From contig VXRJ01000014.1 of assembly GCA_009838525.1 (NCBI GenBank), positions 1 through 64,000 on the forward strand: a stretch of 64,000 nt of DNA. The letters are read 5' to 3'. This document shows positions 1 through 64,000 of the stretch, piece after piece. Under the pieces are notes generated by a model. The model was given only the letters and a program-made list of their open reading frames with translations, was not told the DNA's origin and did not search any database. This stretch comes from Acidobacteriota bacterium. GTDB taxonomy: Bacteria > Acidobacteriota > Vicinamibacteria > Vicinamibacterales > UBA8438. Positions within the stretch are counted from its first letter, which is position 1; each line of letters begins with the position of its first letter. The position numbers and the translations under genes were made by a program.

Positions 1-873
1 GGGCGGGGGCGACCCGTGGGGCGGTAACGACTCGAGGGGCGGTGCGCCACGCAGTTGGTCGACCGTGATCGGCGCATACTCCGCCGGCACGTCGACCTGG
101 AAAACCGCCGGGTGGAGGGTCGTGTTGATATTCACCTGCGTGAGCGACGCGTTGAGATCCGTCGCCGCCGCGACGTCCCCCGCGTCCGCCGTGCCGGGCA
201 CGGTTGACGGCGCCTCCACCTCTACGCGGAACCCGCGGGGGAGGCCTCGCACATGGTCGCTGTAGGCGACGGTCAGCCGGCCGCGCTGCCCCGCCGCGAC
301 GACCGGCCCGGCGCCGTCCCCGCCGGCCGGGGCATCGCGCAGATAGGCGGACACGCCGCCCTCCAGATCGATGACGGTCCAGTCGCCTAGCCGGCGCCCC
401 GCCGTCGTCCCCGCACCCGGCGCCAGGCACCCCGTCAGGAGCGCGGCCACGTCGGCCGGTCCCAGTTCCAGGCCCGCCAGCACGTCGAGCAGAACGGCCG
501 GATCGGCGCCGGCGATCACCTGCCGGTCGCGCGGCAGCAGCAGCGTCGCGGCCCGATCGTCCGGGGCCACCAGGATGAAGAGCGCAGCGCCGAACGGCGC
601 CAGCGCTTCCAGCCGAAGCGCTCCACCCTCCACCGCGCCGCGCATCCGCGTGCGGCGCAACGCGGCGTCGTGCGCCCGCCCGCCGATCGACAGGTTGAAC
701 TCCATCGACCGGACGGATCGGCACGGCTCGGTGGCGGCCTCCCAGATCGCCGCGTGGTCCGCCAGCGGCACGCCCGTTCCGGACGGCAGCTCGATGCCGC
801 CACGCGCGGATCCGCAGGCGCCGACAAGGGCCGGCAACATCAGAAAAAGGAGAGAGCGTCGAAGGAAGCGCAC
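1..873 (-). CDS. LolB-like outer-membrane lipoprotein, partial (3' end beyond window)
   Basis: The minus strand is open from a GTG at 873 to the window edge (291 codons, no stop seen). An in-frame TAG lies just upstream, so this GTG is the only usable start. The protein begins with a short basic stretch, a hydrophobic segment and the lipobox LVGAC (Cys about residue 20), so it should be a lipid-anchored envelope protein. The rest is a mixture of beta-type strands and loops (for example MEFNLSIGGRAHD, then ALRLEALAPFGAALFIL), resembling the LolB/DUF4292 fold that receives lipoproteins at the outer membrane. It starts 31 bp after the TPR gene and is probably co-transcribed with it. The lipoprotein call is firm; the LolB-like role is inferred from the fold pattern and length. 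The last visible residues are proline-rich, so the end may be close. Confidence 0.7.
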   Translation of the reverse strand, partial: MRFLRRSLLFLMLPALVGACGSARGGIELPSGTGVPLADHAAIWEAATEPCRSVRSMEFNLSIGGRAHDAALRRTRMRGAVEGGALRLEALAPFGAALFILVAPDDRAATLLLPRDRQVIAGADPAVLLDVLAGLELGPADVAALLTGCLAPGAGTTAGRRLGDWTVIDLEGGVSAYLRDAPAGGDGAGPVVAAGQRGRLTVAYSDHVRGLPRGFRVEVEAPSTVPGTADAGDVAAATDLNASLTQVNINTTLHPAVFQVDVPAEYAPITVDQLRGAPPLESLPPHGSPPP

Positions 874-903
874 CGATCGGTGGCTGATCTAAGGCCTATG
901 GCG

Positions 904-2856
904 TCAGCGTTGACGGACGTCGTCGATCTTCTGCTGAATCACGCCGGCATCCACCCCGTCGCGGTCGCCGTTCAGGGCGCGTTCCCATGCGGCGATGGCC
1001 TCTTCGAACCGGCCCAGGCGCTCCATCAGGTCGCCCAGGTGGTCCTGCACGACCGAATTGCGCTGTAGCTGCTCGGCCGCCGCGCGCAGCGGCGGCTCGG
1101 CGAGGTCAAGCTGATCCAGCTTGAAGTACGCCCAGCCGATGCTGTCGAGATACGACCCGTTGTGGGGATCCACTTCGAGCGCCCGCGCGATGAGCTCGAC
1201 CGACTCGTTCAGCCGCTCGCCCCGCTCGGCCAGCATGTAGCCGAGGTAGTTGAGAGCGGGGGCGTGGTCCGGATCCTCCTCGATCACGACGCGGAACATC
1301 TCCTCCGCTTCGGCGAAGCGGTCGGTCTGCTCGAACATGGCGCCCAACTGGAACGGGATGGACGTCACCGACGGGAACCGCTCGCGCGCCGCTTCGAGCA
1401 GCGCGATCGCCTCGCCGTGGCGGTCATGCCGGCTGTAGTAGCTCGCCAGGGCGAGGTGCGCGCGGACATCGTCCGGGTTGCCCTCCAGCACCGCGCGGAG
1501 CGCCTCCCCACCCGCGTCCACGTCGCCGCTCCGGGCCAGCAGATCCGCTTCGATCATCTCGATCGACAGGTTGGCGGGATTGTTCACGCGGGCCCGGCGC
1601 AAAGCGTCCTGCGCATCCCGATCGCGATCCGCGTCGACGTAGGCCTGAGCCAGCCGGGCCAGGAACCGCACGTCTGACGGCATCAGCGCAATCGCGCCCT
1701 CGTAGACGCGAATCGCCCCGTCGCTGTCCTCCAGCATTTCGTACGCGAAGCCGAGCCGGTCGAACACCGTGACCAGCCGCTCGGGACGGACCTCCTGCGA
1801 CAGGGCGCGGGCCAGCACCGGCGCCAGCGTGTCCACGATCCGCTGGTACTCGCGCCGCCGCTCGAAGACGCGCGCCAGCACGGACGGCCCGCGCAGTCCC
1901 TCCGGCTCCAGTTCGATCAGCCGCGCCGCCGCAGTTTCCGCCGCGTCGAAGTTGTTGGTCTCCAGCTCGACTTCCGCCAGCAACCGCCAGGCGAGAGCGT
2001 CACGCGGACGCATCTCGAGCAGGTCTTCGATCACGGCGCGGGCGCGCGCCGGCTCGTCCGCTTCGATGAGCGTTCCCGCAAGGCGCTGCCGGACGCTGGC
2101 GTTCCGCGGATTGAGGGCGGCGGCCCGTTCGTAGGCGGCGGACGCATCACTCCACCGGCGGCGGCGCTCATACATCTCGCCGAGACGCGCGAGCGCCTGG
2201 TAGGTCGGCCGTCCGGTCGCGACCGTCTCCTCGAGGGTCGCCAGCGCTTCCTCCCCGCGTCCCGCCTGCTCGTAGGCCTGGGACAGCAGGAGGCGCGACG
2301 GCTGATAGCCAAGCTGGTCCTTCGCGAGCGCCTCCAGCAGGTCGATCGCGTCGTCGTTCTGGCCCGCCCGGAGGTACAGGCGCCCCAACGTCAGCTCCAC
2401 CTGCAGATCGGGGACCACCGTGTCGCGCGCCTGCTCCAGGTGCGTGATGGCCTGGTCGACGTCCTCGCGCGTCGCCTCGCGGGACATCGCGGCGGATGCA
2501 TGGTTCATGCCGAGCACGCGGTGCGCGCTCACGTTGGCGGACTCGCGTTCAATCGCCTCGTTCGCGGCGGCGAGCGATTCGTCCTCCCGGCCGGCTCGGG
2601 CGTAGAGCCCGGCCAACTCCGCCAGCGGCTCGCCCGACGTCGGATCGAGGCCGGCCGCGTCCCGCAACGCCTGGATGGCGCCGTCGGTATCGCCTTCGCC
2701 CTCCAGGTGGCGGCCCAGCATGAAGAGGCGGTACGCCTCGGCGCGATCGCCCGCTTCCAGGTCGGGCCCGGAGGCGGTCTGCGCCGCGGCGGGGAGCCCG
2801 GTCACCGGAGCGAGCAGCAGCGCGACGCCGAACAAGGCACAGGTCGGCCGGCGCAT
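904..2856 (-). CDS. secreted multi-TPR repeat protein
   Basis: 650 residues from ATG 2856. The start was chosen because MRRPTCALFGVALLLAPVTG followed by LPAAAQ is a clear signal peptide; longer upstream readings add an unconvincing leader that reaches into the divergent Trm112 gene. After the signal peptide the whole chain is tandem 34-residue tetratricopeptide repeats, recognisable by recurring motifs such as ALAELAGLYARAG, ALNYLGYMLAERG and AWAYFKLDQLDLA-type helices. TPR arrays are protein-protein scaffolds; this one should sit in the periplasm or at the outer membrane. It precedes the LolB-like lipoprotein on the same strand, so a role in envelope or lipoprotein assembly is plausible, but no partner can be read from the sequence. 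It is transcribed divergently from the Trm112/ligase operon with a 64-bp gap. Confidence 0.85.
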   Translation of the reverse strand: MRRPTCALFGVALLLAPVTGLPAAAQTASGPDLEAGDRAEAYRLFMLGRHLEGEGDTDGAIQALRDAAGLDPTSGEPLAELAGLYARAGREDESLAAANEAIERESANVSAHRVLGMNHASAAMSREATREDVDQAITHLEQARDTVVPDLQVELTLGRLYLRAGQNDDAIDLLEALAKDQLGYQPSRLLLSQAYEQAGRGEEALATLEETVATGRPTYQALARLGEMYERRRRWSDASAAYERAAALNPRNASVRQRLAGTLIEADEPARARAVIEDLLEMRPRDALAWRLLAEVELETNNFDAAETAAARLIELEPEGLRGPSVLARVFERRREYQRIVDTLAPVLARALSQEVRPERLVTVFDRLGFAYEMLEDSDGAIRVYEGAIALMPSDVRFLARLAQAYVDADRDRDAQDALRRARVNNPANLSIEMIEADLLARSGDVDAGGEALRAVLEGNPDDVRAHLALASYYSRHDRHGEAIALLEAARERFPSVTSIPFQLGAMFEQTDRFAEAEEMFRVVIEEDPDHAPALNYLGYMLAERGERLNESVELIARALEVDPHNGSYLDSIGWAYFKLDQLDLAEPPLRAAAEQLQRNSVVQDHLGDLMERLGRFEEAIAAWERALNGDRDGVDAGVIQQKIDDVRQR

Positions 2857-2920
2857 GAGAAGGCGATTGTTCCACAGGTAAGGCGGCAGAGTCCACGTCG
2901 CGGTTACAATGGGCGTGTCG

Positions 2921-3166
2921 ATGGCCATCGACCCTGAACTGCTCGCCATACTCGCCTGCCCCACCTGCCGGACGCCGGTCACCCTGACGGCGGGCGGCGC
3001 CGGCCTCCGTTGCGCCGAATGCCGCCGTGTCTTTCCGATTCAGGACGAGATCCCCGTGATGCTCATGGACGAGGCGATCCCCGAGGATGCGCCGGCGGAC
3101 GCGGCAGACCCGGGAGGTCCGGCGGATTCAGCGGATCCGGCGGGGGACGATACCCCGAAGCCATGA
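2921..3166 (+). CDS. Trm112/YcaR-family small zinc-binding protein
   Basis: About 81 residues. It begins MAIDPELLAILACPTCR and later has LRCAECRRVFP and IQDEIPVML, the hallmark CPxC...CxxC layout and IPxML ending of the Trm112 family (UPF0434/YcaR). Members are small zinc proteins, often adaptors or activators of methyltransferases, or neighbours of lipid A and cell-wall genes. The C-terminus here has an extra acidic, Ala/Pro/Asp-rich tail of about 25 residues. An in-frame ATG at 2909 would add four residues; 2921 fits family N-termini better. The TGA stop overlaps the ATG of the O-antigen ligase gene (ATGA at 3163-3166), so the two are translationally coupled at the head of a surface-polysaccharide operon. 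Confidence 0.85.
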   Translation: MAIDPELLAILACPTCRTPVTLTAGGAGLRCAECRRVFPIQDEIPVMLMDEAIPEDAPADAADPGGPADSADPAGDDTPKP

Positions 3167-4446
3167 CGACGCACGGCGGGGTCGCAACGGCGGCGTCCCC
3201 CGGCCGGCCCGATGCCGGCGCGTCCTGGCCGGGGCGCTTCGAGACCGTCGCGTGGTGGCTGCTGCCGCTGTTCGTCTTCGCGCTGCCGCTCTCCGTCGCC
3301 GCCTCCGGCATCCTCCTGACCGCGCTGCTCGCGGTCTGGGCCGGCCTGCTCGTCACGGCGGGCGAACGTCCTGCCGTCCCGGCGTTCTTCTGGCCGCTCG
3401 CCGCGTATTCGGGCTGGACGCTCGCAACCGTTCCCTTCTCGATCGACCCGACCGCCAGCCTCATCGAATCGCGCGAGGTGCTGCTCTACCTCACCGTGCC
3501 GGTCGTCTACCGCCTGGCCCGGGGGGATCGCGCCTGGTCGATGACGAACGTGGTGCTCACCGCGGGCGCGCTCACCGCGGCGATCGGGATCGTGCAGTAC
3601 GGCATCCTGGAATTCGACAACCTCGGGCGCCGGCCGAGCGGCTCGATGGGCCACTACATGACGTACGCCGGCCTGCTGATGCTCGCCCTCGTCGTCGCCG
3701 TGTCGCGCGTCACGTTCGGCGCGCGCGACCGCCTCTGGGCCGCCCTGATGCTGCCGGCGCTCATGGCCGCGCTGGCGGTTACGCTGACGCGCGGGGCCTG
3801 GATCGGCGCTCTCGCCGCCGTCGGCCTCCTGCTCGTGCTCCGCGACCGCCGCCTGCTCCTCGTCGCGCCGGTCGCCGTGCTCGTCGTCTACTTCGTGGCG
3901 CCGGCGACGGTCACCGACCGCGCGCTCTCGATCTTCGATCCAGCGAACCCGACGAACCGCGACCGCGTCGCGATGTTCACGGTGGGCGCCGGCATGGTGC
4001 GCGACCACCCCGTCACCGGAGTCGGCCCGGAAATGGTGCTGCGGCGCTACGCCGAGTACCGCCCCGACAATGCCGTGAACGACGTGAATCCGCACCTGCA
4101 CAACGTTCCGATGCAGATTGCCGCCGAGCGCGGGCTGCCGGCCCTGGCGCTCTGGGCCTGGTTCGTTGTCGCCATCTCCCGCGACCTGGCCCGGCGCTTC
4201 CGCCGGCCGGAGACCCGCACGCTCGCCGCCGCGGGCCTCGCCGCGGTGGCCGCCATGCTCGTGGCCGGCCAGTTCGAATACAACTTCGGCGACTCGGAGT
4301 TCCTCCTCCTCTTTCTCGTGTTGATAACGCTGCCCGCCGCTAGGGAAGCCGGTCTGGAGACCGGCGAACCCGCTGGTGCGCCGGCCTCCAGGCCGGCATC
4401 TTCCGACCCGGAATCCGCGGACACAACGGTGTCCGACCCGCACTAA
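3163..4446 (+). CDS. O-antigen ligase / Wzy-type polymerase family membrane protein
   Basis: 427 residues, start set by the ATGA overlap with the Trm112-like gene. Roughly ten to twelve hydrophobic segments surround a large periplasmic loop with the Wzy_C/WaaL signature, including LTLTRGAWIGALAAVG, GVGPEMVLRRYAEYRP and HPHLHNVPMQIAAERG. The His in NPHLHN and the Arg in TRGAW are typical functional residues of WaaL/Wzy enzymes, which join or polymerise undecaprenyl-linked glycans on the periplasmic side. Whether it is ligase or polymerase cannot be decided from sequence. The last ~35 residues (after LITLPAAREAG) are low-complexity and encoded by two REP palindromes (4348-4365, 4380-4397), so the native C-terminus has probably been extended by REP insertion. 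The next gene begins 4 bp after the stop. Confidence 0.85.
   Translation: MTTHGGVATAASPGRPDAGASWPGRFETVAWWLLPLFVFALPLSVAASGILLTALLAVWAGLLVTAGERPAVPAFFWPLAAYSGWTLATVPFSIDPTASLIESREVLLYLTVPVVYRLARGDRAWSMTNVVLTAGALTAAIGIVQYGILEFDNLGRRPSGSMGHYMTYAGLLMLALVVAVSRVTFGARDRLWAALMLPALMAALAVTLTRGAWIGALAAVGLLLVLRDRRLLLVAPVAVLVVYFVAPATVTDRALSIFDPANPTNRDRVAMFTVGAGMVRDHPVTGVGPEMVLRRYAEYRPDNAVNDVNPHLHNVPMQIAAERGLPALALWAWFVVAISRDLARRFRRPETRTLAAAGLAAVAAMLVAGQFEYNFGDSEFLLLFLVLITLPAAREAGLETGEPAGAPASRPASSDPESADTTVSDPH
4348..4397. repeat. inverted pair of REP palindromes inside the ligase 3' end
   Basis: Two 18-bp hairpins with 8-bp arms: GCCGGTCT-GG-AGACCGGC (4348-4365) and GCCGGCCTCCAGGCCGGC (4380-4397). They lie in opposite orientation (GG loop versus CC loop), like a two-REP BIME. 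They are read in frame as [17 protein letters not shown]. The same core recurs around the RAYT gene at 22.9 kb. Confidence 0.85.
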
Positions 4447-4450
4447 CCCC

Positions 4451-6103
4451 TTGCGCCACCGTCACGCCCTCGCGGCAGCGATCTTCCTGACGCTCACCGT
4501 TCTCCACACCTGGCCGCTCGCCACCGATCCGGCGCGGATGTCGCGCATCCACGACGACGAGTGGCTCAACGCCTGGGCCGTCTCCTGGATCGCGCACCAG
4601 TTGCCGCGCGCGCCGCTCGACCTGTTCGACGCCAACATGTTCCATCCCGCCGAGCAGGCGATGCGGTACACGGAGCCGCTCGTTGTCCCGGGACTCATCG
4701 GCGCCCCGTTCTACTGGCTCGGCGCTTCGCCCCTTCTGACCCACAACCTGCTCGTCCTCGCCGGCCTGCTGCTCACCGCGCTCGCGATGCACCGGCTCGT
4801 CGTCCACTGGACCGGCGACTTCTGGAGCGGCATCCTGGCCGGGGCGCTGCTGACGTTCGGCACCGCGATGGCGACCCGCATCGCGCACATCCAGTTCCTG
4901 CACTTCTATGCCTTCCCGTTCGCCGTGCTCGCCCTCGATCGCCTCCTCACCGGCGGGCGGGCGCGCGACGCGGCGTGGGTCGGCGTCTGGGTGACCGTAG
5001 CGGCGCTCACCTCCGGGTACCTGGTCGTGCTTGTCGTGGTTGCCCTCGGCGCCGCGTTCGTCATGCGGGCGGGCGACTGGTGGGGACGGCGCGCAACCGG
5101 CATCGCGGTGCGCCTCGGCGGCGCCGCCGCGGTGACGGGGGCCCTCCTCCTCCTCCTGATGCGCCCCTACCTGGGGGCGGAGCTGCGACGCGCCCTGGTC
5201 GTGGACGCAGGCAGCATCGGTGAATCGCTGGCCGGGTTCCTGAGAACCGCGGCCGACCTGCACTACGGACTCTGGAGCGAGCGGTTCTGGAGCGGGGATG
5301 CGCCGAGCGCGATGTTCCCCGGCGTCGTCGCAATCGTCCTCGCGGGCGCCGCATTCGCCGCACGTGGACGCCACGCACCGCACGGCGTGCGCCGCATGTT
5401 GATCGGCATCGGCGCAGTCGGCGCAGTCCTCTCCCTCGGCATGCTGACGCCCGTCTACGGCTGGCTCGCGGCCGTCCTGCCGCCACTCCTCGGCCTGCGC
5501 TCACCGTCCCGGTTCGCGATGCTGACGATTTTCGCCCTCGCCGCCCTCGCCGGCATCGGCTGGAGCGCGGTGCGGGAACGCCTGAACCCGCGTTGGCAGA
5601 CTGCCGCGGCGGTCGGCCTGCTCGCGCTCGCGACGGTCGAGAGCCTGCACGCACCGCTCCCCTACCGGGAACTGACCCGCGACGAGTGGTATCCACCCAT
5701 CTACGGGATGCTCGAGGCGTCGCCGCCCGGGCCCATCGCGGAGCTGCCGGTGCCACGCAGCGTCTTCTTCCATGAGAACGCGCGCTATCTGTTGGCGTCG
5801 ACACAGCACTGGCGGCCCATCCTCAACGGCTTCGGCGGGTTCTATCCGGAGAGCTACGCGGAGGCGGTCCGGCGCCTCGCGACCTTCCCCTCCGACGACG
5901 CGGTCGACTACCTCCGGTCCGTCGGCGTGCAGACAGTGATCGTGCACGGCAATCGGATGCGCTACTTCCATTTCCGCCGCGTGCTGGCGGAAGCGGACCG
6001 GCGCTCGGATGTTCGGCTGGAGGCGCAACTGGACCGGGATGTGATCTATCGCATCGCGCCGCACGACGGCCGGGAAATAGGTACCATCCGGCCGGGTAGA
6101 TGA
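4451..6103 (+). CDS. GT-C-type polytopic membrane protein (putative glycosyltransferase)
   Basis: About 550 residues starting at TTG 4451, four bases after the ligase stop; an upstream ATG at 4376 would read through the REP-derived ligase tail in another frame and is unlikely. The first hydrophobic helix is followed by RIHDDEWLNAWAVSW, where the Asp pair matches the first-loop acidic motif of GT-C enzymes such as ArnT/PMT relatives. Ten or more membrane segments follow, then a soluble C-terminal region of about 170 residues ending in RYFHFRRVLAEADR and a short tail. GT-C enzymes transfer sugars from polyprenyl-phosphate donors in the periplasm. Substrate is not predictable. It overlaps the next gene by ATGA (6100-6103). 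Confidence 0.7.
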   Translation: MRHRHALAAAIFLTLTVLHTWPLATDPARMSRIHDDEWLNAWAVSWIAHQLPRAPLDLFDANMFHPAEQAMRYTEPLVVPGLIGAPFYWLGASPLLTHNLLVLAGLLLTALAMHRLVVHWTGDFWSGILAGALLTFGTAMATRIAHIQFLHFYAFPFAVLALDRLLTGGRARDAAWVGVWVTVAALTSGYLVVLVVVALGAAFVMRAGDWWGRRATGIAVRLGGAAAVTGALLLLLMRPYLGAELRRALVVDAGSIGESLAGFLRTAADLHYGLWSERFWSGDAPSAMFPGVVAIVLAGAAFAARGRHAPHGVRRMLIGIGAVGAVLSLGMLTPVYGWLAAVLPPLLGLRSPSRFAMLTIFALAALAGIGWSAVRERLNPRWQTAAAVGLLALATVESLHAPLPYRELTRDEWYPPIYGMLEASPPGPIAELPVPRSVFFHENARYLLASTQHWRPILNGFGGFYPESYAEAVRRLATFPSDDAVDYLRSVGVQTVIVHGNRMRYFHFRRVLAEADRRSDVRLEAQLDRDVIYRIAPHDGREIGTIRPGR

Positions 6104-8124
6104 ACGATCCGACGCACACGCGCGAACGGCGGAAAACGATTGCCGTCTGCGCCGGCGTCACACTCCTCGCCGCCACCCTCGCGTTCTGGTGGAGCACGAC
6201 GAACCGCTACCGCCTGACCGGCGACGAGCCGCACTACTTCATCCTGGCCGCCAGCCTCCTGCGCGATAGCGATGTCGACGTCCGGAACAACTTCGACGAA
6301 GACATAGCCACCGGCGAGATCTATGGTTCGTTCCCGGACCTCCCGAGTCGTCACGTCAGCGCTCGCGACGGCCGGGAGTACTCCCTCCACGCGCCCGGGC
6401 TGGGTGCGCTGCTAGTCCTTCCGTTCGCGATTGGCGGACCGCTTGCAGGCCGGCTGCTTCTTTGCCTGTTGATTACGCCGATCCTGGGCTGGGCTTGCTG
6501 GCGCTGGTTCAATGGGCGGGCTCCGCCGGGCGACGTGGCGCTCGCCACTGCGGGCGTACTGCTGTGCCCGGTGATCCTGCTCGGTTCGGGACAGGTTTAC
6601 AGCGACCTTCTGGCCGGTGTCCTCATCGTGGCGCTCGCCGTCTGGCTGTGGGACGGCGAAGGGGAACGCCAAGCATCCGACTCCGCACACGCTTCCGGCG
6701 CGAGGTCGCCGGCCGCGTGGACACTCTTCGGTCTCATTGCCGGCGTCCTTCCCTGGCTGCACATGAAGTACCTCGGCACTACTGCGTTGTTCGGCCTGTT
6801 CGCCGCTTGGCTGATCCAGCGCGAGGGAGGGCGGAGAACTGACCGCGGACCCCAACGGAACTGGGGCCATATCGCCGGCGGCGCGCTCCTCTTGACCGGA
6901 CCGGCCGCCTTCCTCGCCTATCAGATGGCAACCCATGGCCAGCCCCTTGCCGGCCTGGGAAACCAGATGACGGATACTCCGTACCTGCGTGCCGCCGAGT
7001 TCCTGATCGGTGAACACCTCGATCAGTCGCACGGCCTCTTCTGGCACCAGCCACTCTTCTTTGCTGGCCTCATCGCCTTGGGCTGGATGATCCGCACCCG
7101 TCACCCTCTGACTATCCCCTGGTTGCTGCTCTACGCCTCGCTGATGCTCCCTCCCGCACTGCGGGGGGCATGGGGCAGCGTGCCGCTCGGCCGGTTCAAC
7201 TGGGGCGGCTTCTGGCTTTGGCTCATCCCGATCGGCTACTGGCTACAGTCCGAACGAAGCGCCATCGGACGGTACGTCCGCCCAGCCGTGCTGACGGTGC
7301 TCGCCTATCAAGCGCTGCTGGCATTCCGTTGGATTCCGGATCCGACCCGCCTCTTTGACTACGCCTCGTCTGCCCTGGTGTGGGCACGCGACTCCCTCTT
7401 CCCATTGCCGGTCCGCTACGTGCTCCCCCACTTCTACGGTGATGCGGGCGATGGCTGGTGGGTCGTGCGCTACCTGGAGTACCTACCCAATCTGGTTTGG
7501 ATCCTCGCAACGGCACTGCTGATCGTTACTGGTCTGCTCTGGAGCGCCGACGGGCGGCGGAGGCTGCGTCCCGTGTGGATCGGGGGATTCATCGTCGCTG
7601 CGTTCCTGCTGCCCGTCGAACCCACAGCCGACCGGGAAGGGCCACATGACGACGGCCTCCACGATCCGATGATGCGGTCGCTCCGGAGCACCTTCGCGCG
7701 GCGGTTCGAGGCGGAACGCATGTTTCCGACCGAAACGGCAGCCCGAACGACACGCTTCGACGACGAAGCCAGCGACGGACGTGCGCGCGCCGCCGACCCG
7801 GACCGGCCGGACGGGGTGATCACCTTCGGCCCCTACCTCGGCGTCGACGCGGGGCGTTACCGTATCGAGGCGGCGATGCGGCTCGAGACGCCGTCGGATG
7901 CCGCACCAGCCGCCTGGCTTAATGCAACGACCGATCGCGGTCGCGTCTCGCACGGCCGTATCGACATCGCAGCCTCACGCTTGCCAGCCGACGGAAGCTA
8001 CACGATTGTCAGTCTCTCCATCGACGCGGTGGAACCCCTCGGCGACCTGGAGTTCGTCGTCGGAGCCCATCCCGGGGTTGACCTAGTGGTTGACTACATC
8101 GACCTCATCCCCGTCCTGCCATGA
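6100..8124 (+). CDS. GT-C-type glycosyltransferase with C-terminal beta-rich domain (paralogue 1 of 3)
   Basis: 674 residues, start fixed by ATGA overlap. The N-terminal helix is followed by RLTGDEPHYFILAASLLRD, whose Asp-Glu pair and His are typical of the first periplasmic loop of GT-C enzymes. About twelve membrane segments occupy residues 15-510. A soluble C-terminal domain (roughly 535-674) has alternating beta segments such as FGPYLGVDAGRYRIEAAMRL and ends LVVDYIDLIPVLP; it looks like a jelly-roll carbohydrate-binding module, inferred from strand pattern only. Near-identical stretches occur in the next gene (for example LLCLLITPILGW, HLDQSHGLFWHQPLFF), so the pair arose by tandem duplication. 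Probable role: periplasmic sugar transfer onto a surface glycan. Confidence 0.75.
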   Translation: MNDPTHTRERRKTIAVCAGVTLLAATLAFWWSTTNRYRLTGDEPHYFILAASLLRDSDVDVRNNFDEDIATGEIYGSFPDLPSRHVSARDGREYSLHAPGLGALLVLPFAIGGPLAGRLLLCLLITPILGWACWRWFNGRAPPGDVALATAGVLLCPVILLGSGQVYSDLLAGVLIVALAVWLWDGEGERQASDSAHASGARSPAAWTLFGLIAGVLPWLHMKYLGTTALFGLFAAWLIQREGGRRTDRGPQRNWGHIAGGALLLTGPAAFLAYQMATHGQPLAGLGNQMTDTPYLRAAEFLIGEHLDQSHGLFWHQPLFFAGLIALGWMIRTRHPLTIPWLLLYASLMLPPALRGAWGSVPLGRFNWGGFWLWLIPIGYWLQSERSAIGRYVRPAVLTVLAYQALLAFRWIPDPTRLFDYASSALVWARDSLFPLPVRYVLPHFYGDAGDGWWVVRYLEYLPNLVWILATALLIVTGLLWSADGRRRLRPVWIGGFIVAAFLLPVEPTADREGPHDDGLHDPMMRSLRSTFARRFEAERMFPTETAARTTRFDDEASDGRARAADPDRPDGVITFGPYLGVDAGRYRIEAAMRLETPSDAAPAAWLNATTDRGRVSHGRIDIAASRLPADGSYTIVSLSIDAVEPLGDLEFVVGAHPGVDLVVDYIDLIPVLP

Positions 8125-10139
8125 GTTTGTCGACGGGCGTTCGACGCGACAGAACACTGGCCGTAGCGACATGCGCCAGTGCGGCGTTGCTGGCAGCCAT
8201 GCTGGCGTTCTGGTGGACCAGCTCCGACCGGTACCGCCTCACGGGCGATGAGCCGCACTACGTCGTACTCGCGGCAAGCATATGGCGCGACGGTGACTTT
8301 GACGTCCGCAACAACTTCGACGAAGACGCCACTACTGCCGAAATCTACGGTCCGATTCCCGACAGACACGTTGGTACGCGCAACGGCCGACAGTATTCGC
8401 ACCACCAGCCCTTATTGAGTGTCCTGCTTGCCCTCCCATTCGCGATCGGGGGGACGGTCGGGGCGCGGCTTTTTCTCTGCCTCCTGATCACACCCATTCT
8501 TGGCTGGGCCGCCTGGCGCTGGCTCCACGGACGTGCCCCACCAGCCGACGTGGCGATCGCACTGGCGGGGTTGTTGTTCTGTCCCGTCATCCTGTTCGGT
8601 TCCGGCCAGGTTTACGGCAACCTTCTGGGGGGAGCCGTCATTTCGGCGCTCGCGATCTGGCTCTGGCAGGGCGAGGATCTCGCCCGGACATCCTCGGCAC
8701 TGACGCGCCGGGAGGGGCGTTCACCTATCGCATGGATGTTCTTTGGCGTGGTGGCCGGCCTCTTGCCCTGGCTGCACATGCAGTACCTCGCCGTTACCTT
8801 CCTGCTTGGCGTGTTCGCCATCTGGCAGGTCTGGCGCGAACAGCCGTGGCGCGACGGAATCGCGCGTGACTCTCGGTGGGGCTACACGGCGGGCGCCGTA
8901 GCGCTCGTGCTCGGACCTGCAACGTTCTTCATGTACCAGATGGCGACACTGGGACAGCCCTTCGGCAACATGGAGCGTTTCATAGTAGAAACCCCGTACC
9001 TGCGCGCCGCGGAGGTCTTGATCGGCAACCACCTCGATCAGTCGCACGGCCTTTTCTGGCATCAGCCACTCTTTTTCCCGGGTCTGATCGCCATTGGCTG
9101 GATGGCTGGAAGGCGGCATCCGCTCACGATTCCCTGGCTGCTGCTGTACGCGGCCCTGATGACGCCGCCCGCGCTCCTGGGCACGTGGAGCACGATGCCG
9201 ATCGGCCGATACAACTGGGCCGCCTTCTGGCTCTGGCTGATTCCCATCGGTCTGTGGCTACGGGCGGAACGAGCCAGTCTCGGTCGCTACGTCCGTCCGG
9301 TGGCGCTGGGGGTATTGGCGTATCAGGCGATACTGGCGCTCCGCTGGGTACCGGATCCAACGCGCCTCTTCAACTACGCGGAATCCCCGTTGGTTTGGGC
9401 TCGCGATTCCCTTTTCCCACTATCAGTCCGCTACGTCTTTCCCCACTTCTTTCTCAACACCAGTGACGGCTGGGGCGTCGTGCGCTATCTCGAATACCTG
9501 CCAAACCTGATCTGGGTCGCGGCAGCGGCGCTTCTGTTCGTGACGGGATGGATGTGGAGCGCCGAGGGACGCCGCCGCCTGCGGCCGGTCTGGATCGGAG
9601 GGGTCGCCGTCACTGCCCTGCTGCTGCCCGTCGAACCGACCGCCGACGCGGAGTCGCCTACCGACGATGGGCTCCATGAACCGATGGCGCGGTCGATTCA
9701 GAGCACGTTCCCGCGCCGCTTCGAGGCGGAACGCATGACGCCGATGCAGACGGCGGACCGCACGACCCGCCTGGACGAGCAGGCAAGCGGCGGCCGCGCC
9801 CGCGCCGCCGACAACGGGCGATCCGACGGCCTGATGACGTTCGGCCCCTATCTGGACATGAACCCTGGGCGTTATCGAATTGAAGCCGCTATGCGCCTTC
9901 GAACATCCTCCGAAGCCGCGCCGGCCGCCTGGCTCGATGTCCGGTCGGCGCGCGGTCAGTTCGCGCACGGCCGGGTCGACGTGCCAGCCGCGAACCTGCC
10001 GATAGACGGCGGCTATACGACCGTCAGCGTCGCTTTCGACGCGGTCGAGCCGCTCGAGGATCTGGAGTTCCGGGTTGGCGCGCACCCGGGAGTCGATCTG
10101 CTCGTGGACTACATTGACCTGATTCCGGTGCTGCCATGA
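8121..10139 (+). CDS. GT-C-type glycosyltransferase with C-terminal beta-rich domain (paralogue 2 of 3)
   Basis: 672 residues; ATG overlaps the previous stop (ATGA at 8121-8124). It is collinear with the preceding protein over its whole length: RLTGDEPHYVVLAASIWRD in the first loop, FLCLLITPILGWAAWRW, a shared HLDQSHGLFWHQPLFFPG loop, and the beta-rich C-terminal domain ending LLVDYIDLIPVLP. By eye well over half the residues are identical, while the loop after DVRNNFDED and the segment around residues 180-200 differ, which could reflect different acceptor or donor preferences. The acidic GT-C motif is intact, so it is likely active. It ends in an ATGA overlap with the third paralogue. Confidence 0.75.
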   Translation: MSLSTGVRRDRTLAVATCASAALLAAMLAFWWTSSDRYRLTGDEPHYVVLAASIWRDGDFDVRNNFDEDATTAEIYGPIPDRHVGTRNGRQYSHHQPLLSVLLALPFAIGGTVGARLFLCLLITPILGWAAWRWLHGRAPPADVAIALAGLLFCPVILFGSGQVYGNLLGGAVISALAIWLWQGEDLARTSSALTRREGRSPIAWMFFGVVAGLLPWLHMQYLAVTFLLGVFAIWQVWREQPWRDGIARDSRWGYTAGAVALVLGPATFFMYQMATLGQPFGNMERFIVETPYLRAAEVLIGNHLDQSHGLFWHQPLFFPGLIAIGWMAGRRHPLTIPWLLLYAALMTPPALLGTWSTMPIGRYNWAAFWLWLIPIGLWLRAERASLGRYVRPVALGVLAYQAILALRWVPDPTRLFNYAESPLVWARDSLFPLSVRYVFPHFFLNTSDGWGVVRYLEYLPNLIWVAAAALLFVTGWMWSAEGRRRLRPVWIGGVAVTALLLPVEPTADAESPTDDGLHEPMARSIQSTFPRRFEAERMTPMQTADRTTRLDEQASGGRARAADNGRSDGLMTFGPYLDMNPGRYRIEAAMRLRTSSEAAPAAWLDVRSARGQFAHGRVDVPAANLPIDGGYTTVSVAFDAVEPLEDLEFRVGAHPGVDLLVDYIDLIPVLP

Positions 10140-12016
10140 CGTCGCGTCCCGCCGGCACGCTGCCAACGGTCTCGTCGTGGCTGAAGACGGCCGCCCTCGT
10201 TTGCCTGCCCTGCGCGTTGCTCACTGCCGGGAGCGTCTATCTGGCCGTGCAATGGACCGCGTCCGGCGATCTGCCGATCATCGGCGACGAACCGCACTAT
10301 CTGATTACCGCCGCGAGCGTGGTGCGGGACGGCGACCTCGACGTCGCGAACAACTACGAGTACGAAAACACCGCCCGCGAGGTATTCCCCGCCGACCTGG
10401 CGCCGCACGCCCTGCGCCAGGGACCGCACCTCTGGCCGCAACGCATGCCCGGCCTCAGCGTGCTGCTCGCGGTCCCCTTCGGCCTCGGCGGCGCGCTGGG
10501 GGCTCGCGCGGCGCTCCCGCTCGTGATCATCCCGTTGCTTGCCGCCGCCGTCTATCGATGGAGCCGAACCTGCCTGGGTCCGCTCGACGCGACGGTGGCG
10601 ACGGTCGGCGTGCTGGCCTGCAGCCCCGTGGTCTTCGGAGCGTCGCAGGTCTATCCGGACCTCTTGGTAGGCGCCACTGCTCTGACGCTGCTGGGTTGGC
10701 TTTGGGGAAGCGGACGTCGCAGCTACTTGGGATGGTGCATTTACTGGTTCGTAGCCGGCTTGTTCTGCTGGATGCACGTGAAGTACTACGCGCCGTCGGC
10801 GGTTCTGGGAGCCCTGGGCGCCTGGCAGCTCTGGCGCGACGCCGATGCCCGTTTTACGCGCACGAGTTACCTGACCTTCGGCGGTCTTCTTCTGGCCGGC
10901 CCGGCCCTGTTCTGGGCATTCTCCGTCCCCAGATTCGGGAACATCATGGGCGGAAGGGGCAGCGGGGAACTGAACGTCGACTCTTCCACGGCGCTGGAGC
11001 TCTTCCTGGGCCTGCACATCGATCAGATTCACGGCCTGTTCGTCCAGCAGCCGATCCTGCTGCCCGGTCTCGTCGCGCTGGGCTGGATGATCCGGCGGCG
11101 GCATCGACTGACGCTTCCCTGGCTCGTGTTGTACGGATCGCTGATCGCGCCCAACGCCCTGCAACACATAGCGTATGGCGGTCATGTCGCACCGGCCGGA
11201 CGGTACGGCTGGTCGGCGGCGTGGCTGTGGCTCGTTCCCATCTGTATCGCCATCGGCGAACTGCGGGACCGCAGTTCGTTCTCGCGAGCCGTACGGCTGA
11301 CCGTTCTGGCCGGCGCCGCCTATCAGGCGGTACTAGCCCTCCAGTGGGTGCCCGTACCGCAACGGCTGTTCAACGGGTTGTTCCCGCTGGACACCTGGCA
11401 GCCGTCCCTATTCGCGAACGGCTGGATGTTGTCGCTCCCGAAGCTCGGCCCGCACGCTGACCCCGGCTATCCTCCGAACGTCGTCTGGACGCTCGGCGTC
11501 CTGTCGCTGCTTGCCGCCGGTTGGTTGCGACGGGCAAGACTGCGGTATGCGCCGCTGGTGGCGACTGCCGTCCTTGGCGTGTTTCTGTTGCCGGTCGAGG
11601 ACCCGTTGGATCGCTCCCAGTCGGTGGCGCGTCGATACGAAGCCGAGAACACGCCGGCACGGTGCGCCGTCCGGCCCCGCGGGACCGCCAGCAATGGTCA
11701 CAGTTGTCAACAGGATGCGGACAACGCAGCCGCGGTGGCCGGACCATTCATTACCCTGGAGCCGGGTCGGTACCAAGTCACGGCGGTAGTGCATCAGGGC
11801 CTGAACTCGTCAGCCGGCGATGGAGTCATCGACGTGATGGCCGACCGCGGCCGCATCCACATCGCACGCCACGATTTCAGTCTGATTCCGGCTCCCGACT
11901 GGTCCTCGCTTGCTTTCCATTTCGACATTGCCCGGACCATGCAGGATGTCGAATTCCGGATTCGCGCATTCCGGGGCATCGAGATCGACTACATCGATCT
12001 GTCGTACGACGAGTAG
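10136..12016 (+). CDS. GT-C-type glycosyltransferase with C-terminal beta-rich domain (paralogue 3 of 3)
   Basis: 626 residues, start fixed by ATGA overlap. It keeps the family motif PIIGDEPHYLITAASVVRD and the loop LHIDQIHGLFVQQPILLPG but has diverged much more than the other two. It is about 45 residues shorter, lacks part of the loop between membrane segments, and its C-terminal domain carries two cysteines (TPARCAVRP and NGHSCQQD) that could form a disulphide. The end FRGIEIDYIDLSYDE matches the YIDLIP ending of its siblings. It is the last gene of the 2921-12016 operon; about 100 bp of non-coding sequence follow before the YceI-like gene. Confidence 0.75.
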   Translation: MTSRPAGTLPTVSSWLKTAALVCLPCALLTAGSVYLAVQWTASGDLPIIGDEPHYLITAASVVRDGDLDVANNYEYENTAREVFPADLAPHALRQGPHLWPQRMPGLSVLLAVPFGLGGALGARAALPLVIIPLLAAAVYRWSRTCLGPLDATVATVGVLACSPVVFGASQVYPDLLVGATALTLLGWLWGSGRRSYLGWCIYWFVAGLFCWMHVKYYAPSAVLGALGAWQLWRDADARFTRTSYLTFGGLLLAGPALFWAFSVPRFGNIMGGRGSGELNVDSSTALELFLGLHIDQIHGLFVQQPILLPGLVALGWMIRRRHRLTLPWLVLYGSLIAPNALQHIAYGGHVAPAGRYGWSAAWLWLVPICIAIGELRDRSSFSRAVRLTVLAGAAYQAVLALQWVPVPQRLFNGLFPLDTWQPSLFANGWMLSLPKLGPHADPGYPPNVVWTLGVLSLLAAGWLRRARLRYAPLVATAVLGVFLLPVEDPLDRSQSVARRYEAENTPARCAVRPRGTASNGHSCQQDADNAAAVAGPFITLEPGRYQVTAVVHQGLNSSAGDGVIDVMADRGRIHIARHDFSLIPAPDWSSLAFHFDIARTMQDVEFRIRAFRGIEIDYIDLSYDE

Positions 12017-12041
12017 CGAGCCAGATGGTATTGCTTTCCTG

Positions 12042-12118
12042 TTGTGCCATGAATGGACATGTCTACCATTAGACGAATGAGATACCGTAAACGGTCATTC
12101 CATCCATATACGGCACAA
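12042..12118. promoter_or_regulatory. leader region with an imperfect dyad upstream of the YceI-like gene
   Basis: The gap after the GT-C operon is AT-richer than its surroundings and carries TTGTGCC (12042-12048) and GGCACAA (12112-12118) as outer arms, with partly matching inner sequence. It could be an operator or mRNA structure for the YceI-barrel pair. No convincing -35/-10 pair was identified. Confidence 0.3.
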
Positions 12119-12124
12119 AACGCC

Positions 12125-12775
12125 ATGAGTTGGAGATCCTGCCATTTTCCGCGTGCCAGCTGGCGGCCCGGCGTCCGCCGCGCCGCCGCGATCGCTCTGG
12201 CCGCTCTCACGCTGACCGGCACGCACGCCGCAGCAGCCGCGGAATCGTGGAGCGTTTCTTCGGGCGACGTCGAAGTCCGCTGCCGCCTCACGGTCGGCGG
12301 CAGCTTCAACGTAGCCACCACCGCGCTCTCCGGAACGCTCCAGCGCTCGACGTTGGACGGGGCGGACTATGCCGGCGAGCTGCGCGTCGACTTGGCAACT
12401 CTCGACAGCGGCATCGAGCTGCGCAACTCCCATCTCCGGGGCACTTATCTGGAGCTGGAGCGCGGCCCGGATTTCCAGCATGCCGTGCTCTCGGGCATCG
12501 TCCTCGACGATCCGCTGCCGGATGGCGCCGGCCGCCACGACGCAGACTTCTCCGGAACACTGTCCCTGCACGGCATGGAACGCCCGATCGAAGGCGAAGT
12601 GGAGCTGCGCCGGGGCGACGGGCAAATGCGCGTGGAGGCGACGTTCTCGATCAGCCTGGAAGCGTTCGACATCCCGCCCCCGCGTTACCTGGGCGTCGGC
12701 GTCCGCGACACGGTGGAAGTTACCGTTGCGTTCGACGCCACGCCGGCTGAAACGTCAACAGGCGGCACGCCATGA
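12125..12775 (+). CDS. YceI-like secreted protein
   Basis: 216 residues from ATG 12125, chosen because it gives a basic N-terminus, a hydrophobic stretch RAAAIALAALTLTG and cleavage near AAAAAES. The mature part follows the YceI/lipocalin-like pattern: WSVSSGDVEVRCRLTVGG, then LRVDLATLDSGIELRNSHLRG (the YceI motif of a beta strand followed by LD.GIxLRdxHLr) and GTLSLHGMERPIEG near the end. YceI proteins form a lipocalin-like barrel that binds isoprenoid or other hydrophobic ligands in the periplasm, and the family often travels with b- or c-type cytochromes. Here the next gene, a haem-motif barrel protein, overlaps by ATGA (12772-12775), suggesting joint function. An earlier in-frame start at 12053 would bury the signal peptide. 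Confidence 0.8.
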   Translation: MSWRSCHFPRASWRPGVRRAAAIALAALTLTGTHAAAAAESWSVSSGDVEVRCRLTVGGSFNVATTALSGTLQRSTLDGADYAGELRVDLATLDSGIELRNSHLRGTYLELERGPDFQHAVLSGIVLDDPLPDGAGRHDADFSGTLSLHGMERPIEGEVELRRGDGQMRVEATFSISLEAFDIPPPRYLGVGVRDTVEVTVAFDATPAETSTGGTP

Positions 12776-13929
12776 TGTGGCCCGGGAGCCGCCACTCCGC
12801 CGCGCGCCTCGCGCTCATCGCCGCACCCCTGCTGGCGGCTTGGGGCGCCGACCCGGCGTCCGCGGAACCGACGTTCCTGTCCAAGCAGTATCCGCGGTGC
12901 ACGGCCTGCCACCACTCCGAGTCGGGAGGCGGGCTGCTGACGCCCTACGGGCGGTCCCTGTCGCGGGAAGAGATTTCGACTTTCGGACGCCAGGGCGCGG
13001 GCCTGGACCCGCAGGCCCCGGCCGGCGAGGAAGGCGCATTCTTCGGCCTTGTCGGGAACGACAGCCCGCTGCAGCTCGGCGTCGACTTCCGGCCGTCGCA
13101 CGTGCGGGTCAAGACGGCCGGCCGACCCCAGCGGAACCGGACGTTCCCGATGGTCCTCGATCTGCAGGCGGCCTGGCGGCGCGATCGCTGGACGGCCTAC
13201 GGCACGGTCGGAGCCCAGCCCCGTTCCGCCGGCGGGGGGATGGTGTCGTACGAACACTGGGTCGCTTACCGGGCGACCGACAGCGTGAGCGTGCGCGGCG
13301 GACGGTTTCTTCCCGCCTACGGCGTCCGGTTCGCCGACCACACGTCGTTCACGCGCGAGCGTCTCGACCTCGCCCAGGACGATCAGATCTACGGCGTAGA
13401 AGTCGACGTCTCGACGGATCGCACGCTGTTGCAGGTCTCCGCCGGTCCGGGACGCGCCGAATCGCTCCTGGCCGCCACACGGGAAGGAGCCTGGACGTCG
13501 ACCGGCCGGTTCCAGTTCGACTTGGGAACGCGTACCGTCCTGGTCGGGTCGGCCATCCACCGTGGCGCGGCTGGCGCCGCTCCGTCACGTACCGGGGGCG
13601 GTCTCTCCTTCGGCTACGCCCCTGTCGCCTGGCTGACCACGTGGACCCACGCCGACGTGCAGCACCAGGAGTTACGGACGAGCAGCCGCTCGTATATCGT
13701 CGCCAACCAGACATCCGTCGAGGCGCTGCGCGGGTTCTGGTTGCGCGTGTCGCCGCAGGTGCGCTGGACCGACACTGACCCACGCGGGGAGATCCGCCGC
13801 ATGGTCTACGGCCTCGACTTCTATCCGCGCACCCACTGGCACGTCAACGTGTCGTACTACCGCGACCACCTGCCGTTCAACGGCCGGGGCGTGCAAACCC
13901 TGCTTGCTCAGTTGCACCTGTATCTGTAA
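12772..13929 (+). CDS. outer-membrane beta-barrel protein with N-terminal CxxCH haem motif
   Basis: 385 residues; start fixed by ATGA overlap. Signal peptide to about residue 31 (ending DPASA). Soon after comes YPRCTACHHSESGGG, a c-type haem attachment motif (Cys43, Cys46, His47). The remaining ~300 residues are amphipathic beta strands typical of porins, with alternating motifs such as WTAYGTVGAQPRSAGGG and WHVNVSYYRDHLPF, and the chain ends VQTLLAQLHLYL, a canonical outer-membrane final strand with aromatic/hydrophobic end. A single-haem porin-cytochrome fusion could carry electrons into or through the outer membrane, or use haem as a redox sensor; that is inference. The same last 12 residues are encoded again at 15916-15954, downstream of the next gene. 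Confidence 0.75.
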   Translation: MMWPGSRHSAARLALIAAPLLAAWGADPASAEPTFLSKQYPRCTACHHSESGGGLLTPYGRSLSREEISTFGRQGAGLDPQAPAGEEGAFFGLVGNDSPLQLGVDFRPSHVRVKTAGRPQRNRTFPMVLDLQAAWRRDRWTAYGTVGAQPRSAGGGMVSYEHWVAYRATDSVSVRGGRFLPAYGVRFADHTSFTRERLDLAQDDQIYGVEVDVSTDRTLLQVSAGPGRAESLLAATREGAWTSTGRFQFDLGTRTVLVGSAIHRGAAGAAPSRTGGGLSFGYAPVAWLTTWTHADVQHQELRTSSRSYIVANQTSVEALRGFWLRVSPQVRWTDTDPRGEIRRMVYGLDFYPRTHWHVNVSYYRDHLPFNGRGVQTLLAQLHLYL

Positions 13930-13947
13930 CTTCCGGTCGTGACGCCC

Positions 13948-15894
13948 ATGCACCGTACTCACGTCGTCGCCTTTGGTGCGGTACTCCTCGTCGGTCTCTG
14001 GCTACGGGCACCGCAGATCTCCGCGAACTTGCCTTACTTCTACGACGCTGACGAGACAACGTCTTTCAACCGCTTGGTGCGGATGGTTCAGACCAGCGAC
14101 TACCACCCTTATTTCTTCTTCTATCCGTCGCTGCACCTTTACCTCCGGATGCCGGCGCTGGCGGGCGGCTTTCTGTGGTCGGCGCGGGAGGGCGACATCA
14201 GTTCCGTTCACGACATTGTCAGAATCGACAATAACGTGCCCGACGGAATCGCAAGAACGGCATCGCACCCGCACATCGTGATGTGGGTACGGTCCGTCAC
14301 GTTGTTCTTCAGCCTGCTGATGATTGTTTCGACGGTGGGAATCACACGCAGGCTAACTGCCTCGCCCTGGGCGGGGATTCTGGCGGGGGCGCTCGTAGCA
14401 TGCTCGGCACCACTGATTCGGGACTCGGAGAAGATCGGTGTCGACACGGTGATGGCGGCAATGTGCCTTGTGACCGTGTGGCTGTCGTTGCGCACCATGG
14501 AGCAGCCAACCGTGGGGCGGGCAGCGCTCGCAGGACTCGCGGCAGGTCTTTCCGTATCAAGCAAGTACAACGCCATGCCGATCGTGGCTGTGCCGGTGCT
14601 GGCTTGCCTGCTTTCGGCCCGCTGTACGCCCGGCATGTTGGCAGCAACTCTGGGTCTTCCGGCGGTCGGGTTCTTCGCCGGGACCCCGTACGGCTTGCTC
14701 TATCCCGCCAGCCTGCTCAACGGCCTTGCGGAGCAGGTTAGCCACTACGGCCTCTACGCAAGAGATGGGACCGTCGACCCTGGCTGGCCGCAAGCGCGGC
14801 GATTCCTTCTCTGGATGTTAGGCCCCGCTTTGGGCGCGACTGCGACACTGACCGGTGTCGCCGGGGCAGTACTGATGGTGTGCATGGAGAAATACCGTCG
14901 CACGGCAATCGTGGCACTCGCCTTCCCAGTGGCATACGGGATGCTGATGTTCGACCAGCGGGTCTACTACAACCGAAACATGCTCGTACTGATTCCCTTC
15001 TTCGCTGTGGCCGCGGCGTGGATGACCGAACAACTGGTGACGTACTTTTCCGCACGGTCGCGGACACCCGGAAGGAGCCGCGCCACCATCACGGCGTTGG
15101 TCATTCTCCTGATCAGCCAACCGGCCGTGATGGCCATCGATGTGTGGCTACACGCAGGGACCGCACCGGAGAGCCGACATCTGGTCACCACGTGGCTGGC
15201 AGAGACTAACGATTCCCAGCAGGAAACCGTCATCGCCGCAAGCCTGCAGCTACCATCCCGGTATCGAGCTAATGGCATCTCGGTGGCGCGCACCGATGAG
15301 TTGACGGACCCGAGACGACTGTTTCTCGATGGCTACGACCGCATCGTTGTCGGGCCAGACTTCGCGCTCCGCGCACCCTCCTGGGCTACGGACCTGATGC
15401 AGGTGCATCGGGTCTTTGCAGGCTATCGAGAACAGACCTATATCCCACTCAATCCGGAAGTAACGGTCTACGACCTGCCTGCCACACTCGCGTATGCACC
15501 CGAAGTCCGCGCTCTCGTCGAGCAGGACGCGCGCTACGAGGTAACCGACGGTACGGTACGGACGCGCGTCGCACGGCTCCCACTCGACGCAAAGGCTATC
15601 GCTCTGATCCGCACGCGAAACTCGACCATCACGCTGGACCTCCGGTCGCGTTGGCCGTCCCAATCCTGCCGTCTCGAGCTCGCCATTTGGCAATCGCCCG
15701 ATCTTTGCGCGAACCTCCAGACCAACGAATGGAGAACGACGACAGTGCCGGTTCCTACGCGCGCTCTGACCGATCGAACATCGCTATGGATCGTCAACCG
15801 TCGTGTCCACGGGGATCCCGATGCGCCGAGGCAGGAGGGGCTCCGGCGACTTGGACTGGAGGTGCAGGGACTTACCATCTCGCCGGCGCCGTAG
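13948..15894 (+). CDS. GT-C-type membrane glycosyltransferase
   Basis: 648 residues from ATG 13948 (GTG 13939 would add three). It starts with a membrane helix and then LPYFYDADETTSFNRLVRM, the acidic loop motif of GT-C/PMT-type enzymes. About twelve membrane segments reach residue ~400 and a soluble C-terminal part follows, ending LGLEVQGLTISPAP. The gene interrupts an otherwise haem-related cluster: upstream is the haem barrel, downstream a remnant of a barrel 3' end and then two cytochrome-like lipoproteins. By eye its codons are less GC-rich than its neighbours, which together with position suggests a later arrival. Function as a periplasmic sugar or mannosyl transferase is inferred from topology and motif; substrate unknown. 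Confidence 0.7.
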   Translation: MHRTHVVAFGAVLLVGLWLRAPQISANLPYFYDADETTSFNRLVRMVQTSDYHPYFFFYPSLHLYLRMPALAGGFLWSAREGDISSVHDIVRIDNNVPDGIARTASHPHIVMWVRSVTLFFSLLMIVSTVGITRRLTASPWAGILAGALVACSAPLIRDSEKIGVDTVMAAMCLVTVWLSLRTMEQPTVGRAALAGLAAGLSVSSKYNAMPIVAVPVLACLLSARCTPGMLAATLGLPAVGFFAGTPYGLLYPASLLNGLAEQVSHYGLYARDGTVDPGWPQARRFLLWMLGPALGATATLTGVAGAVLMVCMEKYRRTAIVALAFPVAYGMLMFDQRVYYNRNMLVLIPFFAVAAAWMTEQLVTYFSARSRTPGRSRATITALVILLISQPAVMAIDVWLHAGTAPESRHLVTTWLAETNDSQQETVIAASLQLPSRYRANGISVARTDELTDPRRLFLDGYDRIVVGPDFALRAPSWATDLMQVHRVFAGYREQTYIPLNPEVTVYDLPATLAYAPEVRALVEQDARYEVTDGTVRTRVARLPLDAKAIALIRTRNSTITLDLRSRWPSQSCRLELAIWQSPDLCANLQTNEWRTTTVPVPTRALTDRTSLWIVNRRVHGDPDAPRQEGLRRLGLEVQGLTISPAP

Positions 15895-15906
15895 CGTTCC
15901 ATTCCA

Positions 15907-15954
15907 CGCCTTAGGGTCCAGACGCTGCTTGCCCAGTTGCACCTCTATCTGTAA
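15907..15954 (+). pseudogene. remnant 3' end of a second barrel gene
   Basis: From GTC at 15916 to the TAA at 15952-15954 the sequence encodes VQTLLAQLHLYL and stop, exactly the last 12 residues of the haem barrel ending at 13929. The two copies differ at several third codon positions (for example GTG/GTC, CAA/CAG, ACC/ACG, GCT/GCC, CTG/CTC) but not in protein, so this is not a fresh duplication. Upstream the similarity stops after a few codons and runs into the end of the GT-C gene. Confidence 0.6.
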
Positions 15955-15970
15955 CGCTGGCTGTACCGCC

Positions 15971-16447
15971 ATGAACAAATCACGTCGCCTATGCTCGTCG
16001 TCGCTGGCCCTGATCCTGGCTCTGGGCCTCGCAGTCCTGGGCCTCTCCGCGTGCGGCAGCGACCCTGCCCCGACGCCGACGGCCCCGACGCCGACGGAGC
16101 CCGAACCGGACCCCGATCCCGATCCGAACGTGCTGTCCCCCACGCTGTCGAGCATCCAGAGGAACGTGTTCTCGCCAACGTGCGTCGTCTGCCACGGGGA
16201 CAGCGACGCGGAGGCAGGCCTCAACCTGGAAGAGGATCGGTCATTCGACTCACTGGTCAACGTATCCAGCACCCAGGTGGCGCTCGACCTGGTGGAACCG
16301 AACGACGCGGAGAACAGCTACCTGATCCACAAGCTGGAAGACCGACCAAGCATCGAGGGCGACAGGATGCCGCCGGACAACCCACTTTCCAGCGACGACA
16401 TCGACGTCATCAGGCAGTGGATCGACGACGGCGCCCAGAACAACTGA
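15971..16447 (+). CDS. cytochrome c-like lipoprotein
   Basis: 158 residues from ATG 15971, chosen because it starts MNKSRR and leads into a hydrophobic segment and the lipobox LSAC (Cys28). A Pro/Thr/Asp-rich spacer (residues 30-53) is followed by a compact domain with SPTCVVCHGDSDA, a c-type haem motif (Cys71, Cys74, His75), and GDRMPPDNPL, whose Met133 is the likely second haem ligand. It ends IRQWIDDGAQNN, the usual end of short planctomycete/acidobacterial-type cytochrome domains. Probable role: small lipid-anchored electron carrier near the barrel-cytochrome. A paralogue follows 40 bp downstream. Confidence 0.8.
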   Translation: MNKSRRLCSSSLALILALGLAVLGLSACGSDPAPTPTAPTPTEPEPDPDPDPNVLSPTLSSIQRNVFSPTCVVCHGDSDAEAGLNLEEDRSFDSLVNVSSTQVALDLVEPNDAENSYLIHKLEDRPSIEGDRMPPDNPLSSDDIDVIRQWIDDGAQNN

Positions 16448-16459
16448 ACTGCTTGTCCA

Positions 16460-16484
16460 GCTACGCGCGTACCGGTAGCGTAGC
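16460..16484 (+). promoter_or_regulatory. intercistronic hairpin between the two cytochrome-like lipoprotein genes
   Basis: GCTACGC (16460-16466) and GCGTAGC (16478-16484) form perfect 7-bp arms around an 11-base loop that itself contains the palindrome TACCGGTA. The hairpin ends three bases before the ATG at 16488, so it would mask the ribosome-binding region of the second gene. There is no U-run, so it is not a typical terminator. Confidence 0.45.
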
Positions 16485-16487
16485 CGG

Positions 16488-16934
16488 ATGAAAACGTTCC
16501 TTCTCTTCCCGGGGATCCTCCTCGTGGCGGGGCTCGCCGCCTGCGGAGATAGTTCCCCTACGGCGCCCACCACCACACCGACCCGCCCGACGACGCCGAC
16601 CACGGATGCCGACGAGTTGATGCCCACGCTGTCCAGCATCCAGAGCCTCATCTTCAACGAATCGTGCCTCGACCACCACGGAGACCACGCCGTTGAAGGC
16701 GAACTCGATCTCTCGGAGGGCATGTCCTACGCCGAACTCGTGAACATGCCCAGCATCCAGGTACTGGGGCTCAATCGGGTTGAACCCAACGATGCGGAGA
16801 ACAGCTACTTAATCCACAAGCTCGAAGATCGGGCGAGCATCGTGGGCAATCGCATGCCGCCTGCCGGGCTCCTGACCACCGAACAGATCGACACGATCAA
16901 GGAGTGGATCAACAACGGCGCGCAGAACAACTGA
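16488..16934 (+). CDS. cytochrome c-like lipoprotein paralogue with degenerate haem motif
   Basis: 148 residues. Lipobox LAAC (Cys19) and a Thr/Pro spacer match the preceding lipoprotein, and the C-terminal half is nearly the same (RVEPNDAENSYLIHKLEDR, then NRMPP with Met123, and WINNGAQNN). However, the haem site reads ESCLDHHGDHA: the first Cys (60) and the His (64) are kept but the second Cys is His (63). A normal CxxCH is therefore absent, so covalent haem would need single-cysteine attachment or the protein may have lost haem. The conserved C-terminal half argues that the product is still under selection. Probable role: partner or decoy of the intact lipoprotein; undetermined. Confidence 0.75.
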   Translation: MKTFLLFPGILLVAGLAACGDSSPTAPTTTPTRPTTPTTDADELMPTLSSIQSLIFNESCLDHHGDHAVEGELDLSEGMSYAELVNMPSIQVLGLNRVEPNDAENSYLIHKLEDRASIVGNRMPPAGLLTTEQIDTIKEWINNGAQNN

Positions 16935-16980
16935 TCCGGAGTCGTTGCGGTCTGCAGGCGAGCTGTTGATCTCTCGGATC

Positions 16981-17418
16981 CTACGGGGCGACGCTAGATC
17001 CGAATGGATCCACGACCGTCAAGCCATCAATCCGCTGTCGATCCTGTAGGTCCTCGCTGTAGAGGACGCTGCATCCGGCGTCAAGCGCAGCGGCGACGAT
17101 AAGCGCGTCATAGTAGGCGAATCCATAGCGCGAGTGTATGTCCAGGGATGCGTGATAGAGCCGCAGACTCGGCTGCACGCGGAGCAGCGGAGCAAGCACC
17201 GAGTCCACGTACCGTCGCATGTCATCGCTGCCGAGCGGAACAAGCGCCTTGCGGAGGGCCGTGTTGAGGCATTCCTGAACAACCTGAAAGCTGATGCAGG
17301 CGTTCCCGCTCTCTATTCCCTGGCGGATTAGGTCGTGAGCGATCGCGGCCTTCCGAGTATCGCGCCCTTCAAGCTGGTACACGAACACGTTGGTGTCCAG
17401 GAAGCAGTCAACGCTCAT
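16981..17418 (-). CDS. PIN-domain toxin (VapC-like)
   Basis: 145 residues from ATG 17418 ([16 protein letters not shown]). The PIN-domain acidic residues are all visible: Asp in FLDTNVFVY, Glu in VVQECLNTAL, Asp in AYYDALIVAAAL and Asp in LYSEDLQDRQ. These chelate Mg2+/Mn2+ for RNase activity, usually on tRNA or rRNA. The gene overlaps the end of the upstream ribbon-helix-helix antitoxin gene by 11 bp (the antitoxin reads EMHER and stop across the toxin ATG), the standard type II toxin-antitoxin arrangement with the antitoxin first. Lies between the haem lipoproteins and purH. Confidence 0.85.
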   Translation of the reverse strand: MSVDCFLDTNVFVYQLEGRDTRKAAIAHDLIRQGIESGNACISFQVVQECLNTALRKALVPLGSDDMRRYVDSVLAPLLRVQPSLRLYHASLDIHSRYGFAYYDALIVAAALDAGCSVLYSEDLQDRQRIDGLTVVDPFGSSVAP

Positions 17419-17629
17419 GCATTTCTTCTCTGGCCAGCTTGCGCCCAACGTGCAATCTGCCTTGCAGTTCGCGCATCACGTGACCCGCTTCGGCGGCCAG
17501 TTGCTTGCGGCCGACGTAGTCCGCCAGCCACCGGCGAAACTGCTCGTTCAGCGTCGTGCGCTCGCTGGCCGCCCGCTGCCGCGCCGCTTCGATCAGGCCG
17601 TCATCGGCACTCAAGGTGATGTTCTTCAT
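17408..17629 (-). CDS. ribbon-helix-helix antitoxin
   Basis: 73 residues starting [20 protein letters not shown], which fits a ribbon-helix-helix DNA-binding protein: a short N-terminal beta strand (NITLSAD) followed by two helices containing [15 protein letters not shown]. Its C-terminal half ([18 protein letters not shown]...) would wrap and inhibit the PIN toxin encoded just downstream. Dyads at 17642-17672 immediately upstream are suitable for autoregulation. Confidence 0.8.
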
Positions 17630-17641
17630 TGGGCACCATAC

Positions 17642-17672
17642 GCACGAGACTCGTGCACACTATTCTAGTGCA
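17642..17672 (-). promoter_or_regulatory. putative promoter/operator of the PIN toxin-antitoxin pair
   Basis: A palindrome with 7-bp arms (GCACGAG, one central base, CTCGTGC; 17642-17656) adjoins a second dyad CACTA-TTC-TAGTG (17658-17670). On the minus strand the second contains TAGAAT, a plausible -10 box, about 33 bases before the antitoxin ATG. This is the expected position for RHH antitoxin autorepression. Confidence 0.5.
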
Positions 17673-17705
17673 TTCGCGCGGCCGTCTGGCGGAACTGAAG
17701 CGGGT

Positions 17706-19427
17706 TCAGTGGCGGAAGTGCCGCCGCCCGGTGAGGACCATGGCGAGGTTCTGTTCGTCCGCCGCGGCAATCACGTCGGCGTCGCGCTTCGAGCCGCCGG
17801 GCTGCGCGATGGCGGTCGCGCCGGCCTGAGCGATTGCGTCGAGCCCGTCCCGGAACGGGAAGAACGCATCCGACGCGGCAACGGTCCCCCGCAGGTCGGC
17901 GCTGGCCTGGGCGGCCGCCTTCATCGTGGCGACGTTCACCGCGTCGACGCGGCTCATCTGCCCTGCCCCCACTGCCACAGCCCGGCCCGCGCGTGCGAAG
18001 ATGACGGTGTTTGACTTCACGTGCGCGCAGACCCGCCAGGCGAAGCGAAGCGCCTCCCACTCGTCAGCGGTAGGCGCGCGCTTGGTGACGACGCGGATCG
18101 GCTCGCCCGGCACCACCTCGACACCATCGGCCCAAGGCTCGGCGCACTCGACGACGCCGTCCCGCTTCTGGACCAGCCACGCCCCCATGATGGAGCGGAC
18201 GTCGCGCTGCCCCGCATCGCCGCCGCCATTGAAGTCGGCCACCACGAGGCGAAGGTTCTTCTTTTTCGACAGCACGCCGCGCGCCTCGTCGTCGACGGCC
18301 GGGGCAATGACGCATTCGATGAACGTCTCGGCGATGGCCGCCGCCGTCGCGCCGTCGAGCGGCCGGTTCAGACCGACGATGCCGCCGAAGGCCGACAGCG
18401 GGTCCACCTCGCGCGCCGTGACGTACGCGTCGCGCAAGCTGCCGGCCGTCGCCACGCCGCACGGGTTGGTGTGCTTGATGACCGCGGCGGCGGGCTCGTC
18501 GAACTCCAGCGCGAGGCGCGCCGCGGCGTCGAGGTCAAGCAGGTTCGTGAACGACAGCGCCTTCCCCTGCAGGACCTGCGCGCTGCCGAAACCCCAGTCC
18601 CGGTCGGCGTAGAGCGCCGCCGCCTGGTGCGGGTTCTCGCCGTAGCGGAGGTCGCGCAGCTTGGCCGCGCGGACGTGCAGGAGGTCCGGGGCCACACCGT
18701 CCAGGGTCAACGCCGACCGCTCGAACGACGCGCCATCCGTCTCCACCGCGTCGAGCGCGGCGGCGATCGTGGCGTCGTACTCGGCGGTGTGTGCGAACGC
18801 CTTGCGCGCCAGCTCGAAGCGGAAACGCCGCGCGGCGGCCTCGCTGCCCCGTGCGCCGCTCGGTTCGCCGGCCGGTTCGCCGCTCGGTTCGCCGGCCGGT
18901 GCGCCGGCCGGTTCGCCGGCCTCCAGGCCGGCATTCCGGCTGGCATTCCCTCCGGCATTCCGATCAAGCAACTCGAGCACTCGCCTGTAATCGCCTGGGT
19001 CGACGACGATCAGCACATCCTCGAAGTTCTTGGCGGCCGCGCGCACCATGCTGGGGCCCCCGATGTCGATCTGCTCGATCAGCTCGTCGACCGGCGCATC
19101 CGACGACGCCGTCTGCGCAAACGGATACAGGTTCACGACGACCAGGTCGATCGGCGTGATCCCCTGCCCGGCGATGGCCGCCAGATCGTCCGGCCGGCCG
19201 CGGCGGGCCAGGATGCCGCCGTGCACGGCCGGGTGCAGCGTCTTCACCCGGCCGTCCATCATCTCCGGGAAGCCGGTCACGTCCGAGACGCTCGTGACCG
19301 CGAGACCGGCGTCCGCGAGCGCGCGCGCCGTCCCGCCGGTGGAAACCAGTTGCACGCCCCGATCGATCAGGCCGCGGGCGAAGTCGATCAGGCCCGTCTT
19401 GTCCGAAACACTCAGCAGCGCACGCAT
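17706..19427 (-). CDS. purH: bifunctional AICAR formyltransferase / IMP cyclohydrolase
   Basis: 573 residues from [20 protein letters not shown]. It catalyses the last two steps of IMP synthesis: formyl transfer to AICAR and ring closure. N-terminal MGS-like/IMP cyclohydrolase domain ([20 protein letters not shown], residues 47-66) and C-terminal AICARFT domain with KHTNPCGVA and the final RHFRH-type end are intact. Compared with the usual ~520 residues it is longer, and the excess is a low-complexity stretch at residues ~157-195 (Ala/Gly/Glu/Pro-rich, with [16 protein letters not shown]) encoded by a REP palindrome plus degenerate 12-bp tandem units. This sits in the linker just after [12 protein letters not shown], before [13 protein letters not shown] longer upstream start is possible but would run into the hypothetical gene upstream. 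Confidence 0.97.
18843..18959. repeat. REP element and degenerate 12-bp tandem units inside purH
   Basis: A complete REP core GCCGGCCTCCAGGCCGGC occupies 18915-18932. Beside it, 18850-18914 is built of about five degenerate units of the type GGTTCGCCGGCC. The block keeps the purH reading frame and encodes the low-complexity linker. Confidence 0.85.
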
Positions 19428-19435
19428 CTTCAGAT

Positions 19436-19909
19436 TCAAGCTCCCGTGACCCAGTTGTGGTTGCGGCGCGTTCGCAGCAGCCAGATAAGAGGCAGCCACA
19501 GCTCGCGCGCGAACGGCACCGGCCGATCGTCGATCAGCACTTGGCAATCGTCCCGCCCGCCGACCAGCCCATAGAGGGCATGGAGGGCGTCGACATCGTC
19601 CGGATAGAAGCGCGCCCGATGACGCAGGCGGTCCCCTTCGCCGACGCTCCGATACTCCGCGGACGCCTTCGCCATCTCCACCGCCCGCGCGCAGTCCTCG
19701 CCCTCGAAGGGCGCAAAGCTGAGGGTGATGGAAAACGGCCGTTTCTTCCGGCCGAACAGCATCTCGGCGAGGTCGGGATCGAGCGCCGCCATTTCCTCGT
19801 CGGTAGGATGCTCCGCGAGCTCCGCGTACGGCCAGAATGACTCGCTGGGACGCTGGGTGGGCCGTTCGTCCAGCGGTGGGCGCTTGTCGGGAATCCGGCT
19901 ATCGCTCAT
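19436..19909 (-). CDS. hypothetical protein upstream of purH
   Basis: 157 residues starting MSDSRIPDKRPPLDERPTQR; no signal peptide or membrane segment. I do not recognise the family. It has a proline-rich N-terminus, then SESFWPYAELAEHPTDEEMAALDP, a basic LFGRKKRPFSITLSF segment and a mixed alpha/beta C-terminal half with RARFYPDDVDALHALYGLVG and REPVPFARELWLPLIWLLR-like sequence. Coding is supported by amino-acid composition and by its tight fit: it ends 9 bp before purH on the same strand, and is divergent from selA with a 47-bp gap. Co-transcription with purH is likely; the function is unknown. Confidence 0.65.
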   Translation of the reverse strand: MSDSRIPDKRPPLDERPTQRPSESFWPYAELAEHPTDEEMAALDPDLAEMLFGRKKRPFSITLSFAPFEGEDCARAVEMAKASAEYRSVGEGDRLRHRARFYPDDVDALHALYGLVGGRDDCQVLIDDRPVPFARELWLPLIWLLRTRRNHNWVTGA

Positions 19910-19956
19910 CGCGGGGTCCGGGATCGTACCATACCCCTCGGACCCGACTTACCGAC

Positions 19957-21369
19957 ATGCCCTCTCACGCACGCGTCATTCCGTCGATCGAACTGCTCCG
20001 GCAGCGGGAGGAAGTTCGGGACCTCGAGGCGCGCTACGGACGCGAAGCGACACTCGCGGCGCTCCGTGAGGAAAGCTCCGCGCTGCGCGAACGGCTGCTC
20101 GCCGGTCCAGTGGATGGCCAGCCCGGCGCGGGACCGGCCGACCCCGAGGCCGCCGCCACCGCCATTCTGGCCGGTCTCGAACCACGCCTGCGGGCCGCCC
20201 TCGCGCCATCGCTGCAACCCGTCATCAACGCCACCGGCGTCATCGTCCATACGAACCTGGGGCGCGCACCGCTCGCCCGGCCGGCGATGGACCGCATCGC
20301 CGAGGTGGCCTCGGGTTACGCCAACCTGGAATATGACCTCGCGGCGGGGACGCGCGGGTCCCGCACGGTGCATGCGGCGACGCTGCTGGCGCAACTGACC
20401 GGGGCGGAGGCGGCGGTCGTCGTGAACAACAACGCCGCCGCCGTGCTGCTGGTGCTGGCTGCGCTCGCGGAAGGCCGCGAAGCGATCATCTCGCGCGGCG
20501 AGTTGGTGGAAATCGGAGGGGGCTTCCGGATCCCCGACGTGATGCGGCAGTCCGGCGCGATCCTGCGCGAGGTGGGCACCACCAACCGGACACGCGCGGC
20601 GGACTATGCGGCGGCCATCAGCGAACGGACGGCGCTGATCCTTCGGGTCCACCCCTCCAACTTCCGTATCGAAGGCTTCACCGAGCGACCGGCGCTCGCG
20701 GAGTTGGCGCAACTGGGTGCGCGGTTCGACGTCCCCCTGGTGGAGGATCTCGGCAGCGGGCTCCTGGCCAGCGAGGTGACCGCGGGAGCAGTCGGCGATG
20801 AGCCAACCGTGGGCGCCAGCATCGACGCGGGGGTCAGCGTCTGCACGTTCAGCGGCGACAAGCTGCTCGGCGGACCCCAGGCGGGAATCATCATCGGGCA
20901 GCGGACGCTCCTCGACCGAATCCGGCGCCACCCACTGATGCGTGCGCTGCGCGTCGACAAGCTGACCCTTGCCGCACTGGAAGCCACCCTCATCGAACAT
21001 GCCGTAGCGCGGGCCAGTCGCACCGTGCCGGTGACCCGGATCATCGCCACGCCGGTCGAGGAACTTGCTTCCCGGGCCAACGCCTTGCGCGCGCGCCTCA
21101 GCGGCGCAGCCGCCCTGCGCGTCTCCGTAGAAGCGAGCGACGCGGCCATCGGCGGCGGCAGCACGCCGGGGATAACCGTGGAGAGCCGCGCCCTCGTCGT
21201 CGCGGTGTCCGACCGGTCGGCCCGCAACCTCGCCGCCGCGCTGCGGGCCCACCAGCCACCGGTCATCGGCCGGGTCGCCGACGACACGCTCTGGCTGGAC
21301 CTCCGGACCGTGCTACCAGAGCAGGACGACGCCCTTGCGGCGGCACTGGTCAGGTCCGCCGGCCTCTAG
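19957..21369 (+). CDS. selA: L-seryl-tRNA(Sec) selenium transferase
   Basis: 470 residues from ATG 19957 (MPSHARVIPSIELLRQ). SelA is a PLP enzyme converting Ser-tRNA(Sec) to Sec-tRNA(Sec). Visible family features: QPVINATGVIVHTNLGRAPL (residues 87-106), YDLAAGTRGSR, the PLP-lysine motif FSGDKLLGGPQAG (Lys302) and VEDLGSGLL. Length matches the family. Its stop codon (TAG 21367-21369) lies inside a REP palindrome, so the final residues SAGL come from the repeat and the native end may have been replaced. No selB, selD or tRNA-Sec is present in the window, so the rest of the selenocysteine machinery must be elsewhere. Divergent from the hypothetical/purH pair. Confidence 0.95.
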   Translation: MPSHARVIPSIELLRQREEVRDLEARYGREATLAALREESSALRERLLAGPVDGQPGAGPADPEAAATAILAGLEPRLRAALAPSLQPVINATGVIVHTNLGRAPLARPAMDRIAEVASGYANLEYDLAAGTRGSRTVHAATLLAQLTGAEAAVVVNNNAAAVLLVLAALAEGREAIISRGELVEIGGGFRIPDVMRQSGAILREVGTTNRTRAADYAAAISERTALILRVHPSNFRIEGFTERPALAELAQLGARFDVPLVEDLGSGLLASEVTAGAVGDEPTVGASIDAGVSVCTFSGDKLLGGPQAGIIIGQRTLLDRIRRHPLMRALRVDKLTLAALEATLIEHAVARASRTVPVTRIIATPVEELASRANALRARLSGAAALRVSVEASDAAIGGGSTPGITVESRALVVAVSDRSARNLAAALRAHQPPVIGRVADDTLWLDLRTVLPEQDDALAAALVRSAGL

Positions 21370-21375
21370 GCCGGC
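21358..21375. repeat. REP palindrome forming the selA stop codon
   Basis: GCCGGCCT-CT-AGGCCGGC; the loop base change to CT creates TAG in the selA frame. Complete 8-bp arms. Confidence 0.85.
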
Positions 21376-21390
21376 CAATAAGCACGGTGC

Positions 21391-21445
21391 GCCGGCCTCC
21401 AGGCCGGCATGCCTTGCGTAATGGTGCGCCGGCCTCCAGGCCGGC
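21391..21445. repeat. two tandem REP palindromes between selA and nqrM
   Basis: Two identical 18-bp cores, 21391-21408 and 21428-21445, each preceded by GGTGC and 37 bp apart, in the same orientation. They form the spacer between the convergent selA and nqrM genes and could act as a bidirectional transcription stop. Confidence 0.85.
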
Positions 21446-21447
21446 AA

Positions 21448-21636
21448 TCACGCACGGACGTCCGTGGTCGCACGGCGCTTAGGGCACGCCGCGCAACGCA
21501 ACGACTCGCCGTTGGCATCCAGCGGATCTTCGCCGCCGCACGAACCGCGCAGGCAGGGGTAGCGGAAGAGGAGGCCGACGCCCATCGCCAGCATGATGGC
21601 TGCGATTGCCGCGACGGTCAGCAGGAACAGACCCAC
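21448..21636 (-). CDS. nqrM: NqrM-like maturation factor of Na+-NQR
   Basis: 62 residues from GTG 21636 (reading MGLFLLTVAAIAAIMLAMGV), with a single N-terminal membrane helix followed by FRYPCLRGSCGGEDPL and CAACP. This matches NqrM (formerly DUF539), a small one-helix protein whose GSCGG and following cysteines help insert the iron between NqrD and NqrE. A GGAG lies just upstream of the GTG. Longer upstream readings translate the REP sequence at 21689-21706 and are not credible. Its position beside apbE and the nqrBCDEF genes strongly supports the call. It is oriented convergently with selA and divergently from apbE. Confidence 0.8.
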   Translation of the reverse strand: MGLFLLTVAAIAAIMLAMGVGLLFRYPCLRGSCGGEDPLDANGESLRCAACPKRRATTDVRA

Positions 21637-21688
21637 TTCTCCAATCCTACACCCGTCATCATGCGACCACCGGTGCGCCAGCCGGTTC

Positions 21689-21706
21689 GCCGGCCTCCAG
21701 GCCGGC
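21689..21706. repeat. REP palindrome in the nqrM-apbE divergent spacer
   Basis: GCCGGCCTCCAGGCCGGC, preceded by a half-copy (GCCGGTTC) and followed by another half (GGCCGGCACTCC). It lies in the only promoter space available to both nqrM and apbE. Confidence 0.85.
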
Positions 21707-21757
21707 ATTCGCCAACCCAGGCCGGCACTCCCCATCATCTACAATCCGAGACGGGCC

Positions 21758-22792
21758 ATGACCCGACTCCTCTCCGCGGCCCTCCTCTTCTTCCTCGCCG
21801 CCTGCACCACCAACGACCTCCATGTGTTGGTACAGGGCGGGACGCACAGGTACCGCGGCGACACCATGGGCACCACCTACGAGGTGACGGTCGTCGCGGA
21901 CCCGCAATACAACGTCCGCTTCCCCTTCCTCCACGCCGCCATCGCGATGACCCTCGAGCGCATAGAAGCCGCCATGTCCACGTGGCGACCGGAGTCCGAG
22001 TTGAGCCGCTTCAACCTCGCCGACACGACCGATCCGTTCTCCGTCTCGCCGGACACGGCGACCGTCTTCCAGCACGCCCTGACCGTAGGCGCGCTGACGG
22101 GTGGCGCGTTCGACATCACGGTCGGCCCGCTGGTCGATGCCTGGGGATTCGGCCCGCCGGGACATCCTCCCGCCGCCCCGTCTGCGGCGGATCTCACGCG
22201 CCTCCGCGAGCAAGTTGGTTGGGAGCGACTCGCGGTGGACGCCGAAGCGTCGACCATCCGTAAACTAACGCCCGGCGCCTCGGTGGACCTCTCGGCGCTA
22301 GCAAAGGGCTACGCGGTGGACCAGGTGGCCGAACTGCTGGACGCCGAGGGCTTCACCAACTACCTCGTCGAAGTGGGCGGCGAAGTGCGCGCCGCCGGCC
22401 GCAACGCCCGCGGCGAACCTTGGCGGGTCGGGATTGAACGCCCGTCCGCCGGACCGCCCACCGTTTACCGAACCGTGGAGCTCAGCGGGCAGGCCCTCGC
22501 CACTTCTGGCGATTACCGCAACACCTACGTTCTCGACGGACAGCGCGTCTCGCACACCATCGATCCCCGCACCGGCCAGCCCGTGACGCACGCGCTCGCC
22601 TCGGTCAGCGTCATCGATCCGCTGTGCGTCCGGGCTGACGCCCTCGCGACCGGACTGATGGTCCTCGGCCCGGACGACGGCTTCGCCCTGGCCACAGAAC
22701 AGGGCTGGCCGGCGCTGTTCCTGGTTCGCCGCCCCGACGGCACGCTGGAAGAACTCACCACACCAACCTGGGCTCAGTTCAGCGCGCAATAG
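21758..22792 (+). CDS. apbE: ApbE-family FMN transferase lipoprotein
   Basis: 344 residues from ATG 21758. Signal peptide with lipobox LAAC (Cys about 14), so lipid-anchored in the periplasm. Family motifs: GDTMGTTYEVTV, ERIEAAMSTWRPESELSRFN, FDITVGPLVDAWGF, VDLSALAKGYAVDQ, LVEVGGEVRAAGRN and SHTIDPRTGQPV. ApbE transfers FMN from FAD onto Thr of NqrB and NqrC; target motifs are present in the NqrB and NqrC encoded downstream. Adjacent to nqrM (divergent) and close to nqrBCDEF, which makes an NQR-maturation role very likely. Three REPs follow the stop codon. Confidence 0.95.
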   Translation: MTRLLSAALLFFLAACTTNDLHVLVQGGTHRYRGDTMGTTYEVTVVADPQYNVRFPFLHAAIAMTLERIEAAMSTWRPESELSRFNLADTTDPFSVSPDTATVFQHALTVGALTGGAFDITVGPLVDAWGFGPPGHPPAAPSAADLTRLREQVGWERLAVDAEASTIRKLTPGASVDLSALAKGYAVDQVAELLDAEGFTNYLVEVGGEVRAAGRNARGEPWRVGIERPSAGPPTVYRTVELSGQALATSGDYRNTYVLDGQRVSHTIDPRTGQPVTHALASVSVIDPLCVRADALATGLMVLGPDDGFALATEQGWPALFLVRRPDGTLEELTTPTWAQFSAQ

Positions 22793-22796
22793 GTCC

Positions 22797-22888
22797 GCCG
22801 GCCTCCAGGCCGGCATTCCGTAGGTACCGGTCCGCCGGCCTCCAGGCCGGCATTCCGTAGGTACCGGTCCGCCGGCCTGCAGGCCGGC
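22797..22888. repeat. left REP array of the RAYT locus (three tandem REPs)
   Basis: Three palindromes, 22797-22814, 22834-22851 and 22871-22888, all in the same orientation with a 37-bp period and near-identical spacers (containing CATTCCGTAGGTACCGG). The third has loop GC. The array ends 40 bp before the RAYT start codon. Confidence 0.9.
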
Positions 22889-22928
22889 GACCCCTTCCTG
22901 GCACCAGTCTTGCGTACGTCTCGCCTGC

Positions 22929-23555
22929 ATGAGAGCAACAATGCAAGGCAGCGGTCCCGCCCGTGGGCGCCAGCTTGCAATCGGCTCCGGACACCTCGCG
23001 TGGCACTCGCGCGGCTACCACCCGCACCTTGACGCAGCCTACGTCACTCAGCACATCACCTTTCGTCTCGCCGACAGCGTGCCCGCATCCCTGATCAACC
23101 GGTGGCGCGCCGCTCTGCACGGCGACCGCGCCGCAGAGATGCACCGGCGGATCGCCAAGTACGAGGACGCCGGCCGTGGAGCGTGCCATCTGCGACGCCC
23201 CGAGATCGCCAGGCTTGTTCAGGATGCCCTGCTCCGGTTCGATCGCAAGCGCTACCGACTGCTCGACTGGTGCGTCATGCCGAACCATGTCCACGTGCTG
23301 ATCGAACAGGCGGCGGGCGTACCGCTGCACAAAATCGTGCACTCGTGGAAGGGATACACCTCGCGCCAGGCCAACGCCCAGCTCAACCGCAACGGAGCGT
23401 TCTGGATGCGAGATTACTTCGACCGCTATGTGCGTTCGCCAGAGCAATTCAACGCCATCCGGTACTACATTCAGTGGAATCCGGTCCGCGCGGGACTGTG
23501 CGACAGACCGGAGCATTGGCCGTGGTCGTCAGCGGGGTGGAGAGCGAAGCGGTGA
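22929..23555 (+). CDS. REP-associated tyrosine transposase (RAYT, Y1/HUH superfamily)
   Basis: 208 residues from ATG 22929 (or 22941). The N-terminal part has QHITFRLADSVPASLINRWR, typical of RAYT proteins, then LLDWCVMPNHVHVLIEQ with the HUH histidine pair (His120, His122), and FDRYVRSPEQFNAIRYYIQW followed by NPVRAGL, which contains candidate catalytic tyrosines and the usual C-terminal NPVxAGL signature. RAYTs are single-copy, domesticated relatives of IS200/IS605 transposases that nick REP hairpins and are thought to spread them. Here the gene is bordered by three REPs on the left and an inverted REP plus half-REP array on the right. Length is in the normal range with no visible disruption. 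Confidence 0.9.
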   Translation: MRATMQGSGPARGRQLAIGSGHLAWHSRGYHPHLDAAYVTQHITFRLADSVPASLINRWRAALHGDRAAEMHRRIAKYEDAGRGACHLRRPEIARLVQDALLRFDRKRYRLLDWCVMPNHVHVLIEQAAGVPLHKIVHSWKGYTSRQANAQLNRNGAFWMRDYFDRYVRSPEQFNAIRYYIQWNPVRAGLCDRPEHWPWSSAGWRAKR

Positions 23556-23568
23556 TTGGTGTTGATCT

Positions 23569-23620
23569 GCCGGCCTAGAGGCCGGCGGACCATGTGTACC
23601 GTGCCGGCCTGGAGGCCGGC
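23569..23620. repeat. right REP pair of the RAYT locus
   Basis: Two palindromes: 23569-23586 (loop AG) and 23603-23620 (loop GG). The second is in the opposite orientation to the left array, so the RAYT gene is bracketed by inverted REPs. Confidence 0.85.
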
Positions 23621-23716
23621 GCACCGTGGGGAACGTTGAGGCCGGCGCACCGTGGGGAACGTTGAGGCCGGCGCACCGTGGGGAACGTTGAGGCCGGCGC
23701 ACCTTGGGGAACGTGG
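23613..23716. repeat. 26-bp tandem array of half-REPs
   Basis: Four units of 26 bp start at 23613, 23639, 23665 and 23691. Each begins AGGCCGGCGCACC and continues to GGGGAACGTTG; the first three are identical and the fourth has two changes. Each unit is one REP arm plus its flank; the array ends 16 bp before the nqrF stop codon (convergent side). Confidence 0.9.
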
Positions 23717-23732
23717 AGACCGGCGGGGGCGC

Positions 23733-24959
23733 CTACCCGAAGTCGTCGAAGAGGATGTTGTCCCGCTCCACGCCAAGGCTGTCGAGCATGCCCATGCACG
23801 CCGTGAGCATCATCGGGGGCCCGCAGATGTAGTACTCGACATCCTCCGGCGCGGGATGGTCCTTGAGGTAGTTGTCGTACAGAACCTGGTGGATGAAGCC
23901 GGTGAGGCCGTCCCAGTTGTCTTCGGGAAGCGCGTCGGACAGCGCGAGGTGCCACTCGAAGTTGTCGTTCTCGGCTGCGATCCGGTCGAAGTCGTCGATG
24001 TAGAACGCTTCCCGCAGGCTGCGCGCGCCGTACCAGAAACTGACCTTGCGCCTGGTGTTGATGCGCCGGAACTGATCGAAGATGTGCGACCGCATCGGGG
24101 CCATGCCGGCGCCGCCCCCGATGAACACCATCTCGGCGTCGGTGTCCTTCGCGAAGAACTCGCCGAACGGGCCGGCGATGGTCACGTCGTCGCCCGGCTT
24201 CAGGCTGAAGATGTAGCCGGTCATCTTGCCGGGCGGCGTCCCCTCCGGCGCGCGCGGGGGCGGCGAGGCGATCCGGATGTTGAGCATGATGATGCCCTTC
24301 TCTTCCGGGTAGTTCGCCATCGAGTAGGCCCGCGTCACCGGCTCGTCGACCATAGCCGTGTAGCGCCACAGGTTGAACTTGTCCCAGTCGTCGCGGTACT
24401 CCTCCTCGACGTCGTAGTCGCGGTAGTCGTACGCCCCCTCCGGCGCCTCGATCTGGATGTAGCCGCCGGCCCGGAACGGCACGTCCTCGCCCTTCGGCAG
24501 CTCGAGGATCAGCTCCTTGATGAACGTGGCGACGTTGTGGTTCGAGCGCACCTTGCAGGTCCACTGGCGGATGTCGAAGATCTCCGCCGGGATCTCGATC
24601 TCCATGTCCTGCTTCACCTTCACCTGGCAGGACAGCCGCACGCCGCCCCGTTCCTCCCCCCGGCTGAGGTGGCTCCGTTCGGTCGGCAGCACGGCGCCGC
24701 CCCCGTCGCAGACCGTCACCTTGCAGACGCCGCAGCTTCCCTTCCCGCCGCAGGCCGACGGCACGAACAGCTTGTTGTCGGCCAGCGTGCCGAGCAGCGT
24801 GCCGCCGGCCGCCGTGCGTAGCGCCTTGTCAGGGTCGCCGTTGACGGTAATGGTCACCTCGCCCGTTGCGACGAGCTGCCGCCGCGCCATCATCAGTAGG
24901 CCGACCAGCGACACGATGACGAACGTGAACATCGCGACGCCGAGGGTGACAGTAACCAT
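23733..24959 (-). CDS. nqrF: Na+-translocating NADH:quinone reductase subunit F
   Basis: 408 residues from ATG 24959 ([18 protein letters not shown]); the longer frame upstream is a shadow of nqrE. NqrF is the NADH-oxidising entry subunit. One N-terminal helix, then a [2Fe-2S] ferredoxin domain with Cys70, Cys76, Cys79 and Cys111 ([16 protein letters not shown] and RLSCQV), an FAD-binding domain with [11 protein letters not shown], and an NADH domain with [18 protein letters not shown] and YYICGPPMM, ending DDFG. The cysteine spacing and total length are the classical ones. It is the last gene of nqrBCDEF, 17 bp after nqrE. The REP/RAYT locus follows. Confidence 0.97.
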
Positions 24960-24976
24960 GGCTCCTGCTGTGGCTC

Positions 24977-25594
24977 CTAGAGTTGCACTCCCGCAAACGC
25001 CATGAAGCCGATAGCCATCAGCCCCACCAGCATGAAGGTCAACCCGAGGCCGCGCAGGGCGGGCGGCGGGTTCGAGTAGCGCAGCCGCTCGCGGATGCCG
25101 GCAAGCGCGATGACGGCGAGCGCCCAGCCGATGCCGGAGCCGAGGCCGAAGACGGTGCTCTCGGCCAGCGTGTAGCTCCGCTCCACCATGAACAGCGACG
25201 CGCCCAGGATGGCGCAGTTGACGGCGATCAGCGGCAGGAAGATGCCGAGCGCGGCGTGGAGCGGCGGCGCGAAGCGGTCGAGGACCATCTCTACGATCTG
25301 CACCATCGCCGCGATGGTTCCGATGTAGGCGAGGAATCCGAGGAACGACAGGTCGTAGGCGGCCAGCGACGGATGCAGCCACGCCATCGCGCCCGGACTC
25401 AACATGTAGATGTAGATGAGGTTGTTCATCGGCACCGTGATCGTCAGGACGAAGATGACGGCGCCCCCCAGGCCGATGGCCGTCGTCACCTGGCGCGATA
25501 CGGCGAGGAACGAGCACATCCCCAGGAAGAAGGCGAGGGCCATGTTCTCGACGAACATCGACCGGATGGCCAGGCTGAGGTAGTGCTCCAGCAT
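24977..25594 (-). CDS. nqrE: Na+-translocating NADH:quinone reductase subunit E
   Basis: 205 residues from ATG 25594 ([20 protein letters not shown]). NqrE is a six-helix membrane subunit that together with NqrD holds an intramembrane iron centre. Family motifs [20 protein letters not shown], with the Cys of the iron site, and [17 protein letters not shown] are present; NCAILG carries the second Cys. Five bases separate it from the nqrD stop. The C-terminus ([19 protein letters not shown]) is normal. Confidence 0.97.
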
Positions 25595-25599
25595 CTCTA

Positions 25600-26226
25600 C
25601 TACCCCTGTTCCTCTTCCACCTGCTCCGGCTTCCAGGTCCGGATGGCCCAGATCAGGAAGCCGATGATGAAGAACGCGGCCGGCGACAGCACCATCAGGC
25701 CGTTCGGGGTATACCAGCCGCCCTCGCTGGCGAGCGGCAGCACCGTCGCGCCGAAGAGCGAGCCGGAGCCGAACAGCTCGCGGATGAGGGCCGTCACCAT
25801 CAGGATCAACCCGTAGCCGAGGCCGTTCCCCAAGCCGTCGATCAGGCTGAGGCGGGGCGGGTTCTGCATCGCGAACGCTTCGGCCCGGCCCATGATGATG
25901 CAGTTGGTGATGATCAGGCCGACGAAGACGGAAAGCTGCTTGGACAGCTCGAACAGGTACGCCTTCAGCACCTGGTCCACCACGATCACGAGCGACGCGA
26001 TGATCGTGAGCTGCACGATGATGCGGATGTTGGTCGGGATCTGCTCCCGGAGCGCGCTGACGAAGAAGTTCGATCCGAGCAGCACGGCGACGACGGCCGC
26101 GCTCATCACCAGCGCGGTGTCCATCCGCGTCGTCACCGCGAGGGCCGAGCAGATGCCGAGCACCTGCAGGGCGATCGGGTTGTTGTTGAAGAGCGGATCG
26201 ATCAGCGCGTCGCGGGGCTTCGTCAT
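25600..26226 (-). CDS. nqrD: Na+-translocating NADH:quinone reductase subunit D
   Basis: 208 residues. Six-helix partner of NqrE, with the expected [19 protein letters not shown] (first Cys of the iron site) and [20 protein letters not shown] (second Cys). The N-terminus [17 protein letters not shown] is family-like. The ATG overlaps the nqrC stop (ATGA at 26223-26226). The C-terminus carries a short acidic tail. Confidence 0.97.
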
Positions 26227-27002
26227 CCTGCCACTCCCTCGCGGCGCAGGCGCTCGAGATACGGGCCGAACCCCTGTTCATCCAGCCAGAAGCGCAGCAT
26301 GTTGGTGACGCCGCGGCTGGTCATGGTGGCCCCGGCCAGGCCGTCCACCCGGAACGGGTCGTCGGCCGGCGGGCCGGCCAGCCCCTTGATGACCTCGATC
26401 TCCGGTTCGCCGTCCGCACCGAACGCCTTCCGCCCGTCCCAGAGCGCCTTCCAGCGTGGGTTGTCCACCTCGCCGCCGAGACCGGGGGTCTCCTTGTGCT
26501 CGTAGTAGGTGAGGCCGCGGATGGTCTCCAGGTCGGCGTCGATCGCCACGAAGCCGTAGAGGATGCCCCAGAGGCCGAGGCCGTGGACCGGCAGCACCAC
26601 CAGGTCCAGCTCGTCGTCCGCGTCCGCCAGTTCATAGACCAGCACTTCGTCCGCCACCCGCATCAGGCCGGCGTTGTTCTCCGGCGCCGCCTCGCTGGTG
26701 TCGGGGTCGGCCGCGGCCAGGCGCCCGTCGAAGCCGAGCGGGTCGGTGTCCGATTCCTCGCCCGTCCGGCGGTCGACCACGACCTGGCGGATCGGCGCGA
26801 ACCGCTCGGCAATCTCCTCCGCCGTGAGCGACTCGTCCGTGCCGGCGAGGCCCGCCGCGACCAGCACGTTGCGCTGCATGTCGAGCATCTGGTTCTCGTG
26901 CTGGCGGTCGCGCAGCGTGACGGCCGACGAGGACACCACGATGGCGCACGCGACGCAGATGATCGCGGCGAAGACGAGGTTGTAGACGACGCTACCCTGC
27001 AT
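26223..27002 (-). CDS. nqrC: Na+-translocating NADH:quinone reductase subunit C
   Basis: 259 residues. One N-terminal membrane helix ([19 protein letters not shown]) and a periplasmic FMN-binding domain. The covalent FMN site reads [12 protein letters not shown] with Thr226 as the acceptor that ApbE would flavinylate; family members more often have SGAT, here AGAT. An acidic insertion around residues 84-115 makes it slightly variable but length is normal. Its start overlaps the nqrB end by 11 bp and its end overlaps nqrD by 4 bp. Confidence 0.96.
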
Positions 27003-28215
27003 AGCGCGCCTTTCGCCGGCGGAGGTTCGCGCGGATCGCGAAGTAGTCGATCAGCGGCGCGAACAGGTTCATGAACAGGATCGCCAGCATCATCCCCTCA
27101 GGATACGCCGGGTTCACGACCCGAATCAGGACACACAGGAACCCGATCAGAAAACCATACACCCAGTGCCCGCGAATGACCGAGGGCGCGGAAACCGGGT
27201 CCGTCGCCATGTAGACGGTTCCGAACGCCCAGCCCCCCGCCAGCAGGTGCCAGACCGGGCCAACGTCGAAGAACGGGTTGGTGGCGGAGCCGATCGCGTT
27301 GAGCGCCATGGCGGTGAGGACGGTCCCCGCCAGCACGCTCACCATGATGCGCCACGAGCCGACGCCGGTCACGATCAGCAGCGCCGCCCCGGCCAGGCAG
27401 GCGAGGGCCGACGTCTCGCCCATCGAACCGGGGACGAAGCCGACGAACGCGTTCCACGGGTCGAATCCCGCCGCGGCGACCGCCACCGTCCCGCCCAGCG
27501 TCGCGTCCGCCAGGATGGTGGCGCCGCTCACCGCGTCGGTCGACGTGTCCGCTGCAATCCACACCGCGTCGCCCGACAGCTCCGCCGGATAGGCGAAGAA
27601 GACGAACGCCCGCGCGACCAGCGCCGGGTTCAGCACGTTCATCCCGGTGCCGCCGAAGATCTCCTTGCCGACGACGATGCCGAACGAGATGCCGAGCGCC
27701 ACCTGCCAGAGGGGCACCGTCGGCGGCAGCACCAGCGGGAAGAGCATGCCGGTCACGAGGAACCCCTCGTTCAGCTCGTGCTTCCGGACAATCGCGAACA
27801 CCGCCTCCCAGAGCCCGCCCACCGCAAACGTGACGGCCAGGATCGGCAGGTAGTAGAGGCCGCCGTGCGCCAGGCAGCTCACGAGGCTGTCGGGCGCGAA
27901 GCCGAGGCCCAGCGCCTCCATCGCCGCTGTCTGCCAGTTGTCGAGCGGCGTCGCGCCGCGCGCGATCGCCAGGTTCGCCTGGTAGCCGGTGTTGTGGAAC
28001 GCCATGTAGACGCAGCCGGCCAGGGCGACGACCACCGTCATCATCAGCCGCTTCAGGTCGAGCCCGTCGCGGACATGGGACGGCCCGGCCGTGACCATGC
28101 CGGGCGTGTAGAGGAAGGTGTCCTGCGCTTCCCAGAGGGGATACAGCTTCTCCAGCCGCCCCCCCTTCTCGAAGTGATGCGCCTGCGCGTCGAGCAGGCG
28201 GCGCAGCCATTTCAT
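26992..28215 (-). CDS. nqrB: Na+-translocating NADH:quinone reductase subunit B
   Basis: 407 residues from ATG 28215 ([20 protein letters not shown]). NqrB is the large membrane subunit carrying covalent FMN and riboflavin and forming the Na+ path. The flavinylation motif SGATILAD places FMN on Thr233, and [19 protein letters not shown] is a strongly conserved membrane segment. In most genomes nqrA lies immediately upstream; here the upstream side holds a 183-bp leader and a divergent DUF4143 gene, and nqrA is at 53658-55082 on the same strand. Transcription of nqrBCDEF must therefore start from its own promoter. Confidence 0.97.
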
Positions 28216-28290
28216 TGCGTGGATGCGGGCCGGCCACGGCGTGGCGTCGCCGGCCGGGCGCCAGTTTGTGAAAAAAGTATCAAGCTCGGG

Positions 28291-28329
28291 CCGAAAAAAG
28301 ACCGGCGGCGCACTGCCGACGGTTTTCGG
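28291..28329 (-). promoter_or_regulatory. hairpin in the nqrB leader
   Basis: CCGAAAA (28291-28297) and TTTTCGG (28323-28329) form outer arms with an inner CCG/CGG pair, in the 209-bp gap between nqrB and the divergent ATPase gene. It would lie in the 5' untranslated region or promoter of nqrB. No certain -35/-10 boxes were recognised nearby. Confidence 0.3.
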
Positions 28330-28393
28330 CTTCCCCGTTCCTTAGGATCGTAGCGTACCCTCACGCGGCCTGCGAACCTCGCGCTCGGCTTGC

Positions 28394-28418
28394 AATTTTG
28401 CATTCTAAATGCAAAATT
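28394..28418. promoter_or_regulatory. perfect 11-bp palindrome upstream of the DUF4143 ATPase start
   Basis: AATTTTGCATT (28394-28404) and AATGCAAAATT (28408-28418) are exact inverted repeats around CTA, in an AT-rich island within GC-rich DNA. It ends 6 bases before the ATG at 28425, leaving no room for a ribosome-binding site, so it is either the operator/promoter of a leaderless transcript or an mRNA hairpin. Confidence 0.6.
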
Positions 28419-28424
28419 ACAACC

Positions 28425-29663
28425 ATGGCCTCGCCGCGCGAGCCGGTCTATGTACGCCGTTCACTGGAGACAGCGCTCCGGCGCGCCGCCCGCGAGTTCC
28501 CGGTTGTCATCGTGACCGGGCCCAGACAGTCGGGCAAGACTACGCTACTCCGGAGGCTCTACGAACCGCAGTGCCGCTACCTCTCGCTCGATCCGCCGGA
28601 TGTGCGAGCGGCCGTCGCAGCCGATCCACGCACGTCCCTGGACCGCTATGGCGCTCCGCTCATTGTCGACGAGATCCAGCACGTGCCCGCCCTCCTGTCC
28701 TACATCAAGGAACGGGTCGACGCGCGGCGCCATGTTCCGGGCCAATACCTGCTGACCGGATCGCAGAATCTTCTCCTCCTGCACCAGGTATCCGAGACGC
28801 TGGCCGGCCGGGCCGCCGTGCTGCGCCTGCTGCCGCTTGCCCAGCGCGAAATAGGTGACCACCGCCTCGCAGGTCTCCCCTGGGAGCTGTCGAGTGGTCG
28901 GACCGGCAGCCTACCGACGCAGGAGGCTGTCTGGAACTCCATTCTGCGGGGCGGCTACCCGGAGATCGCCCTCGATCGCGCACGCGACGCCGTGCTGTGG
29001 CACCGCAGTTATGTCCAGACGTACCTGGAACGGGATGTTCGGACCCTGCGCCAGGTCGGCGATCTCACACAGTTTCAGGTCTTTCTCCGAGCACTCGCCG
29101 CTCGCAGCGGGCAGCTTCTGAACCTGAGCGACCTTTCGCGCGACCTGGGCGTTACCGTCAACACGGCGAAGGCTTGGCTCTCGGTGCTGGAAGCGAGTTA
29201 TCAGGTCATCGTCGTTCGGCCCTGGTTCGCCAATACCGGTAAGCGTCTCGTCAAGACGCCCAAGGTGTATTTCACGGACACCGGCACCCTCTGCTTCCTG
29301 ACCGGATTGCGCGACGCGCGCCACGCCGCCGACGGGCCACTCGGCGGCGCCCTGTTCGAGACCGCCGTCCTCGCAGAGCTCACGCGGACCGCCTGGCATC
29401 GTGGCGAAGCGCCTCGCATCCACTTCTGGCGCACGTCGGCGGGCGCCGAAGTCGACTTCCTCGTCGAGGACGGAACCGATCTGATTCCCATCGAAGTGAA
29501 GCTCTCCGCCACACCACGCCCCCGAATGGCCGACGGCATCGAGCAACTTCGCGCCGACATCGGCGCACGCGTCCGACCCGGCTACGTCGTGCATCCGGGC
29601 ACGGTTGAACTGCCTCTCGGACGGCACGCCACAGCGTTACCGTTCGGCCGGCTCTGGAGGTAG
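28425..29663 (+). CDS. AAA ATPase with DUF4143 (AAA_14 family)
   Basis: 412 residues from ATG 28425 (a TTG at 28398 would lie inside the palindrome). N-terminal P-loop VVIVTGPRQSGKTTLLRRL, Walker B LIVDEIQHVPALL and sensor LLTGSQNLLL define the AAA_14 ATPase; the C-terminal half is DUF4143 with FLRALAARSGQLLNLSDL and the nuclease-like FWRTSAGAEVDFLVED plus IPIEVKLS, a PD-(D/E)XK-type core. These proteins are common in accessory regions; DNA-linked or toxin-antitoxin-like roles have been suggested but the biological role is unclear. It marks the boundary between nqrB and the ~25 kb insert, transcribed divergently from nqrB. Confidence 0.9.
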   Translation: MASPREPVYVRRSLETALRRAAREFPVVIVTGPRQSGKTTLLRRLYEPQCRYLSLDPPDVRAAVAADPRTSLDRYGAPLIVDEIQHVPALLSYIKERVDARRHVPGQYLLTGSQNLLLLHQVSETLAGRAAVLRLLPLAQREIGDHRLAGLPWELSSGRTGSLPTQEAVWNSILRGGYPEIALDRARDAVLWHRSYVQTYLERDVRTLRQVGDLTQFQVFLRALAARSGQLLNLSDLSRDLGVTVNTAKAWLSVLEASYQVIVVRPWFANTGKRLVKTPKVYFTDTGTLCFLTGLRDARHAADGPLGGALFETAVLAELTRTAWHRGEAPRIHFWRTSAGAEVDFLVEDGTDLIPIEVKLSATPRPRMADGIEQLRADIGARVRPGYVVHPGTVELPLGRHATALPFGRLWR

Positions 29664-29670
29664 TGGCCGC

Positions 29671-30315
29671 CTACTCCGCGGCTTCGTCGAAGAGTGCGGT
29701 CACGTCGACCGCGACGCCGTCCAGCAGCGCCGAGGTCGCCGTGTCGCCGCGGGCGAACATACCGTGCTCGACGTAGTCGCTCCCGGCTAGCTTGAGGACG
29801 GTGACCGTCTCGCAGCGGGGATCGACAATCCAGTACTCGGGAATGCGCGCCTCGGCGTAGTCGGCCCGTTTGACGACCAGATCGCGAGGCGGATCGTCGG
29901 GGCTGACGACTTCCGCCACGAGATCGGCGCCGAGCCAGAATCGGTCCTCGTTCCGTGGATCTGAACGGTCAAGAAGCAGCAGGAGATCCGGTTCCCGGAA
30001 CTTGCCCGAGCGCACGCGCATCCGCAAGCCCGACGTGATGACGAGTCCGGGCCGCGCGGCCTCCTGCAGGTGGGCGTGGAAGACTCGATACAGGAACAGC
30101 AGGAGGATCTGGTGCGCGCGGGTCGGCATCGGCAATAGCTCGAGCCCACCGTCGGTGAGCTCGATTCGCCGGCGCGCACGATCCGTGAGCCAGAGGTACT
30201 CCTCGTCGCTCCAGCCCCCCTGGGGCGGCAGGACTTCGCGGAGGAGCACATCCACGGCGTCCTGCGAGGCAAGTGACGCTGCCGTGGCCGGGCTCGCGAG
30301 TGGCATGAGTTTCAT
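29671..30315 (-). CDS. Uma2-family (DUF820) endonuclease, copy 1
   Basis: 214 residues. Restriction-endonuclease-like fold of the Uma2 family: YLWLTDRARRRIELTDGGLE, RMRVRSGKFREPDLLLLL (catalytic Asp), FWLGADLVAEVVSPDDPPRD (catalytic Glu) and KRADYAEARIPEYWIVDP (catalytic Lys/Asp). Many genomes carry several copies of unknown function. It is convergent with the DUF4143 ATPase (7-bp gap) and divergent from the VapBC pair. A close paralogue at 40981-41616 lies in the same orientation; the two bracket an 11-kb block. Confidence 0.85.
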   Translation of the reverse strand: MKLMPLASPATAASLASQDAVDVLLREVLPPQGGWSDEEYLWLTDRARRRIELTDGGLELLPMPTRAHQILLLFLYRVFHAHLQEAARPGLVITSGLRMRVRSGKFREPDLLLLLDRSDPRNEDRFWLGADLVAEVVSPDDPPRDLVVKRADYAEARIPEYWIVDPRCETVTVLKLAGSDYVEHGMFARGDTATSALLDGVAVDVTALFDEAAE

Positions 30316-30391
30316 CCTGCCATATCGGGCGCGAGACTGCTACATTCGAGCGCGTAACCTCCGACCATGTGACGCAATGTCGGTTAGGCCA

Positions 30392-30436
30392 CCATGGTAG
30401 AATCTATCCCAATTGCTACCTGGATCCATACCATGG
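30392..30436 (+). promoter_or_regulatory. dyad covering the promoter and start of the vapBC-like operon
   Basis: CCATGGTA (30392-30399) and TACCATGG (30429-30436) are perfect 8-bp arms; nested inside are GGTAG (30396-30400) and CTACC (30416-30420). The left arm overlaps TAGAAT (30398-30403), a good -10 candidate, and the right arm overlaps the antitoxin ATG (30433). Suits autorepression by the antitoxin complex. Confidence 0.55.
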
Positions 30437-30687
30437 CGCTGAGCATCAAGAACACCCAAGCCGAACAGCTCGCTCGAGAACTCGCCAAGGAACGCGGAAC
30501 CACAGTGACTCGGGCGGTCATCGTCGCGCTTGAGGACGCACTCCGGCGTACGCGCGGCCGAAGAGTCGCCCCGTCCATGCAAGATGCCATCCTCGAGATC
30601 TCGGAACGTTGCGCGGCGTTGCCCGACCTCGACACGAGAAGCGCGGACGAGATTCTCGGGTACGACGCGAAGGGCGCCTTCCGCTGA
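30433..30687 (+). CDS. VapB-type antitoxin
   Basis: 84 residues from ATG 30433 (MALSIKNTQAEQLARELAKE). The N-terminus is a typical beta strand and helix of VapB/RHH-type antitoxins (IKNTQAEQLARELAKERGTT followed by VTRAVIVALEDALRR); the C-terminus (ADEILGYDAKGAFR) is a classical toxin-binding tail. The stop overlaps the toxin ATG (TGATG at 30685-30689). The in-frame upstream start at 30394 would lie inside the operator palindrome. Confidence 0.85.
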   Translation: MALSIKNTQAEQLARELAKERGTTVTRAVIVALEDALRRTRGRRVAPSMQDAILEISERCAALPDLDTRSADEILGYDAKGAFR

Positions 30688-31076
30688 TGGTCGTCGATTC
30701 CTCCGCGGTCCTTGCGATCCTCTTCAACGAACCTGAGCGGGACACGTTGGCCGCCGCCCTTGCCCAAGCGGGGGTCCGGCTGATGAGCTCGGTAAACGCC
30801 CTCGAAACGGCTGTCGTGGTGTCAGCGCGCAAGGGGCCTCACGGCGCGCGAGAATTCGATCTCCTGCTTCACCGCGCCGAGATAGAGGTGATCGCGTTTA
30901 CCGCGGACCATCTCCGACTCGCCCGCGACGCGTATCAACGCTACGGCGAGGGGCGACACCCTGCCGGGCTCAATCTTGGCGACTGCTGCGCGTACGCGCT
31001 TTCCCGCCACACCGGCGAACCCTTGCTGTTCAAGGCAGGCGCCTTCCTGCTCACGGACGTTGTGCCGATCCAGTGA
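30687..31076 (+). CDS. VapC-type PIN-domain toxin
   Basis: 129 residues, MVVDSSAVLAILFNEPERD. The PIN acidic set is visible: Asp in VVDSSAVLAIL, Glu in VNALETAVV, Asp in LNLGDCCAYAL and the final Asp in LLTDVVPIQ, with the typical LLFKAGAF motif before it. The stop TGA overlaps GTG of the next gene (GTGA at 31073-31076), coupling the toxin-antitoxin pair directly to a large glycan-modifying membrane protein, which is unusual. Confidence 0.85.
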   Translation: MVVDSSAVLAILFNEPERDTLAAALAQAGVRLMSSVNALETAVVVSARKGPHGAREFDLLLHRAEIEVIAFTADHLRLARDAYQRYGEGRHPAGLNLGDCCAYALSRHTGEPLLFKAGAFLLTDVVPIQ

Positions 31077-33886
31077 ACCTGATGCGATTGCGCTGGAGCG
31101 ACATGCGTGACGACTGGGGCCGCCAGCATCCCCGGACGTTTCGCGTGTGCTCCGCTTACGTACTCGGGGCGGTCTCAGTGACGCTATTGTGGCCGGCGTT
31201 CATCATCCTGGGGCCCGACTCCGGACTCACACGCAGCTATTGGCATCTGGACGACGCGGTCGTCGAGGAACGAATCACGACGGTCGATCTCGCCTTTATC
31301 GACGAGCAGAATCTACCGACGCGGCACTACCGGGTTCTCTGGGAAGGCGTATGGTTCTCGCCGCGCGCCGAGAGCGTTGACTTCCTGGCGGGAGCGGACG
31401 ACGGCGTCACTCTCCGCATCGATGGAGAGACGATTCTGGAACGGAATCCGGCGCTCGGCATGCACACGACGGCCCGCGCGGTCGAGCTGGCACCGGGTCC
31501 GCATCGACTGGAAATTGAGCACTGGCAAGTGGGCGGCGGACATTCGCTGAATGTGCAGTGGGCGCCCCCCGGCGGCGCCGCGGCACTCCTGAGCCCCACC
31601 CGGCTGTTCCCTGCGGATCCTGGCGCATTCGGCTACTGGCTCCACTACACCGCGACGCGATTGCCAAGCCTCCTTCTGTTGATCTGGGCGACAGGTCCTG
31701 TCGTGGTGGCCGCGCTGGCAGCTTGGCGAATCCTCTTCCGGCAGATCAAGACCCTGAGCCGGCACGAGGTTTGGCGCCGCCTGCGCACTGCGCTGTTGCC
31801 CGCGGCGCTTGGCCCCAGTCAACTCCTTCTCTTCGGCCCTTGGACGGTACATGACACCAACCGGACCGAGTTCCTGGTGGGATTCTGGGACCTCGCGCCC
31901 GGTTGGCTCTGGCTCCTTGGACCCATGGTCGGTGCCCTGACGGCGTTTAGCATCCTGCTGCCGCACCGATGGTTCGCACGCTACGTGGCGGGCCTATGCG
32001 CGGTCGGGGTTCTGCTCTGGGCGCAAGGAAACCTGCTCCTCGCCGAATACGGACTACTGGATGGCGAGGGACTCGACCTGGCATCTCACGCGTGGCGAAC
32101 CCCTGTCGAAGCCGGCTTGTGGATTGGCGTGCTCATCCTTGCCATTGCATTCGCCGGCGTCGTCACTCGCGCCGCGCCCGTGGCGAGCGGCATGCTGGTG
32201 ACTCTGCAGGCGGTCGTACTGCTTGTCCCCACGAGTGGAGAGGCAACGGTCCCGGGAATCGCCAACGGTTCCTCCGACAGAGCTGAGACCGGCTGGCAGT
32301 TGCCGCCACCCGAGATCTTCGAACTCTCCAGCACGCGCAATCTCATCTATATCGTGCTCGACTCGTTCCCCTCACACACTTTCGCCGAAATTCTGGACGC
32401 CGACCGTTCCGCCTTCGATCGCGACTGGCGCGGCTTCACCTTCTTCGCGAATCACCTCGGCACTCGACACACCACCAGGCATTCGATACCGGCGATGCTC
32501 ACGGGCATCCCCTTTGGTTTCGAGACATTCAGCGAGTACCTGGCTCGCCATCCATCCGTCTTCCACGTGCTCGGACAGCAAGGCTGGCGACTTCGATTGC
32601 TGTTGAGCACCCACCACGGTGGAATCCACGTAAATCCCGCATTCCCTGGCGTCGACGGCGTCACCCGGTACGACATCCCGAACCCCTACGGCAGCTACGG
32701 TGACTATGTCGATTTCACGGCAGCCCAATTGCTGGACCTGTCGCTGTTAAGGCACGTTCCTCACCCTTTCAAACCGGGCGTCTACCGCGACCAGGAATGG
32801 CTGTTCCAAGAGTGGCTCGCGACGCGACGCGGACCGGAGGAGACGGCGGAGCGACCCTTCGGAGACGCCGTGTTTCTGCATGAGTTCGCCAATCGGATAG
32901 CCCGAGGCGACGTCGCACCGGTCTACTCATTCATGCATCTGCTAACGCCGCATCCCCCGATCGTGACGGACTCGGATTGCCGGTACGCACCCAAACGAAC
33001 GGAAACCCCGGGAGATTTCGTGAACCAGGCACGCTGCGCGCTGTCAGCGATCCGGGCACTGCTCCGGCGACTGCAGGACCTCGGCCTCTACGACCGAAGC
33101 GCCATCATCGTCACATCGGATCATGGAGTCAACATACGTCTGAATCCGCTGGACGTTGATCACCCCTTTCGCAGCAAGTGGTCACCAACCGACGTGACCC
33201 TGGCAACCGTTCAACGTCGCGCTGCGCCTCTGCTCCTGGTCAAACCGTTCGCGGCCGAAGATCCGCTCCAAGTATCGCACGCACCCACCTCCGCGCTGGA
33301 CCTGCCAGCCACCCTGCTGGACCTCGCGGAGGTTCCCGATACTCTTGGGAACGGCGCTTCGGTGCTGAGGATGGATCCGGCAACGTCCCGGCAGCGCATT
33401 TACGCACATGGCAGTGGTTCGTTCGATGGCCTCCATGTGTTCGCCGTCAACGGACACCTCAACGACCCGGACGCCTGGAACTCCTACCGGTCGGTGTTCG
33501 CACCAGCGCTTGACCGCGCAGCACAACGCCGAACACATCGTATCGGCATATTTGCGGACCCAATTGACACGATGAGTCAGTCGCGCGAACGCATCTACCG
33601 GACCGACGAGCGTGCGGTCTTCTACGCCGCGCCCGAGAGTTCGCGCGTCGCCTTCGATGTTCGCAGAATGCCAACCATGGCCTCCCCACAGTCGGTGACC
33701 ATCCGGATCGACGGCAACATCGTCGACCAGCGGCGGCTCGTAGACGATGCATGGCAAACACTCTCTTACCAGGTCACGGCGCGATCCGCAGAAAACACCC
33801 CATTCCGCATCGAACTACTGACGAGTCCTGCCTATCACGACGCGGACGGTGAGTCCTGGGGTGTAATGCTCCGTAGCGACATCTGA
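31073..33886 (+). CDS. PA14-like / polytopic membrane / sulfatase-superfamily protein (paralogue 1)
   Basis: 937 residues from GTG 31073; the paralogue's start aligns with this one, supporting it over ATG 31082. N-terminal membrane helix, then a PA14-like beta domain at ~85-165 (YRVLWEGVWFSPRAESVDFL, ADDGVTLRIDGETILERN), which in other proteins binds glycans. About eight membrane helices follow (180-400). A C-terminal alkaline-phosphatase/sulfatase-superfamily domain starts at ~410 with IYIVLDSFPS (metal Asp), TRHSIPAMLTG (likely Ser nucleophile), HLLTPHPPIVTD and VTSDHGVN (metal Asp-His). No Cys lies at the nucleophile, so formylglycine activation is not expected; phospho-group or sulfate transfer are both possible. 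Translationally coupled to the upstream PIN toxin. Confidence 0.75.
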   Translation: MNLMRLRWSDMRDDWGRQHPRTFRVCSAYVLGAVSVTLLWPAFIILGPDSGLTRSYWHLDDAVVEERITTVDLAFIDEQNLPTRHYRVLWEGVWFSPRAESVDFLAGADDGVTLRIDGETILERNPALGMHTTARAVELAPGPHRLEIEHWQVGGGHSLNVQWAPPGGAAALLSPTRLFPADPGAFGYWLHYTATRLPSLLLLIWATGPVVVAALAAWRILFRQIKTLSRHEVWRRLRTALLPAALGPSQLLLFGPWTVHDTNRTEFLVGFWDLAPGWLWLLGPMVGALTAFSILLPHRWFARYVAGLCAVGVLLWAQGNLLLAEYGLLDGEGLDLASHAWRTPVEAGLWIGVLILAIAFAGVVTRAAPVASGMLVTLQAVVLLVPTSGEATVPGIANGSSDRAETGWQLPPPEIFELSSTRNLIYIVLDSFPSHTFAEILDADRSAFDRDWRGFTFFANHLGTRHTTRHSIPAMLTGIPFGFETFSEYLARHPSVFHVLGQQGWRLRLLLSTHHGGIHVNPAFPGVDGVTRYDIPNPYGSYGDYVDFTAAQLLDLSLLRHVPHPFKPGVYRDQEWLFQEWLATRRGPEETAERPFGDAVFLHEFANRIARGDVAPVYSFMHLLTPHPPIVTDSDCRYAPKRTETPGDFVNQARCALSAIRALLRRLQDLGLYDRSAIIVTSDHGVNIRLNPLDVDHPFRSKWSPTDVTLATVQRRAAPLLLVKPFAAEDPLQVSHAPTSALDLPATLLDLAEVPDTLGNGASVLRMDPATSRQRIYAHGSGSFDGLHVFAVNGHLNDPDAWNSYRSVFAPALDRAAQRRTHRIGIFADPIDTMSQSRERIYRTDERAVFYAAPESSRVAFDVRRMPTMASPQSVTIRIDGNIVDQRRLVDDAWQTLSYQVTARSAENTPFRIELLTSPAYHDADGESWGVMLRSDI

Positions 33887-33915
33887 ATAGGCACCATGGT
33901 ATCGAAAGCCTCGCC

Positions 33916-36738
33916 ATGACCCTGACGAAAACGCGCTGGATGGACAGCCGCCGCGACTGGAGCCGCCGCCATCCCCGCGCCTTCCGCATGGTTTCCTACG
34001 TTGCGGCAGCGAGTGTTCTGACGGCACTTTGGCTGGTGGCGGCTGGACTTGCGCCCGACACCGGACTCACGCGCAGTTATTGGTATCCGGACGGCGTTTC
34101 GACCCAGCCGGTTGTAGCAGAAGGAATCACCGCCATCGATCTGACCTTCATCGAAGAGCAGGATCGACCGGCACGGGACTACCGGGTTCACTGGGAAGGC
34201 GTGAGGTTCTCGCCGCGAGCGGAACGTGTTGAGTTCGCGGCGGGCGCGGACGACGGCGTCATTCTTCGTTTGGACGGCGAGACCGTCGTGGAACGCAACC
34301 CGGCGGTCGGCATGCACACGGTGGCGAGAAGCATGGCGCTTGACGCGGGTGCGCATCACCTAGAAATCGAGCACTGGCAAGCGGGCGGCGGCCGGAACCT
34401 GAACGTGGAGTGGGCGCCCTCCAGCGACACCGCGGCGCTTCTCAGCGCCACTCGTCTGTTCCCGGAGGATCCGGGCACGCTCGGCTACTGGCTTCGCCTC
34501 GCCGCAACCCGTTTGCCCGGCTTGCTTCTGCTGATCTGGGCGACAGGCCCAGCCCTGCTGGTCGCGCCCGCAGTCTGGCGAACCGTCCACCGACGGGTCA
34601 CGACCCTGAGCTGGGACGAGGTCCGGAGCCGCCTGCGTGCGGTGCTGTTTCCGGCGATCCTCGGCCCCAGTCAACTCCTTCTCTTCGGCCCGTGGACGGT
34701 GCACGACACCAACCGACCCGAATTCCTGGTGGGTTTCTGGGAACTCGCTTCCGGCTGGCTTTGGCTGCTTGCGTTGGTAGTCGGCGTCCCAGCGGCGCTC
34801 GGCGTCCTCGTGCCGGCCCGATGGTTCCCGCGTTATGTAGCGTCTCTTTGCGCGGCCGGCGTGCTGCTCTGGACGCAGGGCAACTTACTACTCTCCGACT
34901 ACGGCGTGCTGGATGGCGGAGGGCTCGACCTCGTCTCGCACGGGTGGCGAACACCGTACGAGGTCGGCCTGTGGATCGGCGTGCTCGTCCTCGCCGTCGC
35001 ATTCGCCGACGTCGTCGCTCGCACGGCGTCCGTCGCGAGCGGCATTCTGGTAGCGCTGCAGACAGTCGTTCTCTTGATTCCGACGAGTGGAGAGGCACCC
35101 CTGCCTGGAATCGCCGAGAGTCCCCAAGACAGAGCTGAGGCGGCCTGGCAGTTACCGCCGTCCGAGATCTTCGAACTCTCCAGCACCCGCAATCTCATCC
35201 ACATTGTGCTCGACTCGTTTCCTTCACACACGTTCGCTGAAATACTGGATGCCGATCGGTCCGCTTACGATCGCGACTGGCCCGGCTTCACCTTCTTCGC
35301 GAATCACCTCGGTACTCAACGAACCACGAGGCACTCGATGCCAGCGATGCTCACAGGCGTCTCCTTCGCCAACGACGTGACATTCAGCGAATACGTGGCT
35401 CGCCATCCATCCGTGTTCAACGTGCTCGGACAGGAGGGCTATCGACTACGAGTGCTGAGCTCGTATGGTGGAAACCAGGTAAACCCCGCGTTCCCCGGGG
35501 TAGACGGCACGATTCGTTACGCCATCCCGAACCCCTACGGCGGCTACCGTGACTATGTCGATTTCACGGGCGCTCAATTGCTGGATCTTTCCTTGTTACG
35601 GCACGTCCCGCACGCTCTCAAGCCAAGCGTCTACCGCGACCAGCAGTGGTTGTTCCAGGAGCGTATGGCGTCGCAACGCGGACCGGAGGCCACAGCAGAA
35701 CCACCGTTCGGGGACGCGCTGTTTCTAAGTGAGTTCGCCAATCGGATCACCCGGGGCGGCAGCGCGCCGGTCTACACGTTCGTGCATCTGCTAACGCCGC
35801 ATCCCCCGATCGTGACGGACTCGGATTGCCGCTACGCACCCAGGCGACCGCCCAGGCCAGAGGACTTCGTGAACCAGGCGGAATGCACCTTGTCTGCCGT
35901 CGGGGCACTGCTCCGTCGACTGCACGAGCTCGACCTTTACGACCAGACCGGCATCATCGTCACTTCGGACCATGGCGTGAACGTCCGTCTGAATCCGCTT
36001 GAAGCCAACCACCCGTTCTACGGCAAGCCGTCACCACACGGCGTCGTCACCTTCGCAACCGTCCAGCGTCGCGCGGCACCCTTGCTCGCAGTCAAACCGA
36101 TCGCGGCTAAGGGTCCGCTCCAAGTCTCGGACGCACCCACGTCCGCGCTGGACGTGGCCGCGACGCTGCTGGATCTCGCAGACATTCCCGGCTCTCTCGG
36201 GAATGGCGTTTCGGTATTGAGGATGGATCCAGCCACACCGCGCCAACGCACTTACGCACATGCCAGCACTTCGTTCGATGTTCTCCACGTCTTCGCTGTC
36301 AACGGACACATCAACGACCCGAACGCCTGGAGCTACTACCGGTCAGTGTTCGAGCCGTCGAATGACCCCGCAGCGCAGCGCCGAGCACATTGGATCGGTT
36401 TGTCTGCGGAGCCGATGAGCACAACTGCTCAGTCGCGTGGTCGCGTCTACCGGGCCGACGAGTACGCGATGTTCTACGCCGCGCCGGAGAACTCGCGCAT
36501 CACCTTTGATGTCCGCAGGATAGCGGCGGTGCCGGCCGACCAAACGGTGACCGTGCAGATCGACGGGCAGGTCGTTGAGCGACGTCTGCTCACGGACGAC
36601 ACCTGGCACGCAGTCTCGTATCCGGTAGAGCCGCGGCCTTCGGACGACAGCCCGTTCTGTATCGAGTTGCTGACGAGCTCTGCTCAACCCAACACGGAAG
36701 GCGCGTCATCGGGCCTTATGCTTCGGGGCAACATCTGA
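33916..36738 (+). CDS. PA14-like / polytopic membrane / sulfatase-superfamily protein (paralogue 2)
   Basis: 940 residues from ATG 33916 (MTLTKTRWMDSRRDWSRRHP), collinear with the preceding protein throughout. The PA14-like domain (ADDGVILRLDGETVVERNP, IEHWQAGGGRNLNVEWAP), membrane region, and enzymatic motifs (IVLDSFPS, TRHSMPAMLTG, HLLTPHPPIVTD, VTSDHGVN) are all kept; many loops are identical by eye, so the tandem copy is relatively recent. Differences cluster near the second half of the enzymatic domain (residues ~690-800). 29 bp separate the two genes. Confidence 0.75.
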   Translation: MTLTKTRWMDSRRDWSRRHPRAFRMVSYVAAASVLTALWLVAAGLAPDTGLTRSYWYPDGVSTQPVVAEGITAIDLTFIEEQDRPARDYRVHWEGVRFSPRAERVEFAAGADDGVILRLDGETVVERNPAVGMHTVARSMALDAGAHHLEIEHWQAGGGRNLNVEWAPSSDTAALLSATRLFPEDPGTLGYWLRLAATRLPGLLLLIWATGPALLVAPAVWRTVHRRVTTLSWDEVRSRLRAVLFPAILGPSQLLLFGPWTVHDTNRPEFLVGFWELASGWLWLLALVVGVPAALGVLVPARWFPRYVASLCAAGVLLWTQGNLLLSDYGVLDGGGLDLVSHGWRTPYEVGLWIGVLVLAVAFADVVARTASVASGILVALQTVVLLIPTSGEAPLPGIAESPQDRAEAAWQLPPSEIFELSSTRNLIHIVLDSFPSHTFAEILDADRSAYDRDWPGFTFFANHLGTQRTTRHSMPAMLTGVSFANDVTFSEYVARHPSVFNVLGQEGYRLRVLSSYGGNQVNPAFPGVDGTIRYAIPNPYGGYRDYVDFTGAQLLDLSLLRHVPHALKPSVYRDQQWLFQERMASQRGPEATAEPPFGDALFLSEFANRITRGGSAPVYTFVHLLTPHPPIVTDSDCRYAPRRPPRPEDFVNQAECTLSAVGALLRRLHELDLYDQTGIIVTSDHGVNVRLNPLEANHPFYGKPSPHGVVTFATVQRRAAPLLAVKPIAAKGPLQVSDAPTSALDVAATLLDLADIPGSLGNGVSVLRMDPATPRQRTYAHASTSFDVLHVFAVNGHINDPNAWSYYRSVFEPSNDPAAQRRAHWIGLSAEPMSTTAQSRGRVYRADEYAMFYAAPENSRITFDVRRIAAVPADQTVTVQIDGQVVERRLLTDDTWHAVSYPVEPRPSDDSPFCIELLTSSAQPNTEGASSGLMLRGNI

Positions 36739-36983
36739 ACTGACAAACAGCGCGGCCTTTCTCCACCGCAGCCGGCGCAACCGCTCCCAGACGGGCGGCG
36801 TATGGGCAAAACGTACACACTTTTCTGACCGGGACACTTGGACAGCGGTAGCCGGACGTCCAAAGACCGAAACCACCCATCGCGGCAGTCCTCGTACATC
36901 GTGGCTTTCCCGGGTCCGGAACGATACAGGCCCGGTGACACGGCTAACATAGTCGTGCCAGGATCCCAAGAGCTGGGAACACC
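36739..36983. other. 245-bp intergenic region, no gene recognised
   Basis: Separates the second sulfatase-like gene from the sugar-nucleotide cassette. I see no promoter, RNA or ORF I can support. The stretch around 36811-36841 (ending GGGACACTTGGACAGCGG) has the look of a transposon end but has no partner. Confidence 0.3.
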
Positions 36984-37403
36984 ATGAGCCTGACGGAAGC
37001 GCGCTGGATCGACATCCGCCACGCCGATGATGCGCGCGGAACACTCACGGCGCTGGAAGGCGACGAGTTCCCGTTCCCGGTCCGGCGCGTTTTCTACATG
37101 CACGGCGTTCCGCCGGGCGGCGAGCGCGGCGCGCATGCGCACCGCTACACGCAGCAGTGCCTGATCGCGGTGGCGGGTGCGTTCACGGTCGAGGTGTCGG
37201 ACGGGGCGGACACCGCCACCTACGTGCTCGACGACCCGAACCGCGCCCTCTATCTGCCGGTGATGACTTGGGCCCACCTGCGGGACTTCCTCCCCGGCAC
37301 GGTGGCCCTGGCCCTCTGCGATACGGTCTACAATCCCGCGCACGTCGTCCGTTCGTGGGACGAGTACCGTCGGCTGGTGCAGGAGACGACATCGACCCGA
37401 TGA
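36984..37403 (+). CDS. sugar 3,4-ketoisomerase (FdtA/WxcM-like cupin)
   Basis: 139 residues. Cupin motif RVFYMHGVPPGGERGAHAHR and TQQCLIAVAGAFTVEVSDG, then RALYLPVMTWAHLRDFLPG, match the FdtA/WxcM family that converts TDP-4-keto-6-deoxyglucose to its 3-keto isomer. Clustered His residues would bind the sugar and act in proton transfer. Overlaps the next gene by ATGA (37400-37403). With the dehydratase, oxidoreductase and aminotransferase it forms a deoxy/aminosugar cassette; RmlA/RmlB-type steps are not in the window. Confidence 0.85.
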   Translation: MSLTEARWIDIRHADDARGTLTALEGDEFPFPVRRVFYMHGVPPGGERGAHAHRYTQQCLIAVAGAFTVEVSDGADTATYVLDDPNRALYLPVMTWAHLRDFLPGTVALALCDTVYNPAHVVRSWDEYRRLVQETTSTR

Positions 37404-38836
37404 GCGGGGCGCAGCCAATCGAGAACGCGGACCGGCCCGGATTCCTGGCCTCGGCGCTGTCCGCGGAGGGCCGCTTCTCGGACGGAGCCTCCGCCCGCCG
37501 CTGGCTGGATGAACGGCGTCGGGCGCAGCGGTGCCACGTCGAGCGGATCCCGTTCTCTGACCTGCGAGGGTGGCGCTTCGAGCCGGATTCGGGCGACCTG
37601 ACGCACGAGTCGGGGCACTTCTTCCGGGTCCAGGGAGTCCACGCCCGGTGCGACTTCCCCGCCCCGCTGCGCTTCGAGCAGCCGATCGTCAACCAACCGG
37701 AGATCGGCGTCCTCGGCATCCTGGCCAAACGCTTCGATGGCGTTCTGCACTTCCTGCTCCAGGCCAAGATGGAGCCGGGGAACATCGACCTCGTCCAGTT
37801 GTCACCGACCGTCCAGGCAACGCGCAGCAACTACACGCGCGTCCACGGCGGCAAGCGCCCCCGGTATCTCGACTTCTTCCTGCAACGCGGCGTCAACCGC
37901 GTGCTGGTGGATCAGCTCCAGTCCGAGCAGGGGCTGTTCTTTCTGCGCAAGCGGAACCGGAACATCATCGTGGAGACTCGCGAGGACGTGCCGCTTCACG
38001 AGGACTTCCACTGGCTGACGCTCGGCCAGATCAAGACGCTGATGCAGGAGCCGCACACCGTCAACATGGATACCCGCACGGTGATCGCGGCCGTCCCCCT
38101 GGTGGCGGGCGGCGGTGAGGCGCTGGCGGCCGGCAGCCCAGCCCATCCCGCCGCAGGCAGCTTCGGCGAGGCCCTCATTGCGTCGACGCTCGCCCAGGAC
38201 GAAGGCTGCCAGCCGATCGAGGCGGTGCTCAGTTGGCTCACCGAAATCCGCGCATGCGCCGAGATCGACTGCCAGCCCTGCGCGCTGAACAGCGTGCCGG
38301 GATGGGAGCGCGACGCGCACGAGTTGAGGCGGCGCGACGGACGGTATTTCCGTGTCTTCGGGGTCGAGGTCGAGTCTGACGCCCGCGAGGTGCCGGGCTG
38401 GACGCAACCGATGGTTCAGCCAGTAGAGACAGGCATCGCCGCCTTCGTCACCAAGCGCATCGGCGGCCTGCTGCACTTCCTCGTGCAGGCCCGCATGGAG
38501 CCGGGGGTCTGGAACCTGATCGAACTTGCGCCGACCGTGCAGTGGCTCCCCGGCGTCCCTACGGACGAAGACCAGGCGCCCTATCTGCTGGAGGCAGTCA
38601 GGACGGACGGCGCGGGCGTCGTCCGGCACCGCTCGACGCAATGCGAGGAGGGTGGACGCTTCTACCGGTACTCCACCGAGAACCTCGTCGTCGAGCTGGA
38701 CCCGGCCGACGATCGGCCGGCGCCAGCCAACTACACCTGGGTCACTCTCGGCCAACTCAACACGCTGATCCGCTACGGCAACCATCTGAACATCGAGGCC
38801 CGCAGCGTGCTCGCCTGTCTCGACGTCCAGGGCTAG
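37400..38836 (+). CDS. NDP-hexose 2,3-dehydratase family protein
   Basis: 478 residues from ATG 37400 (ATGA overlap). The protein is an internal duplication: QPIVNQPEIGVLGILAKRFD with LHFLLQAKMEPGNIDLVQLS in the first half (about residue 90-140) and QPMVQPVETGIAAFVTKRIG with LHFLVQARMEPGVWNLIEL in the second half (about 330-380), as in antibiotic deoxysugar enzymes (EvaA/SpnO/TylX3-type). Those enzymes remove the C2 hydroxyl of dTDP-4-keto-6-deoxyglucose. Finding one in a surface-glycan region implies a 2-deoxysugar. The 8-bp gap to the oxidoreductase suggests co-transcription. Confidence 0.88.
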   Translation: MSGAQPIENADRPGFLASALSAEGRFSDGASARRWLDERRRAQRCHVERIPFSDLRGWRFEPDSGDLTHESGHFFRVQGVHARCDFPAPLRFEQPIVNQPEIGVLGILAKRFDGVLHFLLQAKMEPGNIDLVQLSPTVQATRSNYTRVHGGKRPRYLDFFLQRGVNRVLVDQLQSEQGLFFLRKRNRNIIVETREDVPLHEDFHWLTLGQIKTLMQEPHTVNMDTRTVIAAVPLVAGGGEALAAGSPAHPAAGSFGEALIASTLAQDEGCQPIEAVLSWLTEIRACAEIDCQPCALNSVPGWERDAHELRRRDGRYFRVFGVEVESDAREVPGWTQPMVQPVETGIAAFVTKRIGGLLHFLVQARMEPGVWNLIELAPTVQWLPGVPTDEDQAPYLLEAVRTDGAGVVRHRSTQCEEGGRFYRYSTENLVVELDPADDRPAPANYTWVTLGQLNTLIRYGNHLNIEARSVLACLDVQG

Positions 38837-38843
38837 ACGCGCC

Positions 38844-39821
38844 GTGCACCTGCTGTTCCTCGGCTACTCCAGCATCGTCCGCCGGCGCGTCCTGCCCGCG
38901 GCAAGGTCCATCTCCGCAATACGGCGCATCTCCGTCGCATCGCGCAGCCAGGGGCAGGACGGCGCTGAGGGTCGCGGCGACGACGGTGACGCCGTAAACC
39001 ACTGGTATGCAGACTATGCGGACGCGCTCGACACCGCCGCGGCAGACCTCGTCTATGTATCCGGCACCAACGCGGTCCACGCCGAGTGGGTGATGCGCGC
39101 CTTGCACGACGGCTGCCACGTCATCGTGGACAAGCCCGCGTTTCCGGACTTGGCGAGCGCCGAGGCGGCCGTACGCCTCGCGCGGGAGAAGAACCGAGGC
39201 CTGGCGGAAGCGACCGTATTCCTGTTCCACCCGCAAGCGGCGGCGCTGCGCGCGCTCGTCGACCCGGCCGAGTCGGCTGCCACCCGCGTCACCGCCACTT
39301 TTTCTTTCCCGCCCCTGCCGCCGGACGACTTCCGTTACCGGGCCGATTGCGGCGGCGGGAGCCTGTACGACCTCGGGCCTTACGCCGCCGCCACGAACCG
39401 GCTGCTGTTCGGCCGCGCGCCGGACGGCGTGGACGGCATGGTCCTGTCGCGGGATGCTTTGCGGGATCCCGGCGTCGACACCTCGTTCAGCGTCCTCATG
39501 ACCCACGACGATGGCGGGTCGCTGGCCGGCCACTTCGGCTTCGTCACGGCCTATCAGAACCGGCTCTCCGTAGTGACGCGCTCTCGGACTATCGACGCTG
39601 ACCGCCTGTTCACGACGCCACCGGATCTGGCGTGCACACTGCGCGTCCGTGAGGGGTACGACGAGCGCACAGTACCGGTAGCGCGGGGCGATGCGTTCGC
39701 ACTGTTTCTCGAGGCATTCATCGACGCCATCGGCCGGCGCGACTTCGAGGCTTTCGAACGCGCCCTCCTGGAGGACGCGGCGCTCCTCGCGCGCCTGCGC
39801 CAAGCCGCCGGGGCCGACTAG
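38844..39821 (+). CDS. Gfo/Idh/MocA-type NDP-sugar oxidoreductase
   Basis: 325 residues from GTG 38844. N-terminal Rossmann-type motif (LFLGYSSIVRRRVLPA), DLVYVSGTNAVHAEWVMRAL, and the family EKP-like motif read as HVIVDKPAFPDLASAE, where the Lys is catalytic. C-terminal half begins with ATVFLFHPQAAALR and FRYRADCGGGSLYDLGPYAA. Next to the 2,3-dehydratase it probably reduces the 3-keto group of the deoxysugar (3-ketoreductase role), as in deoxysugar biosynthesis clusters. The catalytic direction and substrate are inferred from neighbours. Confidence 0.85.
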   Translation: MHLLFLGYSSIVRRRVLPAARSISAIRRISVASRSQGQDGAEGRGDDGDAVNHWYADYADALDTAAADLVYVSGTNAVHAEWVMRALHDGCHVIVDKPAFPDLASAEAAVRLAREKNRGLAEATVFLFHPQAAALRALVDPAESAATRVTATFSFPPLPPDDFRYRADCGGGSLYDLGPYAAATNRLLFGRAPDGVDGMVLSRDALRDPGVDTSFSVLMTHDDGGSLAGHFGFVTAYQNRLSVVTRSRTIDADRLFTTPPDLACTLRVREGYDERTVPVARGDAFALFLEAFIDAIGRRDFEAFERALLEDAALLARLRQAAGAD

Positions 39822-39825
39822 GGCC

Positions 39826-40944
39826 ATGGCGATCCAGGTCTGGGACTACCGGGCGGAGTACGAAGCGGAGCGGGACGACATCCTGGCCGCCATCGAGCAG
39901 GTGGCGCGCTCAGGAAGGCTGATCCTGGGAGATAGCGTCCGAGGCTTCGAACGTGAACTGGCCGCGTACAGCGGCGCCGCCTACGGGGTCGGCGTGGGCA
40001 GCGGCACCGACGCGCTGGTCCTGGCGCTGCGGGCGCTCGGCATTCAGCCCGGCGACGAAGTGATCACGACGTCCAACACCGCCATCCCGACGGTATCGGC
40101 CATCGTCACGGCGGGAGGAACACCTCGATATGTCGATATCGAGCGCGACACCTACTTGATGGACGTAGCGCAGCTCGACGCCGTCATCACCGAGCGCACG
40201 CGCTGCATCATCCCCGTGCACCTGTTCGGACAGTGCGTGGCGATGGACCGCCTGCGGGAGGTCGCCGATCGCCGCGGGATCGCGGTGCTGGAGGACTGCG
40301 CGCAGGCAACCGGAGCAGACCAGACCGGACGCCGGGCGGGCTCGCTGTCGGAGGTCGCGGCGTTCTCGTTCTATCCCACCAAGGTTCTCGGTGGCTACGG
40401 CGACGGCGGAATGGTGGTTACCTCGGACGAAGCGCTCGCCGCCCGCGTGCGCCGGTTGCGCATGTATGGCACCGACGGGCGCTACTTCGCGGACGAACAC
40501 GGTTACAACTCGCGGCTCGACGAGCTGCACGCGGAGATCCTCCGGCGGAAGCTCCGGCGGCTGGACGCCTACATCGAGCGCCGCCGCGCCCTCGCACGTC
40601 GCTACGACGCGGCGCTCGCGGGCTCCGGCCTCCAATTACCGGTCACGGCATCCCGGAACCACCACGTCTACTATCTCTACGTCGTCCGGCACCCGGCCCG
40701 CGACGCCATCCTCAGCGAGTTGGCCGCACGGGGCATCCTGGTCAACGTCAGTTACCGCTGGCCCATCCACACCATGCCGGCCTACGCGCGCGCCGACTAC
40801 CCGGAGGGCTCCCTGCCCGAAACCGAGCGGGCCGCACGGGAGATCTTCTCCCTGCCGATGTACCCGTCGCTGACGGACGCCGAACAGGATCGCGTCTGCG
40901 AGGCGTTGCTCGGGATTCTAAGAACGATCGGCGAGCCCGCGTAG
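39826..40944 (+). CDS. DegT/DnrJ/EryC1/StrS sugar aminotransferase
   Basis: 372 residues from ATG 39826. PLP-dependent sugar aminotransferase; the PLP lysine is in AFSFYPTKVLGGYGDGG (Lys186), preceded by IPVHLFGQCVAMD and VLEDCAQATGA. Active-site and dimer motifs GVGSGTDALVLALRALGI and NSRLDELHAEIL are intact. With FdtA-type isomerase it would make a 3-amino sugar; with the 2,3-dehydratase, a 2,3-dideoxy-3-amino or a 4-amino-2-deoxy product. Immediately downstream (convergent) is the second Uma2 gene. Confidence 0.92.
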   Translation: MAIQVWDYRAEYEAERDDILAAIEQVARSGRLILGDSVRGFERELAAYSGAAYGVGVGSGTDALVLALRALGIQPGDEVITTSNTAIPTVSAIVTAGGTPRYVDIERDTYLMDVAQLDAVITERTRCIIPVHLFGQCVAMDRLREVADRRGIAVLEDCAQATGADQTGRRAGSLSEVAAFSFYPTKVLGGYGDGGMVVTSDEALAARVRRLRMYGTDGRYFADEHGYNSRLDELHAEILRRKLRRLDAYIERRRALARRYDAALAGSGLQLPVTASRNHHVYYLYVVRHPARDAILSELAARGILVNVSYRWPIHTMPAYARADYPEGSLPETERAAREIFSLPMYPSLTDAEQDRVCEALLGILRTIGEPA

Positions 40945-40980
40945 CGGACGCGGACGAGGTAGGCCGGACTCGTGTGACGG

Positions 40981-41616
40981 CTATTCCGCAGCTTCGTCGA
41001 AGAGCGTCGTCACATCGACCGAGACGCCGTCCAGCAGCACCGAGGTCGCCGTGTCGCCACGGCCGAACTCGCCGTGCTCGGCATATTCACTGCCGTTGAG
41101 CCAGAGCACGGTGACCGTCTGGACGCGAGGATCGATGATCCAGTACTCGGTGATGCCGGCCTCGGCGTAGTCGTCACGCTTGACGACAAGATCGCGCGGC
41201 GGATCGTCGGGACTGACGACTTCGGCCACAAGATCGGCGCCGAGCCAGTAACGGTCCTGGCGACGCGGATCGAACCGGTCGCAAAGCAACAGGATGTCGG
41301 GTTCCCGGAAACTCCCCGGCCGCACGCGCATCCGCAACCCCGACGTTACGACGACCCCGCGACGCCGGGTTTCCTCGAAGTGGGCGTAGAACGTCCGGTA
41401 CAGAAACAGCAGGAGGACCTGGTGCGCGTAGGTAGGCAACGGCATTGGCTCGATGCTGCCGTCGGTGAACTCGATCGGACGGCGCAAGCGATCCGTGAGC
41501 CACAGGTATTCCTCTTCGCTCCACGCCCCCTGGGGCGGCAACGCCTCGCGGAGGAGCTCTTGTAGGGCGTCCTGGGACGCGGTGGATGCCGCCCGCGTCG
41601 GTTTGGTGGAGGCCAC
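40981..41616 (-). CDS. Uma2-family (DUF820) endonuclease, copy 2
   Basis: 211 residues, very similar at DNA and protein level to 29671-30315: YLWLTDRLRRPIEFTDGSIE, RMRVRPGSFREPDILLL, YWLGADLVAEVVSPDDPP, KRDDYAEAGITEYWIIDP, and the same FDEAAE end. Catalytic acidic and Lys residues are kept. Convergent with the aminotransferase gene; a 68-bp gap separates its start from the downstream GT-C stop. Confidence 0.85.
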   Translation of the reverse strand: MASTKPTRAASTASQDALQELLREALPPQGAWSEEEYLWLTDRLRRPIEFTDGSIEPMPLPTYAHQVLLLFLYRTFYAHFEETRRRGVVVTSGLRMRVRPGSFREPDILLLCDRFDPRRQDRYWLGADLVAEVVSPDDPPRDLVVKRDDYAEAGITEYWIIDPRVQTVTVLWLNGSEYAEHGEFGRGDTATSVLLDGVSVDVTTLFDEAAE

Positions 41617-41684
41617 GGTCCCTATTCTGACATGTCTGTTGGGAATAGTCCTTTAGCCTGCAAGCATGGCCGGCTGCGCACCGG

Positions 41685-43226
41685 TCAAGGCGAACCCCTA
41701 GCCAAACCGAGGTACAGCCGGCCCCGGCGGGTCTCCTGCGTCCGGTGCACGCGATAACCCCGGGCTTCCATTGCGGCGATGATTCGAGGTTCGCTGATTC
41801 GGGAGCGATACGCAAGGTACCACGCCCGGCGCGGCCGCGACTCCGCGAGGTAGTGGTTGACTTCGCCTTCGTGCATCCCGGGATACAGGTAGCGTGTCCG
41901 TTCGCGTCCGATCTTGGCCGTCGCAAAGGACAACTGCTCAGTTTCCACAACAGTGACCGGCCACGGACCATAGTAAGCCGCCAGGAAGATCCCGGACGCT
42001 GACAGGATCAACTCATCCTCGGGTTGGACGTGCGCCGCCAAGTAGTCGATCAGGGGAACGTCGTTGACCCGATAGTACTCGACGTGGAGCGGACGCATCA
42101 GTGCGATGCCGACAACTAGCATCGCAGCGGCCAGACGGAACAGTTTGCGCCGCGGCAACCATTCGGTGGCGAGGTGGATGCCGGCTGCGAACAGGCAGAT
42201 CGCCGCCGGAAACGCGAACATGTCGGGGCGGCCGCTCCCCAGCGGGTAGATCTCCAGCGCGCTGGCGGTGAGGAACGCCGCGTATAGGCTGGCGACCACC
42301 AGACCGAAGAAGCGCGTCGCGGGCCGCACCAGCAGCCAAGCGAGGCCAAGCCCGATGAACGGCAAGGGCCACGACACGGTGTCCGGATTCGCCGCCCCGA
42401 CGGTCTCCCAATTCGGCATCCCCATCTCAAGGAGCCGGCGGCCATTATTGGCGAGAAAGCTCCAGGCGTTGCCCAGCGAATCGAGAGGCAGGAAATCGTC
42501 GGGATAGAAATTACGCAACCGCTCGTTGCTCCGGCTGCGCAGCAGCAGGTATCCCGCCAGCACCGCCAGGTTGTAGGCGGCGGCGCTCACGAGAATGGAG
42601 CGCACAGGCCGGCGGCTGCGTAACCAGTCGCGCATGGCGTACGCCGTGCCCAGATTCACGATGGGGAAGCTGGCAAAGACCGAGGTCATCGCGAAGAACG
42701 GCAACACGGCGCCGGTCAGCGCCACCCGACGGAACCGCCGCGGATCGATGCCCTCGCCGTCTCGAGAGAGCCCAGCCGCGGCCAGCAGAAACAGCGCCGT
42801 CACGAGGAACTCGAGGGTGTACTGGCGGACAAAAACGCTGTAGTGCGCCACTAGTGGATTGAGCGCCGTCACCGACGCGGCGACCAGCGCCAGACTGTTG
42901 TCCTGCGTCAACCGGCGTACGACCAGCGCCATGACCGGAATGGCGGCGATACCACAGACGAACGGTAGAAGTTGAAGCGACCACTCCGGATCTCCGAAAA
43001 CCACCAGGCACCAACGCCAAACCAGGAGCAGCCCCGGCGCCACTTGGATGGGCGCCGTCAGCATGTTCCACACGTCATCGCTCCGGATGATTGCCCCGTA
43101 AACGAGATCGTCTACCCACAGCGCCTCGGGGTTCCATCCCGGCACGCGGGCCAGAAAGGCCTGGATGACGACTGCAGCGACAGAAATCGCGACGACAATG
43201 CGCAATCCAGCCTTCTCCGTTAGCAT
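41685..43226 (-). CDS. GT-C-type membrane glycosyltransferase without PA14 domain
   Basis: 513 residues from ATG 43226 (MLTEKAGLRIVVAISVAAVV); an ATG at 43250 would overlap the divergent GT2 start. It is homologous to the membrane part of the PA14-GT-C proteins at 46895 and 49171: GWNPEALWVDDLVYGAIIRSD (acidic pair Asp-Asp), APIQVAPGLLLVWRW, and FGDPEWSLQLLPFVCGIAAIP are shared, but the N-terminal PA14-like region is absent. It ends with a soluble region GMHEGEVNHYLAESRPRRAW. It is transcribed divergently from a GT2 that may supply its lipid-linked donor. Confidence 0.75.
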   Translation of the reverse strand: MLTEKAGLRIVVAISVAAVVIQAFLARVPGWNPEALWVDDLVYGAIIRSDDVWNMLTAPIQVAPGLLLVWRWCLVVFGDPEWSLQLLPFVCGIAAIPVMALVVRRLTQDNSLALVAASVTALNPLVAHYSVFVRQYTLEFLVTALFLLAAAGLSRDGEGIDPRRFRRVALTGAVLPFFAMTSVFASFPIVNLGTAYAMRDWLRSRRPVRSILVSAAAYNLAVLAGYLLLRSRSNERLRNFYPDDFLPLDSLGNAWSFLANNGRRLLEMGMPNWETVGAANPDTVSWPLPFIGLGLAWLLVRPATRFFGLVVASLYAAFLTASALEIYPLGSGRPDMFAFPAAICLFAAGIHLATEWLPRRKLFRLAAAMLVVGIALMRPLHVEYYRVNDVPLIDYLAAHVQPEDELILSASGIFLAAYYGPWPVTVVETEQLSFATAKIGRERTRYLYPGMHEGEVNHYLAESRPRRAWYLAYRSRISEPRIIAAMEARGYRVHRTQETRRGRLYLGLARGSP

Positions 43227-43248
43227 CTTGGCGCACGTCAGGAGCGTC

Positions 43249-44352
43249 ATGCCGGCTGAGTCCTCCAAACTAACGGTCGCACCCGCGAACCGGGTGTCGT
43301 CATCATACCGGTCCGCGCCGGACGACCGGCGACATGCGCTTTCGGTCGTTGTGCCTTGCTTCAACGTCGAGAAGGAAGTAGCCGGCGTGATCCGGGAACT
43401 TCCCTCCTGGGTGGCGTGCATTGTCGCGGTCAACGACGGGAGCACGGACGGGACGGCAACCGTGCTCAACGAGCTGGCGGCGGAGGATGCCAGGCTGAAG
43501 GTGATTCACCGCGATCGGAACGGTGGCGTCGGAGCCGCCATGGTAACCGGGTACGAAGTCGCGCTTGAAAGCGGCGCAGATTTCATCGTGAAGATGGACG
43601 GCGACGGTCAGATGGACAGCAAGGAGCTCCCTCGCCTCCTTCAGCCACTTCTGGACGGTCGCGCGGACTACGCAAAGGGCAACCGTTTCCGCCATGTGAG
43701 TGATCTCCAACGCATGCCCCGGGTGAAGCTGTTCGGAAACATCCTGCTGACCTTCATCACCAAGCTCGTGTCCGGCTATTGGCAGATCTTCGACGTGCAG
43801 AACGGCTACACCGCAATCTCGCGGGAGGCGCTTCAAGCGCTGCCCCTGGACCAGATCGAGCGCGGCTACTCGTTCGAGAATTCAGTTCTGGCGCTGCTCA
43901 ATCTGGAGAACAGGCCGGTTGCAGACATCCCAATGCCGGCAGTGTACGGGAATGAGCGCTCCAGCATGCGGGTGAGCCGCGTCGTTCTCGGCTTCCCGCC
44001 GCGGCTCGCGCGCATGCTTTTCCGACGGCTGGTATACAAGTACGTCGTCTACGACACCTCGCCGGTGGCACTGTACCTCGGCCTCGGCACGCTCCTGGGC
44101 GGGTTCGGCACGGTCTTCGGTGCATACGAATGGCGGCTGTCGATTCAGACCGGCATCCCCGCCACCGCCGGAACCGTGGTTGCGGCACTGCTGCCCTTTC
44201 TGATGGGCTTCCTGCTCCTGCTGCAGGCAGTTGGCCTGGACATCGCACAATCGCCACACCTGCGCGACCCACGAGAGACGCTCGACGTCGAGGAGGTGCC
44301 GAGTCGTTTCGTTGGCGATGCAGCCCAAGTCGGCGATCCGGAGGGTCGTTGA
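43249..44352 (+). CDS. GT2 polyprenyl-phosphate glycosyltransferase
   Basis: 367 residues from ATG 43249. GT-A fold with SVVVPCFNVEKEVAGVIREL, VNDGSTDGTATVL and the metal motif KMDGDGQMDSKELPRLLQP, followed by two C-terminal membrane helices, the build of dolichyl/undecaprenyl-phosphate sugar transferases (DPM1/ArnC/GtrB-like). Such enzymes load a lipid-phosphate carrier that GT-C enzymes then use, so it likely feeds the GT-C proteins beside it. Its ATG shares the palindrome CATG with an alternative ATG of the divergent GT-C gene. Stop is 48 bp before the convergent stop of the next gene. Confidence 0.85.
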   Translation: MPAESSKLTVAPANRVSSSYRSAPDDRRHALSVVVPCFNVEKEVAGVIRELPSWVACIVAVNDGSTDGTATVLNELAAEDARLKVIHRDRNGGVGAAMVTGYEVALESGADFIVKMDGDGQMDSKELPRLLQPLLDGRADYAKGNRFRHVSDLQRMPRVKLFGNILLTFITKLVSGYWQIFDVQNGYTAISREALQALPLDQIERGYSFENSVLALLNLENRPVADIPMPAVYGNERSSMRVSRVVLGFPPRLARMLFRRLVYKYVVYDTSPVALYLGLGTLLGGFGTVFGAYEWRLSIQTGIPATAGTVVAALLPFLMGFLLLLQAVGLDIAQSPHLRDPRETLDVEEVPSRFVGDAAQVGDPEGR

Positions 44353-44400
44353 TGCTGGGATTCCGAGAAACGAAGGGCGTGCCGTCCCACAATCACACCG

Positions 44401-46884
44401 TCAACAGGCCGTGAAGCGGAAGACGACGCTGTCGGGCAGATCAGCCACCCGCGTGAAGTTCGCGGCCGGCGTTCCCGGTTCCGCGGGGACACCAGCCAGC
44501 AGGTCAAGCGCGAAACGACCCCATCTGCGCGGCAGTTTGCTGAGGAGCAGGTAGAGGTTGTCGTAGCGCCCACAGCGCGCGATAAGGACAGAATTGATCG
44601 TCGTGCCGGTGACTTCCGGGAAATACGGCTGAAGCGAGAAAGACACGGTAGCCGGCACCTGTTCCCGGAAGAAATACGGGAGATCCATGGTGTCCGCGCC
44701 GACGACGAGATCGCGCGGCGTGACATTGCGACTGACCCAGAGCCGGCGTGGCGAACTCGCAATCCGGCGGGCGTAGTCAGATCGATCGCCGTTCTTCGGC
44801 AGGACGCGCGCCGTCATGTTCCGTCCGATGACGAACTGGGCGGGTGACACGTACAGACGTTGGGCCGTCGCGTTGTCACCTTGTACGATCGCGTCACCGG
44901 CGGTGGCCAGCATGAGCGTCGCCGCGAATACGACTACTCCAACCGCCAGCCGCAGGCGTTCGGGACAAAGGCGCCAGACGAACAGTGCGCTGACGATAGC
45001 CGTGACCGCCGCCAACGGCGCCAGCATGCGATTGTCGAACTGGTCGGTCAGCACCACGAGCCGAGCCACGAAGAGGAAGGTCGACCATCCGGCTATCCAG
45101 GCGATGACGAGAACGTACCCGTAACGCGCCCGCTCCGGCACAATCGGTCGGCCGTCGCCAACGGACCGCAGCCAGGCGCACGCGCCGAGGAAAGCGGGCG
45201 TGGCGAGTGCCCACCCGATGCTCTCGCGGAAGTCGGCAACCAATTCTCCGGAAGTGATGTCCGGAAACCAGCCGGCCGCAGCCGTCGTCTGGGGCGGATA
45301 GACGAGCCCTTCACCCAGGAACGGACCAGCCAACGCTACGCACGCGCCCGCCGCGAACAGGACCAGGCGGCGTACGCGGGAGCCGTTGCCGAGCAGGCAG
45401 GCCAATCCACCCAGGGCCAATATGGGGAGGAAACCGCTTCGCACGAACAGCGCGGCGCCCACCACCATTCCACCGGCAACCGCTCGCCGGGGCGTAGCGC
45501 CTCGCGCGAACAGCGCTAGCAGCGCTAGCAGCAAGGCAATGACCACGGGTTCGGTCCACGTTCGAAGGAAGATCCAGCGGAGCTGATGAGCCAAGAACGC
45601 CGCAGCCAGCAGGCCCGCGGCTGGGCCCGCAAGGCGGGCAGCGAACAGGAACGTGAACGCAACCGCAACGCCATAGGCGCCGGGGCCGATCAGGAATGCC
45701 GCGTCGGCATGTTCCAGTCCCGTCAGTTGCGCCGCCGCCGCAATCAGGACCGAGTACCCGGGGTTGTGGCTGGCACGGGTCTTGCCCGAGAAGTCTGGCG
45801 AGAAGTCTTGCCCCCAGTATGTCGGCTGATTGAAACCTGCCGCGCTCTGCACCAGACCGTCGCCGGCAGAGAGATTGCGGGCGACATCGATGTAGTTCAT
45901 GGAGTCGGCGGTGAGCCGACGGTCGAATGTAAGCGAGCGCCAGGCGAAAACGCCTACGTGGCCTGCAAAGAGCAGTGCGAGCAGGACGGCGACGATGATC
46001 CCGGCTCGCGATCCTGGCCAGCCCGAACCAATCCGGCCGCCGTCACTCTCGCGGGTCGCCGGAACGTCCTCTTTCAGGGAGGAGCCGAATCTGGCCGACG
46101 CGGACAGACCGAGGGGACCCGCGATAGCCACCTGGAACACTCTTGCCGACAGGTCGAACGCCCTCACCCAGTGACGACGGCCATAGGTCGAGTGCGGGCC
46201 GACACGCATCCAGGCCAGCGTTCCCAACCATGCAAGCGTGATGCCCAGGAAGGCCATCCAGACCGTAACGACGACGCGTTCTAGCCACGCCATCCCGTAC
46301 GCCAACCGGAGGTCATCGGCGTCTGGCAGTGAGTGAAACAATCGGTAGGCCGGCAGGGGGCTTGGGCGCCCGCCGGGCGGAGACCACTCCAGTCGCAGGT
46401 TGAACGCGCCGCCGTGCTGCTCGAAGTCCACTCGGAGTTCGTGGACGCCGGCCTCAAGTCGTACCGTCCGAACCAGCGCGTGCATGTCCGCCGGCGGTGT
46501 CCGGCGAATCACCAGTTCGCCGTCAAGCCAAACGTCGAGGCGGTCGTCGCCGGCGGCGTGCAACTCGACCGCGCCTGCATCGGGCACGTACCAATAGCCG
46601 GTCCAGCGCGCACTGAAGAACCGCCTGGGCAGATCGGGATCGTCATCGAGGAAGTCGAGGGTGATGCTCGGATCGACGCCGTCAAGGAGTGGCGTTCCGC
46701 TGAACCCAACCTCTGGGAACACCTGCAGGCGCAGGCCCGTCCGCTCTGTCGCCGCGGGTCCAGCGACAGACAGCACTGCGGTCAGCGTGACGGCTGCCCC
46801 CAGGAAGGCGACCGCCAGAGCACCGAGCCTTTGCCGCCCGAGCCGGGGAAGACGAAGTCCTGCCGCCACGGATTCCTGGATCAA
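44401..46884 (-). CDS. PA14-like domain / GT-C membrane protein (copy 1)
   Basis: 827 residues from TTG 46884 (MIQESVAAGLRL); GTG 46869 is an alternative. An N-terminal helix anchors a PA14-like beta domain (~85-170: RRFFSARWTGYWYVPDAGAV, ELHAAGDDRLDVWLDGELV, FEQHGGAFNLRLEWSPPGG). Then come polytopic helices; the GT-C-type loop is RRLTADSMNYIDVARNLSAG. A stop-proximal soluble region ends VVFRFTAC. It is the most divergent of the three PA14-GT-C proteins and its membrane part is not of the NPEALW type. It is the last of three tandem minus-strand genes, 10 bp after the previous stop. Confidence 0.75.
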   Translation of the reverse strand: MIQESVAAGLRLPRLGRQRLGALAVAFLGAAVTLTAVLSVAGPAATERTGLRLQVFPEVGFSGTPLLDGVDPSITLDFLDDDPDLPRRFFSARWTGYWYVPDAGAVELHAAGDDRLDVWLDGELVIRRTPPADMHALVRTVRLEAGVHELRVDFEQHGGAFNLRLEWSPPGGRPSPLPAYRLFHSLPDADDLRLAYGMAWLERVVVTVWMAFLGITLAWLGTLAWMRVGPHSTYGRRHWVRAFDLSARVFQVAIAGPLGLSASARFGSSLKEDVPATRESDGGRIGSGWPGSRAGIIVAVLLALLFAGHVGVFAWRSLTFDRRLTADSMNYIDVARNLSAGDGLVQSAAGFNQPTYWGQDFSPDFSGKTRASHNPGYSVLIAAAAQLTGLEHADAAFLIGPGAYGVAVAFTFLFAARLAGPAAGLLAAAFLAHQLRWIFLRTWTEPVVIALLLALLALFARGATPRRAVAGGMVVGAALFVRSGFLPILALGGLACLLGNGSRVRRLVLFAAGACVALAGPFLGEGLVYPPQTTAAAGWFPDITSGELVADFRESIGWALATPAFLGACAWLRSVGDGRPIVPERARYGYVLVIAWIAGWSTFLFVARLVVLTDQFDNRMLAPLAAVTAIVSALFVWRLCPERLRLAVGVVVFAATLMLATAGDAIVQGDNATAQRLYVSPAQFVIGRNMTARVLPKNGDRSDYARRIASSPRRLWVSRNVTPRDLVVGADTMDLPYFFREQVPATVSFSLQPYFPEVTGTTINSVLIARCGRYDNLYLLLSKLPRRWGRFALDLLAGVPAEPGTPAANFTRVADLPDSVVFRFTAC

Positions 46885-46894
46885 ATCAAACTTG

Positions 46895-49135
46895 TCAGTG
46901 GTGTTCGGCGAGGTATAGCGCGCCGCGTTGCGTCTCCACGACGCGACGTACGGAGTAACCCTGCCTTTCGATCGCCTCGACTATCTGCTCAGTCGTCGGG
47001 GTACGGAAGGCCACATACCAGACACGATCCGGTCGGTACTCGTCCACAAACCGTTCTGCCGACGGCGCCTCCGATGTTTCCGGCGGGAACAGGTAGTGCG
47101 TCCGGTCGCGCCCAATGGTCGCCATCGTGCCGTGACTGTACCTTTCGGTGGCCGTGATTGTGACTGGCCAGTCCCCGTAGAAGGCAACTAGGAAGGCGCC
47201 GGATGGCGAGAGAATCAACCCATCTTCCGGCTGGAGGTTGGCCGAAAGACGGTCCACGAGGTGCACGTCGTCGAGGTTGAAGTAGACCACCTGCAACGGG
47301 CGGGCCAGGGCGATCGCCATCACGACAATCGCCGCCGCCATCCGGAGGAACCTGCGTGCCGGCAACGCGCTTGTGGCGCACTGCACACCGATGGCGGCCA
47401 GGCAGATAGAGAGCGGGAACGCGAAGATGTCCGCTCGCCCCGTTCCCATCGGGTACACCTGCAACGCGCTCGCGGCGAGGAAGGCAGCGTAGAAACCCAG
47501 AACGACGAGCCCGAAGAACCGGGTGGAGCGTTGCGCGAACAGCCAAATGAGCCCGAGCGCCAGGAACGGCAGGGGCCAGGAAACCGTCTCCGGATTCGTG
47601 AGAGGGCCCTCACCCCAACTGGGCAGCCCCAGTTCCAGCAGATAGCGTCCGTTGCGCGCAAGGAAGTCCCAGGCCGCATCGGCGGATGCCAGCGGTATGA
47701 ATCCGAACGCGAAGTCCTCGCGCACGAGCGGGTTGGAGCGGGCACTCAGGAACGCGTAAGCGGCCAGCACGGCGGCGTTGTAGGCAGCGGCGCTCAACAG
47801 GATTCTGATCGCCCGCCTCCGGTCGCGCCGCCACCCGCGCATCGCGAGGGCCGCGCCGAGATTCACCGCGGGAAAGCTGACAAAGACGGACGGGACCGAA
47901 AAAAAGGCGGCGAGTCCGCCTCCGACAGCTAACCATTCGAAACGCGGTGAGTCAACGTCTCCGTTGCGGATCAACAGTGCAGCGGCAATCAGAAAGAGCG
48001 CCGTCACCAAGAAGTCGAATGGATACTGGTGGACGAATACCGTGTAGTGCGCCAGCAGGGGGTTGAGCGCCGTCAGCGCGGCAGCGAGAACCGCCAGCCC
48101 CGTGTCGCGAGTCAGCGACCAGACCAACAGCGCCATCGCAGGAATGGCAGCGACGCCGCAGACGAACGGCAGCAGTTGAAGCGACCATTCCGGATCCGGA
48201 AACAGCGCGTACAGCCCCCGCCAAATAAGTAAGGGGCCGGGGGCAACGTGGATAGGAGCGCTAATCATGCTCCACACGTCCTGACTCCGAATGATCGCGC
48301 CGTAGACCAGATCGTCGGACCACAAGGACTCGGGATTCCAGCCTGCGAGTCGCGCTCTGACGGTCTGGACGACGACGGCGCCGACCGCCGCCGCCAGCCC
48401 GGCGCGCTCCGCCACCCTCCAATGCCACGCATACGGGGATGCCGGCCCGTACCGGTCGCGCACCCTCCACGCCCAGCGCATTGCGGCACCGGTCGCCAAC
48501 AGCAGCGGCGTCACCCAGAAGAAGGCGGCAGCCCGGCTGAACCACGCGGCCCGCTCGGCCAGCCGGACGTCCTCCATCGACGGGCGCTCAAGGAATAGGC
48601 GATGCCCGGCGAGCGGTCGCCTCAATCCGGACGGCGGCGACCAGCGGACATCGGCGACGTAGCTGCCCGCTTCCTGTTGGTACTCCACGAGCAGCTCGTG
48701 CGCACCCTCGCCGAGGCTGACCGTCTCGGCCGCCTGACGCATGTCGTTCGGCGGGTAGCGCTGCAGCACCAGCTCGCCATCAATGTAGACGTTCAGCCAG
48801 TCGTCACCCGCCCCGTGGATCTGCAGCGGCCCGCTCTCCGGCACATACCAGTAGCCGCGCCAGCGGACGCTAAAGTAGCGGCGCAGGCGCTCGTCCTCGG
48901 CCAGGAAGTCGAGCGAGATGTTCTCGCTCACCTCGTCGCGAAAGGGCGCCCCCTCGAAGCCGTTTCCCAAGAACAGTTCCCGGCGCAGCCCGGTCCGCTC
49001 CGCCGCTTGCGGTCCGATTACCAGCCACGCCGTTGTGCAAGCCAAGGCGATCGTCCCGTAGGCGCCGATGCTCCACCGGAACCAGAGGCTGCGCCTCCGG
49101 GCTCGATAGGCAGCCCGAAGTTTCTCCAGTAGCAT
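46895..49135 (-). CDS. PA14-like domain / GT-C membrane protein (copy 2)
   Basis: 746 residues from ATG 49135 (MLLEKLRAAYRARRR). N-terminal helix, PA14-like domain ~85-165 (RRYFSVRWRGYWYVPESGPL, DDWLNVYIDGELVLQRYPP, EYQQEAGSYVADVRWSPPSG), then about a dozen helices with ARLAGWNPESLWSDDLVYG (GT-C acidic pair) and SAPIHVAPGPLLIWRGLYAL. Soluble C-terminal part (EAIERQGYSVRRVVETQRGA) resembles that of the PA14-less copy at 41685. 35 bp downstream of copy 3. Confidence 0.75.
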   Translation of the reverse strand: MLLEKLRAAYRARRRSLWFRWSIGAYGTIALACTTAWLVIGPQAAERTGLRRELFLGNGFEGAPFRDEVSENISLDFLAEDERLRRYFSVRWRGYWYVPESGPLQIHGAGDDWLNVYIDGELVLQRYPPNDMRQAAETVSLGEGAHELLVEYQQEAGSYVADVRWSPPSGLRRPLAGHRLFLERPSMEDVRLAERAAWFSRAAAFFWVTPLLLATGAAMRWAWRVRDRYGPASPYAWHWRVAERAGLAAAVGAVVVQTVRARLAGWNPESLWSDDLVYGAIIRSQDVWSMISAPIHVAPGPLLIWRGLYALFPDPEWSLQLLPFVCGVAAIPAMALLVWSLTRDTGLAVLAAALTALNPLLAHYTVFVHQYPFDFLVTALFLIAAALLIRNGDVDSPRFEWLAVGGGLAAFFSVPSVFVSFPAVNLGAALAMRGWRRDRRRAIRILLSAAAYNAAVLAAYAFLSARSNPLVREDFAFGFIPLASADAAWDFLARNGRYLLELGLPSWGEGPLTNPETVSWPLPFLALGLIWLFAQRSTRFFGLVVLGFYAAFLAASALQVYPMGTGRADIFAFPLSICLAAIGVQCATSALPARRFLRMAAAIVVMAIALARPLQVVYFNLDDVHLVDRLSANLQPEDGLILSPSGAFLVAFYGDWPVTITATERYSHGTMATIGRDRTHYLFPPETSEAPSAERFVDEYRPDRVWYVAFRTPTTEQIVEAIERQGYSVRRVVETQRGALYLAEHH

Positions 49136-49170
49136 TTTGTTGCGCGTCGGCGGAACCCCGCCGGGCAATC

Positions 49171-51378
49171 CTACCGTGTGCCGCAAAAGAGGGCATAACC
49201 GTTGTTACTCGCCTGGACCCGGTCGACGGCGTACCCCGCGTTCTTCATCGCGGCGACAACCCGGTCGGACCCGTCGGGGCCGAGGTACCAGACACGGCCG
49301 GACGCCGGGAACCGGCGAAGGAACGCGGCCGCTATCCGCCCCGCGCGGCCACTTCGCGGCAAGTGGGCCGTCCGGTCGCGGCCAATGGTGACGGCAATTC
49401 CCTGCGAGACGTCATCAGCGGGCTGCGTCGTCACTGGCCACGACCCGTAGAAGGCGGTCAGGTAGACGCTGCGGGCCGACAGCAGCACGACATCGTCATC
49501 GTGCGCGTTCGCTGCGAGGTGGTGAACGAGCGGCGCGTCATTCATCTCCCCGTAGCCCACCTCGACCGGCCGCGCCAGGGCGAAGGCAACCACGAGGGCG
49601 GCGGCGGCGACGCGCACTGCGTGCGCATGCGGCAGGGCGGCGGTCGCCGCATGGACGCCGGACGCGAAAAGGCAGATTCCCACGGGGAACGAGAAGATGT
49701 CCGGGCGGCCCAAGCCGAGCGGGTAGATCCAGAGTGCGCTCGCCACGACCCGCGCCGCATAGAACCCGAGGACCGCCAGACCGAAGAAACGGGTTTCCCG
49801 GCCCGCCAACAGCCAGACCAGTCCGAGACCGACGAGGGGCAGCGTCCACGAAACCTCGCCGGGATTGAAGCTCCAGCCCTCGGTCCAGCCGGGCAAGCTG
49901 ATCATCAGCAGGCGGCCGCCCTGAGCGGCCAGGAAGCTCCCGGCCGCGGACAGCGAGTCAACCGGCAGGAACCCGTCCGCGAAATCGGCGCGGACGATCG
50001 GGTTCGACCGGTCGCGCAGCAACCACCACGCGACAGCGACCGTCACGTTGTAGGCCACCGCGCTCCAGACAATTCCCGCCATCGGCCGACGGCGCTCCAC
50101 CCACGCCCGGGCGGCGTAGAGAACGCCCAAGTTCACCACCGGGAACGTGACAAAGACGGCGGGCACGGCGAGGAACGTGGCGCAACCGCCGGCGAGCGCA
50201 AGCCGCCGGAATCGCCGCGGGTCGACGTCGGAGCCGTCGCGCACGAGTCCGGTCGCTGCCAGCAGGAACAGCGCCGTGATCATCGCTTCCAGCGTGTACT
50301 GATGGACGAAGACCGTGTAATGGGCGAGAAGCTGCACGAGCGAGGTGACCGCCCCGGCCAGCAGCGCGACCGCGGAGTCGCCCGTCAGGCGCCACACGAC
50401 AAACGCCGTCACCGGAATCACCGCGATGCCGCAAACGAACGGCAGGAGCTGCAGCGACCATTCGGGATCCGGGAAGAGGGTGTACAGCCAGCGCCACAGG
50501 ATGAGCGGTCCCGGGGCGACGTGGATCGGCGCCGTGACCACGTCAAGGAAGCGATCGGACCGAATGATGGCGGCGTAGACCAAGTCATCGGCCCAGAGCG
50601 AGCCCGGATTCAGGCCCGGCAGACGCGCCGCAACCGTGCGGACCACCACCGCTCCGCCCGCCAGTACGAGAACGGCGCGCAACGCAGCGTTCCAATGCCA
50701 CGCATAGCGGGATGCCGGTCCGTAGCGGTCCCGCGCCCGCCACACCCAACGCGCGCCGAGACCGGCCACTGTCAGGAGTGGAGCCAGCCAGAGCAACGTC
50801 ATCCCGCGTCCCAGCCAGGCGGCGCGCTCCGCCAGTCGCACGTCCTCCATGGTGGGCGGACGCGGGAAAAGCCGGTGTCCGGCAAACGGCCGCAACCGGT
50901 CGGACGGAGGCGACCAGCGGAGAGCGAGCGCGTAGGCCCCGCCCGCCTGTTCGTACTCGATCAGCAGCTCGTGGGCACCGGCAGCCAGCGTGACCTCCTC
51001 AGAGGCCCGGTGCATCTGGTCCGGCGGATAACGCCTCAGCACAGGCTTGCCGTCGATGTGGACGGTAAGCGAGTCGTCGCCGCTTCCGTGGATGGTGATG
51101 GGGCCGCCATCCGGCACGTACCAATAACCCCGCCACCTCGCGCTAAAGCGCCGCCGGGGAAAGTCCTCGTCCTCGTCCAGGAAGTCGAGCGTGATGTCCT
51201 CGCTCACTTCCGTCCGGAACGGCTCCCCCGCGAAACCGGTCGCCAGAAACAGCTCACGCTGCAGCCCGGTCCGCTCCTCCGCCTGGGATCCGACCGCCAG
51301 CCACGCCGCCGTGCCGGCCAAGGCCACCGTCACATAGATGCCTGTTGCCCATAGTCTCCAGTCGCCGGACGGTCGCAC
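49171..51378 (-). CDS. PA14-like domain / GT-C membrane protein (copy 3)
   Basis: 735 residues if the GTG at 51378 is used (TTG 51393 adds five); an upstream start would overlap the divergent methyltransferase. PA14-like domain (RRRFSARWRGYWYVPDGGPI, DDSLTVHIDGKPVLRRYPP, EYEQAGGAYALALRWSPPSD) and GT-C region (GLNPGSLWADDLVYAAIIRS, TAPIHVAPGPLILWRWLY) are collinear with copy 2. The three genes 51378-44401 form one minus-strand operon. PA14-like domains typically bind carbohydrate; tied to a GT-C enzyme they could hold the acceptor glycan or sense chain end. Confidence 0.75.
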   Translation of the reverse strand: MRPSGDWRLWATGIYVTVALAGTAAWLAVGSQAEERTGLQRELFLATGFAGEPFRTEVSEDITLDFLDEDEDFPRRRFSARWRGYWYVPDGGPITIHGSGDDSLTVHIDGKPVLRRYPPDQMHRASEEVTLAAGAHELLIEYEQAGGAYALALRWSPPSDRLRPFAGHRLFPRPPTMEDVRLAERAAWLGRGMTLLWLAPLLTVAGLGARWVWRARDRYGPASRYAWHWNAALRAVLVLAGGAVVVRTVAARLPGLNPGSLWADDLVYAAIIRSDRFLDVVTAPIHVAPGPLILWRWLYTLFPDPEWSLQLLPFVCGIAVIPVTAFVVWRLTGDSAVALLAGAVTSLVQLLAHYTVFVHQYTLEAMITALFLLAATGLVRDGSDVDPRRFRRLALAGGCATFLAVPAVFVTFPVVNLGVLYAARAWVERRRPMAGIVWSAVAYNVTVAVAWWLLRDRSNPIVRADFADGFLPVDSLSAAGSFLAAQGGRLLMISLPGWTEGWSFNPGEVSWTLPLVGLGLVWLLAGRETRFFGLAVLGFYAARVVASALWIYPLGLGRPDIFSFPVGICLFASGVHAATAALPHAHAVRVAAAALVVAFALARPVEVGYGEMNDAPLVHHLAANAHDDDVVLLSARSVYLTAFYGSWPVTTQPADDVSQGIAVTIGRDRTAHLPRSGRAGRIAAAFLRRFPASGRVWYLGPDGSDRVVAAMKNAGYAVDRVQASNNGYALFCGTR

Positions 51379-51417
51379 CGTGCGATAGTACAACGGCGCG
51401 GATCGAGGGTTTCGGGC

Positions 51418-52182
51418 ATGACTGCGGACGAAGTCCACAAGATGGCGGCGGTCGAGGCATCCCACTGGTGGTACGTGGGAACGCGGGAAATCTGCCTGTC
51501 TCTGCTCCTGCCGCACCTCGACTGCAGCCGGCCGCTCCGCATTCTGGACATCGGCTGCGGCACGGGCGGCAATATGGCGGAACTCGTTCGGCTGGGACCC
51601 GCCCGGGGAATCGACCTCGATCCGCTCTGCGTCGACTACACCCGGCGCCGAGGGCTGGAGTGCAGCCTCGGCGACATGCTCGACTTCGACGCGCCTCCGG
51701 CGTCACTCGATTTGATCACGTTCTTTGACGTGGCGACCCATCTGGGCCGCGACCCGTTCCCAGCGGTTCTGAAGCGTGCAGCGACCGCGCTCGCGCCGGG
51801 CGGCGTGCTCGCGTTCCGCGAACCGGCGATGCCGATAGCGCGGGGATCTCACGACCGCGCCGTTGATGTCCGGCACCGGTTCACCGCGTCCGACGTCCGG
51901 CAGTGTCTGAAGGAAGCAGGGTTCGAACCGCTCCGGATCACCTACCTGAACACCGTGCTGTTCCCGCCGATCGTGCTACTGCGACAGTTGCAGAACCTGC
52001 TGGCGCCTGCGCGGGCGGTCTCGGACGTGCGTCCCACCCGCGAGCCGCTGAACACGATGCTGCTCAGCCTGCTGCGGATCGAAAAGAAGTTGCTGCGGTT
52101 CATCGATCTGCCGTTCGGCGTCTCGCTGTTCGCGGTGGCGCGCAAGCGCGAAGGCTACGCCCGCTCGGCGACGATGGCGTAG
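51418..52182 (+). CDS. class I SAM-dependent methyltransferase
   Basis: 254 residues from ATG 51418. Motif I is ILDIGCGTGGNMAELVRLGP (residues ~42-60), with DLITFFDVATHLGRD as the later acidic motif; FREPAMPIARGSHDR follows. It belongs to the Methyltransf_11/23 type common in polysaccharide clusters. Product may be an O- or N-methylated sugar. Its last 28 bp overlap the 3' end of the convergent coiled-coil methyltransferase gene. Confidence 0.85.
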   Translation: MTADEVHKMAAVEASHWWYVGTREICLSLLLPHLDCSRPLRILDIGCGTGGNMAELVRLGPARGIDLDPLCVDYTRRRGLECSLGDMLDFDAPPASLDLITFFDVATHLGRDPFPAVLKRAATALAPGGVLAFREPAMPIARGSHDRAVDVRHRFTASDVRQCLKEAGFEPLRITYLNTVLFPPIVLLRQLQNLLAPARAVSDVRPTREPLNTMLLSLLRIEKKLLRFIDLPFGVSLFAVARKREGYARSATMA

Positions 52183-53639
52183 TCCTGTTCCGCGAACAGC
52201 AGCCGGTTGAGCGTCTCGACGTTCCGGTTGAGAACGGTGGCCAGCCGGACAAGATCCGCGGCGGCGTCTCCTGCGCCGTCGGACCCGGAGGCCGCCGGGT
52301 CGTCCCCTCCATCGATGGGCGCGCCGGCCGGTACGTCCTCCACCTGGCGAAGCCGTTCCTCTTCCGGGTAGGGCGAGCGGTAGACGATCCGCGCTTTACG
52401 GAAGCCGGCCGTGCTGACCAGGAACTGCAGTGTCTCCGGGTGCACGGGGCGCGCGTGGGTGAGATCGCGGATGTAGCTCCGAAAAAAGGCTGACCAGGAA
52501 GCGACGTTGATGGTCTCCAGCGCCAGCGGCGCACCGGGCCGCAGCTTCCGGTGAGCCGCGTCGATGAACGCGAGCAGGCGCGACGGCTCCAGGTGCTCCA
52601 CCACCTGGGCCGCGAACAGTCCGCCCAGGGCGCCGTCGTCGAGCCGCTCCAGGTGGTCCAGCGCATCGCCCTGAACGACGTCCAGGCCGCGTGCACGGCA
52701 CAACTCCACCATGTCCTGATTGATGTCGACGCCGCTGGCCCGAATGCCGCGTTCCCGCAACGCGTCAAGGAACTCCCCGCGCCCGCAGCCGACATCCAAC
52801 ACGTCGCTCGCGTCCTCGAAGTACGGCAGGTAGGCGGCAACGCGCGTTCGGATCTCGTCCATCGAACCGCGGAAGCGGTTCTCGAACGCGACATAGCGGT
52901 AGCTCTGGTCTTCGCCAGCCCCCGGGACGGCGGCCGGCGACGGGGCGGATTCCGTCCCGGCGGAGGGAGCCGGTTCGCCCTCACCGTCCGGGGGCACCGG
53001 CGCCACGGTCCGCGCCGGGAACGCCGCCATGTCGCGCTTGAGCGCCGCGATCACGTGTTGCCAGGCGTCGATCTCGTCAGACAGGCGATCGAGCCGCGGC
53101 AGGACGCGCTTGGCAAGATCGGCGGCAAACTCGGCGTTGTCCTCGTTGATGCGCCGCATGAGGCCGCTCACCTCGCGGTCCTTCGTGTCGACGTAGGGCG
53201 TAATCTCCTCGGCGAACTGCACGAGCCGGCTCTGAAAGTGGAGGAGGCGCTCGTGCTCTTCGCGGATCAGCTCGATAGTGCTGGCCAGGGCGCGGGACAC
53301 CTCCCGGTGCGTCGCCGCGTTACGGTCCACGTGTTCCACCAGCGCGGTGTTGAATGCCTTCTGGCGCTCGAACATCGGCGCCACCATGTTGCGGACGCGC
53401 ATGCGCAGCCGGCCGCGCCAGCCGTCGCCGGCGGGAGGAGCCTCCGCCAGCGGGTCGGACAGCGCACGCAGGGCTGCGACCTGCGTGTCGTCATAGGGCG
53501 GCGGCGGGTGCGGCAGGTCGCGGAGCTGCTGCAGGGCGTCTGCTAGTGCGGTGAGAGCGTCGTTGTACGCACGATCCGCCTCCTTGCGCTCGGCGTGCAG
53601 GCGCTTGAGATCCTCTGGAGAAACCGTGCGTTTGGTCAT
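52155..53639 (-). CDS. coiled-coil SAM-dependent methyltransferase
   Basis: 494 residues. Residues 1-210 are mostly helical with heptads (AYNDALTALADALQQLRDL; EHERLLHFQSRLVQFAEE), then a Pro/Ala/Glu-rich hinge, then a class I methyltransferase: YVAFENRFRGSMDEIRTRVA, VLDVGCGRGEFLDALRERG (~280-298), SGVDINQDMVELCRARGLDV, GLFAAQVVEHLEP. Coiled-coil plus methyltransferase is the layout of chain-terminating enzymes that set O-antigen length (WbdD-type). It follows nqrA by 18 bp on the same strand but its neighbours on the other side are glycan genes. Confidence 0.8.
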   Translation of the reverse strand: MTKRTVSPEDLKRLHAERKEADRAYNDALTALADALQQLRDLPHPPPPYDDTQVAALRALSDPLAEAPPAGDGWRGRLRMRVRNMVAPMFERQKAFNTALVEHVDRNAATHREVSRALASTIELIREEHERLLHFQSRLVQFAEEITPYVDTKDREVSGLMRRINEDNAEFAADLAKRVLPRLDRLSDEIDAWQHVIAALKRDMAAFPARTVAPVPPDGEGEPAPSAGTESAPSPAAVPGAGEDQSYRYVAFENRFRGSMDEIRTRVAAYLPYFEDASDVLDVGCGRGEFLDALRERGIRASGVDINQDMVELCRARGLDVVQGDALDHLERLDDGALGGLFAAQVVEHLEPSRLLAFIDAAHRKLRPGAPLALETINVASWSAFFRSYIRDLTHARPVHPETLQFLVSTAGFRKARIVYRSPYPEEERLRQVEDVPAGAPIDGGDDPAASGSDGAGDAAADLVRLATVLNRNVETLNRLLFAEQDYAIVAERA

Positions 53640-53657
53640 GTGACCGTCACGGCGTGA

Positions 53658-55082
53658 TCAGCCTTCGGTCCGGAGGGTGTCGAGGATGCGGCGGAGGTGG
53701 GGCCCGAAGTCCGTCTTACCCGGGTCTACGAAGGTGCAGAGGGCGACGTCTTCCTCGTCCAGCTCCAGACAGCCGAGCTCCTCGGCCCGTTCGACATCGT
53801 CCATCACCAGGGCGCGGAGCATGGGCGTCGGGAGCAGGTCCATCGGCATGACGCGCTCGTACATCCCGATGGGGACGATCGCGCGCGGCGAGCCGTGCGT
53901 CGTGGTCGTCATGGCGAAGCGTCGTCCCGGCGTCAGGGACGAAACGAACGTCGGGATGGTTGAGAAGAGACCGAGGCCCGGACCGAGCCACCCGAGGAGG
54001 TCCCGTTGCCGCCCCTCCGCCAGCACCGACACCTGCTGGTGGTAGCGCCCGAGGTAGCCGTGGATCTCGCCGGTGGCGGTCCGGCCAGAAAGGACGGAAC
54101 CGGAGATGACACGCCGATCAGGCTGCCCGTCGATGCCCGACCCGTTGCCGGATCCGCCGTGTACCGTAGTGGCCGGTTTTATATTCCCCTCGACCAGCTC
54201 GCTGGTCGACGCGCCGATCCGCGAGCGGAGCAGACGCGGTTCGGCGATCGGCGGGCCGCCGAGCGCGACGATGCGCGCGACGTCGAGCACGCCGGTCTCG
54301 AACAGCCGGCCGATGGCGATCGCATCCTGCACGCCCAGGTGCCACACGACTTTGTTCCGGTCTACTGCGTCGAGCGTATGGATGTGGAAACCGACCGTGC
54401 CGGCGGGGTGGACCCCGTCGAACACCTCATGCCGGATCCGATCGTCTTCCTGAATTCGCAGTCCGGGCTCCGGCCCCGTGCACACGAAGACGGGGCCATC
54501 GGTCAGGCGCGCCAACGCCGCCAGTCCCCGCTCGAAAGGGACATCGCAACCCGCCACCATGGCCGCAATGGACGGTCCGAGCGGATTGGTGTCCATTGCG
54601 GTCACGAAGATCGAATGCGGCCGTGTGGCGGGATCGGCAACCCGTCCGAAGGGGCGGGCGCGAAGCGCGGTCCACTGGCCGGACTCGACGAGCAGCGCGC
54701 GCACCTCGTCGCCGGTCATGCCGGACGGATGCCGGCCCGAGAACGCACTGAACGACGCTGTCTCCGGCGCGCGTCCCTCCCGTTCCGCGCGGCTCACGTC
54801 GATGACGACGGACTGCAGGGCGCGGCGGTCGCCCCGGTTGACGGCAACGACGGTGCCGGCGGCCGGCGCCGTGTAGCGCACGCCCGGCATCGTCTTGTCC
54901 TCGAAGCACAACTGGCCGCGCGCGACGCTGTCGCCCGCCGCGACGTGCATGGTGGGACGCAGACCGATGTAGTCGGCGGCGACCAAGGCGATGCGGCGCG
55001 GGGGCGGCCCGTTGTCGACGTGTTCGGACGGCGCTCCCGTGATGGGCAGGCGTAGCCCGCGACGCACACGGTGACGAGACAT
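53658..55082 (-). CDS. nqrA: Na+-translocating NADH:quinone reductase subunit A
   Basis: 474 residues, MSRHRVRRGLRLPITGAPSE. NqrA is the peripheral quinone-binding subunit. Family features: GLRPTMHVAAGDSVARGQLC, YTAPAAGTVVAVNRGDRRAL, VFVTAMDTNPLGPSIAA, and late IGMYERVMPMDLLPTPMLRA, DVERAEELGCLELDEEDVAL and TFVDPGKTDFGPHLR. All are intact, so the protein should be functional. It lies ~25.4 kb upstream (minus strand) of nqrB, with glycan genes between, instead of next to it. It could be expressed from its own promoter in the 109-bp gap to the divergent GT2 gene, which also holds a degenerate REP. Confidence 0.96.
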   Translation of the reverse strand: MSRHRVRRGLRLPITGAPSEHVDNGPPPRRIALVAADYIGLRPTMHVAAGDSVARGQLCFEDKTMPGVRYTAPAAGTVVAVNRGDRRALQSVVIDVSRAEREGRAPETASFSAFSGRHPSGMTGDEVRALLVESGQWTALRARPFGRVADPATRPHSIFVTAMDTNPLGPSIAAMVAGCDVPFERGLAALARLTDGPVFVCTGPEPGLRIQEDDRIRHEVFDGVHPAGTVGFHIHTLDAVDRNKVVWHLGVQDAIAIGRLFETGVLDVARIVALGGPPIAEPRLLRSRIGASTSELVEGNIKPATTVHGGSGNGSGIDGQPDRRVISGSVLSGRTATGEIHGYLGRYHQQVSVLAEGRQRDLLGWLGPGLGLFSTIPTFVSSLTPGRRFAMTTTTHGSPRAIVPIGMYERVMPMDLLPTPMLRALVMDDVERAEELGCLELDEEDVALCTFVDPGKTDFGPHLRRILDTLRTEG

Positions 55083-55124
55083 CGACGGGGATCGTACTGA
55101 CGCGCCGCGAGCGGCGTCAATTCT

Positions 55125-55142
55125 GTCGGTCTAGAGGCCGGC
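55125..55142. repeat. degenerate REP upstream of nqrA
   Basis: GTCGGTCT-AG-AGGCCGGC: one arm intact, two mismatches in the other. It lies between nqrA and the GT2 gene, in the shared promoter region. Confidence 0.55.
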
Positions 55143-55191
55143 GCATCAGGCGGCGCACCAGTACACGCACAGATACGGGGGTTCTGGCACA

Positions 55192-56166
55192 ATGGAGCGC
55201 ATGTCGACGGCGGAATCGCTCGCGCCGACGCCGGTGAGCACGCCAGCGAGAAAGCCCGTGCCTACGTCGTCGGTGATGGTGCTGATCCCGGCGCTGAACG
55301 AGGCGGCGTCGATCGGCGACGTCGTCGCGGCGACGCGCCGCTGCGCCGAACCGCTCGCCGAGATGGGCCTCGGCCTCTCGGTCTGCGTCATCGACGACGG
55401 CTCGACGGACGGCACCGGAGCTGCCGCGCGCACGGCCGGCGCCGACCATGTGCTGAAGCATGGGCGGAACATGGGGGTGGGCGCCGCCGTCCGAACGGGC
55501 CTGATCTATGCGCGAACGCGCGGATTTGGCGTGGCTGTAAAGCTTGACGGCGACGGCCAGCACGACCCGATCGACATCCCGGCGCTGATCCGCCCCATTC
55601 TGGACGAACGGGCCGATGTGGTCTACGGGAACCGGTTCTCGCGGATCGACTATCGCATGCCTCTCTACCGGCGCGCCGGCAACGCCGTCTTCCGTCACCT
55701 CATGCGCTGGCTTACCGGCTGGGACATTGAGGATTCGCAGCCGGGAATGTTCGCCGTCAACCGGTCCTACCTGACCGTCTCGTTCATCCCTGGCGACTAC
55801 AACTACACGCAGCAGGTGCTGCTGGACTCGTACCTGAAGGGAATGCGGTTCGAGCAGGCGCCGATATCCTTCCACCGGCGGCAGAGCGGCGAGTCGTTCA
55901 TCTCGCTGCAGTACCCCTTCCGCGTCCTGTCCCAAATCCTGGTGCTGATGGTAATGATCCGGCCCCTGAAGATCTTCTTACCGCTCGCCACGTTCTTCCT
56001 CGGGACAGGTGCGTTGATCGGCGTGGTCGAATTGGGCATGTGGGCAGCCGGCATCGCGGAGCGCCCGATCGAGCATGTCAACCTCGTGCTCGGCCTCGCG
56101 ATGTTCGGCCTCAATACCGGCTTCTTCGGCCTTCTTGCCGAGGCCATCGCCCGCAGGAGTTCGTAG
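55192..56166 (+). CDS. GT2 family glycosyltransferase with C-terminal membrane helices
   Basis: 324 residues from ATG 55192 (55201 also possible). GT-A fold: SSVMVLIPALNEAASIGDVV, VIDDGSTDGTGAAA, VKLDGDGQHDPIDIPALIRP, and acceptor/LIPID-type motif QPGMFAVNRSYLT, then C-terminal helices FLPLATFFLGTGALIGVVE and LVLGLAMFGLNTGFFGLL. Resembles dolichyl-P/undecaprenyl-P sugar transferases. Its stop is just before the TTG start of a second GT2 gene (2-bp spacing), so they are coupled; the two diverge in sequence and probably use different sugars. Confidence 0.85.
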   Translation: MERMSTAESLAPTPVSTPARKPVPTSSVMVLIPALNEAASIGDVVAATRRCAEPLAEMGLGLSVCVIDDGSTDGTGAAARTAGADHVLKHGRNMGVGAAVRTGLIYARTRGFGVAVKLDGDGQHDPIDIPALIRPILDERADVVYGNRFSRIDYRMPLYRRAGNAVFRHLMRWLTGWDIEDSQPGMFAVNRSYLTVSFIPGDYNYTQQVLLDSYLKGMRFEQAPISFHRRQSGESFISLQYPFRVLSQILVLMVMIRPLKIFLPLATFFLGTGALIGVVELGMWAAGIAERPIEHVNLVLGLAMFGLNTGFFGLLAEAIARRSS

Positions 56167-56168
56167 CA

Positions 56169-57152
56169 TTGGCGAAGCTCGTCATTCAGATCCCTTGCCT
56201 GAACGAGGCGGCGACGCTTCCGGAGACGATTGCCGATCTACCCCGCGAGATTCCGGGGATCGACACGATCGAACTGCTCGTGATCGACGACGGCTCCACC
56301 GACAGCACGGCCGACGTGGCGCGCGCGCAGGGCGTGCATCACATCATCCGCTTCCGCAACCACAAGGGGCTCGCCGCCGCGTTCATGGCGGGCCTCGATG
56401 CCGCCGTCCGCGCCGGGGCCGACTACATTGTCAATACCGACGCCGACAACCAGTACGCCGGCGCCGACATCCCCAAGCTGGTTCAGCCGCTGCTCGACAG
56501 AACCGCGGATGTGGTAATCGGCGACCGCAATATCCGCGAGATCCGTCATATGCCGTTGCTCCGCCGGTGGCTGCAGCGGATCGGAAGTTGGGTGGTGCGG
56601 CAGGTGTCGGATACGCGCATACCCGACACGACCAGCGGATTCCGCGCCTACACGCGCGAAGCCGCGCTCCGCCAGACGGTCGTATCGGACTTCTCTTACA
56701 CGATCGAGACGATCATTCAGGCGGGCAAGAAACGGATGGCGATCGCCCATGTCGAGGTGGCGACGAACCGCAAGACCCGGCCATCGCGTCTCTTCGACAG
56801 CACGTTCACCTACATCCAGAAGTCGACGGCGACGATTCTCCGAATCTACACGCAATACGAGCCACTGAAGGTCTTTTCCGTCGCCGGCGCCGTGATCTTC
56901 GCGGTGGGGTTCGCCATCTCGGTCCGTTTCCTCTTCTACTACTTCGAGGTTGGCGGCGGCGGGCGCGTGCAGTCCCTGATCCTGGCCGCCGTGCTGATGA
57001 TCGTCGGTTTCCAGGTGGTCTTGATCGGGCTGGTCGCGGACGTCATCGCGGCCAACCGCAAGTTGACCGAGGAGCTTCTGTACCGCGTCCGGTCGCTGGA
57101 ACTGTCCTCGGCGCGCGGTTCGGTGCCAGCAGACGACGGCGTCGGCAAATGA
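56169..57152 (+). CDS. GT2 family glycosyltransferase (polyprenyl-phosphate type)
   Basis: 327 residues from TTG 56169 (MAKLVIQIPCLNEAATLP). GT-A core with LLVIDDGSTDSTADVARA, YIVNTDADNQYAGADIPKLV and DTTSGFRAYTREAAL, two C-terminal membrane helices around FSVAGAVIFAVGFAISVRF and ILAAVLMIVGFQVVLIGLV, typical of GT2 enzymes that charge a polyprenyl phosphate. Its stop overlaps the next start (ATGA at 57149-57152). Confidence 0.87.
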   Translation: MAKLVIQIPCLNEAATLPETIADLPREIPGIDTIELLVIDDGSTDSTADVARAQGVHHIIRFRNHKGLAAAFMAGLDAAVRAGADYIVNTDADNQYAGADIPKLVQPLLDRTADVVIGDRNIREIRHMPLLRRWLQRIGSWVVRQVSDTRIPDTTSGFRAYTREAALRQTVVSDFSYTIETIIQAGKKRMAIAHVEVATNRKTRPSRLFDSTFTYIQKSTATILRIYTQYEPLKVFSVAGAVIFAVGFAISVRFLFYYFEVGGGGRVQSLILAAVLMIVGFQVVLIGLVADVIAANRKLTEELLYRVRSLELSSARGSVPADDGVGK

Positions 57153-58402
57153 CCGGGCCGCGGCACTACACGGTCGTCATCGCCACGTCATCCTACCCGC
57201 GCTTTCCTGGCGATCTCACCGGAACGGCGGTCGAGCCGATCGCGCGCGGCATCGTTGCGCGCGGACACACGGTGCATGTCGTCGCACCCTGGCATCCCCT
57301 GGTGCGGCGTGATGCCGTCGAAGATGGCATCAACTACCATTTCTACCGTTACGCGCCGGTCGCGGCGCTGAACGTCTTCGGCTACGCCGGCGCACTCCGG
57401 GCGGATGTCTCGATGAAGCGAACGGCCTACGCTGCAGCGCCGTTCGCGTTCATCGCCGGCGTGCGCATGGTGCGGCGCGTGGTGCGCCAGCACCGCGCCA
57501 CGCTGATCCATGCCCACTGGGCCATCCCGAGCGGCGCGATCGCGGCGACCGCCGCGGGCGGCCTGCCGCTGGTAATCAGCCTGCACGGCTCGGACATCTT
57601 CGTCGCGGAACGCAACCCGCTGGTGGGATGGGCGGCGCGCCGCGCGTTCCTGCGGGCCGACCGAGTCACTGGCTGCAGCGCGGACCTCCGCGACCGCGCC
57701 GTGGCGCTCGGCGCCGACGACAGTCGCGCCGAGACGCTGCTGCATGGCGTCGATGCCGACCGGTTCACCCCGAACGCCGATACGCGCGCCCGCGTGCGCG
57801 CCGCACACGGAATCGGAGCTGACGATCCGATCGTCTTCGCCGTCGGGCGCCTAGTCCGCAAGAAAGGATTCGAGTACCTGATCGATGCCATCGTGCGGCT
57901 GGCGCCACGCCATCCGCGGCTGCGGCTCGTCATCGCGGGCGGTGGCGATCTCGATACCGAGCTGCGCGAGCGGGCGGCGAGCGGCAGCGTGACCGACCGC
58001 GTGACGCTCCTCGGCCCCGTGGCGCACAGCGAGGTCGCCGACTGGCTGGCCGCCGCCGACATCTCCGCCGCGCCGTCGGTGGTGGACGACGCGGGAAACG
58101 TCGACGGCCTGCCGAACACCGTGCTGGAGGCGCTGGCGTCCGCCACGCCGGTGGTCGCCACCCTGGCAGGCGGCATCGGGGCCGTGGCGGTCGACGGTAA
58201 GACCGCACTCATCGTCCCGGAACGTGACGGCGGGGCGCTCGCCGGTGCCATCGAAACGCTCGTGCAGGATCCCGCGCTCCGCGAACAGATCGGCCGGACC
58301 GCGCGCGGACGGATGCAGACCGAGCAGACCTGGGCGCGTGTCGCAGAACGGTTCGAGCGGGCCTACGCGTTGGCGACCGAACATCGAGCCTCGCTGTCTT
58401 GA
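57149..58402 (+). CDS. GT4 family glycosyltransferase
   Basis: 417 residues from ATG 57149 (MTGPRHYTVVIATSSYPRFP). GT-B fold with VIATSSYPRFPGDLTGTAVE, VVAPWHPLVRRD, an N-terminal HAHWAIPSGAIAATAAGG with LHGSDIFVAE, and the C-terminal nucleotide-sugar motif VFAVGRLVRKKGFEYLIDAI and EALASATPVVATLAGGI, i.e. the EX7E region of retaining GT4 enzymes. A cytoplasmic glycosyltransferase that extends a lipid-linked oligosaccharide. 14 bp before the following GT-C gene. Confidence 0.92.
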   Translation: MTGPRHYTVVIATSSYPRFPGDLTGTAVEPIARGIVARGHTVHVVAPWHPLVRRDAVEDGINYHFYRYAPVAALNVFGYAGALRADVSMKRTAYAAAPFAFIAGVRMVRRVVRQHRATLIHAHWAIPSGAIAATAAGGLPLVISLHGSDIFVAERNPLVGWAARRAFLRADRVTGCSADLRDRAVALGADDSRAETLLHGVDADRFTPNADTRARVRAAHGIGADDPIVFAVGRLVRKKGFEYLIDAIVRLAPRHPRLRLVIAGGGDLDTELRERAASGSVTDRVTLLGPVAHSEVADWLAAADISAAPSVVDDAGNVDGLPNTVLEALASATPVVATLAGGIGAVAVDGKTALIVPERDGGALAGAIETLVQDPALREQIGRTARGRMQTEQTWARVAERFERAYALATEHRASLS

Positions 58403-58416
58403 TACGCTAGCGAAGC

Positions 58417-60939
58417 ATGTGGCGCCTCGCCATCGCCCTACCCCTGCTGCTCTGGCTGCCGGGCTTTCTGCTCTACCGTCTGCCACGCGGAAACCGCGCG
58501 CTCCGCGCCGCGCTCCCGGCCGAGGAACGGGTTTTCTGGACGGTCGGGCTGAGTGCCGCTGTCACGTCCATCGCCGCCCTGGCCCTCGCGGCCGCGGGGG
58601 CGTACAGCCTCAACCGGGTCCTCTTGGTCAGCCTGGGACTCTGCATCCTGCTGGCCATCAAGGCCCGCGGCAACCTCCGCCTCGGCCCCGAGGCCGCACC
58701 AGTCACGCGCACCGCAGCCGCGCCAGCAGTCCTTCTGCTGCTCGCCGCAGGCATCTTCTTCTACGTGCCGCCCGCCGAGTACATCAACGGCGGACGAGAT
58801 CCTGGCCTCTACATCGCCGAAGGCATCCAGCTATCGAGATCGGGATCGTTCTTTTCGGTGGACCCGCTCGTTCGCGACCTGCCGTCCGAGTTTCGCGATG
58901 CCTTCTTCATCCCGGTCAGGCGGATCTACGTGTCTTACGACCTGCGATTCCTTGGCTACAACATCGCCGATATGGACCGGGGCATGGTCGTGGGTCAGTT
59001 CCCCCACTTCTACCCGGTCTGGATCGCGATGGCATACGAGCTGAACGGCCTGACCGGCGCTCGGTACGTACATGGCCTATGGGCCATCGGGGGAATCCTG
59101 GCCGTCTACTTTCTAGGCGCCGCGCTGTTCGGCCGGCGCGCCGGGTTCGCTGCGGCGGGATTGCTGACACTCAACGTGGCGCAAGTCTGGTTCGCCCGCT
59201 ACTTCATCAGCGAGCCATTCCTGCAGTGCCTCGTCTTCGCCGCCCTGTTAGCTTTCATCCGGTCGCAAGACAACCAGCACCGTTTTTTCGCTCCTGTGGC
59301 CGGAACTCTGTTGGGGCTTACCATCTTCGTCCACCTGAGCAGCGCCGTCGCCATGGCGGCACTGGCGGCCGCGGCCATCGCAGGACGACTACTCGGCGAC
59401 CGCCTCCGTGCTTCCTTCTTGCTGCCGCTCTTCGCAACGGGTGCGTTGGCCGCCGCCTACTACCTGGCCGTCCTACCGCACTACGCCTTGGCTGCACCCG
59501 TGAGAACCGCTGCCGGACGACAACCGCTGCTGCTCATGTTTGTAACCATCATCGGACTGGCTGCCGGCATGCTGTTGGTGCGGTCCGCCGGCCCCCGGCT
59601 CGCCCGCCTGATGGATCGGTGGCTGCCCCCGGCGACTTTGGGACTCCTCGTGACGCTCGGCATATACGCGTTCTTCTTTCGAGAGTCGCGAAGCCTCTGG
59701 ACGCAACCGCCCTTCGAACGCGAAGGCATCATCACGTTTACTTTGTACTACCTGCAGCCGCTTGGTCTCGTCGCGGCGCTTGCCGGCTGGGCGGTTGTCT
59801 CGGGGGCTCGATTCCGCCGCGCAATGCCCTTCCTGGCTGTAGCGGGAGCTTACGCGCTGTTCTATTTCTATGACGCGCGCATCACGCCCGATCACTTCTG
59901 GGCGGGGCGACGCTATATGCCGGTGCTGCTTCCCGCGGCGCTGTTGCTCGCGAGTGCTGCCGTCTTCATGCCGCTGGACGCCGGCGCACGCCGCTGGATG
60001 ACGTGGTGCGCCACGCCGCGCGCCACCGCCGTGCGTGCCGCCGCAGGCGGCCTCGTGCTGGCCGTGCTGGCCGTACAGTACGGCGCCGCCACGCGCCCCA
60101 TCCTTCGCCACACCGAGCATGCCGGCATGATTCCCGCGGTGGAATCGCTCGCGCGGCGGATTGGGCCGGATGATCTGCTGCTGATGTCGTCCCGCAATGC
60201 GTCGGACGCCCAGACCTTCGCCCTACCGCTCGCCTACATCTACGCCCGGAACGTCCTGCCCCTTCGCTTCAACGATCCTGATCCCAAGGAATTCAGCGCT
60301 TTTCTCGACTGGGCCCGGCCGCGCTACGACCGGATCCTGTTCATGGGGAGCGGCGGCACGAATCTCCTGACGCGCCAAATCACGCCGAAGCGGATCAGCA
60401 CGGACCGGTTCAGCGTGCCGTTCTATGACCGGACGCTCAACGCGTACCCCCAGGGTGTCGATTCGTGGGAGTTCGACTTCGGCCTCTACGAGCTGTTGCC
60501 GGAGCCGGTCGCGCCAGGACCTGTCGAGATTGATGTCGGTTCGGGTTTCGATCTGTACGTCGGCAACATGCACGGGAAGGGTACGTCGAGCGAGGGCAGG
60601 TCGTTCCGCTGGACCCGCGGGACATCCACCGTGCGGATCGTCGGCACGCATCCGGAGGCCAGCGAGCTGGTCCTGACCCTGTCCGGCCGGCTGGAACAGG
60701 CAGGCATCGCGCCGGTGCAGATCGTGCTGAACGACCATCTCCTCGCCACGCTGTCGCCGGGCGACGGCTACGAACGCTACACGTTGCCGATCCCGCCTGA
60801 CGTCGCTCGCGAGATGGCGGAACGCGACGAGGCGTCGGAACTTCGTATCGAGACCCAGCCGTGGGTACCGAGTCGGTTGCTGGGCTTACCCGATGATCGC
60901 ACGCTGGGGATCCGGCTCGACCGCGTAGTCATCCACTGA
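58417..60939 (+). CDS. large GT-C-type membrane protein with C-terminal soluble domain
   Basis: 840 residues from ATG 58417 (MWRLAIALPLLLWLPGFLLY). First periplasmic loop reads YINGGRDPGLYIAEGIQLSR; the acidic Asp is in the GRDPGLY motif rather than DE/DD. Twelve or more helices follow. The last ~150 residues are beta-rich (LYVGNMHGKGTSSEGRSFRW, ELVLTLSGRLEQAGIAPVQI), similar in architecture to the C-terminal domains of the 6100-12016 paralogues. Probable glycosyltransferase for glycan elaboration; a REP lies 7 bp after the stop. Confidence 0.7.
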   Translation: MWRLAIALPLLLWLPGFLLYRLPRGNRALRAALPAEERVFWTVGLSAAVTSIAALALAAAGAYSLNRVLLVSLGLCILLAIKARGNLRLGPEAAPVTRTAAAPAVLLLLAAGIFFYVPPAEYINGGRDPGLYIAEGIQLSRSGSFFSVDPLVRDLPSEFRDAFFIPVRRIYVSYDLRFLGYNIADMDRGMVVGQFPHFYPVWIAMAYELNGLTGARYVHGLWAIGGILAVYFLGAALFGRRAGFAAAGLLTLNVAQVWFARYFISEPFLQCLVFAALLAFIRSQDNQHRFFAPVAGTLLGLTIFVHLSSAVAMAALAAAAIAGRLLGDRLRASFLLPLFATGALAAAYYLAVLPHYALAAPVRTAAGRQPLLLMFVTIIGLAAGMLLVRSAGPRLARLMDRWLPPATLGLLVTLGIYAFFFRESRSLWTQPPFEREGIITFTLYYLQPLGLVAALAGWAVVSGARFRRAMPFLAVAGAYALFYFYDARITPDHFWAGRRYMPVLLPAALLLASAAVFMPLDAGARRWMTWCATPRATAVRAAAGGLVLAVLAVQYGAATRPILRHTEHAGMIPAVESLARRIGPDDLLLMSSRNASDAQTFALPLAYIYARNVLPLRFNDPDPKEFSAFLDWARPRYDRILFMGSGGTNLLTRQITPKRISTDRFSVPFYDRTLNAYPQGVDSWEFDFGLYELLPEPVAPGPVEIDVGSGFDLYVGNMHGKGTSSEGRSFRWTRGTSTVRIVGTHPEASELVLTLSGRLEQAGIAPVQIVLNDHLLATLSPGDGYERYTLPIPPDVAREMAERDEASELRIETQPWVPSRLLGLPDDRTLGIRLDRVVIH

Positions 60940-60945
60940 CGGTGC

Positions 60946-60963
60946 GCCGGCCTCCGGGCCGGC
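60946..60963. repeat. REP palindrome between GT-C and GT9 genes
   Basis: GCCGGCCT-CC-GGGCCGGC with one arm mismatch and the usual GGTGC left flank. Occupies most of the 70-bp gap. Confidence 0.75.
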
Positions 60964-61009
60964 GTCCTCCGTCAACGACCACTCCGCCGCGATAGGATCG
61001 CCGACGGCA

Positions 61010-62200
61010 TTGGACGTGTTCGAGCACCTGCAGATCGACAAGCGCTATGAGCGGTGGCTCGCAGGCACTGCCGACTTGGCGCTGGCCCCTTTGGCGGCAA
61101 TCAATGCCTGGCGGCAGCCCGCAGCGAACCACGAGGCGCCGCCCAGGCGCGTGTTGCTGTTCCGGCTGGAGCGGATCGGCGACCTGCTGATGACGCTCGG
61201 CGCAATCAGCGCCGTCCGGGCGCGGCTGCCCAAGGCCGAGCTGCGGCTGGTGGTGGGAAGCTGGAACGCGCCACTGGCGCGCTGCATACCGGCGGTGGAC
61301 GCGGTTGAGACGTTCGACGTGCCTTGGCTCTCACGCGAACGACCCGGATCGACACTGCGGGCCGCTACCGCGCAGTCGACCGCTTGGCGCCAGCACGACT
61401 ACGAGCTAGCGATCAACTTCGAACCGGACATCCGAAGCAATGCGCTTGTGGCGGCGAGCGGCGCGCGGCATCGCGTCGGTTACGCGAGCGGCGGCGGCGG
61501 CGGCTTCCTGACCGTTGCCCTCGACTACGACAGAAGCATCCACTCCGCGGCGAACGCGCAACGCCTAGTAGATGAAGCGCTGCCGGCCGAGCGGTACTCG
61601 CCGGTGGTCGACGCGTCGAACGCCGTCCCGTTCGTCGTTCCGCAGTCGGCCCGCGAGACGGCAGACCACCTGTTGGCCGCATACCGCGGCAACGGACCGC
61701 TGGTTGGCATCAATCCCGGCGCGGGCCGGCTCGTCAAGGAATGGCCGCCGGAGCGTTTCGCCGCGGTCGCGGCGGCACTTGCGGCGGACGCCGCTGCCAC
61801 CATCGTTCTGCTCGGCGGCGAAGGTGACCGTCAACAGGCGGAGGGCGTCCGGCAGGCCCTTCCGTTAGACACTGCCCTGGTTGACCTTGTCGGGCAGGCC
61901 CCGCTCGTCGACCTAGCCGCCGTGCTGTCGCGGCTGTCGGTCCTGATCACCGGCGACACCGGACCGGCCCATCTAGCCGCGGCGGTCGACACACCGGTGG
62001 TCACCATCTTCGGACCGACCGACCCGAACCGCTACCGGCCGCTGACCCCGCGCGCGGAGGCAGTACACGCCGATCTCTGGTGCCGCCCGTGCGGCCGGCT
62101 ACGCCGCCCCCCCGCGCGGTGCGCCCACGGCGCGCCAGACTGTCTCACCGGAGTGGAAACCGGGGCCGTCCTCGCTGCCGCCCGGCGCTATTTGGCGTAG
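61010..62200 (+). CDS. GT9 family heptosyltransferase-like protein
   Basis: 396 residues from TTG 61010; GTG 61016 is an equally plausible start. N-terminal VLLFRLERIGDLLMTLGAIS, a middle LVGINPGAGRLVKEWPPERF-type motif (NPGAGRLVKEWP), and VLITGDTGPAHLAAAVDTPV, VTIFGPTDPNRYRPL define the GT9 heptosyltransferase family, which adds heptose or similar sugars to LPS core in the cytoplasm. Near the end it has two cysteine pairs (CRPCGRLRRPPARCAHGAPD) as in many GT9 enzymes. Role: core or glycan assembly feeding the ligase. Confidence 0.9.
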   Translation: MDVFEHLQIDKRYERWLAGTADLALAPLAAINAWRQPAANHEAPPRRVLLFRLERIGDLLMTLGAISAVRARLPKAELRLVVGSWNAPLARCIPAVDAVETFDVPWLSRERPGSTLRAATAQSTAWRQHDYELAINFEPDIRSNALVAASGARHRVGYASGGGGGFLTVALDYDRSIHSAANAQRLVDEALPAERYSPVVDASNAVPFVVPQSARETADHLLAAYRGNGPLVGINPGAGRLVKEWPPERFAAVAAALAADAAATIVLLGGEGDRQQAEGVRQALPLDTALVDLVGQAPLVDLAAVLSRLSVLITGDTGPAHLAAAVDTPVVTIFGPTDPNRYRPLTPRAEAVHADLWCRPCGRLRRPPARCAHGAPDCLTGVETGAVLAAARRYLA

Positions 62201-62341
62201 CTGGGAAGCCGTCGCCCCAACGCACTCCAACAGCCCCCCCCATTTGGGTAGTGCAAGGCAGCGCAGGCTTGCCTTAGGCTGCCTCGTCAAACGAAGCCCC
62301 GATACCCAATACGTTTCTACTCGTCCGCGCGGCGCTCATAG

Positions 62342-63886
62342 TTGCAGGTGCTGTCTGGAAGTCGTTCCCTCCTCGTTGATTGGCTCGCGCTCATCCTGAT
62401 TCTGACCGCACTGGCCGTGGCCTCGTCAAAGACAAGCGGCCTGACTGCACCACACGACTTGGATCACTTCAGAGACGTCGCGCTGGCACAGACAGCTCGT
62501 GACGGCGCACCGCTATCGGACCAGTACTACCGTGACGAATGGGTCTGGTACAACCCACTGCTCCCCTGGACGCTGGCACTCGGGTCGGCGCTAACCGGCA
62601 CCACCGTTGAGACCTTTCACGTTCGGGCAGGGCCATGGCTGAATCTCCTCGGCCCGTTGGCCTTCTACCTCCTGGGGATCAGATGGGTGGGTCGCACTGC
62701 CGCTTTCATCGCGCTCGCCATCTACCTGTTCTTCGCGATAGGCGACGGACCTGGCTGGGCCTACGCCACTTACTCCCCCTGGCTGTATTCGAACGACCTC
62801 GCGGAAGGCGTCTTCTTCATCTCGGCGCTAGCACTACAGGCGGCGTCCGACAGGCCCACACTGACTCGCGCCATTAGCGCGGGCGCGTTAATCGGACTGA
62901 CGTTTCTCACCCACACGGCACCGGCCCTGATTCTGGTTGTAATGGCCTGCGCAGTCTTCGCCCGCCGCTGGAACATACTTCTTCTAACGGGCGCGGTAGC
63001 ACTCGTCGTTGCTTCTCCATTTCTGTATTCCATCGGAGCCCAATATCACTTCCAGGTTGTCCACACGCGTCCGCTTTCCTGGACGTGGGATGCCTTGCCC
63101 ACACTCAACGCGCTCCCGCAGTTCCTGAAGGACAATGCGATCCTGGTTAGTCTGGGGGTCTTCGGCGCGATCATCACAACGTCCCGTCTTCTTCTCGTGT
63201 GGCTTACCACCGCGGTGGTGCTTCTGCTGTACACCGTCTCGCCTGCCGCTCCGCTGATTCCGGCCTTTCATTTCTGGAAGTGGACGACTGCGGCCATGGC
63301 TCTTCTTTCCGGCGCCACGTTGGCGTGGCTCGGCTCCAACGCCCCAGCACATGCATGGGCAGCCGTACGCCAGCCAGCAGCCCTGCCTTCCCGCCAAGTC
63401 AACCTCCTCGCAGTCTCGCTAACCGTGGCGGCAGTGGCCTGGCATTGGCCCGTCTATGTGAACCGTGGCGACTTCTCGCCCGAGCGGACCCAACTGAGTC
63501 GCGACGACGTGGCAGCGGTGAAGTTCCTTCGTGGAGTTACGGAGCCCCAAGATGTCGTGCTCGGGGACGTTCACGCCGTGCTGAGGATCATCGGACCTGC
63601 CGGTCGGAAGACGGTTGCCCCAGATGCGTACCTGGCCAATCCGTATGTGCCATTCGCTCGACGCGCGCAAGCCCGGGAGAGCATGCTGGCCGCGATCGAG
63701 ACAAGGGATGTCGGTACGTACAACGTTCTCGCACGCCAGTACGCCGTGACGATCGCAGTCACGTTGGGCTCCGACGCATGCGCCGCGGCGTTCAGCATGC
63801 TGCCCCCGCGAGCACGCTTCGGTGACGTGTGCATCGCCGGCTACAGCCACTCTGCCAGAACCGATCGCCTCGCTGCCGATCCGTGA
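62342..63886 (+). CDS. GT-C-type membrane protein
   Basis: 514 residues, TTG start at 62342 (MQVLSGSRSLLVDWLALILI). First loop APHDLDHFRDVALAQTARDG has an Asp/His-rich GT-C motif; about a dozen hydrophobic segments follow and a short soluble C-terminal region (DVAAVKFLRGVTEPQDVV). The gene looks less GC-rich than its neighbours by eye. The 141-bp upstream gap contains an interrupted inverted repeat (GGCAGC...GCTGCC) of unclear meaning. Confidence 0.65.
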   Translation: MQVLSGSRSLLVDWLALILILTALAVASSKTSGLTAPHDLDHFRDVALAQTARDGAPLSDQYYRDEWVWYNPLLPWTLALGSALTGTTVETFHVRAGPWLNLLGPLAFYLLGIRWVGRTAAFIALAIYLFFAIGDGPGWAYATYSPWLYSNDLAEGVFFISALALQAASDRPTLTRAISAGALIGLTFLTHTAPALILVVMACAVFARRWNILLLTGAVALVVASPFLYSIGAQYHFQVVHTRPLSWTWDALPTLNALPQFLKDNAILVSLGVFGAIITTSRLLLVWLTTAVVLLLYTVSPAAPLIPAFHFWKWTTAAMALLSGATLAWLGSNAPAHAWAAVRQPAALPSRQVNLLAVSLTVAAVAWHWPVYVNRGDFSPERTQLSRDDVAAVKFLRGVTEPQDVVLGDVHAVLRIIGPAGRKTVAPDAYLANPYVPFARRAQARESMLAAIETRDVGTYNVLARQYAVTIAVTLGSDACAAAFSMLPPRARFGDVCIAGYSHSARTDRLAADP

Positions 63887-63960
63887 AGTTGGCGTGCGGC
63901 CCACCCACCTGACGTGGTTTACTTGTGGCGGCCCGGACGCCGCACGACTAACAGCCCGCG

Positions 63961-64000
63961 ATGAGCCCACCACTAGGATTGAGCATCTTTTTTCCGGCCT
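63961..64000 (+). CDS. start of a GT2-like glycosyltransferase gene, truncated by the window edge
   Basis: ATG at 63961 reads MSPPLGLSIFFPA before the window ends, in the style of GT2 N-termini that continue as SIFFPAYN. There is no RBS I can trust, and only 13 residues are visible; the identification rests on this motif and on glycosyltransferase neighbours. Confidence 0.4.
   Translation, partial: MSPPLGLSIFFPA

Follow-up and report, generated by a model that had tools for sequence, protein, structure and literature searches.

A complete RAYT gene bracketed by inverted REP hairpins lies in a 64,000-nucleotide stretch of an acidobacterial genome (hereafter the window, meaning the whole stretch of DNA analyzed), and members of the same RAYT subfamily, along with their own REPs, are nested in frame within protein-coding genes of related genomes. 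The locus in the window is very probably a REPtron, in which a single-copy HUH/tyrosine endonuclease acting on single-stranded DNA takes a REP hairpin as its substrate and spreads REPs and REPINs, and occasionally the whole block. What appears to be new here is a REPtron with a non-GTAG foot in the window and complete RAYTs nested in frame in its relatives; intragenic REPs as such are already known.

The RAYT gene and its flanking REPs

The RAYT/TnpAREP gene (22929-23555, plus strand) lies between apbE, on the same strand with its stop at 22792, and an nqrF-like gene on the minus strand (23733-25517). Its 208-aa product is recognized by the Pfam profile PF01797 (E=3.5e-12) and by the NCBIfam profile NF047646 (REP_Tyr_transpos), where its score of 89.4 bits exceeds the cut-off of 80; together with the ORF itself, these matches bear out the initial annotation, which had called a complete HUH-type RAYT gene here. 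The HUH motif reads NHVH (residues 119-122) and a single catalytic tyrosine, Y180, sits in the Y--NP motif YIQWNP. Across 21 aligned sequences there is no variation in the HUH motif, Y180, N184, or P185, nor in W159, D165, and R169, which on a motif-based reading of residue correspondence belong to the region with which the E. coli enzyme reads GTAG (its residues are those given in PMC6006769). By the same kind of reading, the equivalent of E. coli Gln95 is a methionine in the window RAYT and is variable among the aligned relatives. The AlphaFold2 model (pLDDT 80.5) finds as its top structural match 4er8 (Foldseek E=9.4e-8; TM 0.67 by target length), the E. coli TnpAREP bound to a REP hairpin, which is also the top PDB match by sequence profile (E=8.4e-11).

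The catalytic motifs, the score above a curated cut-off, the TnpAREP fold, the copy number, the bracketing inverted REPs, and the high-copy dispersed REPs are all those of RAYT/TnpAREP, and the protein is accordingly classified here as a putative class 2 Y1 transposase of this family, with the cutting of single-stranded REPs as its predicted activity; such cleavage is established for the E. coli, Stenotrophomonas, and Marinomonas enzymes (PMC8266576). An ordinary low-copy IS200/IS605 insertion sequence would belong to the same HUH/Y1 superfamily, and the product does have a weak match to the IS200 profile NF033573. However, at 32 bits this match stays below the cut-off of 55 while the RAYT cut-off is passed, the tyrosine motif is Y--NP and not Y--Q, the neighboring ORFs include no tnpB, and the transposase is present as a single copy beside more than 100 non-coding hairpin copies, all of which leave an insertion sequence of that kind an extremely improbable account of the locus.

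To the left of the gene stand three REPs of one orientation, as first described: their cores, at 22797, 22834, and 22871 on the plus strand, form a 37-bp tandem and all carry the foot GGTCC. The foot of the first REP (22792-22814) opens with a G that also ends the apbE stop codon TAG, the second (22829-22851) is its 37-bp tandem copy, and the third (22866-22888) has a G at the loop of the core. On the right, where the initial annotation had a single inverted REP followed by half-REPs, there are in fact two inverted REPs on the minus strand, at 23569-23591 (foot GGTCC, core variant CTCTAG) and 23603-23625 (foot GGTGC, core exact), whereas the half-REP array stands as reported. This array (23637-23726, minus strand) is built of GGTGCGCCGGCCTC units, each a foot plus 5' arm, repeated with a 26-bp period, three of them perfect (23642, 23668, and 23694) and a fourth decayed; half-sites number nine in the window against 1.07 expected.

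Over the entire window the 18-bp core, allowing up to three mismatches, gives 26 strand-hits against 0.66 expected (100 shuffles, maximum 4). Beyond 22797-23732 there are five exact cores (4380, 18915, 21391, 21428, and 21689) and four with one to three mismatches (21358, 60946, 4348, and 55125), so that an earlier count of at least eight further copies holds with the mismatched copies included but not for exact copies alone. Among them are plus-strand REPs in the selA-apbE intergenic region (21386-21408 and 21423-21445, both with foot GGTGC) and upstream of the apbE start (21684-21706, foot GGTTC), a pair with feet facing inward at 4348-4397 (a minus copy at 4348-4370 with two core mismatches and a plus copy at 4375-4397), and a plus-strand REP with one mismatch at 60941-60963 (foot GGTGC). 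Another plus-strand REP lies at the end of selA (21353-21375) and provides, through its loop variant CTCTAG, the TAG at which the selA ORF stops; with CTCCAG, as in an unmutated REP, this position would be read through.

The REP family and its foot

In the genome (4.29 Mb, 97% complete; the window is on contig 14), PF01797 and NF047646 each match once, and both matches are the window RAYT. With this as the sole RAYT of a 97%-complete genome, the Pfam and NCBIfam profiles turned up no further RAYT whose REPs would match better, in keeping with the initial annotation, which had tied the REPs to this one enzyme. The core with at most one mismatch occurs 63+51 = 114 times genome-wide, against 0+0 for the reversed control pattern; at up to two mismatches the counts rise to 143+132, with the near-palindrome possibly matching on both strands. 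Each of 27 genomes of the same family has 0-4 copies of the core, all 27 are without this RAYT subfamily, and the subfamily is present in 2 of 162 genomes of the order, so that both the RAYT and the REPs are peculiar to the lineage. The core is 83% GC, and GC-rich palindromes might be thought to recur by chance in a GC-rich genome; yet the window excess over shuffles, the empty reversed control, the foot carried by nearly all copies (see below), and the scarcity of the core in related genomes reduce the probability of this reading to a negligible one, and the shuffles and the reversed-pattern control refute it.

The anatomy of the REP was read from 126 distinct genome copies with their flanks, i.e., the stretches around REP copies, and has the form GGT[G/C/T]C + GCCGGCCTCCAGGCCGGC + A. 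The foot is GGTGC in 82 copies, GGTCC in 24, and GGTTC in 12, which places GTGC, GTCC, or GTTC at the base of the hairpin in 118/126 (~94%). The hairpin directly follows, as the exact GCCGGCCTCCAGGCCGGC in 96 copies and the variant GCCGGCGTCCACGCCGGC in 16, and an A comes next in 112 of the 126. Of the flanks first proposed for the core, GGTGC on the left is thus confirmed as the commonest foot, but ATTCC on the right reduces to its first A, which alone is conserved. Neighboring copies form 15 inverted pairs with feet outward, 22 tandem pairs, and two pairs with feet inward. The feet-out pairs, or REPINs, have spacers of 8-19 nt, several of them of the AAGAGAACAACAGTCGAT type, linking a CCTCCAGG hairpin to a CGTCCACG hairpin. 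A derivation of the REPIN from the REPtron by internal deletion finds no support in the window genome, as the common AAGAGAACAACAGTCGAT-like spacer mismatches the sequence just inside the REPs of the window REPtron.

Half-REPs favor the foot side of full REPs (34/126, against 6/125 on the 3' side, with flanks containing a full REP excluded), and their foot-to-foot distances peak at 12-13 nt. Tandem half-REPs consisting of foot plus 5' arm, with a period of 12-13 or 26 nt, lie on the foot side at 23637-23726 and 18881-18909 of the window and at many copies elsewhere in the genome (L002, L013, L106, L123, and L124); our guess is that half-REPs were formed by slippage in hairpin replication.

Relatives of the window RAYT with 37-56% identity (tblastn) occur in Acidobacteriota, Verrucomicrobia, Bacteroidales, Chthonomonadales, and others. 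The hairpin arms differ in almost every genome or lineage, and the 5' foot GG[A/T]NC is common to the subfamily (GGAGC 34, GGTGC 20, GGAAC 20, GGACC 11, GGTCC 5, GGTAC 4, and others). Hairpins with feet outward are found on both sides at 42 of 63 RAYTs; in G031, the one order-mate of the window genome with a RAYT of the subfamily (49% identical), they are inverted pairs of GGATC-GCCGGGCTCCAGCCCGGC and GGATC-GCCACGCTCCAGCGTGGC. The published feet are GT[AG]G, CGTC, and CnGA (PMC6006769, PMC3733652), which makes GG[A/T]NC, with G[T/A]NC at the hairpin base, a separate foot. The earlier proposal of a distinct REP class therefore survives as to the class, but the reason given for it, the GC-rich 8-bp arms, does not, since the arms vary by genome and it is the foot that is shared. 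With GTGC, GTCC, or GTTC in the great majority of copies, the window REPs fall outside the GTAG super-family (foot GT[AG]G), and their foot also differs from that of the CGTC super-family; the class 3 TnpA of Planctomycetes and Acidobacteria combine CnGA with Y----Q, in contrast to GGTNC and Y--NP here.

The closest described parallels are the TnpAREP REPtrons of E. coli and Stenotrophomonas (class 2 of Quentin 2018; groups 2 and 3 of Corneloup 2021), which share with the window locus a single-copy HUH enzyme with Y--NP, inverted REPs to either side of it, some 100 REPs with inverted pairs among them, and the fold of 4er8 as best match. They differ in that the foot of the subfamily is GG[A/T]NC (GTGC, GTCC, or GTTC at the hairpin base in the window genome) and not GT[AG]G, a methionine occupies the Gln95 position, the window RAYT has an N-terminal extension of ~25 residues, and its relatives are nested in frame in genes; with a foot unlike GT[AG]G, the recognition rules of E. 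coli and Stenotrophomonas need not hold here. By motif and length, on which alone they were compared, TnpA subclasses 2.4 and 2.7 (Quentin 2018) resemble the window protein in size (near 194-213 aa), NHVH, YI--NP, and a patchy distribution across phyla, and subclass 2.4 members have REPs in frame inside the tnpA gene; however, their foot is GT[AG]G and they have W-Q where the window RAYT has W-M. The TIRYT genes and TIRtrons of Acidobacteria (Di Nocera 2013) are likewise acidobacterial tyrosine transposases with flanking inverted repeats, and TIRYT genes and members of our subfamily are possibly in part the same genes, although the repeats there were described as terminal inverted repeats unrelated to GTAG REPs, whereas here they are footed high-copy hairpins.

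Translated REPs and the spread of the family

The description of the window REPs as extragenic fails for those with cores at 18915, in frame in purH, and at 21358, the selA stop; some REPs of the window are translated within genes, which the initial annotation had overlooked. The purH insert (18831-18947, minus strand; ~39 aa) contains a REP at 18910-18932 and a half-REP array, its frame is open, and Pfam places the MGS domain on one side of it and AICARFT on the other. It is missing in 12/12 relatives, in which the MGS and AICARFT parts abut directly where both were matched. The half-REPs within purH (18881-18909) have a 12-nt period, which preserves the frame. Coding and intergenic calls for the 87 REP clusters of the genome come from a simple codon model, for which 19 window ORFs served as the training set, and 52 of the clusters received no class; hence, we rely solely on the in-frame cases that Pfam supports, five in number, namely purH and the genes for a glutamyl-tRNA synthetase, a DnaE-type polymerase, an Lhr-like helicase, and a Thy1/ThyX-like protein. 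The glutamyl-tRNA synthetase has three REPs in frame (L009 1020-2762, minus strand). Intragenic REPs in replication and repair genes have been described earlier (PMC3733652), and the in-frame REPs of the window genome are thus known biology in a new family. They are also akin to the Rickettsia palindromic elements (RPE), again palindromes in frame in replication and repair genes, and the genes listed with intragenic repeats by Di Nocera 2013 include DnaE2, UvrA, tRNA synthetases, and others; there, however, the short repeats alone are intragenic, with no transposase known for CGTC or RPE, whereas in the subfamily studied here complete transposase units are inserted.

As for how such REPs might spread, DNA that becomes single-stranded at replication would allow the REP to fold, and TnpAREP would then bind the hairpin together with its 5' foot GGTNC. 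Y180 would cut beside the folded REP, which would be rejoined elsewhere, and such cutting and rejoining would spread both single REPs and REPINs (two REPs with feet outward and a spacer of ~8-19 nt) and now and then move the entire REP-RAYT-REP block. Insertions would persist between convergent genes, at stop codons, and, if open in the host frame, in protein loops. The guide-sequence model (PMC8266576) predicts that cleavage would fall at GA or GC dinucleotides and not at CT. We infer an active enzyme, its cleavage site, and a direction of causation in which the RAYT spread the REPs; the enzyme of the window would then have seeded the REPs of its genome, as the initial annotation proposed.

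Alternatively, the REPs could be hairpins that are maintained by the host or spread independently, for instance as terminators or mRNA stabilizers, with the RAYT having landed among them. Many REPs do lie just past stop codons or between convergent genes (11/87 clusters called convergent and one divergent by the above codon model), and the REPs of another subfamily member are present in genomes without that RAYT: in the genus g81, where a nested RAYT discussed below has its own REP family, genomes lacking it still have 0-16 copies, and the mean of 9.0 copies in genomes with the RAYT against 4.3 in those without is a weak and not a significant excess (one-sided P=0.10). Against this, the family genomes lack the REPs and the RAYT subfamily alike, subfamily RAYTs are flanked on both sides by their own hairpin sequence, and REPs are found within the reading frames of essential genes, where a role as terminator or stabilizer makes no sense. 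We therefore regard host hairpins as an unlikely source of the family and retain the spread of REPs by the RAYT as the preferred reading. REP number goes with the presence of the RAYT across the family (0-4 copies in the 27 genomes lacking it, against 114) but not significantly so within g81.

REPtrons nested in genes of relatives

Among 396 genomes of the phylum, 17 of 91 subfamily matches lie in ORFs of 600-1811 aa, a count that covers in-frame nesting alone, and nearly all the remaining matches are in ORFs of ~180-350 aa. In the nested loci host domains flank the RAYT or are split by it (Pfam), and the reading frame is open across both REP blocks and the RAYT; insertion junctions are placed at the resolution allowed by diverged homologues. 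The hosts are acetyl-CoA synthetase (acs; L168 2172-5048(-), L169 2998-6174(-), L171 2456-5476(+), L172 2988-6050(-), L173 2666-5572(+), L194, and L196-L198); PriA, in the linker that precedes the helicase domain (L170 3339-6356(+) in G408 and L195 2544-5735(+) in G442); DUF1156 methylases (L062, L064, L071, and L181-L183); Eco57I/MmeI-type enzymes (L075 and L174-L177); another DNA methylase (L180); an EcoEI-type restriction subunit (EcoEI_R_C; L178 2201-5425(+)); an aminotransferase (L184); and a chorismate-binding enzyme (L079), all by Pfam. The occurrence of a RAYT with inverted REPs, in frame, at different sites of unrelated genes suggests that REP-RAYT-REP elements move as whole units and tolerate translation.

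In the genus g81, all 11 RAYTs with 55% identity or more to the nested type lie in priA or acs (one of them is cut off by the end of its contig), all its other RAYTs (at most 50% identical to that type) stand alone, and the nested clade spans 11 species. The nested state changes nine times on the tree, with at least five changes forced by well-supported branches, and has thus repeatedly arisen or been lost. Many nested carriers are metagenome-assembled genomes, and the nested RAYTs could in principle be assembly chimeras or dead insertions in pseudogenes; but the open frame through REP blocks and RAYT, the retention of the HUH and tyrosine motifs in almost all nested copies, the presence among the carriers of assemblies of 2-7 contigs (G174, G211, G149, G324, and G294), and the spread of the clade through so many species of one genus make such artifacts or relics very unlikely. 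The insert-bearing PriA of G408 likewise speaks against them, as it is the sole PriA found in that genome, 1006 aa long and with complete domains; five congeners checked each have a single PriA (ORFs of 754-883 aa) and no RAYT at that linker. Inteins or introns were also considered and rejected, as the 27 RAYT-bearing ORFs scanned with Pfam gave no hit to an intein/Hint family and eight nested loci had no match to Rfam RNA families or introns.

In an alignment of acs, peptides coded by REPINs (SADTPVRMSVASTRT...GGTGDADKSVRAP) occupy several loops, and some proteins have them in three loops at once. The RAYT occupies one of two loops, and the same loop holds a RAYT in one species and a REPIN in another, which is consistent with a single element that takes either form, REPIN or REPtron. 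An ATG is found within 45 codons of the domain in 12/26 nested against 34/37 stand-alone RAYTs (Fisher P=1e-4), and a few nested RAYTs have no start codon of any kind within that distance; hence at least some of them probably undergo translation solely within the host protein.

We lean, if only slightly, toward the view that these RAYTs are active mobile units which insert in frame in conserved proteins, the single-copy PriA included, and live as translated internal domains, the REPINs in the same loops being their shortened, non-autonomous descendants. If true, this would be a protein-tolerated transposon lifestyle that resembles that of inteins except that nothing is spliced; in-frame 'selfish' palindromes would then have a transposase, and the palindromic inserts in essential genes a candidate mover. 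RAYTs have been described as domesticated and housekeeping-like, with the mechanism of REP dissemination unresolved (PMC8266576). The subfamily offers natural evidence for movement of the REP-RAYT-REP unit, in that the same architecture recurs in unrelated genes and sister species have alleles that are empty or carry a REPIN, and the defined insertion sites in host genes make such movement testable. Our search, confined to the open-access literature, turned up no account of in-frame nesting of RAYTs; the main survey had set aside proteins longer than expected, taking them for fusions or errors of annotation (PMC6006769).

RAYTs are repeatedly nested in DNA methylases of the restriction and defense type, with two different DUF1156 sites across different phyla, and these have possibly traveled with mobile defense genes. 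In L178 the Y1_Tnp domain is below threshold and the tyrosine motif was not found, possibly marking this as a decaying nested copy.
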